NCBI GenBank assembly: GCA_947168335.1
Contig: CAMVLM010000007.1
Location: 1-49,873 of the forward strand
From: an uncultured Butyrivibrio sp.
GTDB lineage: Bacteria > Bacillota > Clostridia > Lachnospirales > Lachnospiraceae
Length of the DNA stretch: 49,873 bases
Direction: 5' to 3'
Shown: piece by piece, positions 1-49,873 of the stretch
How positions within the stretch are numbered: position 1 is the stretch's first letter
Layout: each line of letters starts with the position of its first letter
Notes under the pieces: model-generated
Seen by the model: only the letters and a program-made list of their open reading frames with translations
Database searches by the model: none
What the model was told of the DNA's origin: nothing
Position numbers and translations under genes: made by a program

Positions 1-298
1 ATCCGATCTTTTTACTGGGATTCAGGGATGAATAAGGATCCTGAAAAACCATCTGGGCATCCGAATACTTCTGCACAAGCTCTCCCGTATAGTCCCTGTT
101 CATTCCGACAATGGTTTTTGCCAGGGTGGATTTTCCGCAACCAGACTCACCGGCAAGTCCCAGAATCTCCCCCTCGTACACATCAAGATTCACGCCCTTT
201 AATACATGATTCTTTCTTGTTTTACTGAAGGGTGACTTTTTATGATTTTTATAATAGACGTTAAGGTCCTTTATAGTAATAACCTTTTCCTTATCCAT
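1..298 (-). CDS. Oligopeptide/dipeptide ABC transporter ATP-binding protein (OppF/DppF-like), partial at window edge
   Basis: Minus-strand reading from ATG at 298 gives MDKEKVITIKDLNVYYKN...VYEGEILGLAGESGCGKSTLAKTIVGMNRDYTG...QMVFQDPYSSLNPSKKIG: Walker A and Q-loop. Absent from the ORF track because it is truncated. Confidence 0.9.
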   Translation of the reverse strand, partial: MDKEKVITIKDLNVYYKNHKKSPFSKTRKNHVLKGVNLDVYEGEILGLAGESGCGKSTLAKTIVGMNRDYTGELVQKYSDAQMVFQDPYSSLNPSKKIG

Positions 299-346
299 TT
301 AACTCTCCGCTAGTTTTCAGCTTCTCTATCAGCTGAAATATTCCCT

Positions 347-1144
347 TTAAATATCAATCTGTGGAATCGCAGCAATAAGCTTACGGGTATAGCTCATCTT
401 GGGGGATCTGAAAATATCCTCAACGTCGCCTGTCTCAACAATATTACCCGACTGCATAACAATAACTCTCTGGCAGAGCTGCCTTATCAGTGACAGGTCA
501 TGGGAAATGAAAATTATAGCTGTCCCCTTTTCCCTGTTAAGTTTTCTCAAAAGTTCAACTATCTGCGCCTGAATAGTAACATCAAGGGCAGTTGTAGGCT
601 CATCAGCAATCAGTATCCTGGGTTCACCGATCATGGCTGCTGCGATCATGACTCTCTGGCGCATTCCACCGGAAAGCTCATGTGGATACATATTATAGAC
701 TTTTTCCGAGTCCTTTAATCCCACTGCATCCATAATATTTAATGCGCGCCTTTTTCTCTCCGCCTTATCAAGCTCCTTGTGATGAATCCTGAGCGATTCC
801 TCAACCTGCCAGCCAATCTTTTTTACAGGATTAAGGGACGTCATGGGTTCCTGGAAAATAATCGATATCTCATCACCCTGATATGACCTTAAAATATCTC
901 TGTCGCAGGTAAGAAGATCATGCCCGTCAAACATTATCCTTCCGTTTTTAGTAAGGGCATGTCTTTTAAGAAGACCGGCAATTGCCAGTGCGCTCATACT
1001 CTTACCGGAACCTGACTCACCAACGATTCCGACAATTTCACCCTCTTCAAGCATAAGGTCAAAATCCTCAACAACCGTCTCCGGCTTGTCATGATCATGG
1101 AACTCTATATGAAGATCAGTAACATCCAAAATAATCTCACTCAT
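347..1144 (-). CDS. Oligopeptide/dipeptide ABC transporter ATP-binding protein (OppD/DppD-like)
   Basis: GESGSGKSMSALAIAGLL Walker A, LSGGMRQRVMIAAAM signature, LIADEPTTALDVTIQAQI Walker B. Confidence 0.95.
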   Translation of the reverse strand: MSEIILDVTDLHIEFHDHDKPETVVEDFDLMLEEGEIVGIVGESGSGKSMSALAIAGLLKRHALTKNGRIMFDGHDLLTCDRDILRSYQGDEISIIFQEPMTSLNPVKKIGWQVEESLRIHHKELDKAERKRRALNIMDAVGLKDSEKVYNMYPHELSGGMRQRVMIAAAMIGEPRILIADEPTTALDVTIQAQIVELLRKLNREKGTAIIFISHDLSLIRQLCQRVIVMQSGNIVETGDVEDIFRSPKMSYTRKLIAAIPQIDI

Positions 1145-1164
1145 CAGATCAACTCCAAAACGCT

Positions 1165-2004
1165 TTAATACTCGCCTATACGCTTGATTCCCTCACTAAG
1201 GAATGAAAAGCCAAGCACCATGACCACGATCACACAGCCAATGCTGATAACATATCCCGGTCTGTTAAAAAGATAGCCCTGCGCATCTGAAAGCATATTG
1301 CCAAGACTTGCATAAGGCGGCTGCGCTCCTATTCCAAGGAAGCTAAGTCCTGCCTCTGCCAGAACTGCATTATTAAAGCCTATCATCACAGAAGACATCA
1401 AAACTCCAAGTGTGTTGGGAAGTATATGCACAAAGATGATTCTCAGATCAGATACTCCCTGAAGCCTTGCAACTTCGACGTAATCCATATTTTTACATCT
1501 TAAAAATTCTCCCCTTACTATTCTTGCAAAGCTGGGGACAAAAGAAATTCCCAGGGCAATTGCCACCTGATAGGTTCCTGTTCCGAACAGACTGACAAAA
1601 ACCAGAGAAAGCAGAATGCTGGGAAATGCCAGCATGACATCAATAATTCTCATGCTGATCTCATCAAACATACCGCCAAAATAACCTGTTAATGCACCGA
1701 GAATGGTTCCTGCACCTGCTCCTATGAATATAGTTGATGCTGCGATTGCAAGCGTGACTCTGCTTCCGTACATTACCCTGCTGAAAACATCCCTGCCCAT
1801 ATGGTCCGTTCCCATTATGTGCTTTAAGGAAATTCCCTTAAGCTTTGATGAAGCGTCCATCTTTGTAGGAGAATAGGGCATATAGAAGAAGCCCAAAAGC
1901 ACGATAAGCAAAACAATACCGGTAAGAATCATTCCCAGAATAAGGTAATAATTTCTCTTACCGGTGGCTTTGTTTTTCTCAAAAAGAGATAAAAACTTTT
2001 TCAT
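1165..2004 (-). CDS. Dipeptide/oligopeptide ABC permease (DppC-like)
   Basis: Multi-TM protein with GTDHMGRDVFSRVMYGSR and the EAGLSFLGIGAQPPYASLGNML motif of DppC/OppC permeases; overlaps the upstream permease. Confidence 0.93.
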   Translation of the reverse strand: MKKFLSLFEKNKATGKRNYYLILGMILTGIVLLIVLLGFFYMPYSPTKMDASSKLKGISLKHIMGTDHMGRDVFSRVMYGSRVTLAIAASTIFIGAGAGTILGALTGYFGGMFDEISMRIIDVMLAFPSILLSLVFVSLFGTGTYQVAIALGISFVPSFARIVRGEFLRCKNMDYVEVARLQGVSDLRIIFVHILPNTLGVLMSSVMIGFNNAVLAEAGLSFLGIGAQPPYASLGNMLSDAQGYLFNRPGYVISIGCVIVVMVLGFSFLSEGIKRIGEY

Positions 2005-2945
2005 TCCTCCACCTCGATTCTGGGATCAATTAATCTGTAAATAATATCAACCAGAAGGTTTATGATAAGCACCATAATGGCAACCCCCATTATGATTGCT
2101 TCTACAACCGGATAATCCCTATTGTTTATGGATGTAAGAAGTATTCTGCTTATTCCGGGAATTCCGAAAACCTGCTCTATAACAATACTTCCGGCAACCA
2201 TATCTGAAAGTGCCATTCCCATAAAGGTAACTACGGGTATCATGGCATTTTTAAGCACATGAAGATACAATACTGCATTTGTGGTATTGCCTCTGCTATA
2301 CGCCGTTCTTGTATAATCTTTTCCCGCTTCCTCTATTACGGAGCCCCTAAGAAGCTTCGTTGCCATGGCAGCCTTTGGCAATGCAATTGCAAAAGCCGGT
2401 GGAATAAGATATTTCAGAAAAGCTCCAAAATTCTTTGTATATGAAACGTATCCGCCCGGTGTGAAAAGTTTAAATATTATTCCGAAAACAAAGGTAATAA
2501 GAATACCTGAGAAAAAGGGCGGAATAGCCATTATTATCTGATTTATTACGGAAATAATATGATCCATTATTCCGTTTTCATGCTTGGCAATATAGATTCC
2601 AAGCGGAATAGACGTTACAACCATGATCAAAAAGCTCATCACTGCAAGCGTCAGTGTAATCGGTATTTTCTCAGCGATCATACCTTTTACGGGCACCTTA
2701 TAATCATAAGATGTTCCCATATCTCCTTTGAGGAAAGAAGAAAACCATCTGAAATACTGGACAAAGAAGGGATCATTCAATCCCATTTTTTCTCTGTAAG
2801 AAGCTATAAGCTCCGGTGTTGCCTCTGTCCCAAACATTCTGGTAACAGGATCACCGGGAATAAGACTGAAAGCTAAAAACACGCATATGGATACTACCAA
2901 TAAAGTCAGCGCCATGCTTAGTACTTTTTTCAGTATGTATCTCAT
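2001..2945 (-). CDS. Dipeptide/oligopeptide ABC permease (DppB-like)
   Basis: MRYILKKVLSMALTLLVVSICVFLAFSLIPGDP N-terminus typical of DppB/OppB; operon context. Confidence 0.94.
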   Translation of the reverse strand: MRYILKKVLSMALTLLVVSICVFLAFSLIPGDPVTRMFGTEATPELIASYREKMGLNDPFFVQYFRWFSSFLKGDMGTSYDYKVPVKGMIAEKIPITLTLAVMSFLIMVVTSIPLGIYIAKHENGIMDHIISVINQIIMAIPPFFSGILITFVFGIIFKLFTPGGYVSYTKNFGAFLKYLIPPAFAIALPKAAMATKLLRGSVIEEAGKDYTRTAYSRGNTTNAVLYLHVLKNAMIPVVTFMGMALSDMVAGSIVIEQVFGIPGISRILLTSINNRDYPVVEAIIMGVAIMVLIINLLVDIIYRLIDPRIEVEE

Positions 2946-2993
2946 ATGCGTATTCCTCTTAGTTTTCTAAAAGATTTAGTAACTTAGTTACTA

Positions 2994-4601
2994 TTACTGC
3001 GCAGGTTTAATCTTTGAGTAATCCTGTGCATAAAGCGGATAAAATTTATATCCTGCAAATTTCTTGTTAAGAACTACGAATTCAGGCAGATCCTGAATGT
3101 AAACATTTGCAGCGGTCTGTGAAAGTATTTTCTCACATTCCTTATATTTTGCAGTCTTTTCATTATCATCAACAGCTTCAATTGCTGCCTTAAGTGCTGC
3201 ATCATAATCATCATTCTTGTAGTTGATAAAGTTATTGTGTGCATCTGATGCAAATCTTGAGAGAAGTGCATAAGCTGTAAGTGTAGATGCATCAACACCA
3301 ACTACTGTTGACTGGAAGTTACGGTTTGTGTAAACATCATCAAGCCATGTATTCCACTCAACTTCCTGAATTGTTGCATTTACTCCGATTTCCTTGAACT
3401 GTTCAACAAGTACCTGTGCTGTATCAACGTGCTGTGTATAGTTTGAAGGAACAGTGATCGTGAAATCAAAACCATTGGGATATCCTGCCTCAGCAAGAAG
3501 CTCCTTAGCCTTAGCAACATCCTGGTTGTAAGTATCATTGAGGCTCTCATCAAAATACTTACCAAATGAAGGGAACATACTACTTCCAATCTCTGTACCC
3601 TTACCATCAGATACAAAATCCATTATTGTCTGAGGGTCAATCGCATAGCAGAGAGCCTGACGCACCTGTTCATTGTTAAAAGGCTCAACCGCATTGTTAA
3701 GGTACAGTGCCTGTACAAGATTCATGGTTCCTTCATATACTTCGAAATTATCTGAAAGCTGTGAAACCTGAGCACTTGTCACTCTTGCATACATATCAAT
3801 TGATCCGCCCTCAAGGTCCATAACCACTGAATCAGCGTTAGCCTCAACCTTAAGTGTAATATCTTTGATATATGCAGCCTCTCCCCAATATTCATCAAAC
3901 TTTGTCAGAATGATATTCTCCTGGGGTGAGCGTGATACAAACTTATAAGGGCCTGTTCCTATAGGATTACCTTCGGGGTCCTGATTGTTTGCAGGAATGA
4001 TAGCTACAGTCATATACGCAAGAAACTCAGTATTAGCTTCCTTAAGTGTAAGAACTATTGTAGAATCATCCGGTGTCTCAACACTTTCAATATTAGAAAA
4101 TGCCGATATCAATGGATCAGTTCCATCAGTACCGGCATTACGTTCAATTGAATATTTAACGTCTGCAACCGTAACCACTGACCCATCATGGAACTTAACT
4201 CCATCTCTCAAAGTGAATGTGTACACCTTTGCATCATCTGATATTGTGTAGTCACTGGCGATAGCAGGCTGAAGATTACCGTCTGTATCAGGCTTTACAA
4301 GTCCTTCATATACATTGAAAAGAACTTCACGGGTTCCCGCAGCTTTTGCAATGTGGGGATCCATGCTGTCAATGTCCTGAGGAATACCAATGGTAATCTC
4401 TGAAAGATCATCAGAAGTCTGGCTGCCTGCTCCTTCCGCTTTGCTGTCCGCTTCAGAACTTGCACTTTCGGTAGCGTTTGAGCTGCCTGCTCCATCATCT
4501 TCTGCCTTTTTACTTGAGCATCCGCCCAATGTAAGAGTCAGTGCCGTTAACACAACTAAAAGAGTTGAAAGGCTTCTCCTTCCGAAACTTTTCTTCATCA
4601 T
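2994..4601 (-). CDS. Peptide ABC transporter substrate-binding lipoprotein (SBP_bac_5 family)
   Basis: Lipobox LTLGGCSS; SBP_bac_5-like VYEGLVKPD and FTLRDGVKFHDGSVVTVADVKYSIER. ORF opens at 4640, but MMKKSFGRRS at 4601 has an AGAAGGA SD-like sequence and a proper signal peptide. Confidence 0.93.
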   Translation of the reverse strand: MMKKSFGRRSLSTLLVVLTALTLTLGGCSSKKAEDDGAGSSNATESASSEADSKAEGAGSQTSDDLSEITIGIPQDIDSMDPHIAKAAGTREVLFNVYEGLVKPDTDGNLQPAIASDYTISDDAKVYTFTLRDGVKFHDGSVVTVADVKYSIERNAGTDGTDPLISAFSNIESVETPDDSTIVLTLKEANTEFLAYMTVAIIPANNQDPEGNPIGTGPYKFVSRSPQENIILTKFDEYWGEAAYIKDITLKVEANADSVVMDLEGGSIDMYARVTSAQVSQLSDNFEVYEGTMNLVQALYLNNAVEPFNNEQVRQALCYAIDPQTIMDFVSDGKGTEIGSSMFPSFGKYFDESLNDTYNQDVAKAKELLAEAGYPNGFDFTITVPSNYTQHVDTAQVLVEQFKEIGVNATIQEVEWNTWLDDVYTNRNFQSTVVGVDASTLTAYALLSRFASDAHNNFINYKNDDYDAALKAAIEAVDDNEKTAKYKECEKILSQTAANVYIQDLPEFVVLNKKFAGYKFYPLYAQDYSKIKPAQ

Positions 4602-4741
4602 GTTACAATCCTTCTTTCTGTATTTAATTTTTGGGTGCACCTCAACTATACGGAAAGAAGCGTGTCATGTCAAGTTACGGCTACGGTATATTCTCACGAA
4701 TCACACACTTGCTGCGTGATTCTGCTGTGAATAGTTACGTT

Positions 4742-5254
4742 TTATTCTTTTTTAAGTAAAGGTGTACTCTTATCCGTAGCATCGGTGATGACACCCTCTT
4801 CTTCCTTCTCAAGGACGATCTTTAATTCATCCATGAATGTATTTACGTCTTTAAATTCGCGATAAACCGAAGCAAATCTCACGTAAGCTACAGGATCAAG
4901 ATTCTTCATCTTATCCATGCAGAGCTCACCAATGATACGGCTGGGGATTTCCTTCTGCTCAAGGTTAAATACCTCAGTTTCAACAGCATCAACTATCTGT
5001 GTTATCTGTTCTGCACTGACAGGTCTCTTATGACATGCGCGAAGAACTCCCGCTTCAATCTTGGCGCGATTATAAGGTTCACGATTATTATCCTTTTTGA
5101 TAACGATAAGAGGGATGGTTTCAACCTTCTCATAGGTAGTAAACCTCTTGCCACAGGAATCGCATACACGCCTCCTTCTGATGGAAGTATTCTCATCAGC
5201 AGGCCTTGAATCGATTACACGAGTGTTGTCTTTACCGCAAAATGGACATTTCAT
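4742..5254 (-). CDS. nrdR: Transcriptional repressor NrdR
   Basis: MKCPFCGKDNTRVIDSRPADENTSIRRRRVCDSCGKRFTTYEKVE zinc ribbon plus ATP-cone. Start chosen at MKCPFC (5254) rather than ORF start 5284. Confidence 0.95.
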   Translation of the reverse strand: MKCPFCGKDNTRVIDSRPADENTSIRRRRVCDSCGKRFTTYEKVETIPLIVIKKDNNREPYNRAKIEAGVLRACHKRPVSAEQITQIVDAVETEVFNLEQKEIPSRIIGELCMDKMKNLDPVAYVRFASVYREFKDVNTFMDELKIVLEKEEEGVITDATDKSTPLLKKE

Positions 5255-5442
5255 ACTACAAACCTTTCCGTGTATTGCACACAATCAATGTCAATATTTT
5301 GGGGCATAAAAAATCACCCACACAATCTATTGTAACATCATTTATCGTAATAATCCACAAAAAAAAATCATATTTTGTACATATTTTCATAACATTTATA
5401 TGTTAGCCGGGACTGATGCACAAATGTATCCAGAAAGTAAAA

Positions 5443-5471
5443 AGGAACAGTCGCTATCTGCGACTGTTCCT
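5443..5471 (-). terminator. Intrinsic terminator after ftsZ
   Basis: Perfect 12-bp inverted repeat AGGAACAGTCGC-tatct-GCGACTGTTCCT; read on minus it runs into CCTTTTTACTTT just past the ftsZ stop. Confidence 0.88.
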
Positions 5472-5494
5472 GAATATTTCATAGCACTATCTGA

Positions 5495-6739
5495 TTATTT
5501 CTTCTGTAAGAAATCCGGAATTTTAAGGCTCTTAGCTTCTACTGAACTGCGAACCTCAGGTGGACGGTTAAGTCCTGAAACAGGTCTTGCTGTCTGAGGT
5601 GCAGGATTCACATTTGCAGGCTGTACAGTTTTCTGTGCAGGAGCCGACTGCAATGTGCTGATTGTAGGCTGAACTGTTGCTGTCTGAGCCGGCTGCTGAG
5701 GTGTAACAGTTACTGTAGGCTGAGGCTGAGGTGCGGGAGTAGGCTGTGCCTGCGCAACCTGCGGCTTAGGTGTCGGAACAGCATTGTGCTTATCCTCGAT
5801 ACCTGTTGCAATAACAGTAACATTACATGTATCAGACATGGTCTCATCATACATTGCACCGAAGATGATGTTTGCATCATCTCCTGCAAGATTACGAATG
5901 TAATCAGCAGCAAGTGAACCATCCATAAGTGAAATATCACCGGATACATTGATGATGACATTGGATGCACCATTGATCTTTGTCTCAAGAAGAGGTGATT
6001 CAACCGCCATCTTAACAGCGTCTGTAGCCTTGTCATCACCCTTACCGGAACCAATTCCGATATGAGCAATTCCCTTATCCTTCATGACAGTCTGTACGTC
6101 AGCGAAGTCAAGGTTGATTGCTGCAGGAACATTGATAAGATCAGTGATTCCCTGAACAGCCTGCTGAAGTACCTCATCTGCCTTCTTAAGGGCATCAGGC
6201 ATTGTTGTACGTCTGTCAACAATCTGAAGAAGCTTATCATTAGGAATAACGATAAGTGTATCTACATTGTTCTTTATTGTGTTAATTCCGTTGAGTGCGT
6301 TCTGCATACGTACTCTGGCCTCAAAAGCGAAAGGCTTGGTGACAACACCAACAGTAAGAATACCCATCTCTTTTGCAAGCTTAGCAACAACAGGAGCTGC
6401 ACCGGTACCTGTACCGCCACCCATACCACAGGTAACGAATACCATGTCTGCTCCCTTGAGAGCAGCAGAAATTTCCTCCATGCTCTCCTCTGCAGCCTTC
6501 TGACCGATTTCAGGCTTGGCACCTGCACCAAGTCCCTTAGTCAGTTTCTCTCCGATCTGTAAAAGCTTTGGTGCTTTACAGAGCTGAAGAGCCTGCTTAT
6601 CAGTATTAATTCCGATGAATTCAACACCGGAAATGTTTTCTTCTACCATTCTATTTACAGCGTTATTGCCTGCACCGCCAACCCCAACAACTATGATCTT
6701 GGCACCGGACTCTGCCTCGTTCGACTTAATTTCAAGCAA
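5495..6739 (-). CDS. ftsZ: Cell division protein FtsZ
   Basis: [29 protein letters not shown] tubulin signature, [14 protein letters not shown], Pro/Gln-rich linker, C-terminal peptide [10 protein letters not shown]. Confidence 0.98.
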
Positions 6740-6817
6740 GATAGTGCTCCTCCTTCATAACTAAAACTCCTACAAGCTATATTATAATTTTTTTAGCAAA
6801 TTTACAACCTAGAATTT

Positions 6818-7615
6818 TTATTTTTTCTCTTCAAAGGTAATGTTCTGAGTATTTGAATTATAGTCTGACATTTCTAAAATACCGCTCTTTCCCTCAAGTT
6901 TCGGTAATATGTACTGTAGCTGTATGATTTTCTCGTCGATGTTTTCGTTAGTTCCCAAACTCACCTCGACATCCTGAAAATACAGGTACATGCGATATTC
7001 GCTGTCAAAAAATATTTTATCCACTCCAATGTTATATTTGGTCAGAAGCTGTGTTATATCAAGAATTTCCGCAAAAACTTCCTGATTTTCCACCGGAAGC
7101 TTCTCATGGATCACAACATAATCAAATGTAAGCCCCAAAACAAGCGGGACATCAGATGACGCCTCAGAAGAGGTTTCAACAACTATGCCGTCTCTGTCAA
7201 AATAAATATACCGGTCAAGATACTTAACATATCCCGCAACCGCCTTTTCATAGACATTTATACGGATTGTATCAGGTGAAAGCACCTCCACATCCATCTT
7301 TTCCACAAACGGAATACCGGTAATATCCTTATCTCTGTATTTAAACGAAAGATAAAGCGAATTTTTACCAAGGCGTCCCGTCATGACCATATCAAGTATT
7401 TCCTGGTCGGTATAATGGGTATTCCCGTCAACATAGGCATTTACAACCGTATAGTTCCTGTAAATGTATATGCAGGCACTGAGAATGGCTATAAAAAGGA
7501 TAAAAACAAATGCGCCTATGATAAAAAGACTTTTATGTAAGCGAAGCAGCTCCCCGAAATCAATCCGGGGAGCGTATGCCCTTGTCCTTTTAGCACGCAT
7601 TCGTCTTCTAATCAT
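6818..7615 (-). CDS. Cell division protein FtsQ/DivIB (POTRA)
   Basis: Single N-terminal TM after a basic segment, POTRA-like VNAYVDGNTHYTDQEILDMV; located between ftsW and ftsZ. Confidence 0.85.
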   Translation of the reverse strand: MIRRRMRAKRTRAYAPRIDFGELLRLHKSLFIIGAFVFILFIAILSACIYIYRNYTVVNAYVDGNTHYTDQEILDMVMTGRLGKNSLYLSFKYRDKDITGIPFVEKMDVEVLSPDTIRINVYEKAVAGYVKYLDRYIYFDRDGIVVETSSEASSDVPLVLGLTFDYVVIHEKLPVENQEVFAEILDITQLLTKYNIGVDKIFFDSEYRMYLYFQDVEVSLGTNENIDEKIIQLQYILPKLEGKSGILEMSDYNSNTQNITFEEKK

Positions 7616-7649
7616 CAGTAATAACCTATATAATCCTTTACGAAATCAC

Positions 7650-8798
7650 TCAAATTTCAATAGTTCTTGCAACGTTAAACACGATACCTATTTCTGTCAG
7701 AAGGAACAACGTAGCACTTCCTCCATAACTGATAAACGGCAATGTAATACCTGTGTTGGGTATAGTGTTGGTAACAACCGCAACATTAAGGATAACCTGC
7801 AGGGCAATATGTCCTATTATACCGATTACAAGAAGTGCACTGTACATATCAGGTGCGTTATTTGCAACGATTATCATACGCCACAAAAGAAGCACAAACA
7901 TGAAAAGTACAGCAATGGATCCAAACAGTCCCAGCTCCTCGCAGATTATGGAAAAAATCATGTCGTTCTGAGCTTCAGGAATAAATCCCAGCTTCTGCAT
8001 ACTCTCGCCAAGTCCCTTGCCGAATACTCCGCCGGAACCGATCGCATAAAGTGCCTGCAGCGTCTGATAGCCCTTACCATTGACATAAGCCTCAGGATCA
8101 AGCCATGCAAGAATACGAACAAAACGATAGTTAAGTTCGCTGTTATAACCAGCTTTTGCAACAACAAAAACCACAATTGCCGCAAATCCCAGAATTCCCG
8201 AGACGATAATAACAAATCTTCTGTAACCGGGAGTAGACACAAACAGCATGACAAAGGCTATTCCCATTATGATAATTGCAGAACTCAGGTTATCCGTACA
8301 TTTCAAAACCGCAAGTGCTATCGGAAGCGGAACAAGCATGACAGTCCAAAAGCCCCTGGGTGTGGCAATTTTCCTGTTAAGTCTGTCAATCAGTGTAGCA
8401 AGTGCAATGATCATACCAAGCTTTGCAATCTCAGCCGGCTGAATTGACAAGCCGCCAATTATAAGCCATCTTCTGGCACCATTAACCTCTTTTCCCAGCG
8501 GTGTTTCAACCAGCATAACCACTATCCCCGAAATAAAATAAATCGGTACCGCAAAACGCTTATAAATGCGCGTAGGGATCCTGGAAACCAGTGCCATAAC
8601 AAATAATCCGAATACTGTAAATGCAAGCTGTCTTTTAAAGTAATAAGCCGAATCCGAATAATCCAAAGCTGCCTCGTATGAACTTGTTGAATAAAGCATT
8701 ATAAGTCCGAAGGTAAGCAAAAACAGCACAATAAAAATCATACTGTAATCAACATAATATTCCTTCTCCGTCCGCTTAGCTGTTTTTACAGCCTGCAT
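7650..8798 (-). CDS. Peptidoglycan glycosyltransferase FtsW/SpoVE (SEDS family)
   Basis: Multi-TM; LIIGGLSIQPAEIAKLGMI, FIPEAQNDMIFSIICEELGLFG and NTGITLPFISYGGSATLFLL motifs. Confidence 0.95.
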   Translation of the reverse strand: MQAVKTAKRTEKEYYVDYSMIFIVLFLLTFGLIMLYSTSSYEAALDYSDSAYYFKRQLAFTVFGLFVMALVSRIPTRIYKRFAVPIYFISGIVVMLVETPLGKEVNGARRWLIIGGLSIQPAEIAKLGMIIALATLIDRLNRKIATPRGFWTVMLVPLPIALAVLKCTDNLSSAIIIMGIAFVMLFVSTPGYRRFVIIVSGILGFAAIVVFVVAKAGYNSELNYRFVRILAWLDPEAYVNGKGYQTLQALYAIGSGGVFGKGLGESMQKLGFIPEAQNDMIFSIICEELGLFGSIAVLFMFVLLLWRMIIVANNAPDMYSALLVIGIIGHIALQVILNVAVVTNTIPNTGITLPFISYGGSATLFLLTEIGIVFNVARTIEI

Positions 8799-8809
8799 AT
8801 AAATCCCCC

Positions 8810-10180
8810 CTACAGACTATTTACATAGTCTTTAAACTGTTTTCCCCTGACTTCATAGCTTGGGAACATGTCCCAGCTTGCACATGCAGGGGATAAAAGA
8901 ACCGCCTCTCCGTCCTTCGCATTTTTACTGCAGAACTCAAGTGCATCTTTATAAGAGTCCATAAACACATAGTCATGGAAGCCGTGTTTGTCTGCACAAT
9001 CAGCTATTTTCTGCTTTGTTGCGCCGATGAGTACAAGTTTTTTAACCTTGCCGTCAAAAGCCTCTATCCATTCATCATATTCGCTGCCTTTGTCATATCC
9101 GCCTCCGATAAGATAAGTAGGCTTATCCATGGCCTTTATACCCTGAATGGCAGCATCCGGGTTGGTTCCCTTGGAGTCGTTGTAGTAATCAACTCCGTTT
9201 TTTGTGGCAACGAATTCAATTCTGTGCTCAACCGCCTTAAAATCATGTACAACAGAAAGGATAGTCTCCATAGGTACATTCATGGCGCGTCCCATGGCAA
9301 TTGCTGCCATAACATTCTGTATATTACAGCTTCCCACAAGATTCATATCGTGGATATTCATAACTCTTGTGGCATTGCCGTTTTCTGCAAAGAATATCTC
9401 CTCTCCATCCTGGTAATAGCCGTTCTCAAGTTTATGTTCAGTTGAGAAAAATACGACTGTCGCAGGACATCTGTCCGCAAAATTCCTTGTATATTCATTA
9501 TCATAATTAAGAACACAGACATCATCCTTTGTCTGATTATTGGTGATATTCTCCTTCATGGCTGCATAGCATTCCATGGTATGATGTCTGTTCAAATGAT
9601 CGGGTGTAATGTTAAGAATAGCTGAAACACAGGCGTGGAAATTCTCCACAGCTTCAAGCTGGAAGCTGCTGATCTCACCGATTGAAACAGTATCATCAGT
9701 CATCTCCATGGCTCTCTCAGCATATGAATATCCTATATTTCCAACCACATAGGTAGAAGCAAAATGTGCTTTCATAATTTCTCCTACAAGCGTGGTTGTT
9801 GTGGTCTTGCCATTTGTTCCTGTGATGGCCACCATTCTTCCTTTTGCAAAATTATAAGCAAGCTCTATCTCACTCCAGACAGGAATACCGGCCTCCTTAA
9901 CGCGCAGCATTACAGGCGAGTCCATGGGAACTGCCGGACTTGGCACCACAAGTGCAATTTCTTTTAACTTCTCATCGGAAAGTTCGCCTATGATAATCTC
10001 GGGATTCTCACCCTTATAACCCTCGAGCTTTGTCCTTATTTCTCTTTCATATACTTTTGTATTTTCATCCAAAATTACCGGAATTGCGTGTGCTTTTCCC
10101 AAAAGCTTTGCACTTCCTATTCCGGAAATACCGGTTCCTATTACAAGTACTTTCTGTCCAACAATTTCACTTGCTTTCAT
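8810..10180 (-). CDS. murD: UDP-N-acetylmuramoylalanine--D-glutamate ligase
   Basis: VAITGTNGKTTTTTLVGEI P-loop, LNITPDHLNRHHTMECYAAMK, YNDSKGTNPDAAIQGI; dcw context. Confidence 0.97.
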   Translation of the reverse strand: MKASEIVGQKVLVIGTGISGIGSAKLLGKAHAIPVILDENTKVYEREIRTKLEGYKGENPEIIIGELSDEKLKEIALVVPSPAVPMDSPVMLRVKEAGIPVWSEIELAYNFAKGRMVAITGTNGKTTTTTLVGEIMKAHFASTYVVGNIGYSYAERAMEMTDDTVSIGEISSFQLEAVENFHACVSAILNITPDHLNRHHTMECYAAMKENITNNQTKDDVCVLNYDNEYTRNFADRCPATVVFFSTEHKLENGYYQDGEEIFFAENGNATRVMNIHDMNLVGSCNIQNVMAAIAMGRAMNVPMETILSVVHDFKAVEHRIEFVATKNGVDYYNDSKGTNPDAAIQGIKAMDKPTYLIGGGYDKGSEYDEWIEAFDGKVKKLVLIGATKQKIADCADKHGFHDYVFMDSYKDALEFCSKNAKDGEAVLLSPACASWDMFPSYEVRGKQFKDYVNSL

Positions 10181-10200
10181 ATCCAGCTCCTTTTTTATAA

Positions 10201-12510
10201 TCAGTCACCATGACCGCTGTCAGAGGAATTTCCTCCCTCACCGACTGTGATATCAGGAAGCGGATCACCTCCGATAAGATGTCCGTCTTCAGGATCAATA
10301 AATCCGCCTGTCTCCGGGTCAATATAATACCCCGTTTCCGGATCAATTTCAAACGACTTCCATATAGGTTCTTTGTTTTCTTTTTCATCCTCAGGTATCT
10401 TTTCCCAGATTCCGTCAGCATCTTCAGAACCTTCTTCGCCTTCTTTATTTTCGGTCCCGTCTTCGGTACTGCCTTCTTCGCCCCCTGAAGAAGTTTCCCC
10501 GGAATCATCCGAAGTTTCTACTTCAGCTTCCTGAGCAGCGCTCATCATTATCTCTTTTTGTCTTAAGGCTTCAAGCTCTGCCTGTTCCTCTTCTGTTACT
10601 GGTTCTGTCATAGGGAAGTTCAGATAAGGAAGCGCTTCTGTCAGGACAGCCCTTACTATTCTGGTTGCAAACTTGGCATCAGCCTGATCTGCTGCATTGG
10701 GTCTGTCGACAACAACGTAAATTGCAATCTTCGGATCATTTGCCGGAGCATATCCCATAAAGGAAACTACATACTGCCTGTTTCCTCTCGGAACCGTCTG
10801 CGCAGTACCTGTTTTTCCACCTATCATATAACCTGCGGGTCTTGCAGTTTTACCTGTACCCTCATCTCCCGCAACTACAAGGTTACAATACTCAATGATT
10901 TTCTTTGAAGTGGACTCGGAAACTGTCTGTCTTAAAACTCTGGGTTCTATGCTCTTAACCGTTGAACCCGCTGAATTCTGAATTTTGCTGACAATATGAG
11001 GTTCATAAAAGTTTCCACCGTTTATCAGTGAGCTGAACGCAGTTATCATCTCTATCATATCCACGTTGTAGCCCTGTCCGAAGGTTCCTGTGGCAAGCTC
11101 TGTAGAACCCATATTGTTTACATCAAAGGTAAGGCCTTCTGTTCTGGCTTCTCCTGCCAGGTCAATGTTTGTTTTAAGTCCGAATCCGAACTGCTTCTGG
11201 AATTTGCAGAAGGTATCTGTTCCGATTGCCTGACCTATCTTCATCATTGCGACGTTACAGGAAATCTCAATACCTCTGGCTACAGAAACACTTCCGTCAC
11301 CATATCTGTTGTGGCAGTGAATCTTGTGACCGCCTATTTCCAGATAACCTCCACAATCGTAAACTTCATTTCCTGTTATATTTCCAGCCTCAAGTCCTGT
11401 GGCAACAGTAAACGGCTTGGCAACAGATCCGGGTTCATAGGTATCTGAAATGCAGAAGTTTCTCCACAGCGCGTTCAGATTGTACATAACCTCTTCATCG
11501 GTCATTGAATCAAGCATTTCCTGAGTTATGTAAACACCGCTGTCATACACGCTTTCGCCGGCAATTTTATTTCCCTTCTCATCAACACGTGGCATGCCAA
11601 TGAGGTTATCGGTATTACGTGTATCATTCAGATCAAATGTGGGATAGCTGGCCATTGCAAGAATATCACCGGAATGAATATCCATCATGATACATCCAAC
11701 GTTATTGGCAGCATTTCCCTCTCTGACATTATTTTTATATGTCTCGTTGAATTCCTTAAGGTATTTCTCCACAATTGACTGAAGGTTTCCGTCAATTGTT
11801 GTTACTATTGTATTTCCGTCTGTGGCAGGAATTGTTGTTCTTTCAAGATTGGAATCCTCATCAAGATAACCGTAGATTCTGCCGTTTGAGCCGCTCAGCT
11901 CATCATTGTAATACTCCTCAAGTCCAAATATTCCATTGTTATCACTGGTGGTAAATCCAACAACATCACTGGCCATTGAACCGTTAGGATATTTTCTTAT
12001 ATAGTTTTCTTCAAACCAGACACCCTGCACGTTTTTATTGTATGTATCACTACCGTAGGTTATCATTGCCTGGAAGTTGCTTATTTCATCATAGCTGAGC
12101 TGTTTTGCCAGCGTGTAATACTGGGATGAGGGATTGTCTGCTATATAATTTCTGATATCGCTCTCATTGAAACCAAAGCAGCTTACAAGTGCTGCCACAG
12201 TGGGTTCAAGAAAATCTTCGTCCGAAAGAATGATCTTCGCATCAAGGATTACGTTGTAAACCTTTTCACTGTATGCAAGGACCGTTCCGTTAGCATCAAC
12301 TATCTCCCCTCGTCTGAAAGGGATGGTTGTCGAATCGTATTTCTGCTGTGACAGAACCTGCCTTTCATACTCTTCACCGTTGTTTCTGGTAATCATTACA
12401 AGTCTTACACCAAGCAGTACAAAAGCTAGCAGTACTGTTCCAAACAATACTGCCAGCTTCTTTTTCATTGCAAATGTGAACTTTTGGGTGTTACTTCTCT
12501 TCTTTTTCAT
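10201..12510 (-). CDS. Class B penicillin-binding protein (SpoVD/FtsI-like) with acidic repeat C-terminal tail
   Basis: TM anchor, YEPGSVAKPFTVATGLE (SxxK), SCNVAMM (SxN), GKTGTAQ (KTG); C-terminus carries IDPETGxx octapeptide-like repeats. Confidence 0.95.
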   Translation of the reverse strand: MKKKRSNTQKFTFAMKKKLAVLFGTVLLAFVLLGVRLVMITRNNGEEYERQVLSQQKYDSTTIPFRRGEIVDANGTVLAYSEKVYNVILDAKIILSDEDFLEPTVAALVSCFGFNESDIRNYIADNPSSQYYTLAKQLSYDEISNFQAMITYGSDTYNKNVQGVWFEENYIRKYPNGSMASDVVGFTTSDNNGIFGLEEYYNDELSGSNGRIYGYLDEDSNLERTTIPATDGNTIVTTIDGNLQSIVEKYLKEFNETYKNNVREGNAANNVGCIMMDIHSGDILAMASYPTFDLNDTRNTDNLIGMPRVDEKGNKIAGESVYDSGVYITQEMLDSMTDEEVMYNLNALWRNFCISDTYEPGSVAKPFTVATGLEAGNITGNEVYDCGGYLEIGGHKIHCHNRYGDGSVSVARGIEISCNVAMMKIGQAIGTDTFCKFQKQFGFGLKTNIDLAGEARTEGLTFDVNNMGSTELATGTFGQGYNVDMIEMITAFSSLINGGNFYEPHIVSKIQNSAGSTVKSIEPRVLRQTVSESTSKKIIEYCNLVVAGDEGTGKTARPAGYMIGGKTGTAQTVPRGNRQYVVSFMGYAPANDPKIAIYVVVDRPNAADQADAKFATRIVRAVLTEALPYLNFPMTEPVTEEEQAELEALRQKEIMMSAAQEAEVETSDDSGETSSGGEEGSTEDGTENKEGEEGSEDADGIWEKIPEDEKENKEPIWKSFEIDPETGYYIDPETGGFIDPEDGHLIGGDPLPDITVGEGGNSSDSGHGD

Positions 12511-12533
12511 AACTTAACTGCGAATATTCCTTA

Positions 12534-12980
12534 TTAGTTTCCATCGGGTATTGGTGCGACCTGTCTTACATAGTCATTTCCACCACCGTCAGAATATGTA
12601 ACAATCTGACCTTCTGTAGCATAGGTCATGCCATATTCGCCAATAGCGATTCTTTTTATTTCCTCAAGATCAAGACTGCTAACTGCTTTATTATAAGCCT
12701 CATCATTGTCCTGTTTCAAACTATTTAATTTAGCCTCCATACTTGATACAGTTTTCACACTTGATTTAATATCTGCCTGAATTGAGATATACATTGAAAG
12801 AACACCACCTGCAAGTACTACTGCAAGAGTAAGCCCCAATAATGTTGGAAGGCTCATTCTATGCGCTCTTTTTCTGGCCTGAGCCCTTTTCTGGACATGA
12901 AGCGGAATTTCTTCACGATATCTTCTATCCGGCTCATACTGTTTTCTTACTGTATTTCCGTAAACATAATTCTTTTCCAT
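12534..12980 (-). CDS. FtsL-like septum formation protein
   Basis: Short single-TM protein with coiled-coil segment (SVKTVSSMEAKLNSLKQDNDEAYNKAV) between rsmH and the PBP gene. Confidence 0.72.
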   Translation of the reverse strand: MEKNYVYGNTVRKQYEPDRRYREEIPLHVQKRAQARKRAHRMSLPTLLGLTLAVVLAGGVLSMYISIQADIKSSVKTVSSMEAKLNSLKQDNDEAYNKAVSSLDLEEIKRIAIGEYGMTYATEGQIVTYSDGGGNDYVRQVAPIPDGN

Positions 12981-13031
12981 AATTCCCCTCGTAAACCCTT
13001 CTTCTGATTTACTCTGTTTTTCTTTCCCTGA

Positions 13032-13970
13032 TTATTGTTTTTTCTCAAAAACTCTCAGCTTTGCGCTGCTGCTTCGTGAATTTTCTTCCAGTTCTTTTTC
13101 ACTTGGAAGTATTGGCTTTCTGGTGATCACTTTCCCCTGTGATACCTTACCGCATACACAAATCGGTATTTCCGGCGGACATGTGCAGGGATTTTCATTT
13201 TTCCTGAAATTGTTTTTAACAATTCTGTCCTCAAGTGAGTGGAATGTTATCACGCATATTCTTCCACCGGGATTTAAAAAATCAATCATACCATCCAGCG
13301 AATTTTCCAGTACATCAAGCTCTCTGTTACATGCTATTCGCAGTGCCTGATAGGTTCTCTTCGAAGGATGTCCTCCTTTTTCCCTCATTCTTGCAGGGAT
13401 TGCCGCTTTGATGATCTCATTCAGTTCAAAAGTTGTATCAATCGGCTTTTTCTGTCTGTTTGCAACTATATGTTTTGCAATGTTCTTGGCAAATTTGTCT
13501 TCACCATAATTCTTTATAATATGGAAGATTTCCATTTCAGAAAACTCATTAACAATCGTTCCTGCCGTGAGTTCCTGCCTTCTGTCCATTCTCATATCCA
13601 GCGGAGTATCAAATCTGTATGTAAACCCTCTCTCCTCGTTATCAAGCTGGAATGAAGAAACTCCCAGGTCCAGCAGAATACCGTCAACTCCGTTTATCCC
13701 CAGTTCCTTTATTCTGCTAACAGCATTCTCGTAATTGTCTCTTATGATGGTTATCTTGTCCCCAAAGGGTTCAAGTCTTTTACTTGCAGCTGCTATGGCA
13801 TCCTCATCCTGATCAATTCCGATAAGTCTTCCACCTACGCCGAGCTTTTCGGCTATATGACTGGAATGTCCTGCTCCGCCAAGGGTTCCATCCACATAGA
13901 TTCCATCCGGCTTAATATTCAGATTTTCAATTACTTCATTCAGAAGTACTGAATAATGCTTGAATTCCAT
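13032..13970 (-). CDS. rsmH: 16S rRNA (cytosine(1402)-N(4))-methyltransferase RsmH
   Basis: [62 protein letters not shown]. Confidence 0.98.
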
Positions 13971-13984
13971 ATCACTCTCACCGA

Positions 13985-14425
13985 TTAAATGCTCAATCCG
14001 TATTCGCTCATCTTCGCTGCAATACTGTCAATATCATCAAATGTGGTAGCTTCTTCCCACTTGTCCTTACTCCAGATTTCAACTCTGTTTCCGACTCCGG
14101 CCACAACTGCTTCTTTTTCAATTCCGGCATGCTGTAACCAGTTCGCTTTCAGAAGAATTCTTCCCTGCTTGTCTACTTCTACATCATCGGCTCCTGCCAT
14201 GAAGAAACGTCCAAGCTGTCTGGCTCCTGGTATATCCATAGGTAGTGATCTCAGCTTCTCTTCAAAGGCATCCCATCCATTTTGGTCGAACACAAACAAA
14301 CATCCGTCAAAGCCCTTGGTAACCACGAACTGTTCTCCCAACAATTCACGGAACTTGGCCGGGATGATCAGTCGACCCTTAGCATCGATTGAATGACTGT
14401 ATTCGCCTTTGTACGCCTTTCCCAT
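13985..14425 (-). CDS. mraZ: Transcriptional regulator MraZ
   Basis: [41 protein letters not shown]; first gene of the dcw cluster. Confidence 0.97.
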
Positions 14426-14432
14426 GATTTTC

Positions 14433-14480
14433 TACCACTTGTTTACCATTTGTCACCACTTTGTGACACTTTTTACCACC
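14433..14480 (-). promoter_or_regulatory. MraZ-binding repeat cluster (putative MraZ boxes)
   Basis: Minus strand: GGTGGTAAAAAGTGTCACAAAGTGGTGACAAATGGTAAACAAGTGGTAGAAA; TGG cores recur at 10-11 bp spacing (one degenerate as TGT) just upstream of mraZ. Confidence 0.82.
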
Positions 14481-14487
14481 TAAATGT

Positions 14488-14516
14488 ATAATAAACTATT
14501 TTTCACTTTTTCTCAA
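14488..14516 (-). promoter_or_regulatory. Putative sigma-A promoter of mraZ/dcw operon
   Basis: Minus strand TTGAGA-N17-TATTAT immediately upstream of the MraZ repeats. Confidence 0.72.
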
Positions 14517-14551
14517 CCTCAGGAAATGGCTTATTTACTGATTCCCCCGCT

Positions 14552-14587
14552 AAACAAGCACTCCCAATGCTGTGGGGGTACTTGTTT
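14552..14587. terminator. Inverted repeat/hairpin upstream of dcw promoter (possible terminator)
   Basis: AAACAAGCACTCCC...GGGGGTACTTGTTT near-perfect 14-bp stem with G-U tolerance; no gene clearly feeds it. Confidence 0.45.
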
Positions 14588-15300
14588 AATACAAGATATT
14601 GTGTTTGTAATTGTTTCGTCTGGCATATATTGATTTTTATGGGATGTTTATTGGAAATATAATATTTTTCTAAAAAAATCTTCTTTTTTTATGGTTTTCT
14701 GCTATTTGTTTTTTTGGGGAAGCGGGGGATTTGGCTAAGGTGAATGAGCCAAGGGGGATTAGGACTTTTGCGGCGACTATCGGGATTATCTTGTTTTTCG
14801 TGATGGTTCCACACTGCCCGGCACCACGAATTTTATTTCTTTTAGTCTCTCCGAGGTAATACAATCATTTAAGCCGCAAATAGCCATACAATCTCTTCTT
14901 GCAAGAAAAAGCAACTTCTTTAATCTGCATAAATAAAGTAAACAGCTCCAATCACTCAAATATCCAGCTGTTGGCGTATCGCGCGCTCTACCATTTGAGA
15001 ATTCAGCGGTTCACTTTTAGTTTCGAAAGTGTCATACACCAACAAAAACATTCAAAACCATTTTCAAAAGTGCCACTGCTCAGCGATCGCATTCCCAAAT
15101 GCATGTGAAGTACCGATGCAAATACTCTTTGTCCATAAAAATATGAAATCACAGTATGCAGAAAGCATACAGATTGCTTGAAAAACAATAGATGTATTTT
15201 TATCATGTAAATGATTTTTTGTCAATGTACAAATTTGTCATGACATGCTAAACTATTAAATGCTGTATTAGAATCTTCATATTAATAGAAGGAGTAAAAA

Positions 15301-16398
15301 ATGAAACTAGGTATAGTGGGATTGCCAAACGTTGGCAAGAGTACACTTTTTAATTCACTTACAAATGCAGGAGCGCTGGCTGCAAATTATCCTTTCGCAA
15401 CAATCGACCCTAACGTTGGTGTTGTTGCAGTTCCGGATGAAAGACTTACAAAGCTTGGAAACCTCTACAATTCCAAGAAAGTAACTCCGGCCACAATCGA
15501 ATTTGTTGATATCGCAGGACTTGTTAAGGGCGCATCAAAGGGTGAAGGACTTGGAAACCAGTTCCTTGCAAACATCAGAGAAACAGATGCTATTGTCCAC
15601 GTTGTAAGATGTTTTGAAGACACAAACGTTGTTCACGTTGACGGAAGCGTTGATCCTGTAAGAGATATAGAAACCATCAACCTTGAGCTTATCTTCGCTG
15701 ACCTTGAGGTACTTGAAAGACGTATTGCAAAGACCTCAAAAGCAGCAAGAATGGACAAGGATGCAGCAAAAGAGCTTGCTCTCCTCGAAAGAATCAAGGC
15801 TCAGCTCGAAGACAATAAACTGGCAAAAGAAATGGACATCGAGGACGAAGACGAACTCAAGCTCATGAACAGCTACGATCTTCTCACATGGAAACCCGTT
15901 ATCTTCGCAGCAAACGTAAAAGACGAAGATCTTGCAAATGACGGTGCTGACAACCAGTATGTCGCAGCAGTACGTAACTGGGCAAAAGACAATGGAAGCG
16001 AAGTTTTCGTAATCAGCGCTCAGATTGAGCAGGAGCTTGCTGAACTTGACGCAGAAGATAAAAAAGCTTTCCTTGAAGATCTTGGCCTTTCAAAGTCAGG
16101 TCTTGAAAAACTTATTGAGGCAAGTTACAGAACCCTCGGTCTTATGAGCTTCCTTACATCAGGTGAGGACGAAACAAGAGCCTGGACCATCAAGATTGGT
16201 ACAAAGGCTCCTCAGGCCGCAGGTAAAATCCATACAGATTTCGAGAGAGGATTTATCAAAGCTGAGGTTATCAATTACGAAGATCTCCTTCGCGAAGGCT
16301 CCCTGTCAGCAGCCAGAGAAAAAGGTCTTGTCCGCATGGAAGGTAAAGAATATGTGGTTCAGGACGGAGATGTAATCCTGTTCAGATTCAACGTATAA
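15301..16398 (+). CDS. ychF: Redox-regulated ATPase/GTPase YchF
   Basis: [58 protein letters not shown]-terminal TGS domain; AGAAGGAG SD. Confidence 0.98.
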
Positions 16399-16401
16399 GA
16401 T

Positions 16402-16436
16402 AAAGACTCAGCCTCGTTAAAGGCTGAGTCTTTTTA
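16402..16436 (+). terminator. Intrinsic terminator after ychF
   Basis: AAAGACTCAGCC-tcgttaaa-GGCTGAGTCTTTTT. Confidence 0.9.
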
Positions 16437-16563
16437 TATAGTAATTTCCCAGGCGAAATTCTTTCTTGCGCAGATACAAAAAACGTAACTACATCAGAAT
16501 TTTTAAGCCCTATCTGTTATATTCAATTTGCAGGCTGTTTAACAAACAAAGAAAGACAATAAT

Positions 16564-16947
16564 ATGAGCAACGATAAAAAGCTGACAAAATCCACAAATG
16601 AACATATACAAGGCGAATCACGTGCTAATGATTCACTCCATACTCAGCACGATCATGAACATTGTCACGAACATGGTCATGTCCACAGTCATACACATAC
16701 CAAAGCCGTACTGAACAGGCTTTCAAAGTCCATCGGTCACTTGGAATCTGTAAAGAAAATGGTCGAGGACGGCAGGGATTGTTCTGAAGTTCTGGTTCAG
16801 CTTGCTGCAGTCAAGGGATCTATTGATTCCTTAAGCAAAATAATACTCAAGGATCATATCGAGCACTGCATAGTAGATGCCATAGAGGAAGGCGACCAGG
16901 CAGCTCTTGATGAGCTTGGCAAGGCAATCGACAAAATCATCGGGTAA
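16564..16947 (+). CDS. CsoR/RcnR/FrmR-family (DUF156) metal-responsive repressor with His-rich N-terminus
   Basis: KAVLNRLSKSIGHLESVKKMVEDGRDCSEVLVQLAAVKGSIDSLSKIILKDHIEHCIVDA fits the family; N-terminus HTQHDHEHCHEHGHVHSHTHT. Confidence 0.9.
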   Translation: MSNDKKLTKSTNEHIQGESRANDSLHTQHDHEHCHEHGHVHSHTHTKAVLNRLSKSIGHLESVKKMVEDGRDCSEVLVQLAAVKGSIDSLSKIILKDHIEHCIVDAIEEGDQAALDELGKAIDKIIG

Positions 16948-16973
16948 TAACAGGTAAATAGCATCTCAAAAAA

Positions 16974-18431
16974 CTACAAGCTGATTATCTTACCATCCTT
17001 AATAAACATTCTTTCCGAAGCTACGTTATTGACAAAGGTCTTATCATGAGAAACAAACAATAACGTTCCTTCGTACTCTTTAAGAAGCCTCTCAAGTGCT
17101 TCAATCGAGGGAATATCCAGATAGTTTGTAGGCTCATCCAATATCAAAAGATTAACGTCCGACACAAAAAGCATTGCAAAGGACAGTTTCATTCTTTCGC
17201 CTCCGGATAATTCCGATGCCTTCTTCTGAATATCCCTTTCAGTCAAAAGAAGTCTTGCCAGAATAATTCGCGCAATGCTCTCCTTCTGGATACTCACATT
17301 CCTTACATTCTCAAGCACTGTTTTATTCAGATCTATCTGAGACATATTCTGTCTTGCATAACCTATTTTAGCTCCGGGTACAACATAAACGCCTTCTCTT
17401 TTATCAATCAGTTCTATCAGCGTTGTCTTTCCTGCTCCATTCTCGCCAACAAGAGCCACCTTTGATCCGTTCCGAATCATAAAATCAGCGTCGTCAAAAA
17501 TAAGCCTTTCATCATAACCAAAAGTAAGATGTTCACCTCTGATGACTATGGGATTTCTCGGCGGATTGGTCAGCCTGAAGTCAGGCCTTGCAACAGGTTC
17601 TTCCTTTGGCTTTTCCTTAACCTCCATGTGCTCAATGCGCTTCAAAACATTCTCCGCACTCTTCTCCATGCTTCGTGCCTTATCTTCAGGCTTTCTGTTT
17701 CCGCAAAGAGCAATTGTCTTAGCCTCACTTGCAGATATATTTCGCGGCTTTTTTGCAACGCTTTTAGCCTTGGCCTTTTTCTGACGATAGACACTCTCCA
17801 ACCTGCGTTTTTCTGACTGATAATTCTCGTATTCGGCATACTGACTTTTTCTTAATTGCTCTTTCTGTTCAAGATAGTCATCATAGTTGCCATTAAAAAA
17901 ATTCAGTTCTCCGAAAGACACTTCAACAATCCTGTCACACACCTCGTTCAATAAATCTCTATCATGGCTTATCAGAACCATTGATTCTATCTCTTTAAGT
18001 CGCTTCTTCAGAATCTCAACGCCTGCGCTGTCGAGATTTGAAGTTGGCTCATCCAGAAAAGCCACCGCACTCTGGCTTGAAAACAGTTCAGCCAGTCTTA
18101 TTCTCGTATCTTCTCCACCACTGACATTTTCCTGCCATAACTGGTCACCTACTCCCATTTTCCCGGCTTCGGCATAATCCGTTTCATAATATGAATCCCC
18201 GGTCCCAAACTGTTCAAAATAAAACGGTACGCAGTTAAGCTTCACTGTACCGGATGAAGGAGCAAGCTTCCCTGACAAAACTTTCAGAAGAGTTGTCTTT
18301 CCGGCTCCGTTTACGCCAACAAGCCCAACTTTTTCGCCTTCATACAGATAAAACCTGTCAAAATCCAAAACAATCTGCTCACCGTAAATCTGTTTTATAT
18401 TCTCTGCACTTATAAGTATTTTTCTGGCCAT
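16974..18431 (-). CDS. ABC-F family ATPase (antibiotic-resistance-type Lsa/Vga/Msr-like architecture)
   Basis: Two ABC modules (GVNGAGKTTLLKVL / GENGAGKTTLIEL; ENVSGGEDTRIRLAE / LSGGERMKLSFAM) and no TM. Start MARKILISAENIKQIYG (18431) follows GGAAAGGAGGTGCGT; alternative in-frame ATG at 18455. Confidence 0.92.
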   Translation of the reverse strand: MARKILISAENIKQIYGEQIVLDFDRFYLYEGEKVGLVGVNGAGKTTLLKVLSGKLAPSSGTVKLNCVPFYFEQFGTGDSYYETDYAEAGKMGVGDQLWQENVSGGEDTRIRLAELFSSQSAVAFLDEPTSNLDSAGVEILKKRLKEIESMVLISHDRDLLNEVCDRIVEVSFGELNFFNGNYDDYLEQKEQLRKSQYAEYENYQSEKRRLESVYRQKKAKAKSVAKKPRNISASEAKTIALCGNRKPEDKARSMEKSAENVLKRIEHMEVKEKPKEEPVARPDFRLTNPPRNPIVIRGEHLTFGYDERLIFDDADFMIRNGSKVALVGENGAGKTTLIELIDKREGVYVVPGAKIGYARQNMSQIDLNKTVLENVRNVSIQKESIARIILARLLLTERDIQKKASELSGGERMKLSFAMLFVSDVNLLILDEPTNYLDIPSIEALERLLKEYEGTLLFVSHDKTFVNNVASERMFIKDGKIISL

Positions 18432-18454
18432 ACGCACCTCCTTTCCAAGAATCA

Positions 18455-18508
18455 TTATCCAAACAGAATCATCTTTTTCTTTAAATCATCTAAAATTACT
18501 TTTTCCAT
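18455..18508 (-). CDS. Putative leader peptide (uORF) of the ABC-F gene: MEKVILDDLKKKMILFG
   Basis: AGGAGG SD 8 nt before ATG at 18508; 17 codons; stop at 18455 overlaps the alternative ABC-F ATG (TAATG); a second SD follows for the MARK start. Confidence 0.65.
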   Translation of the reverse strand: MEKVILDDLKKKMILFG

Positions 18509-18600
18509 TATGTCTGTCCTCCTAAGCAAGTAAATATATTTCGAACGCGCATCCATAGCGGAACGCTTTTATCTTATAGGGAATCTGACGGATTTTCCTA

Positions 18601-18637
18601 TAAAAATAAAAAAATCCGAATGCATTGCGCATCGGAT
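18601..18637 (-). terminator. Intrinsic terminator in the 5' leader of the ABC-F gene (putative attenuator)
   Basis: Minus strand ATCCGATGC-gcaat-GCATTCGGAT followed by TTTTTTTATTTTT, with no upstream gene between it and 18936. Confidence 0.75.
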
Positions 18638-18935
18638 CATCTGAAAAAGCATATTCTATTATCAGTTTGTAAGTACATAATTAAAGTGTGAAAGCCGCAC
18701 TAAAAAAAGGCAAACAAAAAGCACTAATTCCACTGATATAAGAAATGCCATAGAATGATTGATCTACGCAACGCAAATAAATCCCTCTCGGGAAACTTTC
18801 TGCATTTACTCATAAATCATTATCACCTATTCCGCATCTCCTTTACCTCCGAATTATGTGCCTGGAAACTAACCATTAATATTTGTAACACCTTTGCATA
18901 AATCCGTCAACATCAATTTCTGTAAAGTTTACAAA

Positions 18936-18973
18936 TGCCCCCGGAATCGAAACTTCTTACGATTCCAAGGGCA
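18936..18973 (-). terminator. Terminator-like hairpin after the glp operon
   Basis: Minus strand TGCCCTTGGAATCG-taagaagttt-CGATTCCGGGGGCA (14 bp, G-U pairs) then TTTGTAAACTTT, just past the DUF1667 stop. Confidence 0.75.
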
Positions 18974-18985
18974 TCAGTTGGTCAT

Positions 18986-19351
18986 TTATACCGCTGCCAC
19001 TTCTCTTGTAGCAACAACATCAACTCCGGTTCCTGCAACGTTTTTAACCACAACATCACCGATATGAACAGGTGCTTTAACGCATGCTGCATCAATTTCC
19101 TTCATGCAATCAGCAATCTTATCCTTCGGAATATTGGACGCCGTCTTAACAGAAACTCTTGGCTTGTCACCACCTGTAATAACAGCAGTGCTTGTGACTG
19201 TGCGTTCCGGATGTGTCACTTCGTTTCTTGCATATTTATCACCTATGGCACAGGTGTAACCCTTTACGGATAATACCTCTCCATCTTCCATTTCTACTGT
19301 AATCTGGCAGCCCATCGGGCAGCCGATACATGTAAGTTCTCTTTTTTCCAT
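18986..19351 (-). CDS. DUF1667 family protein (CxxCxxxC motif, partner of GlpA/GlpB-like oxidoreductases)
   Basis: MEKRELTCIGCPMGCQITVEMEDGEVLSVKGYTCAIGDKYARNEVTHPERTVTSTAVITGG; directly follows the FAD oxidoreductase gene. Confidence 0.9.
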   Translation of the reverse strand: MEKRELTCIGCPMGCQITVEMEDGEVLSVKGYTCAIGDKYARNEVTHPERTVTSTAVITGGDKPRVSVKTASNIPKDKIADCMKEIDAACVKAPVHIGDVVVKNVAGTGVDVVATREVAAV

Positions 19352-19353
19352 GG

Positions 19354-20667
19354 CTACTCCTTTATTTCAAAAAACCGTTTTGTCTTTATGCTCGGTTTTA
19401 GAAAAGCAAACCGGAGCGCCCAGGAGGCCAGAGACGCCTTAGGATCAGCTTCCTTCAGCTTGCTTTTCTGAAGAATTACCTGCTCCATCTCACCGGGCGC
19501 CATTATACGCTTCTGATTGTGCATTACGCGCTCATCATCAAAATAAACACTCACAAAGGAGTTCTTGAACACTGCTCCTACACGGAATCTTACAGTAAGA
19601 AGGTCATCCATACGATCAACATTTATTGTTGAAGGCACTGTATATCTGGCACCATCGGTTGCTGTAAGCTCAATAACTTTTCCGTTTTGCACAGCACCGT
19701 CTTTCACAAATCTGGCTGCATTGGCACCTGCTCTTGTTGCCTCCTCAGAAACATAGTCAACAAGGTCGTGAACATGAAGAACATTACCGCAGGCAAATAC
19801 CCCGGGAATGTTTGTCTCAAGACTCTCGTTAACAACAGGGCCGCTGGTTACCGGATTCATCTCAACTCCCGCATTCCTTGACAATTCATTTTCAGGAATA
19901 AGTCCGCAGGACAGAAGAAGTGTATCACAGGTATAGCGTTCCTCCGTTCCCGGAATAGGCTTCATCTTATCATCAACTTCAGCGATAGTAACAGCTGTTA
20001 AGTGGTCTTTACCCTCAATATCCACAACTGTGTGTGAAAGCTTAAGCGGTATTCCAAAGTCATCAAGACACTGAACTATATTTCTCTTAAGGCCTCCGGA
20101 ATATGGCATAAGCTCAGCCACAACCTTAACCTTAGCCCCTTCAAGAGTCATACGTCTTGCCATGATAAGACCTATATCACCAGATCCCAGAATAACCACT
20201 TCTCGTCCAGGCATATAGCCTTCCATATTTACCAGACGCTGCGCAGTACCTGCAGAAAAAATACCTGCGGGACGATATCCCGGAATATTAAGCGCTCCTC
20301 TTGGACGTTCCCTGCATCCCATTGCAAGGATTACTGCGCCCGCTTTTATCTGATACATGCCATCCTCGCGGCTCATTGCAGTAACCACTCGATCAGAGGA
20401 AATGTCCATAACCATTGTATGAAGCCTGTACTCTATCTTTTCAGCAAGAACCTGATCAATAAATCTCTGAGCATACTCCGGTCCTGTCAGCTCCTCTTTG
20501 AATGTATGAAGTCCAAATCCATTATGAATACACTGATTTAAGATTCCTCCAAGTTCTCTGTCTCTCTCAAGAATAAGAATTTTATCCACGCCCGCTTTTC
20601 TGGCGGAAATAGCAGCGGCAAGGCCCGCAGGGCCGCCACCTATGATTACAATATCGTAAGAAGTCAT
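19354..20667 (-). CDS. NAD(P)/FAD-dependent oxidoreductase (GlpB-like subunit)
   Basis: IVIIGGGPAGLAAAISARKAG Rossmann motif, VVILGSGDIGLIMARRM second dinucleotide site, GVFACGNVLHVHDLVDYVSEEATRAG. Confidence 0.9.
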   Translation of the reverse strand: MTSYDIVIIGGGPAGLAAAISARKAGVDKILILERDRELGGILNQCIHNGFGLHTFKEELTGPEYAQRFIDQVLAEKIEYRLHTMVMDISSDRVVTAMSREDGMYQIKAGAVILAMGCRERPRGALNIPGYRPAGIFSAGTAQRLVNMEGYMPGREVVILGSGDIGLIMARRMTLEGAKVKVVAELMPYSGGLKRNIVQCLDDFGIPLKLSHTVVDIEGKDHLTAVTIAEVDDKMKPIPGTEERYTCDTLLLSCGLIPENELSRNAGVEMNPVTSGPVVNESLETNIPGVFACGNVLHVHDLVDYVSEEATRAGANAARFVKDGAVQNGKVIELTATDGARYTVPSTINVDRMDDLLTVRFRVGAVFKNSFVSVYFDDERVMHNQKRIMAPGEMEQVILQKSKLKEADPKASLASWALRFAFLKPSIKTKRFFEIKE

Positions 20668-22118
20668 TACTGATTTCCTCCCTTCTGATTCTTAGTGCGC
20701 TCCATTACTATGTTGGAACGACCGCCGCTCTTGGTGATCTCTTCATAAGAAAGACCAAGCTCGCGATGCAGGATCTCCATTGTACGCGGTGAGCAGAATC
20801 CCATCTGGCATCTTCCCATACCTGCGCGGGTTCTTCTCTTTACACCATCAAGGGATCTTGCTCCCAGAGGTCTGTGGATTGCATCAAGTATTTCGCCTTC
20901 GGAAACCGACTCACATCTGCAGATGATATTTCCGTAAGCGGGATTCTTTTTAATAAGCTCATTCCTCTCTTCGATTGAAAGCCTGGAAGGATCAAGGATA
21001 TCTTTTCTCTTACTGATCCAGTTGTCTTTCTCCTGAAGCTTCATCATATCCTTGAGCATATTTCCTACCATCTCACCAACTGCGGGGCAGGCTGAAAGTC
21101 CGGGAGACTCTATACCGAGACAATCAATAAAGTGCGGAGCATCCTTAACCTCTTCAATAACAAAATCATGTTTCTCAAGATGGGCACGGAGACCCGAAAA
21201 CGAAGTAATAACCTTCTTAAGCGGAAGATTTTTCACATGATCATTTGCCTTGGCCTGAAGGTCTGCTAGTCCTGCTGCAGTTGTATTTGTACCCTCTTTA
21301 TCCTCTATATCCACTGCTGTAGGTCCGACAAGAAGATTTCCATGAACAGTAGGCGTTACAAGTACGCCCTTACCCAGACTGGTGGGCTGCGGGAAGATTG
21401 TATGACTGACATGATTTCCGGCTTCCTTATCAAGGAGGCAGTATTCTCCACGTCTTTCAATAATATGGACATTATCTGCGCTTACCATATTGTGGAGTTT
21501 ATCAGCGTAAACACCGGCTGCATTTACAATGTATCTGCTCTCATACTCTCCATTATTTGTTCTGATTTTCCAAGTACCGTTCTCGCCCTTCTTTATATCT
21601 TCAACGGTGGTATTAAACCTGAACTCAACACCGTTTTCGTTAGCGTTTTCAGCCATTGCTATCGTAAGTTTGAACGGACAGATGATTCCGCCTGTAGGAG
21701 CAAACAAGGCACCTTCAACATTATCAGAAAGATTGGGTTCCATCTCCAGAGCTTCCTCTCTGCTTAGAATCTTAAGCCCCTTAACCCCGTTTTTAATTCC
21801 TCTGTCATAAAGATCATTAAGCCCTCCAAGAGCTTCTTTATGAATGCAGACAACCATGGATCCGTTTCGTTTGAAAGGAATATCCAGATCCTCACAAAGC
21901 TCATCCATCATCTCATTCCCGCGTACATTCAGCTTCGCCATCAGTGAGCCTTCAGCGGCGTCAAATCCGGCATGGATGATAGCAGAATTTGCCTTTGATG
22001 TTCCTTCACACACATCTTCTGCTTTTTCCAAAACGCAGACACTCGCATTATATCGTGAAAGTTCCCGTGCTACTGCACATCCCGTAACACCTGCGCCAAT
22101 GACTATGACATCATACAT
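20667..22118 (-). CDS. FAD-dependent glycerol-3-phosphate dehydrogenase-like oxidoreductase (GlpA-like) with BFD-type [2Fe-2S] domain
   Basis: MYDVIVIGAGVTGCAVARELSRY; C-terminal IICRCESVSEGEILDAI...GMGRCQMGFCSPRTMEIL. Start at 22118 has a GAAGGAGAG SD; ORF track opens at 22178. Confidence 0.92.
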   Translation of the reverse strand: MYDVIVIGAGVTGCAVARELSRYNASVCVLEKAEDVCEGTSKANSAIIHAGFDAAEGSLMAKLNVRGNEMMDELCEDLDIPFKRNGSMVVCIHKEALGGLNDLYDRGIKNGVKGLKILSREEALEMEPNLSDNVEGALFAPTGGIICPFKLTIAMAENANENGVEFRFNTTVEDIKKGENGTWKIRTNNGEYESRYIVNAAGVYADKLHNMVSADNVHIIERRGEYCLLDKEAGNHVSHTIFPQPTSLGKGVLVTPTVHGNLLVGPTAVDIEDKEGTNTTAAGLADLQAKANDHVKNLPLKKVITSFSGLRAHLEKHDFVIEEVKDAPHFIDCLGIESPGLSACPAVGEMVGNMLKDMMKLQEKDNWISKRKDILDPSRLSIEERNELIKKNPAYGNIICRCESVSEGEILDAIHRPLGARSLDGVKRRTRAGMGRCQMGFCSPRTMEILHRELGLSYEEITKSGGRSNIVMERTKNQKGGNQ

Positions 22119-22209
22119 ATCTTTTTCTCTCCTTCTGTAAATATTCTCTGAAAAATTTAATTCCTGATTTCTAAACACAATTTATATAAAACAGAATTTC
22201 CTTCTAAAA

Positions 22210-22260
22210 ATGGAGTCCGTAAAGAAACGTATCTCATCATACGTTACATACCGACTCCAT
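22210..22260 (-). promoter_or_regulatory. Intercistronic nested hairpin between glpK and glpA-like gene (possible GlpP target/terminator)
   Basis: Outer ATGGAGTC/GACTCCAT and inner ACGTAT/ATACGT stems, followed on minus by TTTTTAG. Confidence 0.55.
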
Positions 22261-22333
22261 CCCTCAGTGTATCTTAATTAAATTTCTATAATTACATCAT
22301 AATTACGTAAAAAGTCTGCGTCAAGCACCGCCA

Positions 22334-23845
<1,512 letters not shown>

Positions 23846-23866
23846 TTACATGTCTTAATATATCAG

Positions 23867-24445
23867 CTATAGTTTCCACACCTCGGGATTGGTGCTGGAA
23901 ACAGCCATCGCTCCTCCATTAAGAGCGTTCATAACATCATCCCTGTCAGAAATAAGTCCTCCCGCAATAACCGGAACCCTGCTTATTCCATTAACCTTCT
24001 TTATAATCTTTGAGACAACAACCCCCGGAAGAATCTCTATAACATCCGGCTGACACACTCCCTGTTTTGACTGCTTCTCAATATTCACAAGCGCCATGTT
24101 ATCTATTACAAAATATCTTAATACAGTGTATAATCCCAGATCCCTGGCGTGCTGTATCATGTTTCCCCTGGTAGTTATGATTCCATCCGCTCTTGTATTT
24201 TTCTTGATATAATCAAGTGTCACCTCTTTACTGTTATTAAGCCCGACAACCAGATCTATATGGACCATTGCAAGTTTCCCCGCATCCTTTATCCGGTCCA
24301 CGATATTTCCGATAGTACAGATATCTCCATACAGAATAAAAATGATCGTAGCCTCGGTCTTAAGTGCAGTGGCAAGTCCTTCATCATCCTTAACCGCTGC
24401 GATTACCGGATTTTCTTCTATCTTATCTATAAAATCTCTATGCAT
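23867..24445 (-). CDS. glpP: Glycerol-3-phosphate responsive antiterminator (GlpP)
   Basis: MHRDFIDKIEENPVIAAVKDDEGLATALKTEATIIFILYGDICTIGNIVDRIKDAGK; PDVIEILPGVV; PVIAGGLISDRDDVMNALNGGAMAVSST; directly upstream of glpK. Confidence 0.95.
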   Translation of the reverse strand: MHRDFIDKIEENPVIAAVKDDEGLATALKTEATIIFILYGDICTIGNIVDRIKDAGKLAMVHIDLVVGLNNSKEVTLDYIKKNTRADGIITTRGNMIQHARDLGLYTVLRYFVIDNMALVNIEKQSKQGVCQPDVIEILPGVVVSKIIKKVNGISRVPVIAGGLISDRDDVMNALNGGAMAVSSTNPEVWKL

Positions 24446-24662
24446 ATATATGTAAACCTTTTTCCTAAAAAAGAACATAAAAAAAGAACATGGCTAAAAG
24501 AACAGGCTTCCCACCTGATATTACATACGCCACATTCACTCGTCTCATTGGCACTCATTAACTTGCTATACTATAATACCGCTATTTTACAAAATAATCA
24601 ACAATAAATTCATTCTAATCCCATTTTTTCTGTGCAAATTTGACATTACAGAAGTAAAAAGA

Positions 24663-24704
24663 AAAGACTTTGCCCAGATGTTAATCCATCCAAAGCAAAG
24701 TCCT
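24663..24704 (-). terminator. Intrinsic terminator after rsgA
   Basis: Minus strand AGGACTTTGC...GCAAAGTCTTTTCTTTTT just past the rsgA stop. Confidence 0.85.
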
Positions 24705-24707
24705 GTT

Positions 24708-25613
24708 TCATCTATAGTTTGGTTTTGCATTCTTTAGTTCTTCATAAATAACTCTGTAATTATCGTATCTGACTCTGGATATCTCTCCCTTTTCAAGAGC
24801 CTCCTTAACTCCGCAGTCAGGCTCAGCTATATGGCTGCACCCTCCAAATCTGCACAATGGCTCATAGGGTTCAAACTCAGGATAGTAATTAGGCAGATCT
24901 TCAAAAGTTACATCCTTAAGTGTCAAGGATGTGAATCCCGGCGTGTCAAAAATATATGTCTTGTCATTTTCATCCGACAGAGAAGAAATAAAAAACATCT
25001 CCGAATGCCTTGTAGTATTCCGTCCTCTGTGAATCTTTTTACTGAGCTCACCTGTTTCCATGTCTGCTTCAGGATGAAGCCTGTTCAAAAGAGAAGATTT
25101 TCCTACGCCGCTTGGTCCTGCAACTACAGAAGTTTTACCTTTTAGTTTAGCGCAAAGTTCATCAATACCCGCACCCTCATGAACACTTATGAACAGAACC
25201 TCATATCCGCACTTTTCATATGCGTCCATGAGTTCTTGCTGTTCCTCTTTTGTTGCTATATCCTGTTTGTTAAAACAGATGATTACCGGCAGGTCATATT
25301 TTCTCATCTGTATAAGAAACTTATCAAGAATATTGTAGTTGGGATCCGGTTTGACAATAGCAAAGAGAATAACCGCCTGGTCAACATTTGCAACCGGCGG
25401 TCTTACAAGCTGATTACGGCGGGGCAATATACTGATAATATTGCCTGTTCCCGCCTCCTCATCAATTATTTCTATTTCTACTTTATCGCCCACTAAAGGC
25501 TTAATGTTATCCTTACGAAAAACACCCTTGGCCTTGCACTCATAAACACGGCTGCTTCCCGTATTCACATAATAAAATCCTGCAATTCCTTTTACAATTC
25601 TACCCTGCATCAA
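24708..25613 (-). CDS. rsgA: Small ribosomal subunit biogenesis GTPase RsgA
   Basis: OB-fold N-terminus, CFNKQD, GPSGVGKSSLLNRL (circularly permuted GTPase), DTPGFTSL, CRFGGCSHIAEPDCGVK. Confidence 0.97.
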   Translation of the reverse strand: MMQGRIVKGIAGFYYVNTGSSRVYECKAKGVFRKDNIKPLVGDKVEIEIIDEEAGTGNIISILPRRNQLVRPPVANVDQAVILFAIVKPDPNYNILDKFLIQMRKYDLPVIICFNKQDIATKEEQQELMDAYEKCGYEVLFISVHEGAGIDELCAKLKGKTSVVAGPSGVGKSSLLNRLHPEADMETGELSKKIHRGRNTTRHSEMFFISSLSDENDKTYIFDTPGFTSLTLKDVTFEDLPNYYPEFEPYEPLCRFGGCSHIAEPDCGVKEALEKGEISRVRYDNYRVIYEELKNAKPNYR

Positions 25614-27643
25614 TTCTCCTGTGTGAAAGTCACAGCTCTTGTTACGGTGTATTCCTCAGTTGTTCCTTCGTGAACATTGCCATCAGCATCTGTAGTGGTA
25701 GGGCTTGTTGCTGTATACTTGAAAGTTATTACACCTGTTGATGATGAAAGCCCAGTCCTTGTAACCCCTGTTATGGGGAAGGATGCTGTCTCTGTATCAA
25801 GCAATGATGTTCCGTCTGCGGTCACAAATGAAACATGAACACTAATGCCTGATGTATAGTTCTCTCCCTCTGTAGGTGCTTCTATATTACCTGAAAAGCT
25901 GTAGGTTGTAGCAGCAACCGGTCCAATGGATTTCTCCATATTGATCTTGGTTCCCTTGTCAAGCAAAGTACCAACAGGCTGACTCTGTGCAGTTATTACA
26001 TCCACACCATAAGCGTCACTGTTAACATCAACAACCGTACCCTGTACAAGTCCGAGTTCAGCAATCTTGGCAATAGCTTCCTCTACAGACATGCCTACGA
26101 GATTTGGCATCTCAACTTTGCCTGTATCAACAGTTTCTTCTGATGATGCCTCTGAAGCTGAATCAGATGCACTGTCTGAAGCAGAACCGGACTCGTCTGA
26201 AGATGATTTTCCGCCTGTACTTACAGTGATGGTCACCGTAGATCCGCTCTCAGCAAACCTGCCGGCTTCGGGGCTCTGTGCAATAACAGTGTTTTTAGAT
26301 GCTGTACTGCTTGAATCTTCCACTTTGGAAACCTTAAATCCTTTTTCCTCAAGAAGTGATACAGCCTGTGCATAAGAAATATTACCGCTTACCACATCAG
26401 GCACTTCTATTCCATTATTGGCCGAACCGTTATCATCGATTCCGGGAATAGTCTCCGAGTATTCATAGGAATTATTTGAATCTCCAAATAATCCAAGACT
26501 CTTTCCCATAAGGAAGATAATTATGATACCGACAAGTACAGCTGCTATTATGGCCAAAGCTATTGTCAGCTTCTCAATTCTTGAGCCATACATGCCTGAT
26601 TTTCTGTCGTATTCATCCTCATCATCGTCATATCCGTCGCCTCTTCCGATTCCAAGCTCGCCGGATTCACGTCTCTTTTCTTCCTCATAACGTCTCATAA
26701 CATCAGCATTGAGACGCATCTGTTCTGTGTCGGATAAACCGTTTATGCTCTTTGCCTCTGCTTCTGTAGCAACTCTGGTCGCACTCTCCTCATCGGGATC
26801 TACAAGATTTACAAAATCCTCATAGGGAGTAATAAGTGATCTCTTAAGATCATTTATAAGCTCAGCAGCATTCTGATATCTTCTGTCAGGGCTCTTCTGG
26901 CAGCACTTCATGACAATCTTTTCAACACTGATCGGAATATCCTCATTGAATTCCACAGGAGAAGGCAAATCCTCCTGAATGTGTTTTATAGCGATTGCCA
27001 CAGTAGTATCTCCATTGAAAGGAAGTCTGCCTGTGAGCATTTCAAACAATGTAATACCGAGTGAATAAATATCACTCTTGGCATCAGAATATCCACCTCT
27101 TGCCTGTTCAGGTGATGTGTAATGAACTGATCCCATTACATTAGAGGTAATAGTGTTACTGGTGGCAGCTTTTGCAATACCAAAATCCGTAACCTTAACT
27201 TTTCCCTCTTTTGAAATAATAATATTCTGAGGCTTAATATCGCGGTGAATAATGTGGTTATTGTGCGCTGCCTCAAGTCCCATTGCAACCTGTATCGCAA
27301 TGCTGACAGCCTCCTTCACCGTAAGCCTTGATTTCTTCTCAATATATCTCTTAAGAGTTATTCCATCAACAAGCTCCATTACAATATAATGGATACCGTT
27401 CTCATCGCCTACGTCATAAACATTGACAATGTTAGGGTGCATAAGTCCTGCTGCAGCCTGCGCCTCAACTCTGAATTTGGAGACAAAGTTATCATTCTCC
27501 GAAAACTCCTGTTTAAGCACTTTGACCGCTACCGGCCTGTTCAGCTTATGATCTTTCGCTCTATAAACATCAGACATACCGCCGGTTCCTATTTTTTCAA
27601 GGATCTCGTAACGGTCTCCGATCATCATACCAATCTTAATCAT
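25610..27643 (-). CDS. PASTA-domain Ser/Thr protein kinase (PrkC/Stk1/PknB-like)
   Basis: GTGGMSDVYRAKDHKLNRPVAVKVLK, IIHRDIKPQNIII, TDFGIAKA; one TM; extracellular PASTA repeats (VPDVVSGNISYAQAVSLLEEKGF; MPNLVGMSVEEAIAKIAELGL). Confidence 0.97.
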   Translation of the reverse strand: MIKIGMMIGDRYEILEKIGTGGMSDVYRAKDHKLNRPVAVKVLKQEFSENDNFVSKFRVEAQAAAGLMHPNIVNVYDVGDENGIHYIVMELVDGITLKRYIEKKSRLTVKEAVSIAIQVAMGLEAAHNNHIIHRDIKPQNIIISKEGKVKVTDFGIAKAATSNTITSNVMGSVHYTSPEQARGGYSDAKSDIYSLGITLFEMLTGRLPFNGDTTVAIAIKHIQEDLPSPVEFNEDIPISVEKIVMKCCQKSPDRRYQNAAELINDLKRSLITPYEDFVNLVDPDEESATRVATEAEAKSINGLSDTEQMRLNADVMRRYEEEKRRESGELGIGRGDGYDDDEDEYDRKSGMYGSRIEKLTIALAIIAAVLVGIIIIFLMGKSLGLFGDSNNSYEYSETIPGIDDNGSANNGIEVPDVVSGNISYAQAVSLLEEKGFKVSKVEDSSSTASKNTVIAQSPEAGRFAESGSTVTITVSTGGKSSSDESGSASDSASDSASEASSEETVDTGKVEMPNLVGMSVEEAIAKIAELGLVQGTVVDVNSDAYGVDVITAQSQPVGTLLDKGTKINMEKSIGPVAATTYSFSGNIEAPTEGENYTSGISVHVSFVTADGTSLLDTETASFPITGVTRTGLSSSTGVITFKYTATSPTTTDADGNVHEGTTEEYTVTRAVTFTQEN

Positions 27644-28383
27644 TCAGCTCCTCCGTCAGCAAAAGGTTCTATCAGGATAACGGCTATGTTGTCCTTACCG
27701 CCATGCTGGTTCGCCATATCCACCAACTTCTGTGCCTTCTCAATAATATCCCTCTGCCCACTTACAATCATACGAATCTCTTCATCCTCGAGCATATTTG
27801 TAAGCCCATCTGAACACATGAGCACAATATCCCCCTTCTCGAGTTCAACATTGAAGAAATCCACATCCACTGTGTCATCTGCTCCGATGGCACGTGTAAT
27901 GATATTTTTCTCTTTATGAGAACGAGCCTCATCCGGATCAAGTCCGCCGGCTCTGACCATCTCCTGGACAAGAGAATGATCTCTGGTGATCTGTTTTATT
28001 GTGTCGCCTATTACGTAAAGTCTGGAATCACCTACATTAGCAACCTGAAGATAACGTCCCATGACAGTTGCCGCAACTACAGTTGTACCCATTCCATATA
28101 AATGCTCATCTTCTGCCGCCTTGGCACGGAGCTTGATGTTCGCTCTTTTGATAGCATTTTCAAGAATGCGTACCGGGTTCTGTTCAAGAGATCGCTCTAT
28201 CTCCTCTACCATTGTATTAACCGTATACTTGGATGCGTAATCCCCGGCATTGTGGCCGCCCATACCATCAGCAACGATAAATACATTGGAAAGATTGCCT
28301 ATGCGTCTCTCGGAGGTGAACACGTAGTCCTGATTCAGTTTTCTTTTCTGACCTACGTCAGTTATGGAAAATGTTTTAAGCAA
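27640..28383 (-). CDS. PP2C-type protein phosphatase (PrpC/Stp-like)
   Basis: SITDVGQKRKLNQDYVF, VADGMGGHNAGDYAS, NVGDSRLYVIG, LMCSDGLTNML; overlaps the kinase start (ATGA). Confidence 0.97.
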   Translation of the reverse strand: MLKTFSITDVGQKRKLNQDYVFTSERRIGNLSNVFIVADGMGGHNAGDYASKYTVNTMVEEIERSLEQNPVRILENAIKRANIKLRAKAAEDEHLYGMGTTVVAATVMGRYLQVANVGDSRLYVIGDTIKQITRDHSLVQEMVRAGGLDPDEARSHKEKNIITRAIGADDTVDVDFFNVELEKGDIVLMCSDGLTNMLEDEEIRMIVSGQRDIIEKAQKLVDMANQHGGKDNIAVILIEPFADGGAE

Positions 28384-28472
28384 TGATGCCTCCGATTAGT
28401 TTTCATTTGGTGAAAAAGTAATATACACCAATAATCAAATATAGCATATATACCATATTTTTACAAATAAAA

Positions 28473-28503
28473 CGCCGGACACGGCTTATTACCATATCCG
28501 GCA
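28473..28503 (-). terminator. Intrinsic terminator after the M42 peptidase
   Basis: Minus strand GCCGGATATGG...CCGTGTCCGGCGTTTTATTTG. Confidence 0.8.
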
Positions 28504-28518
28504 TAAATACTACTGCTA

Positions 28519-29553
28519 TCAGGAAACATATTCCGCAAGAAGCTTATATGTACTTTTTATTGCATCAATATGAGTTCTCTCATATCCGTGACTTGCTCTG
28601 ACACCGGGTCCGATTGCTCCGTGTCTGATATCAAAACCTGCAACAAGCGCAGGATCTGCGTCTGTTCCATAATGAGGAGTAAATATATCAGGAACATAAT
28701 CAGCACCGGACTTCTTTGCAGCCTCCTCCAGTTCTCTTATCATATCAAGATTGTAAGGGAATCTGCTGTCCTTGCAGAACACTGAAACCTTGCGTTCGCT
28801 ACTTGTCTGTTCAGGTCCGATACAAGCGATATCAATCGCAAGGAAATCTTTAACATCTTCAGGTATCATGGAACCACCGTGTCCGATTTCCTCATAGAAA
28901 GAAATATAAACATATACTTTACGACTTAAGGTAAGCTTCTTTTCCTGAACATCATGCATCAGCTCCATGAGGACAGCAACCAAAGCCTTATCATCTATAT
29001 AATGAGATTTAATGTATCCATTTGAAACAGTGAATCTGGGATCCATGGCAATATAATCACCTATCTCGATTCCAAGTTTTCTGACATCCTCAGCTGATTT
29101 CACATCCTCATCAAGAACAACAAAGGAATTTGTCTCAAAACATGCTACCTCTTTATCAAGCTCATCCTCTGTTACGTGCACGGAAGCATTCTTTCTCTGA
29201 ACTGTTCCTGTAATAACTTTTCCCGAACGTGTATGAACTCTTACATTCTCCCTTTCAGTATGATACGCATAAAGTCCGCCAACTTTGCATACCTTGATTG
29301 TTCCATCATCATTTATGTGACGAACCATCATACCAATGGTATCTCCGTGTGCAGTAATAAGCAAAGGATTGCCCTCTCCGCCTATCTCAGCAATAATACC
29401 ACCCTTATGCAAAGTGGTTGTTTTAAAGCCCATTTTCCCAATTTCTTTTACCAAATAATCCTGAAGCTCATGATACTGCCCTGTAACTGAATCAATAGAT
29501 AACTCTTTTTCAAGTTCCTGAAGATAACGTTTTTCATTAATTTCGTAACTCAT
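28519..29553 (-). CDS. M42 family metallopeptidase (glutamyl aminopeptidase-like)
   Basis: LLITAHGDTIGMMVRHI, SHYIDDKALVAVLMELM, SFYEEIGHGGSMIPEDV, PHYGTDADPALVAG. Start at MSYEINEKRYLQ (29553); ORF track opens at 29649. Confidence 0.92.
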   Translation of the reverse strand: MSYEINEKRYLQELEKELSIDSVTGQYHELQDYLVKEIGKMGFKTTTLHKGGIIAEIGGEGNPLLITAHGDTIGMMVRHINDDGTIKVCKVGGLYAYHTERENVRVHTRSGKVITGTVQRKNASVHVTEDELDKEVACFETNSFVVLDEDVKSAEDVRKLGIEIGDYIAMDPRFTVSNGYIKSHYIDDKALVAVLMELMHDVQEKKLTLSRKVYVYISFYEEIGHGGSMIPEDVKDFLAIDIACIGPEQTSSERKVSVFCKDSRFPYNLDMIRELEEAAKKSGADYVPDIFTPHYGTDADPALVAGFDIRHGAIGPGVRASHGYERTHIDAIKSTYKLLAEYVS

Positions 29554-29727
29554 TTGAACACTTCTTTCTTTTATATTTTTCTGACCATGATATATTTTCC
29601 ACGATCCATTTTTCATTTCATGATAGCATAGGATAACGACTTCTTTCAATTATCCCCAGCTTATTCCTATATCCCCGGATACATTTTCGCGTTTTAAAAT
29701 TTTTTCAAAAAATATCAAAAAATAATG

Positions 29728-29756
29728 TTGACAACATCCTTCTATCGAGATATACT
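29728..29756 (+). promoter_or_regulatory. Sigma-A promoter of tRNA-Met
   Basis: TTGACA-N17-TATACT, 40 nt upstream of the tRNA. Confidence 0.9.
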
Positions 29757-29795
29757 ATCCAAGTCGGTCGACGAAAGACAGACACATAAAGATAT

Positions 29796-29869
29796 GGCGA
29801 GATAGCTCAGTTGGCTAGAGCACGCGGTTCATACCCGCGGTGTCGAGGGTTCGAATCCCCCTCTCGCTA
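29796..29869 (+). tRNA. tRNA-Met (CAT), probably elongator
   Basis: GGCGAGA acceptor/TCTCGCT, GCTC..GAGC D-stem, anticodon arm CGCGG-TTCATAC-CCGCG, T-arm GAGGG-TTCGAAT-CCCCC. CCA not encoded. Confidence 0.93.
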
Positions 29870-29871
29870 CT

Positions 29872-29912
29872 AAAAAGAAGTTGTGTACTTTAGTACATGA
29901 CTTCTTTTTTAT
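29872..29912 (+). terminator. Intrinsic terminator after tRNA-Met
   Basis: AAGAAGTTGTGTACT-tt-AGTACATGACTTCTTTTTTATTT. Confidence 0.85.
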
Positions 29913-29927
29913 TTCGAATATGTTGTT

Positions 29928-30074
29928 GATTTGAACCCGAGCCACTGCGGGCGCAGTGGTGAAGGTGCAAATCGTCCGGAAGGTGCTGCTTGTCCTGGGT
30001 TGCTGCTTGTCCTGGGGACAAGCGTTCAGCAACGACCGGAGCGAAGCGTAGATCGAATTTCCCTCTCACTACTA
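29928..30074. other. Structured repeat element bounded by an imperfect copy of the tRNA-Met 3' end
   Basis: GATTTG/CAAATC enclosing CCACTGC-gggc-GCAGTGG; nested TCCGG/CCGGA, TGCTG/CAGCA, CTTGTCC/GGACAAG; ends with TCGAATTTCCCTCTCACTACTA versus tRNA end TCGAATCCCCCTCTCGCTACTA. Confidence 0.7.
29984..30017. repeat. 17-bp tandem duplication
   Basis: TGCTGCTTGTCCTGGGT followed directly by TGCTGCTTGTCCTGGGG. Confidence 0.95.
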
Positions 30075-30452
30075 TTATTATTTATAAATATTTGATACCC
30101 TGCTCTTCCACTTCTACTTTACAAATAAATCCATCATTTCAAAAAAATGTAATAGAATTCAATGTATTTATCCACTCATTCCAATATGTTTTGCAACCAA
30201 TCTCATCTCTACAAAAATATGTAATACATTTTCCTCAAATAAATATTACATTTTTTGCACAAATCATTCTCCCGGAGAAACATATATCCTTTTCACACTG
30301 ATATCCATATAAAAGTATTACATTTTTTCAAAATGATCCCCACAATAACATAATCTCCGCAAAGACATGATTCTCAAAACCATAATTCCTGTAAATCCAT
30401 ACTTCCCGGAAATAATGATTCTCAAAAACAAAACGCCCCATAAGCAAAAACA

Positions 30453-30475
30453 ACGGAGCAGAAATCCTGCTCCGT
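30453..30475 (-). terminator. Terminator downstream of argS
   Basis: Perfect 9-bp stem ACGGAGCAG-gattt-CTGCTCCGT then TGTTTTTG on minus. Confidence 0.8.
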
Positions 30476-30480
30476 CATCC

Positions 30481-30620
30481 AAATCAATATAAAACTAACT
30501 ATTATTCAAGCCAAATAAATCAGTAAAAATCAACTATTATCCAAGCCAAATAAATCAGTATAACCTAACAATTATTCAAGCTATATAAATCAATATAACT
30601 CCAGCAATTATTCAAGCTAT
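30481..30620. repeat. ~35-bp imperfect tandem repeat, 4 copies
   Basis: ATTATTCAAG-type cores at 30501, 30536, 30571, 30607, each followed by CC/CT-AAATAAATCAGTA-like sequence; period 35-36 bp. Confidence 0.85.
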
Positions 30621-30655
30621 ATAAGCCCCTATAATAAGTATTTACCAAATACGAA

Positions 30656-32425
30656 TTACATTCTGTCCGGTGCACTGAATCCAAGAAGATCAATACCTGT
30701 TTCAAGCACTTTAAGTGTCACATTCAAAAGTGCAATATATCCGCTCTTCTTCTGCTCATCAGGTTCAGACAGAATCTTTGTTGAGTGATAGAAGCTGTTA
30801 AGAGCATTTGAAAGTTCATAAATATATGCACAGATTCTGTTGGGCATAAGATCTCTTGCTGCACTCTCAATGCTGTCAGCAAAACGTGTAATAAGCAGCA
30901 TCAGATTCTTTTCATCAGCAGATTCTGCATTTCTGAGAAGTGCATCCTTAACACTGCCGCCTTCCTTCTCGTAACGGGAAAGAATAGACTTAATTCTAAC
31001 CATTGTGTAAAGAATGTACGGGCCTGTATCACCTTCAAAAGATGTGAACTTATCAATATCAAAGATATAGTCCTTGGAAGGCTGGTTTGAAAGGTCACCA
31101 TATTTGATAGCAGCAAGCGCTACCTTGTGTGCTGTGTTCTTAGCCTCAGCATCATCTATTTCCTGATTACCCTCTTTAATGCGGTTGTACATCTGATCAT
31201 CAATTTCAGCAATGAGCTTTTCAAGACGCATTACGCCGCCTTCCCTTGTCTTGAAAGGCTTGCCGTCTTTACCGTTCATTGTGCCGAAGCCAACGAAATG
31301 AAGCTCTGTCTCAGGCAGCACCAGCTTTGTCTTTCTTGCGCAACGGAATACCTGAGTGAAATATAATTCCTGACGCTTATCAACGACATAAATAAGTCCG
31401 TCGGGTTTAAACTCTTCCATTCTCTGCTGAATTGTAGCAAGATCGGTTGTATTGTAAAGAGAAGCTCCGTCTGACTTAAGGATCATGCATGGCGGAATTT
31501 CCTTTGTATCTGTTTCTTCAGCAACGTCAACAACAAGTGCACCCTGGCTCTCATGCGCATAACCATGCTGCTTCATGTAATCAACCATTCCGGGAATAAC
31601 TTCATGAACGTCTGACTCACCTCTCCAAAGATCGAAATCAACATTCAGATTCTTGTAATTTTTCTTAAGGTCGTTAACAGATACATTCAGTATATGATGC
31701 CACAAAGCACGATATCCCTTATCGCCATCCTGAAGAAGCTTGGTTGCCTCCATAGCCTCAGCCTTGAACGCTTCATCTTCCTTGGATTTTGCACTTGCAG
31801 CAGGATAGATTTCCTCAAGCTCACTAATTGTAAAAGGAGCTTCCTTGGGGTACTGTCCTGTATGATTTTTATCAAAATAAGGAAGATCAGGCTGACGCTT
31901 TTTGAGCTCAGTAATGATAAGTCCCATCTGAAGTCCCCAGTCACCAAGATGAATATCACCGGTAACCTTGTATCCGGCATACTTGAGAATTCTCTTCAAA
32001 CTCTCTCCGATAACTGCAGAACGAAGATGACCAACATGAAGAGGCTTTGCAACGTTAGGTCCGCCGTAATCAATCATGAAATTAGGCGCATGCATAGGAG
32101 TCTGAAGTCCGAAATGATGCTCGTGAAGCATTTTTACAATATAGCTTCTTACGAACTCCTCACTGACTTTAAGATTCAAAAAGCCGGGTTTAACAGACTC
32201 TACTGATGAAAAAATCTCGCTGCCTTCAAGCTTTGCTGCAACTTCATCAGCAATCATAAAAGGAGCTTTGCCATATTTCTTGGCTCCTGCCATAGCACCA
32301 TTGCACTGATACTCGCAAAGATCAGGTCTGTTGGAAAGTGTAGCCTTACCAAGCTCTGCATCATAACCTGCTGCCTCAAACGCAGCTGATACTTCTTTTG
32401 AAATTAAATCTAAAATCTTTTCCAA
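30656..32425 (-). CDS. argS: Arginyl-tRNA synthetase
   Basis: IDYGGPNVAKPLHVGHLRSAVIGESLKRI (HIGH motif), class I architecture, C-terminal DALR domain. Confidence 0.97.
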   Translation of the reverse strand: MEKILDLISKEVSAAFEAAGYDAELGKATLSNRPDLCEYQCNGAMAGAKKYGKAPFMIADEVAAKLEGSEIFSSVESVKPGFLNLKVSEEFVRSYIVKMLHEHHFGLQTPMHAPNFMIDYGGPNVAKPLHVGHLRSAVIGESLKRILKYAGYKVTGDIHLGDWGLQMGLIITELKKRQPDLPYFDKNHTGQYPKEAPFTISELEEIYPAASAKSKEDEAFKAEAMEATKLLQDGDKGYRALWHHILNVSVNDLKKNYKNLNVDFDLWRGESDVHEVIPGMVDYMKQHGYAHESQGALVVDVAEETDTKEIPPCMILKSDGASLYNTTDLATIQQRMEEFKPDGLIYVVDKRQELYFTQVFRCARKTKLVLPETELHFVGFGTMNGKDGKPFKTREGGVMRLEKLIAEIDDQMYNRIKEGNQEIDDAEAKNTAHKVALAAIKYGDLSNQPSKDYIFDIDKFTSFEGDTGPYILYTMVRIKSILSRYEKEGGSVKDALLRNAESADEKNLMLLITRFADSIESAARDLMPNRICAYIYELSNALNSFYHSTKILSEPDEQKKSGYIALLNVTLKVLETGIDLLGFSAPDRM

Positions 32426-32502
32426 AGTTGTGTCCTTCCTTATTATTAATCCAATAATCTTTTAGCATTTTAACACACTTATAAAGAAAGTGTTAGCGCA
32501 TA

Positions 32503-33207
32503 TTATTCCTGCATATCTTTTGCCGCCAGATCAGCCTTTTCTTTTTCCCTCTGAAGCCTTGAAAACTCACAGCCGCAAAAGTCCTGTCTATAAAGATCAA
32601 ACATATGTGACAACTCTATTGACCTTTTATATCCCTCTTTTTTCTTAAAATCGGACGGTAAAAAGCTCACACCGTACTTATTACCCATTTCGTCACCGAT
32701 ACGATTGAGCCTCTCCGCATCTTTTAATGGTGATATTGTAAGTGTTGTCGTAAAAAATTCAAATCCATTCTCTTTGGCAATTCTGGCCGATTCCTCAAGT
32801 CTCAGCTCGAAGCATCTGGTGCATCTGTCTCCACCTTCAGAACAATTTTCCAATCCTCTGACCGCATTCAGATAATCAGAGACAATGTAATCTCCTTCTA
32901 TTATCTCAATTTTTCTTGCTGATGCATCAGAATTCATACCTTCAAAATTCTCAGTTTCAACCTGCTTGTTGTACTCAGCTATGAGTCGTTTTTCCTCTTC
33001 AACTCTTTTTCTGTACTCAGGCTCGTTCATGATATTGGGATTATAATAAAAAACCGTTATATCAAAATACTGCCTCAGATATTCAAGGCAATAGGACGAG
33101 CAAGGCGCACAGCAGGCGTGCAACAAAAGCGAAGGATATCTGCCTTCCTTCTGAAAGCAATCTATTTTCTTTTCAAGTTCTTTTGCATAATTTACTTTAT
33201 TACTCAT
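32503..33207 (-). CDS. queH: Epoxyqueuosine reductase QueH
   Basis: LLLHACCAPCSSYCLEYLRQYFDITVFYYNPNI; CTRCFELRLEESARIAKENGFEFFTTTLTISPLKD; YRQDFCGCEFS. Confidence 0.93.
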   Translation of the reverse strand: MSNKVNYAKELEKKIDCFQKEGRYPSLLLHACCAPCSSYCLEYLRQYFDITVFYYNPNIMNEPEYRKRVEEEKRLIAEYNKQVETENFEGMNSDASARKIEIIEGDYIVSDYLNAVRGLENCSEGGDRCTRCFELRLEESARIAKENGFEFFTTTLTISPLKDAERLNRIGDEMGNKYGVSFLPSDFKKKEGYKRSIELSHMFDLYRQDFCGCEFSRLQREKEKADLAAKDMQE

Positions 33208-33350
33208 AATGCGCTATTATAACATAAGTGAGTCAGCATTTAATCACGTAATTATTTCGGTACTGATACATATGGATTTTCAAATAAATCCATAGCTATA
33301 ATCATATCGCTTAATAACAACGAATCACTCAGTGCAAACAGGAGGAAAAA

Positions 33351-33818
33351 ATGAATTTCAGACGCGCACAGGAAAAAGATATTCCGCAGATGCATGAACT
33401 TTTAAGACAGGTCAACCTTGTGCACCAGATTGGCAGGCCTGATCTTTTCAAGCTCGCAAATAAATACACAGATGAAGAGCTCATTCAGATTTTGAAAGAT
33501 GAAAAAAGGCCGATTTTTGCAGCGACAGATGAAAACGATACCATGCTTGGTTACTGTTTCTGCGTTCATCAGCAGCACATTAACGACAATCTTCTGACAG
33601 ATATTAAAACACTCTATATAGATGATCTGTGTGTTGATGAAAATGCAAGAGGCAAGCACGTCGGAAAAAGCCTGTACGACTATGTCATAAACTGGGCAAA
33701 AGAAAACGGCTATTACAACGTAACTTTAAATGTGTGGAGTTGCAATGAAAACGCAATGAAATTCTATGAAGCTCTCGGCATGACTCCATATAAGGTAGGC
33801 ATGGAACAGATTCTGTGA
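33351..33818 (+). CDS. GNAT family N-acetyltransferase
   Basis: MNFRRAQEKDIPQMHELLRQVNL; LYIDDLCVDENARGKHVGKSLYDYVINWAKENGYYNVTLNVWSCNENAMKFYEALGM; AGGAGG SD. Confidence 0.95.
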   Translation: MNFRRAQEKDIPQMHELLRQVNLVHQIGRPDLFKLANKYTDEELIQILKDEKRPIFAATDENDTMLGYCFCVHQQHINDNLLTDIKTLYIDDLCVDENARGKHVGKSLYDYVINWAKENGYYNVTLNVWSCNENAMKFYEALGMTPYKVGMEQIL

Positions 33819-33883
33819 TTTTAAAAAGTTTCTTTAGGGCTCAGAAAAAATCAGACCAGCCCTGTCCAATGACATGCAAAAAA

Positions 33884-33925
33884 GCCACATCTGACAAGCT
33901 CTCACAGCCATCAGATGTGGTTTTA
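33884..33925. terminator. Bidirectional terminator between convergent GNAT and GH25 genes
   Basis: AAAAAAGCCACATCTGA...TCAGATGTGGTTTTATT. Confidence 0.85.
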
Positions 33926-35221
33926 TTATTTCTTTATCAGCTGTATATCAAGGTCAACTCTCTCCGGCACCCCCGGTACAAGACCGGTGTTTGAGTATTG
34001 CCAGAAACTGAAGTTATACGGTGTCTGCGGCAAAAGCTCATAATCCGCATACCAGACAGGTATATCCGCAAGCTTTTCCAAATCAAATTCAAAAGCTTCC
34101 CACAACATATTTGAATAAATCATCGGCTGATATCCCGCATCTTTTATCAAGTCACAGAAAACTCTTGTATTCTCAGTAAACTGCTCCCCTGTTACATAAT
34201 CAGTTCTCGCATTGGCATTGAGCACACTTTCCGGATCATATACAACTGGAAGCTCAAGTTTATAGTCCTTCAAAATTCCAAGCACAAGATCAGCTTCTTC
34301 TTTTGCTTCATCAGTATTTATTGCCTGCGAATAAATATAGCATCCCACGTCAAGTCCTGCCGCATGTGCTCCTTCTATAAAAGTCCTGAATTTCCTGTCC
34401 TCATTGAGGATTCCCTCAGCACCATAGCCTCTGTATCCTATCCTCAAAAAAACAAAATCTATTCCGGCGTTTTTTACCTGCTGCCAGTCTATATCACCGT
34501 TGTGATGAGAAACATCTATACCCATACGATAACTATATCTGTCATCACCTTCGTAAGTTGTAAAGTTTCCATCACTCTTGAAACAGGAAAGATCATAATC
34601 ATGTTTTTCCACATGAGGATTGATTTCCGTCTGATAAGTCTGTTTGTATACATCAACAAATACAAGAACCTTCTTTTCTTCAGAAGTTTTTTCTGTACTA
34701 TCCTCTGTATTAGAAGTATTTTTATTCTCTGCGGTTGAAGCATTACTGTTATCTACATCCAATGCATTCTTACTATCTGTGTCTGATGCATTCTTATTTT
34801 CTGTGTCTGGAGAATTCTTACTATCCGCATCAGATCCGTTTTCAGCTGCCTTAGCACTCTCTGAAGCAGCTTTTTCAGTGTTATTTCCGGAATCAGTTAA
34901 ATTCTCTCCCACTGGTTCAAGGCCGGTTTTCCCCTGCAAATTGTCTGTTCCACTTTTTTCTGAAAAATCAGAATTCCCTGCAGCAGATTTGTCTTTCCCT
35001 TCGTCATCAGTCTGCTTATCGGGCGTACTATCTAAATCCTGCACTGTATCAATATCATTTTGTGTATAATCATTCTGCGCTTCGGGAATCTCAGCTGATT
35101 CCTGCACTTCATCAATTGTAGTATCTTCTTTGTAACTCTTTCTGGCAGTATACTTTGATGTCTCAAATATCAGTATTGATGCCAATATACAAATCGATAT
35201 GATAAGTATTCCTTTTCTCAT
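33926..35221 (-). CDS. Membrane-anchored GH25 (lysozyme-like) protein with acidic Asn/Asp/Ser repeat linker
   Basis: N-terminal TM; MGIDVSHHNGDIDWQQVKNAGIDFVFLRIGYRGYGAEG; VGCYIYSQAINTDEAKEEAD; VPVWYADYE..FWQYSNTG; linker of DSKNxxDTENKN-like repeats. Confidence 0.92.
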   Translation of the reverse strand: MRKGILIISICILASILIFETSKYTARKSYKEDTTIDEVQESAEIPEAQNDYTQNDIDTVQDLDSTPDKQTDDEGKDKSAAGNSDFSEKSGTDNLQGKTGLEPVGENLTDSGNNTEKAASESAKAAENGSDADSKNSPDTENKNASDTDSKNALDVDNSNASTAENKNTSNTEDSTEKTSEEKKVLVFVDVYKQTYQTEINPHVEKHDYDLSCFKSDGNFTTYEGDDRYSYRMGIDVSHHNGDIDWQQVKNAGIDFVFLRIGYRGYGAEGILNEDRKFRTFIEGAHAAGLDVGCYIYSQAINTDEAKEEADLVLGILKDYKLELPVVYDPESVLNANARTDYVTGEQFTENTRVFCDLIKDAGYQPMIYSNMLWEAFEFDLEKLADIPVWYADYELLPQTPYNFSFWQYSNTGLVPGVPERVDLDIQLIKK

Positions 35222-35249
35222 ATCCCCCCTCTTTTATAAAACCTCAAAT

Positions 35250-35335
35250 TTTTTTATTTTGAATCTTTTTTATTTTGAATCTTTTTTTATTTTGAATCTA
35301 TTCTCTATTGTACTCCGTTTTTTTAATTTGAATCT
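35250..35335. repeat. 16-17-bp T-rich tandem repeat (TTTTTTATTTTGAATC), 3 copies plus a degenerate fourth
   Basis: TTTTTTTATTTTGAATC x3 consecutively, then TTTTTTTAATTTGAATC at ~35318-35335. Confidence 0.9.
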
Positions 35336-35370
35336 CTTAAAAGCTTTAGAATAATATTATACAGGAATCT

Positions 35371-35805
35371 TTAAATATCCAGAACAATAGTAACAGGGCC
35401 GTCATTAACCGATTCAACCTTCATATCAGCACCAAATTCACCTGTCTGCACTTCAAAGCCTCTGTTTCTGCATTCAGATACAACAAGTTCATAGAGCGGA
35501 ACTGCAAGATCAGGCCTTGCTGCGTCTGTAAAACCAGGTCTTCTGGAACTGGTATCTGCATATAGAGTAAACTGACTGACGATCAGTATCTGTGCACCAG
35601 CATCCTTAGGGCCGATATTCATCTTGCCGTTCTCATCTTCAAATACCCTGAGGCCGCAAATCTTGTCAGCTATTTTCCTGGCCTTTTCTTCATTATCGCT
35701 TACATGAACTCCAAGAAGCACAAGAAAACCTTTCTTTATTTCTGAAACCACTTTCCCATCTATAGTTACAGATGCGGAATTTACACGTGTTACTACCGCT
35801 CTCAT
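35371..35805 (-). CDS. dtd: D-aminoacyl-tRNA deacylase
   Basis: MRAVVTRVNSASVTIDGKVVSEIKKGFLVLLGV; ILIVSQFTLYADTSSRRPGFTDAARP; MKVESVNDGPVTIVLDI. Confidence 0.97.
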   Translation of the reverse strand: MRAVVTRVNSASVTIDGKVVSEIKKGFLVLLGVHVSDNEEKARKIADKICGLRVFEDENGKMNIGPKDAGAQILIVSQFTLYADTSSRRPGFTDAARPDLAVPLYELVVSECRNRGFEVQTGEFGADMKVESVNDGPVTIVLDI

Positions 35806-35987
35806 TTGTCCTCCCTTTCAACAAAATGCACCATGGCCTTATAGTTTTCTTCAGAATCAGGTTCGTTCCAGCTCACCTGATATTCTTCGCTAGCAAATTC
35901 CAACAAAACCTGCCAACATCCACCGGTAGCTTTCTCAATCAAACTCCTATACCCTCCGTCAACATCCGCCGGTAGCTTCATTAACAT
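35802..35987 (-). CDS. Small hypothetical protein, coupled to dtd (start uncertain)
   Basis: 61-aa reading MLMKLPADVDGGYRSLIEKATGGCWQVLLEFASEEYQVSWNEPDSEENYKAMVHFVEREDK. Stop overlaps dtd ATG (ATGA). The track's longer version overlaps carB. Confidence 0.5.
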   Translation of the reverse strand: MLMKLPADVDGGYRSLIEKATGGCWQVLLEFASEEYQVSWNEPDSEENYKAMVHFVEREDK

Positions 35988-35991
35988 AAAT

Positions 35992-36015
35992 GCCTTTGGC
36001 GCTGGGGCCAAAGGC
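35992..36015 (-). terminator. Hairpin immediately after carB
   Basis: Perfect 9-bp stem GCCTTTGGC/GCCAAAGGC followed by a weak ATTTATGTT tail. Confidence 0.55.
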
Positions 36016-36030
36016 ACATTCTTACAATTA

Positions 36031-39000
36031 TTATATCTTTGCGATGTCAACCAGCTCCAGAGTATCTTCTTTGTAAGCATCCTCAAGACTGGTTACAAGA
36101 GCTTTAGCTGTGTCGAGTGCGGTGATTACATTAACACCGGTTTCGATAGCTGTTCTTCTGATAAGGAATCCGTCACGACTCTTATCGCGTCCCTGTGTAG
36201 GTGTATCGATTACCAGGTCTATTCTATGACCAAGGATAAGATCAATAACAGTAGGTGATTCCTGACTGATACGATTTACCTTACGTGCTTTTACACCGTT
36301 CTCATTAAGAGTATCTGCAGTGGATCTTGTTGCATAAATGATATAGCCAAGTTTTTCGAAACGTCTTGCTATATCAATTATTTCGCCCTTGTCGGAATCC
36401 TTAACGGTGATGATCATCTGCTTATGCTTTGGAAGCTTGATTCCGGCACCGATAAAGGCCTTGTACAAAGCTTCACTGTAGCTCTTACTGATACCAAGAC
36501 ACTCACCTGTGGACTTCATTTCAGGTCCTAGGCTTATCTCAGCACCTCTGATCTTCTCGAAGGAGAATACAGGCATCTTTATAGCAACGTGCTCAGCTTC
36601 AGGCTGAAGTCCGGGCTTGTATCCGAGATCCTTAAGTTTCTTACCCATCATTACCTGTGCAGCAAGATCTACGATCGGGATACCTGTTACCTTACTGATG
36701 TAAGGAACAGTACGTGAAGATCTGGGGTTAGCCTCGATGATATAAACCTCATCTCCAACTGCTATAAACTGGACATTTATAAGTCCGATTACATGAAGCG
36801 CTTTAGCAAGTCTTCTTGTATACTCGGCAATTGTCTCCTTTACTTTGTCAGATAATGACTGTGCAGGATATACGGAAATTGAGTCACCTGAGTGAATACC
36901 TGATCTCTCAATATGCTCCATGATACCGGGTATTACAATATCCTCACCATCACATACGGCATCAACCTCTGTCTCAACACCCTGAAGGTATTTATCTACA
37001 AGGATAGGATGATCCTGAGCAATTCTGTTTATTATGTTTATAAACTCTTCTATCTCATGATCGGAAAGTGCAATCTGCATTCCCTGTCCACCAAGGACAT
37101 AGGAAGGTCTTACAAGTACGGGATATCCAAGTCTGTTTGCGACTCCCTTGGCTTCCTCTGCAGTATAAACTGTTGCACCTTCTGCACGCTTGATTCCGGT
37201 CTCCTCAAGAATTCTGTCGAAGAGTTCTCTGTCCTCTGCGGCATCAACATCTTCGGCCTTTGTTCCGTAGATCTTAACGCCCATCTTCATAAGATCCTGT
37301 GTAAGCTTGATAGCTGTCTGTCCACCGAACTGAACAACTGCTCCATCGGGCTTCTCAAGTCTTACGATATTCTCAACATCCTCAGGTGTGAGAGGCTCAA
37401 AGTAAAGCTTGTCAGCTATATCGAAGTCAGTAGAAACTGTCTCGGGGTTGTTGTTTATGATGATTGTTTCATAGCCTTCTTTTTCAAAAGCCCATGTAGC
37501 ATGAACTGAGCAATAGTCAAACTCAATACCCTGACCGATTCTGATAGGACCTGAACCAAGGACAAGGATTTTCTTCTTTCCGGAGCCTTCGCTTAATGCC
37601 TCGTTCTCCTCATCTTCATCACCATATACTGAATAGTAGTAAGGAGTTTCAGCAGCAAACTCAGCTGCACATGTATCAACAAGCTTATATGCAGCCTTTA
37701 TTCCATAAAAATCTCTTAAGGCTTTGATAGTATCCTCTGAAAATCTTGTAAGTCTGCTGATTACTTTATCAGGATACTCAAGTTTCTTTGCCTGAAGAAG
37801 TGTATTCAAGCTGATAAGTTTCTTTGCCTCTTCAAATTCAGGTACATTTTCCTCCGAAACCTTATGACGTGCTATTGTGCTCTTCTCTCCGATTCTGAGA
37901 AGCTTAAGCTCCATCTTAACCAGGATATGAAGCTTATCTATGAACCAGTGATCGATCATTGTGATCTCATGAATCTCGTCGTGGCTCATACCTCTTCTCA
38001 AAGCCTCAGCAATAACCCAGATTCTCTGATCATCAACTACAGTGAGACGCTCTTTCAGCTCATCATCATCAAGCATTGAAAAATCATAGCTGGTAAGGCA
38101 GTCCACATGCTGTTCAAGTGAACGGATAGCCTTCATCATCGCACCTTCGAAATTGGTGCAGATACTCATAACCTCACCTGTTGCCTTCATCTGAGTTGTG
38201 AGTGTACGTTTTGCGGTTATGAATTTATCAAAAGGCAATCTCGGGAATTTAACAACGCAGTAGTCAAGTGCAGGCTCAAAGCTTGCATAAGTTTTTCCTG
38301 TGATCGCATTCTTAATCTCATCAAGTGTGTAACCAAGAGCTATCTTAGCTGCAACCTTGGCAATAGGATATCCTGTAGCCTTTGAAGCAAGTGCTGAAGA
38401 ACGGCTAACTCGGGGATTAACCTCAATTACACAGTACTCAAAACTTGTGGGATGAAGTGCAAACTGTACATTACATCCACCTGTGATCTGAAGCTCATCG
38501 ATGATGTTAAGAGCAGCACTTCTGAGCATCTGATACTCTTTATCCGTAAGTGTCTGTGAAGGAGCAACAACTATACTGTCACCTGTATGTACACCAACAG
38601 GATCGATGTTTTCCATGTTACAAACAGTGATGCAGTTACCTGCGCTGTCACGGATTACCTCGTACTCAATTTCCTTCCATCCTGAAATGCAGCGCTCAAC
38701 GAGAACCTCATTTGCTCTTGAAAGTCTGAGTCCGTTTTCAAGTATTTCTTCACATTCAAGTCTGTTATGTGCGATTCCGCCGCCGCTTCCGCCAAGAGTA
38801 AATGCAGGACGAAGAACAACCGGATAACCGATCTTTTCAGCAAAAGCCACACCATCATCAACATTATGGACAACCAGTGATGCTGCACAGGGCTCGCCGA
38901 TCTTTTCCATGGTATCCTTGAATTCCTGACGATCCTCAGCCTTCTTAATTGTTTCAGCTGTTGTTCCAAGAAGCTTTACACCATGAGAAGCAAGGAAACC

Positions 39001-39315
39001 GGACTCTGCAAGTTCCATACCAAGGTTAAGTCCTGCCTGTCCACCAAGTGTAGGCAAAACACTGTCCGGTTTTTCTTTCTCGATGATCTGCTCCAGAACC
39101 TTAACTGTAAGAGGCTCAATGTAAACTTCATCAGCAATATCTTTATCTGTCATAATAGTTGCAGGATTGGAGTTTACCAGTACAACTTCGATGCCTTCCT
39201 CCTTAAGAGAACGACATGCCTGAGTTCCTGCATAATCGAACTCCGCTGCCTGGCCGATAACTATCGGACCTGAACCTATGACTAAAACCTTTTTCACATC
39301 TTTATTCTTAGGCAT
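36031..39315 (-). CDS. carB: Carbamoyl-phosphate synthase large subunit
   Basis: [32 protein letters not shown]; internal duplication [21 protein letters not shown]; MGS-like C-terminus. Confidence 0.98.
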   Translation of the reverse strand: [1094 protein letters not shown]

Positions 39316-39344
39316 TATCTATCCTTTCTTTAATCCGAAATGTC

Positions 39345-40550
39345 TTACTTTGACGCACACATCATATTTATAAATCTGTCAAACAGGTATCCGCTGTCCT
39401 GAGGGCCGCAGCACGCTTCCGGATGGAACTGAACTGTAAATATGTTTTTACCAACATATTTAAGTCCCTCATTTGTTCCGTCATTTACATTTACAAATGC
39501 AGGAACAGCAACATTAGGATCAAGCTTGTCAGTATCAACCACATATCCATGGTTCTGTGAAGAAATGTAAACCCTTCCGGTCTCAAGATCCTTAACCGGA
39601 TGGTTTCCTCCTCTGTGTCCGTACTTCATCTTATAAGTATCAGCACCTGTGGCAAGTGCCATAAGCTGATGACCAAGACAAATTGCAAAGATCGGAACAT
39701 CTGATGCGTAAAGCTTTTTGATTTCTTCTATAACACCAACACATTCTTTCGGATCACCGGGGCCATTACTGAGCATAATGCCATCAGGCTTATCTGCAAG
39801 AATCGTTTCAGCTGTTGTATCAAAAGGATAAACTGTAACATCGCATCCTCTTGCAGCAAGTGAAGCTGCAATGTTGTCCTTAGCGCCAACATCAAGAAGT
39901 GCAACCTTAAGTCCTTTTCCATTAAGCTCCTTAACAAGACTGGGACGTTTTTCTCTCTTTGAAAGATCTCCCTTAAGTGCTGCTTCATAATCTTCCTTCT
40001 TAAATACAGCGCTTCCGGAAAGAGGACCATTCTCTGAAAGTTCCTTGCTTCCTGCAATAAACTTTTTCTCCTTGCAGGAAACCTTCTCAACAACCTTACC
40101 TGTTGTGTAAGCCTTGAGCTTAGGAATGATAGCATCAACATTGTAGTTTTCATCCGTTGTTATCATTCCGTTCATTGTACCCTTCTCACGAAGAATTCTT
40201 ACGAGCTTTCTGGTATCGATACCCTGAATACCGGGAATATCATACTCTTCCAAAAACTCCTGTATAGTCATATCACAGCGGAAATTGGAGGCAACATCTG
40301 AAAGCTCTCTGACAATTACACCATCAAGCCAGATGCGCTCAGATTCCATGTCATCCCTGCAGACACCGTAATTACCGATAAGCGGATATGTCATGCAGAC
40401 TGCCTGTCCTGCATAGGACGGATCCGTGAAAACTTCAGTGTATCCTGCCATGGAAGTATTGAAAACTATTTCACTTATTACTTCCTTTTTGGCACCGATT
40501 GAGGATCCTTTAAAAACTGTTCCATCCTCTAAAATCAAAAATGCTTTCAT
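39345..40550 (-). CDS. carA: Carbamoyl-phosphate synthase small subunit
   Basis: LEDGTVFKGSSIGAKKEVISEIVFNTSMAGYTEVFTDPSYAGQ; PIFAICLGHQLMALATGADTYKMKYGHRGGNHPV; FTVQFHPEA. Confidence 0.98.
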   Translation of the reverse strand: MKAFLILEDGTVFKGSSIGAKKEVISEIVFNTSMAGYTEVFTDPSYAGQAVCMTYPLIGNYGVCRDDMESERIWLDGVIVRELSDVASNFRCDMTIQEFLEEYDIPGIQGIDTRKLVRILREKGTMNGMITTDENYNVDAIIPKLKAYTTGKVVEKVSCKEKKFIAGSKELSENGPLSGSAVFKKEDYEAALKGDLSKREKRPSLVKELNGKGLKVALLDVGAKDNIAASLAARGCDVTVYPFDTTAETILADKPDGIMLSNGPGDPKECVGVIEEIKKLYASDVPIFAICLGHQLMALATGADTYKMKYGHRGGNHPVKDLETGRVYISSQNHGYVVDTDKLDPNVAVPAFVNVNDGTNEGLKYVGKNIFTVQFHPEACCGPQDSGYLFDRFINMMCASK

Positions 40551-40621
40551 TCACTCCTCCTGAAAAAATATATTATCAAGCAACAACAGACTCCTTAGCA
40601 CCTCGTGCCGTAGAAATCCAA

Positions 40622-43600
40622 TTACCTGAAGTAATTTACACCACTCTCAAATATCTTCATATCCTGCTCACCGAAGATATTAACTGCAACACCGTCGCCT
40701 CTTCTCTCAGAGTGACACATCTTACCAAGGCATCTTCCATCAGGTGATGTGATACCCTCAACTGCCATATATGAACCGTTTATGTTCCACTGGTTATCAA
40801 GATGAACCTGTCCCTGTGTATCGCAATACTGTGTTGCTATCTGACCATTCTCAAAAAGCTTTTTAAGAACATCAACAGGTGCTACAAATCTTCCTTCACC
40901 GTGTGAAGCAGGATTTACATAAACACCGCCAAGCTCTGCCTTCTGAAGCCAGGGTGACTTATTACTTACAACCTTAAGGTACGCCATTGTAGAAATGTGG
41001 CGACCGATTGTATTAAATGTAAGTGTAGGACTATCCTCTGTCTGTCCTGTAATCTGTCCGTTAGGCACAAGTCCAAGCTTTATCATAGCCTGGAATCCGT
41101 TACAGATACCAAGTGCAAGACCATCTCTGTTCTGAAGAAGGTCATTTACAGCTTCCCTGATTGCCTCATTCTGGAATGCTGTTGCAAAGAACTTCGCACT
41201 TCCGTCAGGCTCATCACCTGCAGAGAATCCACCGGGGAACATGATTATCTGTGCCTGCTCAATGCTCTTCCTGAACTCAGCAACAGAATCCTCAATATCC
41301 TTTGCATTCTGGTTTTTGAAAATCTTAACTATTGTATTTGCACCGGCTCTTTCAAATGCCTGAGCTGAATCATACTCACAGTTACTTCCGGGGAATACAG
41401 GAATGAAAACTGTGGGCTTTGCTGTTTTATTTTTGCAGACATAGATTTCAGAAGCATTGTATTCCTTTGTAAGTGCTCCGTCATCGAAGATGCTCTTCTT
41501 GTCTGCGCCTTCTGTATCATCCTCTGAAACCTTAGCTACAGAAGGGAATACCTTTTCAAGTTTGTTCTTCCAAGCCTCAAGAGCTTCTTCAACTGTAATC
41601 ACTGTGCTTCCTACTGTGAACTTGCCATCCTCTGTTACATAACCGATTTCTCTTGCTTCTCTGAGCGCAAGAACATCGCCTGCCTTGTCTGCAGGAACTT
41701 CCAGAAGGATATTACCCATTCTGTTTGTGAAAAGATCCTCATGCTTAACACACTCTGCAATCTTTACACCAAAGCCGTTACCGAATGCCATGCGGCTGAT
41801 TGCTGCTGCAACGCCGTAAGAATCTATTGCGTATGCAGCCTTAACATAACCCTTCTGCATAAGGTCATGAATCTCGTCATAACGCTGCATTACCTTTTCA
41901 TAATCAGGAAGATCAAACTCATCTCTGTCGATAGGAAGCTCGATCAGGTAATCGCCTGCTGCCTTAAGCTCAGGTGTTATTACATCTTTTCCCTCTGCAA
42001 CATCAACTGCGAAAGAAACAAGTGTCGGAGGTACGTTGATCTCACCTGATGCTCTCTTGTCATCACCTTCGTAGAAGAAGGAACCTGACATTGAATCCTT
42101 ACCACCTATTGAAGCAATTCCAAATCTGAGCTGTGCTTCAAATGATCCAAGAAGTGCTGTGAGAGGCTGACTCCATCTTGTCTTGTCAGCTGTCATTCTC
42201 TGGAAGTACTCCTGGAATGTAAGGTGAAGCTTCTTATAATCACCACCTGTTGCAACAATTCTTGCAACAGACTCTGTAACTGCGTAAGCAGCTCCGTGGT
42301 AAGGGCTCCATGATGACAGATAAGGATCAAAACCGTACGCCATCATTGTTACAGTATCGGTTTTCCCACCTAACACAGGAAGTTTTGCAACCATAGCCTG
42401 TGTCTCTGTAAGCTGGTTTTTACCACCGAAAGGCATTGTAACCGTGCCTGCTCCGATTGAAGAGTCAAACATCTCAACCAGACCCTTCTGTGAGCATACA
42501 TTAAGATCAGACATCTCTGAAATCCATGCCTTCTTTACATCGCCCTCTTCAAGAGCCTTTGCTGCATCTTTGCATGCATATTTATCAAAGTAGTTCTCTT
42601 CCTTCTTAGGAATCAGAACCTCTACCTCTGTCTCCTGATGTGCACCGTTTGTATCAAGGAAAGAACGCTTGATATCAACGATCTTCTTACCTCTCCACTT
42701 AAGAACAAGTCTGGGTTCTTCAGTTACAACCGCAACCTTAACAGCCTCAAGGTTTTCCTCTGCTGCATACTCAAGGAACTTATCTACCTGAGAAGGATCA
42801 ACAACTACTGCCATTCTCTCCTGTGACTCGGAGATAGCAAGCTCTGTTCCGTCAAGACCTGCATACTTCTTCGGCACCTTATCAAGATCTACATCAAGTC
42901 CGTCTGCAAGCTCACCTATAGCAACTGAAACACCGCCTGCACCGAAGTCGTTACATTTTTTAATAAGCTCGGAAACCTCAGGTCTTCTGAAAAGTCTCTG
43001 AAGTTTACGTTCTGTAGGTGCGTTACCCTTCTGAACCTCAGCGCCGCAGGTAAGAATTGAATCTGCTGTGTGAGCCTTGGATGAACCTGTAGCACCACCG
43101 CAGCCATCACGTCCTGTACGTCCGCCAAGAAGAACGATGATATCTCCGGGATCTGAGCTTTCTCTTATTACATGCTCCTGGGGAGCAGCACCCATAACCG
43201 CACCAATCTCCATACGCTTGGCAGCATAGTCAGGATGATAGATTTCTTTTACATAACCTGTTGCAAGACCGATCTGGTTACCATAGCTTGAATAACCGGA
43301 AGCAGCACCTCTTACAAGCTTCTTCTGTGAAAGCTTGCCCTTAAGAGTATCAGCTACAGGAACCGTAGGATCTGCTGCACCGGTAACACGCATTGCCTGA
43401 TATACGTAACCTCTTCCTGAAAGCGGATCTCTGATAGCACCACCAAGACATGTTGCAGCGCCACCGAAAGGCTCGATTTCTGTAGGATGGTTATGAGTCT
43501 CATTCTTGAAGAATACCAGCCAGTTTTCTTTTACAGGGCCGTTACCGTAATCAACATCTACAGGTACGACAACTGTACAAGCGTTGTTCTCCTCTGACTC

Positions 43601-44497
43601 TTCCATATCTGTAAGTTTGCCGTCTTTTTTAAGCTTCTTCATGCCCATGAGAGCAATGTCCATAAGTGAGATGAATTTCTCTTCTCTCTTCTTAGGATCA
43701 GCGTAAACCTGCTCTCTTGCCTCAAGATATTTGTCATAGGACTTCTTAATGGGTGTCTGATAAAAACCATCATCGAAGCTGACATTTTTAAGTTCTGTGC
43801 CGAATGTTGTATGTCTGCAGTGATCAGACCAGTATGTATCAAGCACGCGAATCTCTGTCATTGAAGGATCGCGGTTCTCATCATCATGGAAATAAGTCTG
43901 GATCCACTTGAAATCATTGAAGGTCATTGCAAGGCCAAAGGAATCATAAAGATCCTTCAGTTCCTTTTCCGGCATATCCTTAAAGCCGTCAAGAATCTTT
44001 ACATCTGCGGGCTCGTCATAAACCTCAACAAGTGTCTCAGGCTTTTCTTCTTTTGCAATTCTTGAATCAACAGGGTTCATTGTGTACTCTTTGATTCTTG
44101 TAAGCTCATCATCTGTCACATTACCGATAAGCATATATGTAACAGCTGTGCGGATCACAGGCTCTTCGTCACCTTTGATGAATCTCACACACTGTTCAGC
44201 AGAGTCAGCTCTTTGATCAAATTGTCCGGGAAGTGCTTCGATACTGAACACCTTTGCATCAGCGGGTATCTCAATCTCTTCACGATAAAGCATATCTACA
44301 GGGGGTTCTGAAAATACCGTAGTGCAGGCTTTTTCAAAAACCTCGTCCGATACATTCTCAACATCATAACGGATGAAAACTCTCACCTTGCTGATGCTGG
44401 TAATTCCGAGATAACTCTTAATCTCGGATCTGAGCTCCTTAGCCTTGCCGGCGTAGGGTGCTTTCTTTTCAACGTAAACTCGTCTGACCTTGCTCAT
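40622..44497 (-). CDS. purL: Phosphoribosylformylglycinamidine synthase (single-chain, glutaminase-fused)
   Basis: 1291 aa; FKNETHNHPTEIEPFGGAATCLGGAIRDPLSGRGYVYQAMRVTG; C-terminal glutaminase PVFPGSNCEYDSAQAFERAGA and ALGICNGFQAMIKLGLVP. Confidence 0.97.
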   Translation of the reverse strand: MSKVRRVYVEKKAPYAGKAKELRSEIKSYLGITSISKVRVFIRYDVENVSDEVFEKACTTVFSEPPVDMLYREEIEIPADAKVFSIEALPGQFDQRADSAEQCVRFIKGDEEPVIRTAVTYMLIGNVTDDELTRIKEYTMNPVDSRIAKEEKPETLVEVYDEPADVKILDGFKDMPEKELKDLYDSFGLAMTFNDFKWIQTYFHDDENRDPSMTEIRVLDTYWSDHCRHTTFGTELKNVSFDDGFYQTPIKKSYDKYLEAREQVYADPKKREEKFISLMDIALMGMKKLKKDGKLTDMEESEENNACTVVVPVDVDYGNGPVKENWLVFFKNETHNHPTEIEPFGGAATCLGGAIRDPLSGRGYVYQAMRVTGAADPTVPVADTLKGKLSQKKLVRGAASGYSSYGNQIGLATGYVKEIYHPDYAAKRMEIGAVMGAAPQEHVIRESSDPGDIIVLLGGRTGRDGCGGATGSSKAHTADSILTCGAEVQKGNAPTERKLQRLFRRPEVSELIKKCNDFGAGGVSVAIGELADGLDVDLDKVPKKYAGLDGTELAISESQERMAVVVDPSQVDKFLEYAAEENLEAVKVAVVTEEPRLVLKWRGKKIVDIKRSFLDTNGAHQETEVEVLIPKKEENYFDKYACKDAAKALEEGDVKKAWISEMSDLNVCSQKGLVEMFDSSIGAGTVTMPFGGKNQLTETQAMVAKLPVLGGKTDTVTMMAYGFDPYLSSWSPYHGAAYAVTESVARIVATGGDYKKLHLTFQEYFQRMTADKTRWSQPLTALLGSFEAQLRFGIASIGGKDSMSGSFFYEGDDKRASGEINVPPTLVSFAVDVAEGKDVITPELKAAGDYLIELPIDRDEFDLPDYEKVMQRYDEIHDLMQKGYVKAAYAIDSYGVAAAISRMAFGNGFGVKIAECVKHEDLFTNRMGNILLEVPADKAGDVLALREAREIGYVTEDGKFTVGSTVITVEEALEAWKNKLEKVFPSVAKVSEDDTEGADKKSIFDDGALTKEYNASEIYVCKNKTAKPTVFIPVFPGSNCEYDSAQAFERAGANTIVKIFKNQNAKDIEDSVAEFRKSIEQAQIIMFPGGFSAGDEPDGSAKFFATAFQNEAIREAVNDLLQNRDGLALGICNGFQAMIKLGLVPNGQITGQTEDSPTLTFNTIGRHISTMAYLKVVSNKSPWLQKAELGGVYVNPASHGEGRFVAPVDVLKKLFENGQIATQYCDTQGQVHLDNQWNINGSYMAVEGITSPDGRCLGKMCHSERRGDGVAVNIFGEQDMKIFESGVNYFR

Positions 44498-44547
44498 AAT
44501 CTCCTCCTGGGTAAAAAATGAGCTTCAAGACCATATTTCTTGAAGCA

Positions 44548-45138
44548 CTAATTAACAGCGGGCACTAAGCCCTCTAATATGTATAAGAGTTCACGGTCTA
44601 CCGCTTCCTCATTAATACCGATAGTTTTAGCGGATACCTTAAGACCCTCAATCACATACATGAGATTGCGGGCACATCCACCTGGATTATTACACTGAAA
44701 TTCACCGGATTTAACACCATTATCGATAAGCGCAGTCACGATCTGAACTCCGGTGTCAAACTGATTCTTCAAAGGATTATTTGAAGAAGGAACACTATTA
44801 AGCGAGAAATACTCATATGAAGCAACAACAAGACTATTCTTCTTTCGAAGAATTTCTTTCTTCTGCTCTTTTAAGAAAAGAGCCAGCATATCGCCGGCAG
44901 TATTGTCACCATTAAGAGCATTTATTATCGTTTCATCGTCTTCCTCATCGACTTCATCAGACAGTACGGCAAGGAACAGTTCTTCTGTGGAAGAGAAATA
45001 AAGATAAAGGCCTCCACGACTGATGTCACAAGCTTCTACAACATCCTTCATGGTGACGTCCTTAAATCCCTTTTCTGCAAAAACCTCACGGGCTTTTTCC
45101 AGAATGTATTTTCTTTTCTGAGCAGATTTCTCACCCAT
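44548..45138 (-). CDS. TetR/AcrR family transcriptional regulator
   Basis: KRKYILEKAREVFAEKGFKDVTMKDVVEACDISRGGLYLYFSSTEELFLAVL HTH. Confidence 0.95.
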   Translation of the reverse strand: MGEKSAQKRKYILEKAREVFAEKGFKDVTMKDVVEACDISRGGLYLYFSSTEELFLAVLSDEVDEEDDETIINALNGDNTAGDMLALFLKEQKKEILRKKNSLVVASYEYFSLNSVPSSNNPLKNQFDTGVQIVTALIDNGVKSGEFQCNNPGGCARNLMYVIEGLKVSAKTIGINEEAVDRELLYILEGLVPAVN

Positions 45139-45190
45139 TAAAAAAACTCCTGAAAAAACTATTGTTGAACGTACTTTCCAAAGCTGTCTG

Positions 45191-45652
45191 TCAGATTGAG
45201 CCCCAATAGTGAAGAAGCTCTCTCATCTTATCAACTACCTGGAACAGAACTCCGGTGTAAACACCCTCTGCCCACACAGTTCCTCTCACCTGGCCTTCCA
45301 ATATATATTTAGAAAGGATACCTGCAAGATCATCCATATCGGTAATCTCTGCATCGTCGATGAACATCAGCTCATCCTTCCAGGTATTTAAGTGGTTACG
45401 TGTGAAAACGTAGGTGTAATTGCGGTTCATCATTCCGGTTTGCTGAGCCTCTTTTACAAAGCTAAGAAGCGTTGAATCGTAAACTGGAAATGGCATGGAA
45501 TGAGAAAGCTCGCTGTTGGAGTAACTCTCAGCCACCTGTTTTTGTGTATGTTCCTTAAGCCATGTAAGATAAGGAACAAGTTTCTGGACATCATCCTTGT
45601 ATCTTGCGATAATGTCTTCTACGCTGTTTTCGCCATCTTTTGCTTCAAACAT
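45191..45652 (-). CDS. Hypothetical protein (153 aa), family not recognised
   Basis: Long ORF MFEAKDGENSVEDIIARYKDDVQKLVPYLTWLKEHTQKQ...; GGGGAG-like SD, operon-like spacing to the TetR gene. Confidence 0.75.
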   Translation of the reverse strand: MFEAKDGENSVEDIIARYKDDVQKLVPYLTWLKEHTQKQVAESYSNSELSHSMPFPVYDSTLLSFVKEAQQTGMMNRNYTYVFTRNHLNTWKDELMFIDDAEITDMDDLAGILSKYILEGQVRGTVWAEGVYTGVLFQVVDKMRELLHYWGSI

Positions 45653-45727
45653 AAAATCACTCCCCTCATCGGAATAATTTACCTCAATGCATTATAGCAA
45701 TAAGATAAAAAAAAGTATAGATACAAA

Positions 45728-45756
45728 TTGTTAATAAAAATCTTTTGATGTATACT
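45728..45756 (+). promoter_or_regulatory. Putative sigma-A promoter for the vanZ-like gene
   Basis: TTGTTA-N17-TATACT; the ATG lies 7 nt after the -10 hexamer. Confidence 0.65.
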
Positions 45757-45763
45757 TCCTTTT

Positions 45764-46321
45764 ATGAAATATTTTCTTCTATATATAAAGCAAACATTGC
45801 GTTTTGTACTTAAGCCCCTGTCTTTTGTACCCGCAATCATAATGATGTGCCTGATTTTCAACTTTTCCGGACAGGATGCGGATACCAGCTCGCAGCTCAG
45901 TTACAAAGTAGGTGTGGAAGTTTTGACTATGACCAATGATGTGCTTGACAGAGGCTGGTCACCTTCACATATTAGAGAGCTCAGTTCGCTTTACCAGTTA
46001 TATATAAGGAAGGCGGCCCATTTTTCAGAGTATCTGCTCCTTGCAATTACCGTTGCTTTCCCATTGTATGTTTACGGACTCAGAGGTTTTCCTCTGGTGA
46101 TTTTCGCCGGAATGATCTGCGTGGGCTATGCGTACCTGGATGAATACCACCAGTCCTTTGTATCAGGGCGTTCACCCTCTTACAAAGACGTTGCAATTGA
46201 CAGTGCAGGTGCGCTTACTGGAATAATAATAACCAGAATTGTAAGCTGGACAGGAATGAATACCATTTTCAGACCTCTTGCAAATAAAAAAACACCCAAA
46301 AACAAAAAGCACAAAAAATAA
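45764..46321 (+). CDS. VanZ family membrane protein
   Basis: LIFNFSGQDADTSSQLS; YIRKAAHFSEYLLLAITVAFPLY; VGYAYLDEYHQSFVSGRSPSYKDVAIDSAGALTGI. Confidence 0.92.
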   Translation: MKYFLLYIKQTLRFVLKPLSFVPAIIMMCLIFNFSGQDADTSSQLSYKVGVEVLTMTNDVLDRGWSPSHIRELSSLYQLYIRKAAHFSEYLLLAITVAFPLYVYGLRGFPLVIFAGMICVGYAYLDEYHQSFVSGRSPSYKDVAIDSAGALTGIIITRIVSWTGMNTIFRPLANKKTPKNKKHKK

Positions 46322-46332
46322 GCGAGGAATGT

Positions 46333-47982
46333 ATGAAAAAAAAGAGAATTCTAAGTCTGGGGTTAGCAGTTCTATTTCTGATTTCTGGATGCGGCAGCAA
46401 AAAATCTGATTTAAATGTCATCGATGATGATTACAGAACCACTTATGAAATTTTCGTCTACTCCTTCTGTGACAGTGACGGAGACGGAATCGGTGATCTG
46501 AAGGGCGTCATTCAGAAGCTTGACTACATAAATGACGGCAATGACAAAACAGATGATGATCTTGGCTGCAATCAAATATGGCTTATGCCAATCTGTCCCT
46601 CTCCCACTTATCACAAATATGACGTGACCGATTACTGTGATATTGATCCCCAGTACGGTTCAATTGATGACTACAAAGAACTACTGACAGAAGCTCACAA
46701 AAGAGGCATCAGGGTTATAAACGATATGGTAATGAACCACACTTCGTCATCCCATCCCTGGTTCAGGGAAGCCACTGAATATTTAAAAAGCCTCCCTTCA
46801 GGAACCGAGCCAAATTCAGCCGAATGCAAATACTTTGATTATTACAACTTTTCAAAAGAAAATCAGACAGGCTATACAAAATTAGCCGGAACTGACTGGT
46901 ACTATGAATCCCGCTTCTGGTCTGAAATGCCCGACCTGAATCTTGATAATACCGATGTTCAGAATGAATTCAGGGACATTGCAAAATTCTGGCTCGATCT
47001 GGGATGTGACGGTTTCAGAATGGATGCCGTTACCAGCTTTACCACCGATAATACTGAAAAGAGTGTCGCTGAACTTAAAGTCTTCAATGACAATGTAAAA
47101 GAACTGAAATCCGACGCATATATAGTAGCTGAAGCCTGGGAGAGTTCAGCTGTATATTCCAAATACTACGGAAGCGGTATAGAATCCCTCTTCGACTTTG
47201 ATTTTTCAGGAAGTGAAGGATACATTGCAAAATGTGCCCGCGGAAAGATGGCACCTGCAAGATACCTTGAAGCACAGACTTCCGAAGCCGAACTGTTTTC
47301 TTCTTATAATAATGAATATGTAAACGCTCCTTTTTATACCAATCATGATATGGCCAGAAGTGCCGGATATTACACAGGAAAGACAGCAAAAACAGGCACT
47401 AAATTTGCAGGCGCTCTTAATCTTCTTATGAGTGGAAACGCATATATTTACTACGGCGAAGAGCTTGGAATGAAAGGTTCTGGAAAAGATGAAAACAAAA
47501 GAGCTCCGATGATCTGGTCAGATGATTCCTCAGCTGAAGGTATGTGTAAAGGCCCCCAAGATATGGATAAGATTGAAATGTCCAACGGATCTTACGAAAC
47601 GCAGAAAGACGATCCCGATTCAATCTACAACTATTATAAAAAGGCCATAAAACTCAGAAACAAATACCCTGCTATCGCAAGAGGAAATATTCAGATACTG
47701 GACGGACTCACGCAGGATCGCAGCGCTGTCTGGATAAAAGAAATCCCTGATGATATGATTGCAGGTATCAAAGAATCAACAAAAAAAGACTTAAGCAATT
47801 CTTCTGTAATGCTTGCAATAAACAATTCATCTGAAGACATACAGATTGATCTTAGCGCTGACAGCGCAGCTTCAGGATACAGAACACTGGCTGACAGTCT
47901 TGAAACAGGCGAAACAAAGACACAGCTTGATGGAGATACTCTTACACTTCCTGCATTTGGAATCGCTGTCATTACAAAATAA
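46333..47982 (+). CDS. GH13 alpha-amylase/alpha-glucosidase family lipoprotein
   Basis: Lipobox LFLISGCGSK; GDLKGVIQKLDYIND; VINDMVMNHTSSSHPWF; LGCDGFRMDAV; IVAEAW; NHDMARSAGY. Confidence 0.93.
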   Translation: MKKKRILSLGLAVLFLISGCGSKKSDLNVIDDDYRTTYEIFVYSFCDSDGDGIGDLKGVIQKLDYINDGNDKTDDDLGCNQIWLMPICPSPTYHKYDVTDYCDIDPQYGSIDDYKELLTEAHKRGIRVINDMVMNHTSSSHPWFREATEYLKSLPSGTEPNSAECKYFDYYNFSKENQTGYTKLAGTDWYYESRFWSEMPDLNLDNTDVQNEFRDIAKFWLDLGCDGFRMDAVTSFTTDNTEKSVAELKVFNDNVKELKSDAYIVAEAWESSAVYSKYYGSGIESLFDFDFSGSEGYIAKCARGKMAPARYLEAQTSEAELFSSYNNEYVNAPFYTNHDMARSAGYYTGKTAKTGTKFAGALNLLMSGNAYIYYGEELGMKGSGKDENKRAPMIWSDDSSAEGMCKGPQDMDKIEMSNGSYETQKDDPDSIYNYYKKAIKLRNKYPAIARGNIQILDGLTQDRSAVWIKEIPDDMIAGIKESTKKDLSNSSVMLAINNSSEDIQIDLSADSAASGYRTLADSLETGETKTQLDGDTLTLPAFGIAVITK

Positions 47983-48009
47983 GCAAGAATCACTTTTACG
48001 AGGATTATT

Positions 48010-48852
48010 ATGAAAAAAGAAACTGGAAAGCTTTTCAACACATACATTTTTGATCTCTACGGTACACTGGTTGATATTCATACCGATGAAAGCAAAGATG
48101 TACTTTGGGATACACTGGCAGGTATCTACGCAGCATATGGCTCAGACTACACTTCTTCCGAGCTGCATGAAGCTTATGACAAAGTCTGCAAAGATGAGGA
48201 ACACCACCTTATAAAACTCATGAAGGTCTGGCACCCGGAAATGGAACTAAAACATCCGGAAATAGATCTTACCCGGGTTTTTGCCAGACTTCTTTTGGAA
48301 GCAGAGAATATCCACGATACAGATACCACAATCAGCGGAAAAGACATCCGGACATTATCAATAGTAGAAATTGCCCAAAGCGACTGGGCTCACTTTGTAA
48401 GCAACACCTTCAGAATCATTTCCCGCGACAGACTTAAATGCTATGAAAATACCGTAAAAACATTGCAGCACTTAAGAGCATGCGGATGCAAAACATATCT
48501 TTTATCCAACGCACAGGGGAGCTTTACAAGAAGCGAGCTTGAAATGACCGGGCTTTTACCTTATCTTGACGGTGTATACATATCTTCTGAAAAGCAGATC
48601 AAAAAGCCACAGCCGGAATTTCTTGAAAAACTGATCAAAGAATACTCTATAGATAAAAGTACTGCTGTCATGGTTGGAAATGATATGTTCAGCGACATGT
48701 CAATTGCCACTGCCTGCGGTGTAAATGGGGTTTATCTTAATACTTTTGAACTTGACCGCAAGACCATTAACAGCCAGATGAAACAGATCGGCGCTGTAAA
48801 AGAAAACATCAAAATCGTAATGGATGGAGATATCATTCATCTGATCAAATAA
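48010..48852 (+). CDS. HAD family hydrolase (subfamily IA)
   Basis: TYIFDLYGTLVDIHTDE motif I; YLLSNAQGSFTRSELE; KKPQPEFLEKLIKEYSI; MVGNDMFSDMSIATACG. Confidence 0.94.
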   Translation: MKKETGKLFNTYIFDLYGTLVDIHTDESKDVLWDTLAGIYAAYGSDYTSSELHEAYDKVCKDEEHHLIKLMKVWHPEMELKHPEIDLTRVFARLLLEAENIHDTDTTISGKDIRTLSIVEIAQSDWAHFVSNTFRIISRDRLKCYENTVKTLQHLRACGCKTYLLSNAQGSFTRSELEMTGLLPYLDGVYISSEKQIKKPQPEFLEKLIKEYSIDKSTAVMVGNDMFSDMSIATACGVNGVYLNTFELDRKTINSQMKQIGAVKENIKIVMDGDIIHLIK

Positions 48853-48865
48853 CAGAGTAAAAGAA

Positions 48866-48894
48866 AATCCCGAGGTATTCAATACCTCGGGATT
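48866..48894 (+). terminator. Hairpin terminator between HAD gene and tRNA-Trp
   Basis: Inverted repeat AATCCCGAGGTATT-c-AATACCTCGGGATT; weak T-tract. Confidence 0.65.
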
Positions 48895-48906
48895 AAATAT
48901 TGTTAA

Positions 48907-48978
48907 CAGAGGAAGAGGGACTCGAACCCCCATGAACGGTTTTGGAGACCGCAATACTAGCCATTGTATGATTCCTCT
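48907..48978 (-). tRNA. tRNA-Trp (CCA)
   Basis: Minus strand AGAGGAATCATACAATGGCTAGTATTGCGGTCTCCAAAACCGTTCATGGGGGTTCGAGTCCCTCTTCCTCTG; anticodon loop CTCCAAA; acceptor AGAGGAA/TTCCTCT. CCA not encoded. Confidence 0.94.
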
Positions 48979-49009
48979 ATGACAACCACAAGGGCCGTCA
49001 ACGAATGAA

Positions 49010-49038
49010 ATTATATCATGGAGAAATTACAATGTAAA
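49010..49038 (-). promoter_or_regulatory. Sigma-A promoter of tRNA-Trp
   Basis: Minus strand TTTACA-N17-TATAAT. Confidence 0.9.
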
Positions 49039-49065
49039 TACCTTTTTTTGAATTAAATTAAAAAA

Positions 49066-49873
49066 TCAAATATGCCTTACAACCTCAAATCTCTGAAGCT
49101 CTATTTCCTCTCCTGCAGGAATTCCTGCTTTCTGACAGGCGATGTTTATCTGCTGATTTACGCTGTCCACTCCGTCAAGGTTTGGCAGAAGAAGTCCCCT
49201 CTTATATCCACTTGTTACTATAACTCCGTATTTTTTAACATCCAGAAGATCTGTTGAGGATATAGGTTCCGGCCCTCCCATGACATCTACGTTTATTTCA
49301 AGCCATTTTAGTTCATCTGCCGTTATCATCGGAAATCTCGGATCATTAGTTCCGGCGCTTATTGCATTTTGCAATATTTCCTCGGCGACGCAGTCACATG
49401 TCGGACTTATCGTACCAATACAGCCTCTGAGTGCTCCATTTTTATGAATTGATACAAACGCCCCTGCCGTCTCATCGAAAAGTTCAGATGGAAGGTCAGC
49501 CCACTCATCTCCTTTAAGGTCTCTTACATGGATTGTCCGTCCGGCAGTCACATAATTTTCCAGAGAATATCTTGCAAGTCTTACATATGGATCCTCTTCT
49601 GCCTGCCTTTCTTTGAGCTCTGACAGTTTTTCCTCTCTCCATTGTTCAAGAAAATGTCTGTTTTCATCAGTTCCATTAACCTCGAATGTGCATACACCAT
49701 AGCCCACTCCGAAGGTTGCTTCATGAGACAGCTGCTTAGCCTTAACTGCCAAACCATCCAGCGCTCCGGCCATCATCACAAATGATCTGTGCCCGCACTC
49801 TGCTGCCTTTGAACAGAAATCATCATCAAACTCAAAAAGCTTCTTTCGATGTTCCTTCTCTGCAAATACAGGC
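49066..49873 (-). CDS. MEMO1-AMMECR1 fusion protein (AmmeMemoRadiSam system B+A), partial at window edge
   Basis: AMMECR1 part GAFVSIHKNGALRGCIGTISPTCDCVAEEILQNAISAGTNDPRFPMI. Frame stays open upstream of the listed start, PVFAEKEHRKKLFEFDDDFCSKAAECGHRSFVMMMAGALDG, matching a MEMO1/class III dioxygenase-like C-terminus. Confidence 0.88.
   Translation of the reverse strand, partial: PVFAEKEHRKKLFEFDDDFCSKAAECGHRSFVMMAGALDGLAVKAKQLSHEATFGVGYGVCTFEVNGTDENRHFLEQWREEKLSELKERQAEEDPYVRLARYSLENYVTAGRTIHVRDLKGDEWADLPSELFDETAGAFVSIHKNGALRGCIGTISPTCDCVAEEILQNAISAGTNDPRFPMITADELKWLEINVDVMGGPEPISSTDLLDVKKYGVIVTSGYKRGLLLPNLDGVDSVNQQINIACQKAGIPAGEEIELQRFEVVRHI

Follow-up and report, generated by a model that had tools for sequence, protein, structure and literature searches.

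The feature behind the tRNA-Met gene of the window (the whole 49,873-nucleotide stretch of DNA analysed here) is probably a tRNA-associated cassette, with a non-coding, non-autonomous mobile hairpin that resembles the REP elements as its active part. A first-pass annotation of the same DNA had suggested, among other readings, a minimal tRNA-associated mobile repeat of about 200 bp. Part of that suggestion stands, as mobility, covarying base pairs, further copies genome-wide and a bias toward tRNA 3' ends were all found, but the size does not: the mobile unit is a module of about 55 bp, at positions 29999–30052, and not a free-standing 200-bp block.

The cassette at the tRNA-Met locus

The 3' end of the tRNA-Met, TCGAATCCCCCTCTCGCTACTA (29851–29872), recurs as TCGAATTTCCCTCTCACTACTA at position 30053 with 19 identities in 22 positions. 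This recurrence is far beyond chance: when the 400 bp downstream were shuffled 3000 times with dinucleotides preserved, no match exceeded 17/22, a value reached in one shuffle only. It had been described exactly in the first-pass annotation, in which all coordinates and letters are correct, and the arms GATTTG/CAAATC, CCACTGC/GCAGTGG, TCCGG/CCGGA and CTTGTCC/GGACAAG are found where it placed them. No open reading frame of the block was convincing on examination, as it had also concluded. The region folds at −63.3 kcal/mol, with a z-score of −2.7 against shuffles.

The comparison with other copies changes the meaning of several of these arms (Table 1). A hairpin does exist in the first of the two proposed fold domains, but positions 29928–29951 correspond to a degenerate inverted copy of the T-arm and variable region of the tRNA, which brings the copies of the tRNA end to three, in the order direct, inverted, direct. 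Clearer inverted copies stand at the equivalent place of four other tRNA-Met loci (L060, L062, L137 and L413). The TGCTG sequence that had been taken for an arm lies outside the true 5' arm, in a 17-bp tandem repeat of it. This duplication, which spans 29982–30015 together with the true arm and is absent from the other copies examined, misleads single-sequence folding of the window copy. The TCCGG/CCGGA helix was rejected: it receives no support from the relatives, in which CCGGA is part of an invariant unpaired tail whose supposed partner is not common to the other copies.

Table 1. Features of the tRNA-Met locus, in window positions
Feature	Position	Strand	Basis
Sigma-70-like promoter of the tRNA-Met gene, TTGACA-17-TATACT	29728–29756	+	11/12 consensus positions; pattern match only
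tRNA-Met (CAT), intact	29796–29870	+	ARAGORN; Rfam RF00005, 61.6 bits
Terminator-like hairpin AAAAAGAAG...CTTCTTTTTT, between tRNA and cassette	29872–29912	+	Sequence and fold; absent from the pattern-scan list
Inverted tRNA-Met T-arm/variable region (tRNA positions −37 to −13), degenerate	29928–29951	−	Sequence comparison
Turn-point hairpin CCACTGC-gggc-GCAGTGG, end of the inverted copy	29943–29960	+	Equivalent in relatives is CACCGCGGAGCGGTG
GGTGCTGCTTGTCCTGG, tandem duplicate (16/17) of the module 5' arm 29999–30015	29982–29998	+	Sequence; covariance model puts the module at 29999
Module hairpin: outer stem 29999–30004/30028–30033, inner stem 30005–30012/30016–30023, loop TGG, bulge GTTC	29999–30033	+	Covariation
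Invariant unpaired tail of the module, GACCGGAGCGAAGCGTAGA	30034–30052	+	Comparison of copies
tRNA-Met 3' end repeated in direct orientation (T-loop to acceptor; 19/22)	30053–30074	+	Sequence and shuffles

Structure, distribution and mobility of the module

The module contains about 51–57 bp and is built of a 14-bp hairpin with a 4-nt bulge, followed on its 3' side by an invariant unpaired tail of 19 nt, GACCGGAGCGRAGCGNAGA. In the window, the hairpin reads GTTGCTGCTTGTCC-TGG-GGACAAGC-GTTC-AGCAAC, and a covariance model, whose seed includes the window copy itself, places the whole module at 29999–30052. The register of the hairpin was examined in 126 sequences from public genomes that had been selected by the tail alone. 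At a single fixed upstream register, 76 of them form at least 12 of the 14 pairs, which only 0.1% of shuffles do. Many of the remaining sequences contain the same hairpin with a shifted length, and a few are unrelated chance matches from other phyla. An alignment of 32 copies has 94.6% of its cells paired, a percentage favoured by the fact that these copies were partly selected for hairpin formation, and changes on both sides at 12 of the 14 pairs, which such selection does not explain. The covariation score of the 32 copies is 0.58, whereas shuffles give 0.18 and slid registers no more than 0.11, and none of 500 shuffles scored as high. Compensatory change in the stems of the module is very strong; quasi-palindrome repair can yield such changes without selection on the folded form.

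By the covariance model, the module is found in 48 of 100 Lachnospiraceae genera and is rare in the rest of the class Clostridia (5 of 142 non-Lachnospiraceae genomes). The tail pattern occurs in 24 of 99 relatives, with up to 66 copies per genome, while a reversed control pattern gave one match in total; the named matches include Butyrivibrio, Pseudobutyrivibrio, Roseburia, [Eubacterium] cellulosolvens and E. ramulus. The genomes surveyed are mostly drafts or metagenome assemblies. Within the genome of the window (G000), a BLAST search with positions 29913–30074 yielded partial matches elsewhere, the pattern CCGGAGCGNAGCGNAG, taken from the shared part, matched seven sites with zero control matches, and the covariance model identified 12 copies. 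The tRNA sites of this genome include tRNA-Arg(acg) on contig C79, tRNA-Leu on C39, tRNA-Pro on C43 and a tRNA-Leu end on C126, with a decayed copy behind tRNA-Phe on C71, and those away from tRNAs include a peroxiredoxin gene (C55) as well as a Tag-like open reading frame present on both C55 and C188. The cassette of the window has no match in Rfam at the gathering threshold or at E-values up to 10, and other copies have no match there either. The literature on REP and RPE elements, tyrT/RtT, Lachnospiraceae palindromes and group IIC introns, searched mostly outside subscription journals, does not describe the element. The module family is therefore widespread and apparently undescribed, an earlier description being possible; as a structured mobile repeat in about half of the Lachnospiraceae genera, it would be a common, overlooked feature of gut and rumen genomes.

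The peroxiredoxin gene of G000 (L046/L233, G000:C55:9618–10118) carries 51 extra bases that correspond exactly to a module and add 17 codons in frame, and because this clean insertion is absent from 15 aligned orthologs the module is mobile. In this comparison, the only clean one with empty sites, the flanks meet at TGGAAAG^AGAA and show no evident, and in particular no long, target duplication. A second conserved open reading frame, presumably a 3-methyladenine glycosylase-like (Tag-like) gene judging from its motif, is also interrupted by the module. Its two copies (L394 on C55 and L395 on C188) contain the identical insertion at GGG, and an in-frame reading of it was rejected, as the frames are broken.

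Other copies show how the module is arranged relative to itself and to larger repeats. In L406, one module sits inside the hairpin loop of a second one, and tandem modules occur with a period of 53 (L103) or 51 (L119). Many genomes contain identical copies, several of them directly behind terminators and often within larger, genome-specific palindromic repeats, so that the moving unit may often be larger than the module. These larger repeats, of which CCTTCCCC...GGATGAGGGG is an example, were seen in G055 (L273–L292), G116 (L373–L378) and G211 (L397–L400), and several in this set begin right after the T-run of a terminator.

The usual insertion point follows a GG or AG and typically lies at a hairpin loop, for example the T-loop of tRNAs: one of these dinucleotides stands just before the hairpin in 55 of 77 copies (including those that start with G), and T is found at −2 in none of the 77. 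A preference of the non-tRNA copies for terminators is only suggestive, since the figure of 57%, compared with 23% for random points, counts tRNA copies as well. Group IIC introns, which were also considered, insert behind terminators.

Duplicated tRNA ends and their origin

The association with tRNAs was measured on 107 hairpin-bearing copies from an unselected scan, 26 of which lie within 300 bp on the 3' side of a tRNA gene and two within 300 bp on the 5' side, against 1.4% of random points in the same records. Most copies are thus found elsewhere than at tRNAs. When 197 tRNA genes from seven genomes were surveyed, 15 gave a direct copy of their own 3' end, and 11 of these copies were accompanied by the module tail; the others consist of three loci with a decayed or variant module (L011, L038 and L350) and a contig-edge artefact (L339). 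The duplicated tRNA end and the module therefore go together, although the cassette is carried by a minority of the tRNA genes (about 16/197).

The same cassette anatomy recurs behind about ten kinds of tRNA, with some 150 bases of exclusively non-coding sequence between the tRNA-end repeats. The module breaks the second tRNA copy at the border between T-stem and T-loop or, in the tRNA-Pro and tRNA-Ala loci, after the AGAGG of the variable loop. It is found on either side of the T-stem/T-loop border, and hence in either orientation relative to the tRNA. An inverted copy of the T-arm is often located between the terminator and the module, being clear in the Met and Leu loci and weak in the Arg loci. 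The terminator is repeated in L060, L178, L179 and L407, which indicates that whole units were tandemly duplicated, and tandem cassette units occur in L407, L069 and L158. In L407 (G175:C29:1–900), two tandem 167-bp cassettes, identical where compared, stand behind a tRNA-Met. Near another tRNA-Met (L211, G023:C104), a Met-type tRNA body with a CTT anticodon was observed; it has the appearance of a duplicate whose anticodon has changed, and both genes carry the cassette.

The succession of direct, inverted and direct tRNA copies could be produced by recombination only, as a small tandem inversion duplication in which template switching at the palindromes of the terminator and the T-arm generates the triplication, while the module plays no active part and only indicates fragile hairpins. 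The order of the copies, the inverted copy of L052, which continues from the terminator palindrome, and the duplicated terminators of L060, L178 and L179 are consistent with it. We nevertheless regard this explanation as improbable, because the survey yielded essentially no tRNA-end duplication without the module, because L350 and L011 carry the module in a simple direct duplication that has no inverted copy, and because the module inserts alone elsewhere, as in the peroxiredoxin gene. In L350, the plain direct copy of the tRNA 3' half, split by the module, stands before the terminator.

A repeat of the tRNA 3' end is also the hallmark of attachment sites, and the remnant of an excised island had been offered as one alternative in the first-pass annotation. 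In this case, a phage, an integrative element or an island would have used and duplicated the tRNA 3' end as its attachment site and then been lost. The direct repeat that such a scar requires is real, and on contig C126 of G000 (L003/L045) an integrase-like open reading frame, read by eye, ends beside the 3' end of a tRNA-Leu with a cassette beyond it; this region is probably the far end of an integrated element. Against a scar, the same content of about 150 bp, in which only non-coding sequence lies between the repeats and which is sometimes arranged in exact tandem units, is found behind many kinds of tRNA and in many genera, the boundaries differ (T-loop or variable loop), and the orientation varies. 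The phage and plasmid collections contain no match to the module, and 2.9 million viral contigs gave only five pattern matches. The scar was rejected on the shared anatomy and the empty phage and plasmid records, and its probability is very low.

Across species, the distal copies track the tRNA genes that they follow. Of 51 comparable cases among 61 tRNA loci, the distal copy was closer to its own tRNA than to the counterparts of that tRNA in other species in 43, less close in 6 and equally close in 2. A tRNA-Met near an M42 peptidase gene, in the same orientation, carries the cassette both in G000 (the window) and in G005, where about 1.2 kb more separates the gene from the tRNA. Seven pairs differ between the stems of these two cassettes, all of them compensated, and the distal copy of G005 (L413), at the position equivalent to 30053–30074 of the window, matches the tRNA-Met 3' end exactly. 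At the orthologous tRNA-Arg(acg) locus, which shares a convergent neighbour with 84% identity, two modules are present in G000, while G027 retains just the remnant of a tail. The tracking of the own tRNA together with this turnover of loci implies that cassettes form locally and repeatedly, or that they are kept in step by recombination or selection.

This tracking, the constant architecture behind about ten kinds of tRNA and the stems maintained through compensatory change, also between G000 and G005, would also fit a functional RNA linked to the tRNA, a structured ncRNA having been the remaining first-pass reading. Transcription of the cassette would then come from the opposite strand or from polymerases that pass the tRNA terminator, with the module as a domesticated structural domain, and the second tRNA 3' half and the inverted copy would pair with the tRNA or mimic it, for example as a decoy of a processing enzyme, somewhat like rtT. 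Such a function seems unlikely, given the small share of tRNAs that carry a cassette, the common occurrence of decayed cassettes, the terminator-like hairpin that stands before the cassette and the orientation of the module, which varies among loci. Moreover, most copies of the module lie away from tRNAs and some interrupt genes.

Mobilisation and relation to known systems

The link of the mobile hairpin with tRNAs raises the question of how an element can settle in the T-loop of an essential tRNA while the tRNA stays intact. We propose that it moves as a folded single strand, of DNA or, less likely, of RNA, and that an enzyme acting in trans would recognise the folded module and insert it into hairpin loops exposed in single-stranded DNA. 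A tRNA whose only T-loop received the module would be lost, and the survivors would thus be those events that were coupled to a local duplication, either direct or, by template switching at the palindromes of the terminator and the T-arm, direct–inverted–direct. Such events would leave an intact tRNA upstream and an interrupted copy downstream, and the units may later expand or shrink when the repeated tRNA ends recombine. The effect of the cassette on the host is probably neutral, although selection could instead be the reason why the distal copy follows the tRNA so closely. A more specific variant, which we consider doubtful, is that tRNA T-loops are the specific target of the hairpin and that the insertion reaction itself restores the tRNA by copying the tRNA's 3' half; if true, the element would colonise essential tRNA genes harmlessly, with the pseudo-tRNA half kept in step.

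A resident Y1/RAYT transposase was rejected as the mobiliser, since the counts of Y1 transposases do not follow those of the module in 61 genomes of the same genus (G037 has 12 modules and no Y1, and G060 has 14 Y1 and no modules).

Several known systems share part of this anatomy. As at tRNA attachment sites, the tRNA 3' end is duplicated downstream of an intact tRNA, but the insert is a gene-free stretch of about 150 bp with varying boundaries and orientation, and the repeats enclose no integrase. Tandem inversion duplications and quasi-palindrome template switching also give direct, inverted and direct copies with turn points at palindromes; the cassette units, in contrast, measure tens of bases and are always linked with the module, whose dispersal these processes do not explain, as they do the duplication of the tRNA end. 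In the tyrT operon of E. coli, the RtT RNA (RF00391) corresponds to 178-bp repeats that stand in tandem behind a tRNA, each opening with a copy of its 3' end. The tandem units of L407, L069 and L158 likewise follow a tRNA and include its 3' end, whereas the cassette has no match to RF00391, occurs behind many kinds of tRNA in many genera, and has a hairpin module that is also present away from tRNAs. Unlike a MITE, the module is a single hairpin with a tail, has no terminal inverted repeats and, in the peroxiredoxin gene, was inserted with no evident target-site duplication. The insertion in frame of a short hairpin into this protein gene is reminiscent of the Rickettsia palindromic elements (RPE), from which the module differs in its sequence and host group, in its strong association with tRNAs and in the breaking of a second open reading frame.

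The closest likeness is to the REP elements (PMC3733652), which also combine a short hairpin with a conserved unpaired motif, are dispersed in intergenic regions and sometimes inside genes, have no coding capacity, form tandem and dimer arrangements, and keep their structure while the sequence varies. The tag of the module, however, is the 19-nt tail 3' of the hairpin and not a GTAG or CGTC next to the stem; GTAG was seen only as one GNAG variant of the conserved unpaired sequence, about 14 nt past the stem. The stem also has a fixed 4-nt bulge, and there is no correlation with RAYT/Y1, a partner that the CGTC REPs likewise lack (PMC3733652). The terms "Firmicutes" and "Clostridi-" do not occur in the main text of that paper (PMC3733652). 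As it lacks the defining tags and the transposase partner, the module was not assigned to the REP or RPE families and is a short structured mobile repeat set apart from both. Given how strongly its stems covary, the module is well suited as a model of hairpin-dependent transposition in Firmicutes, and its copies can mislead annotation in the form of extra peroxiredoxin codons, false att sites and tRNA fragments.
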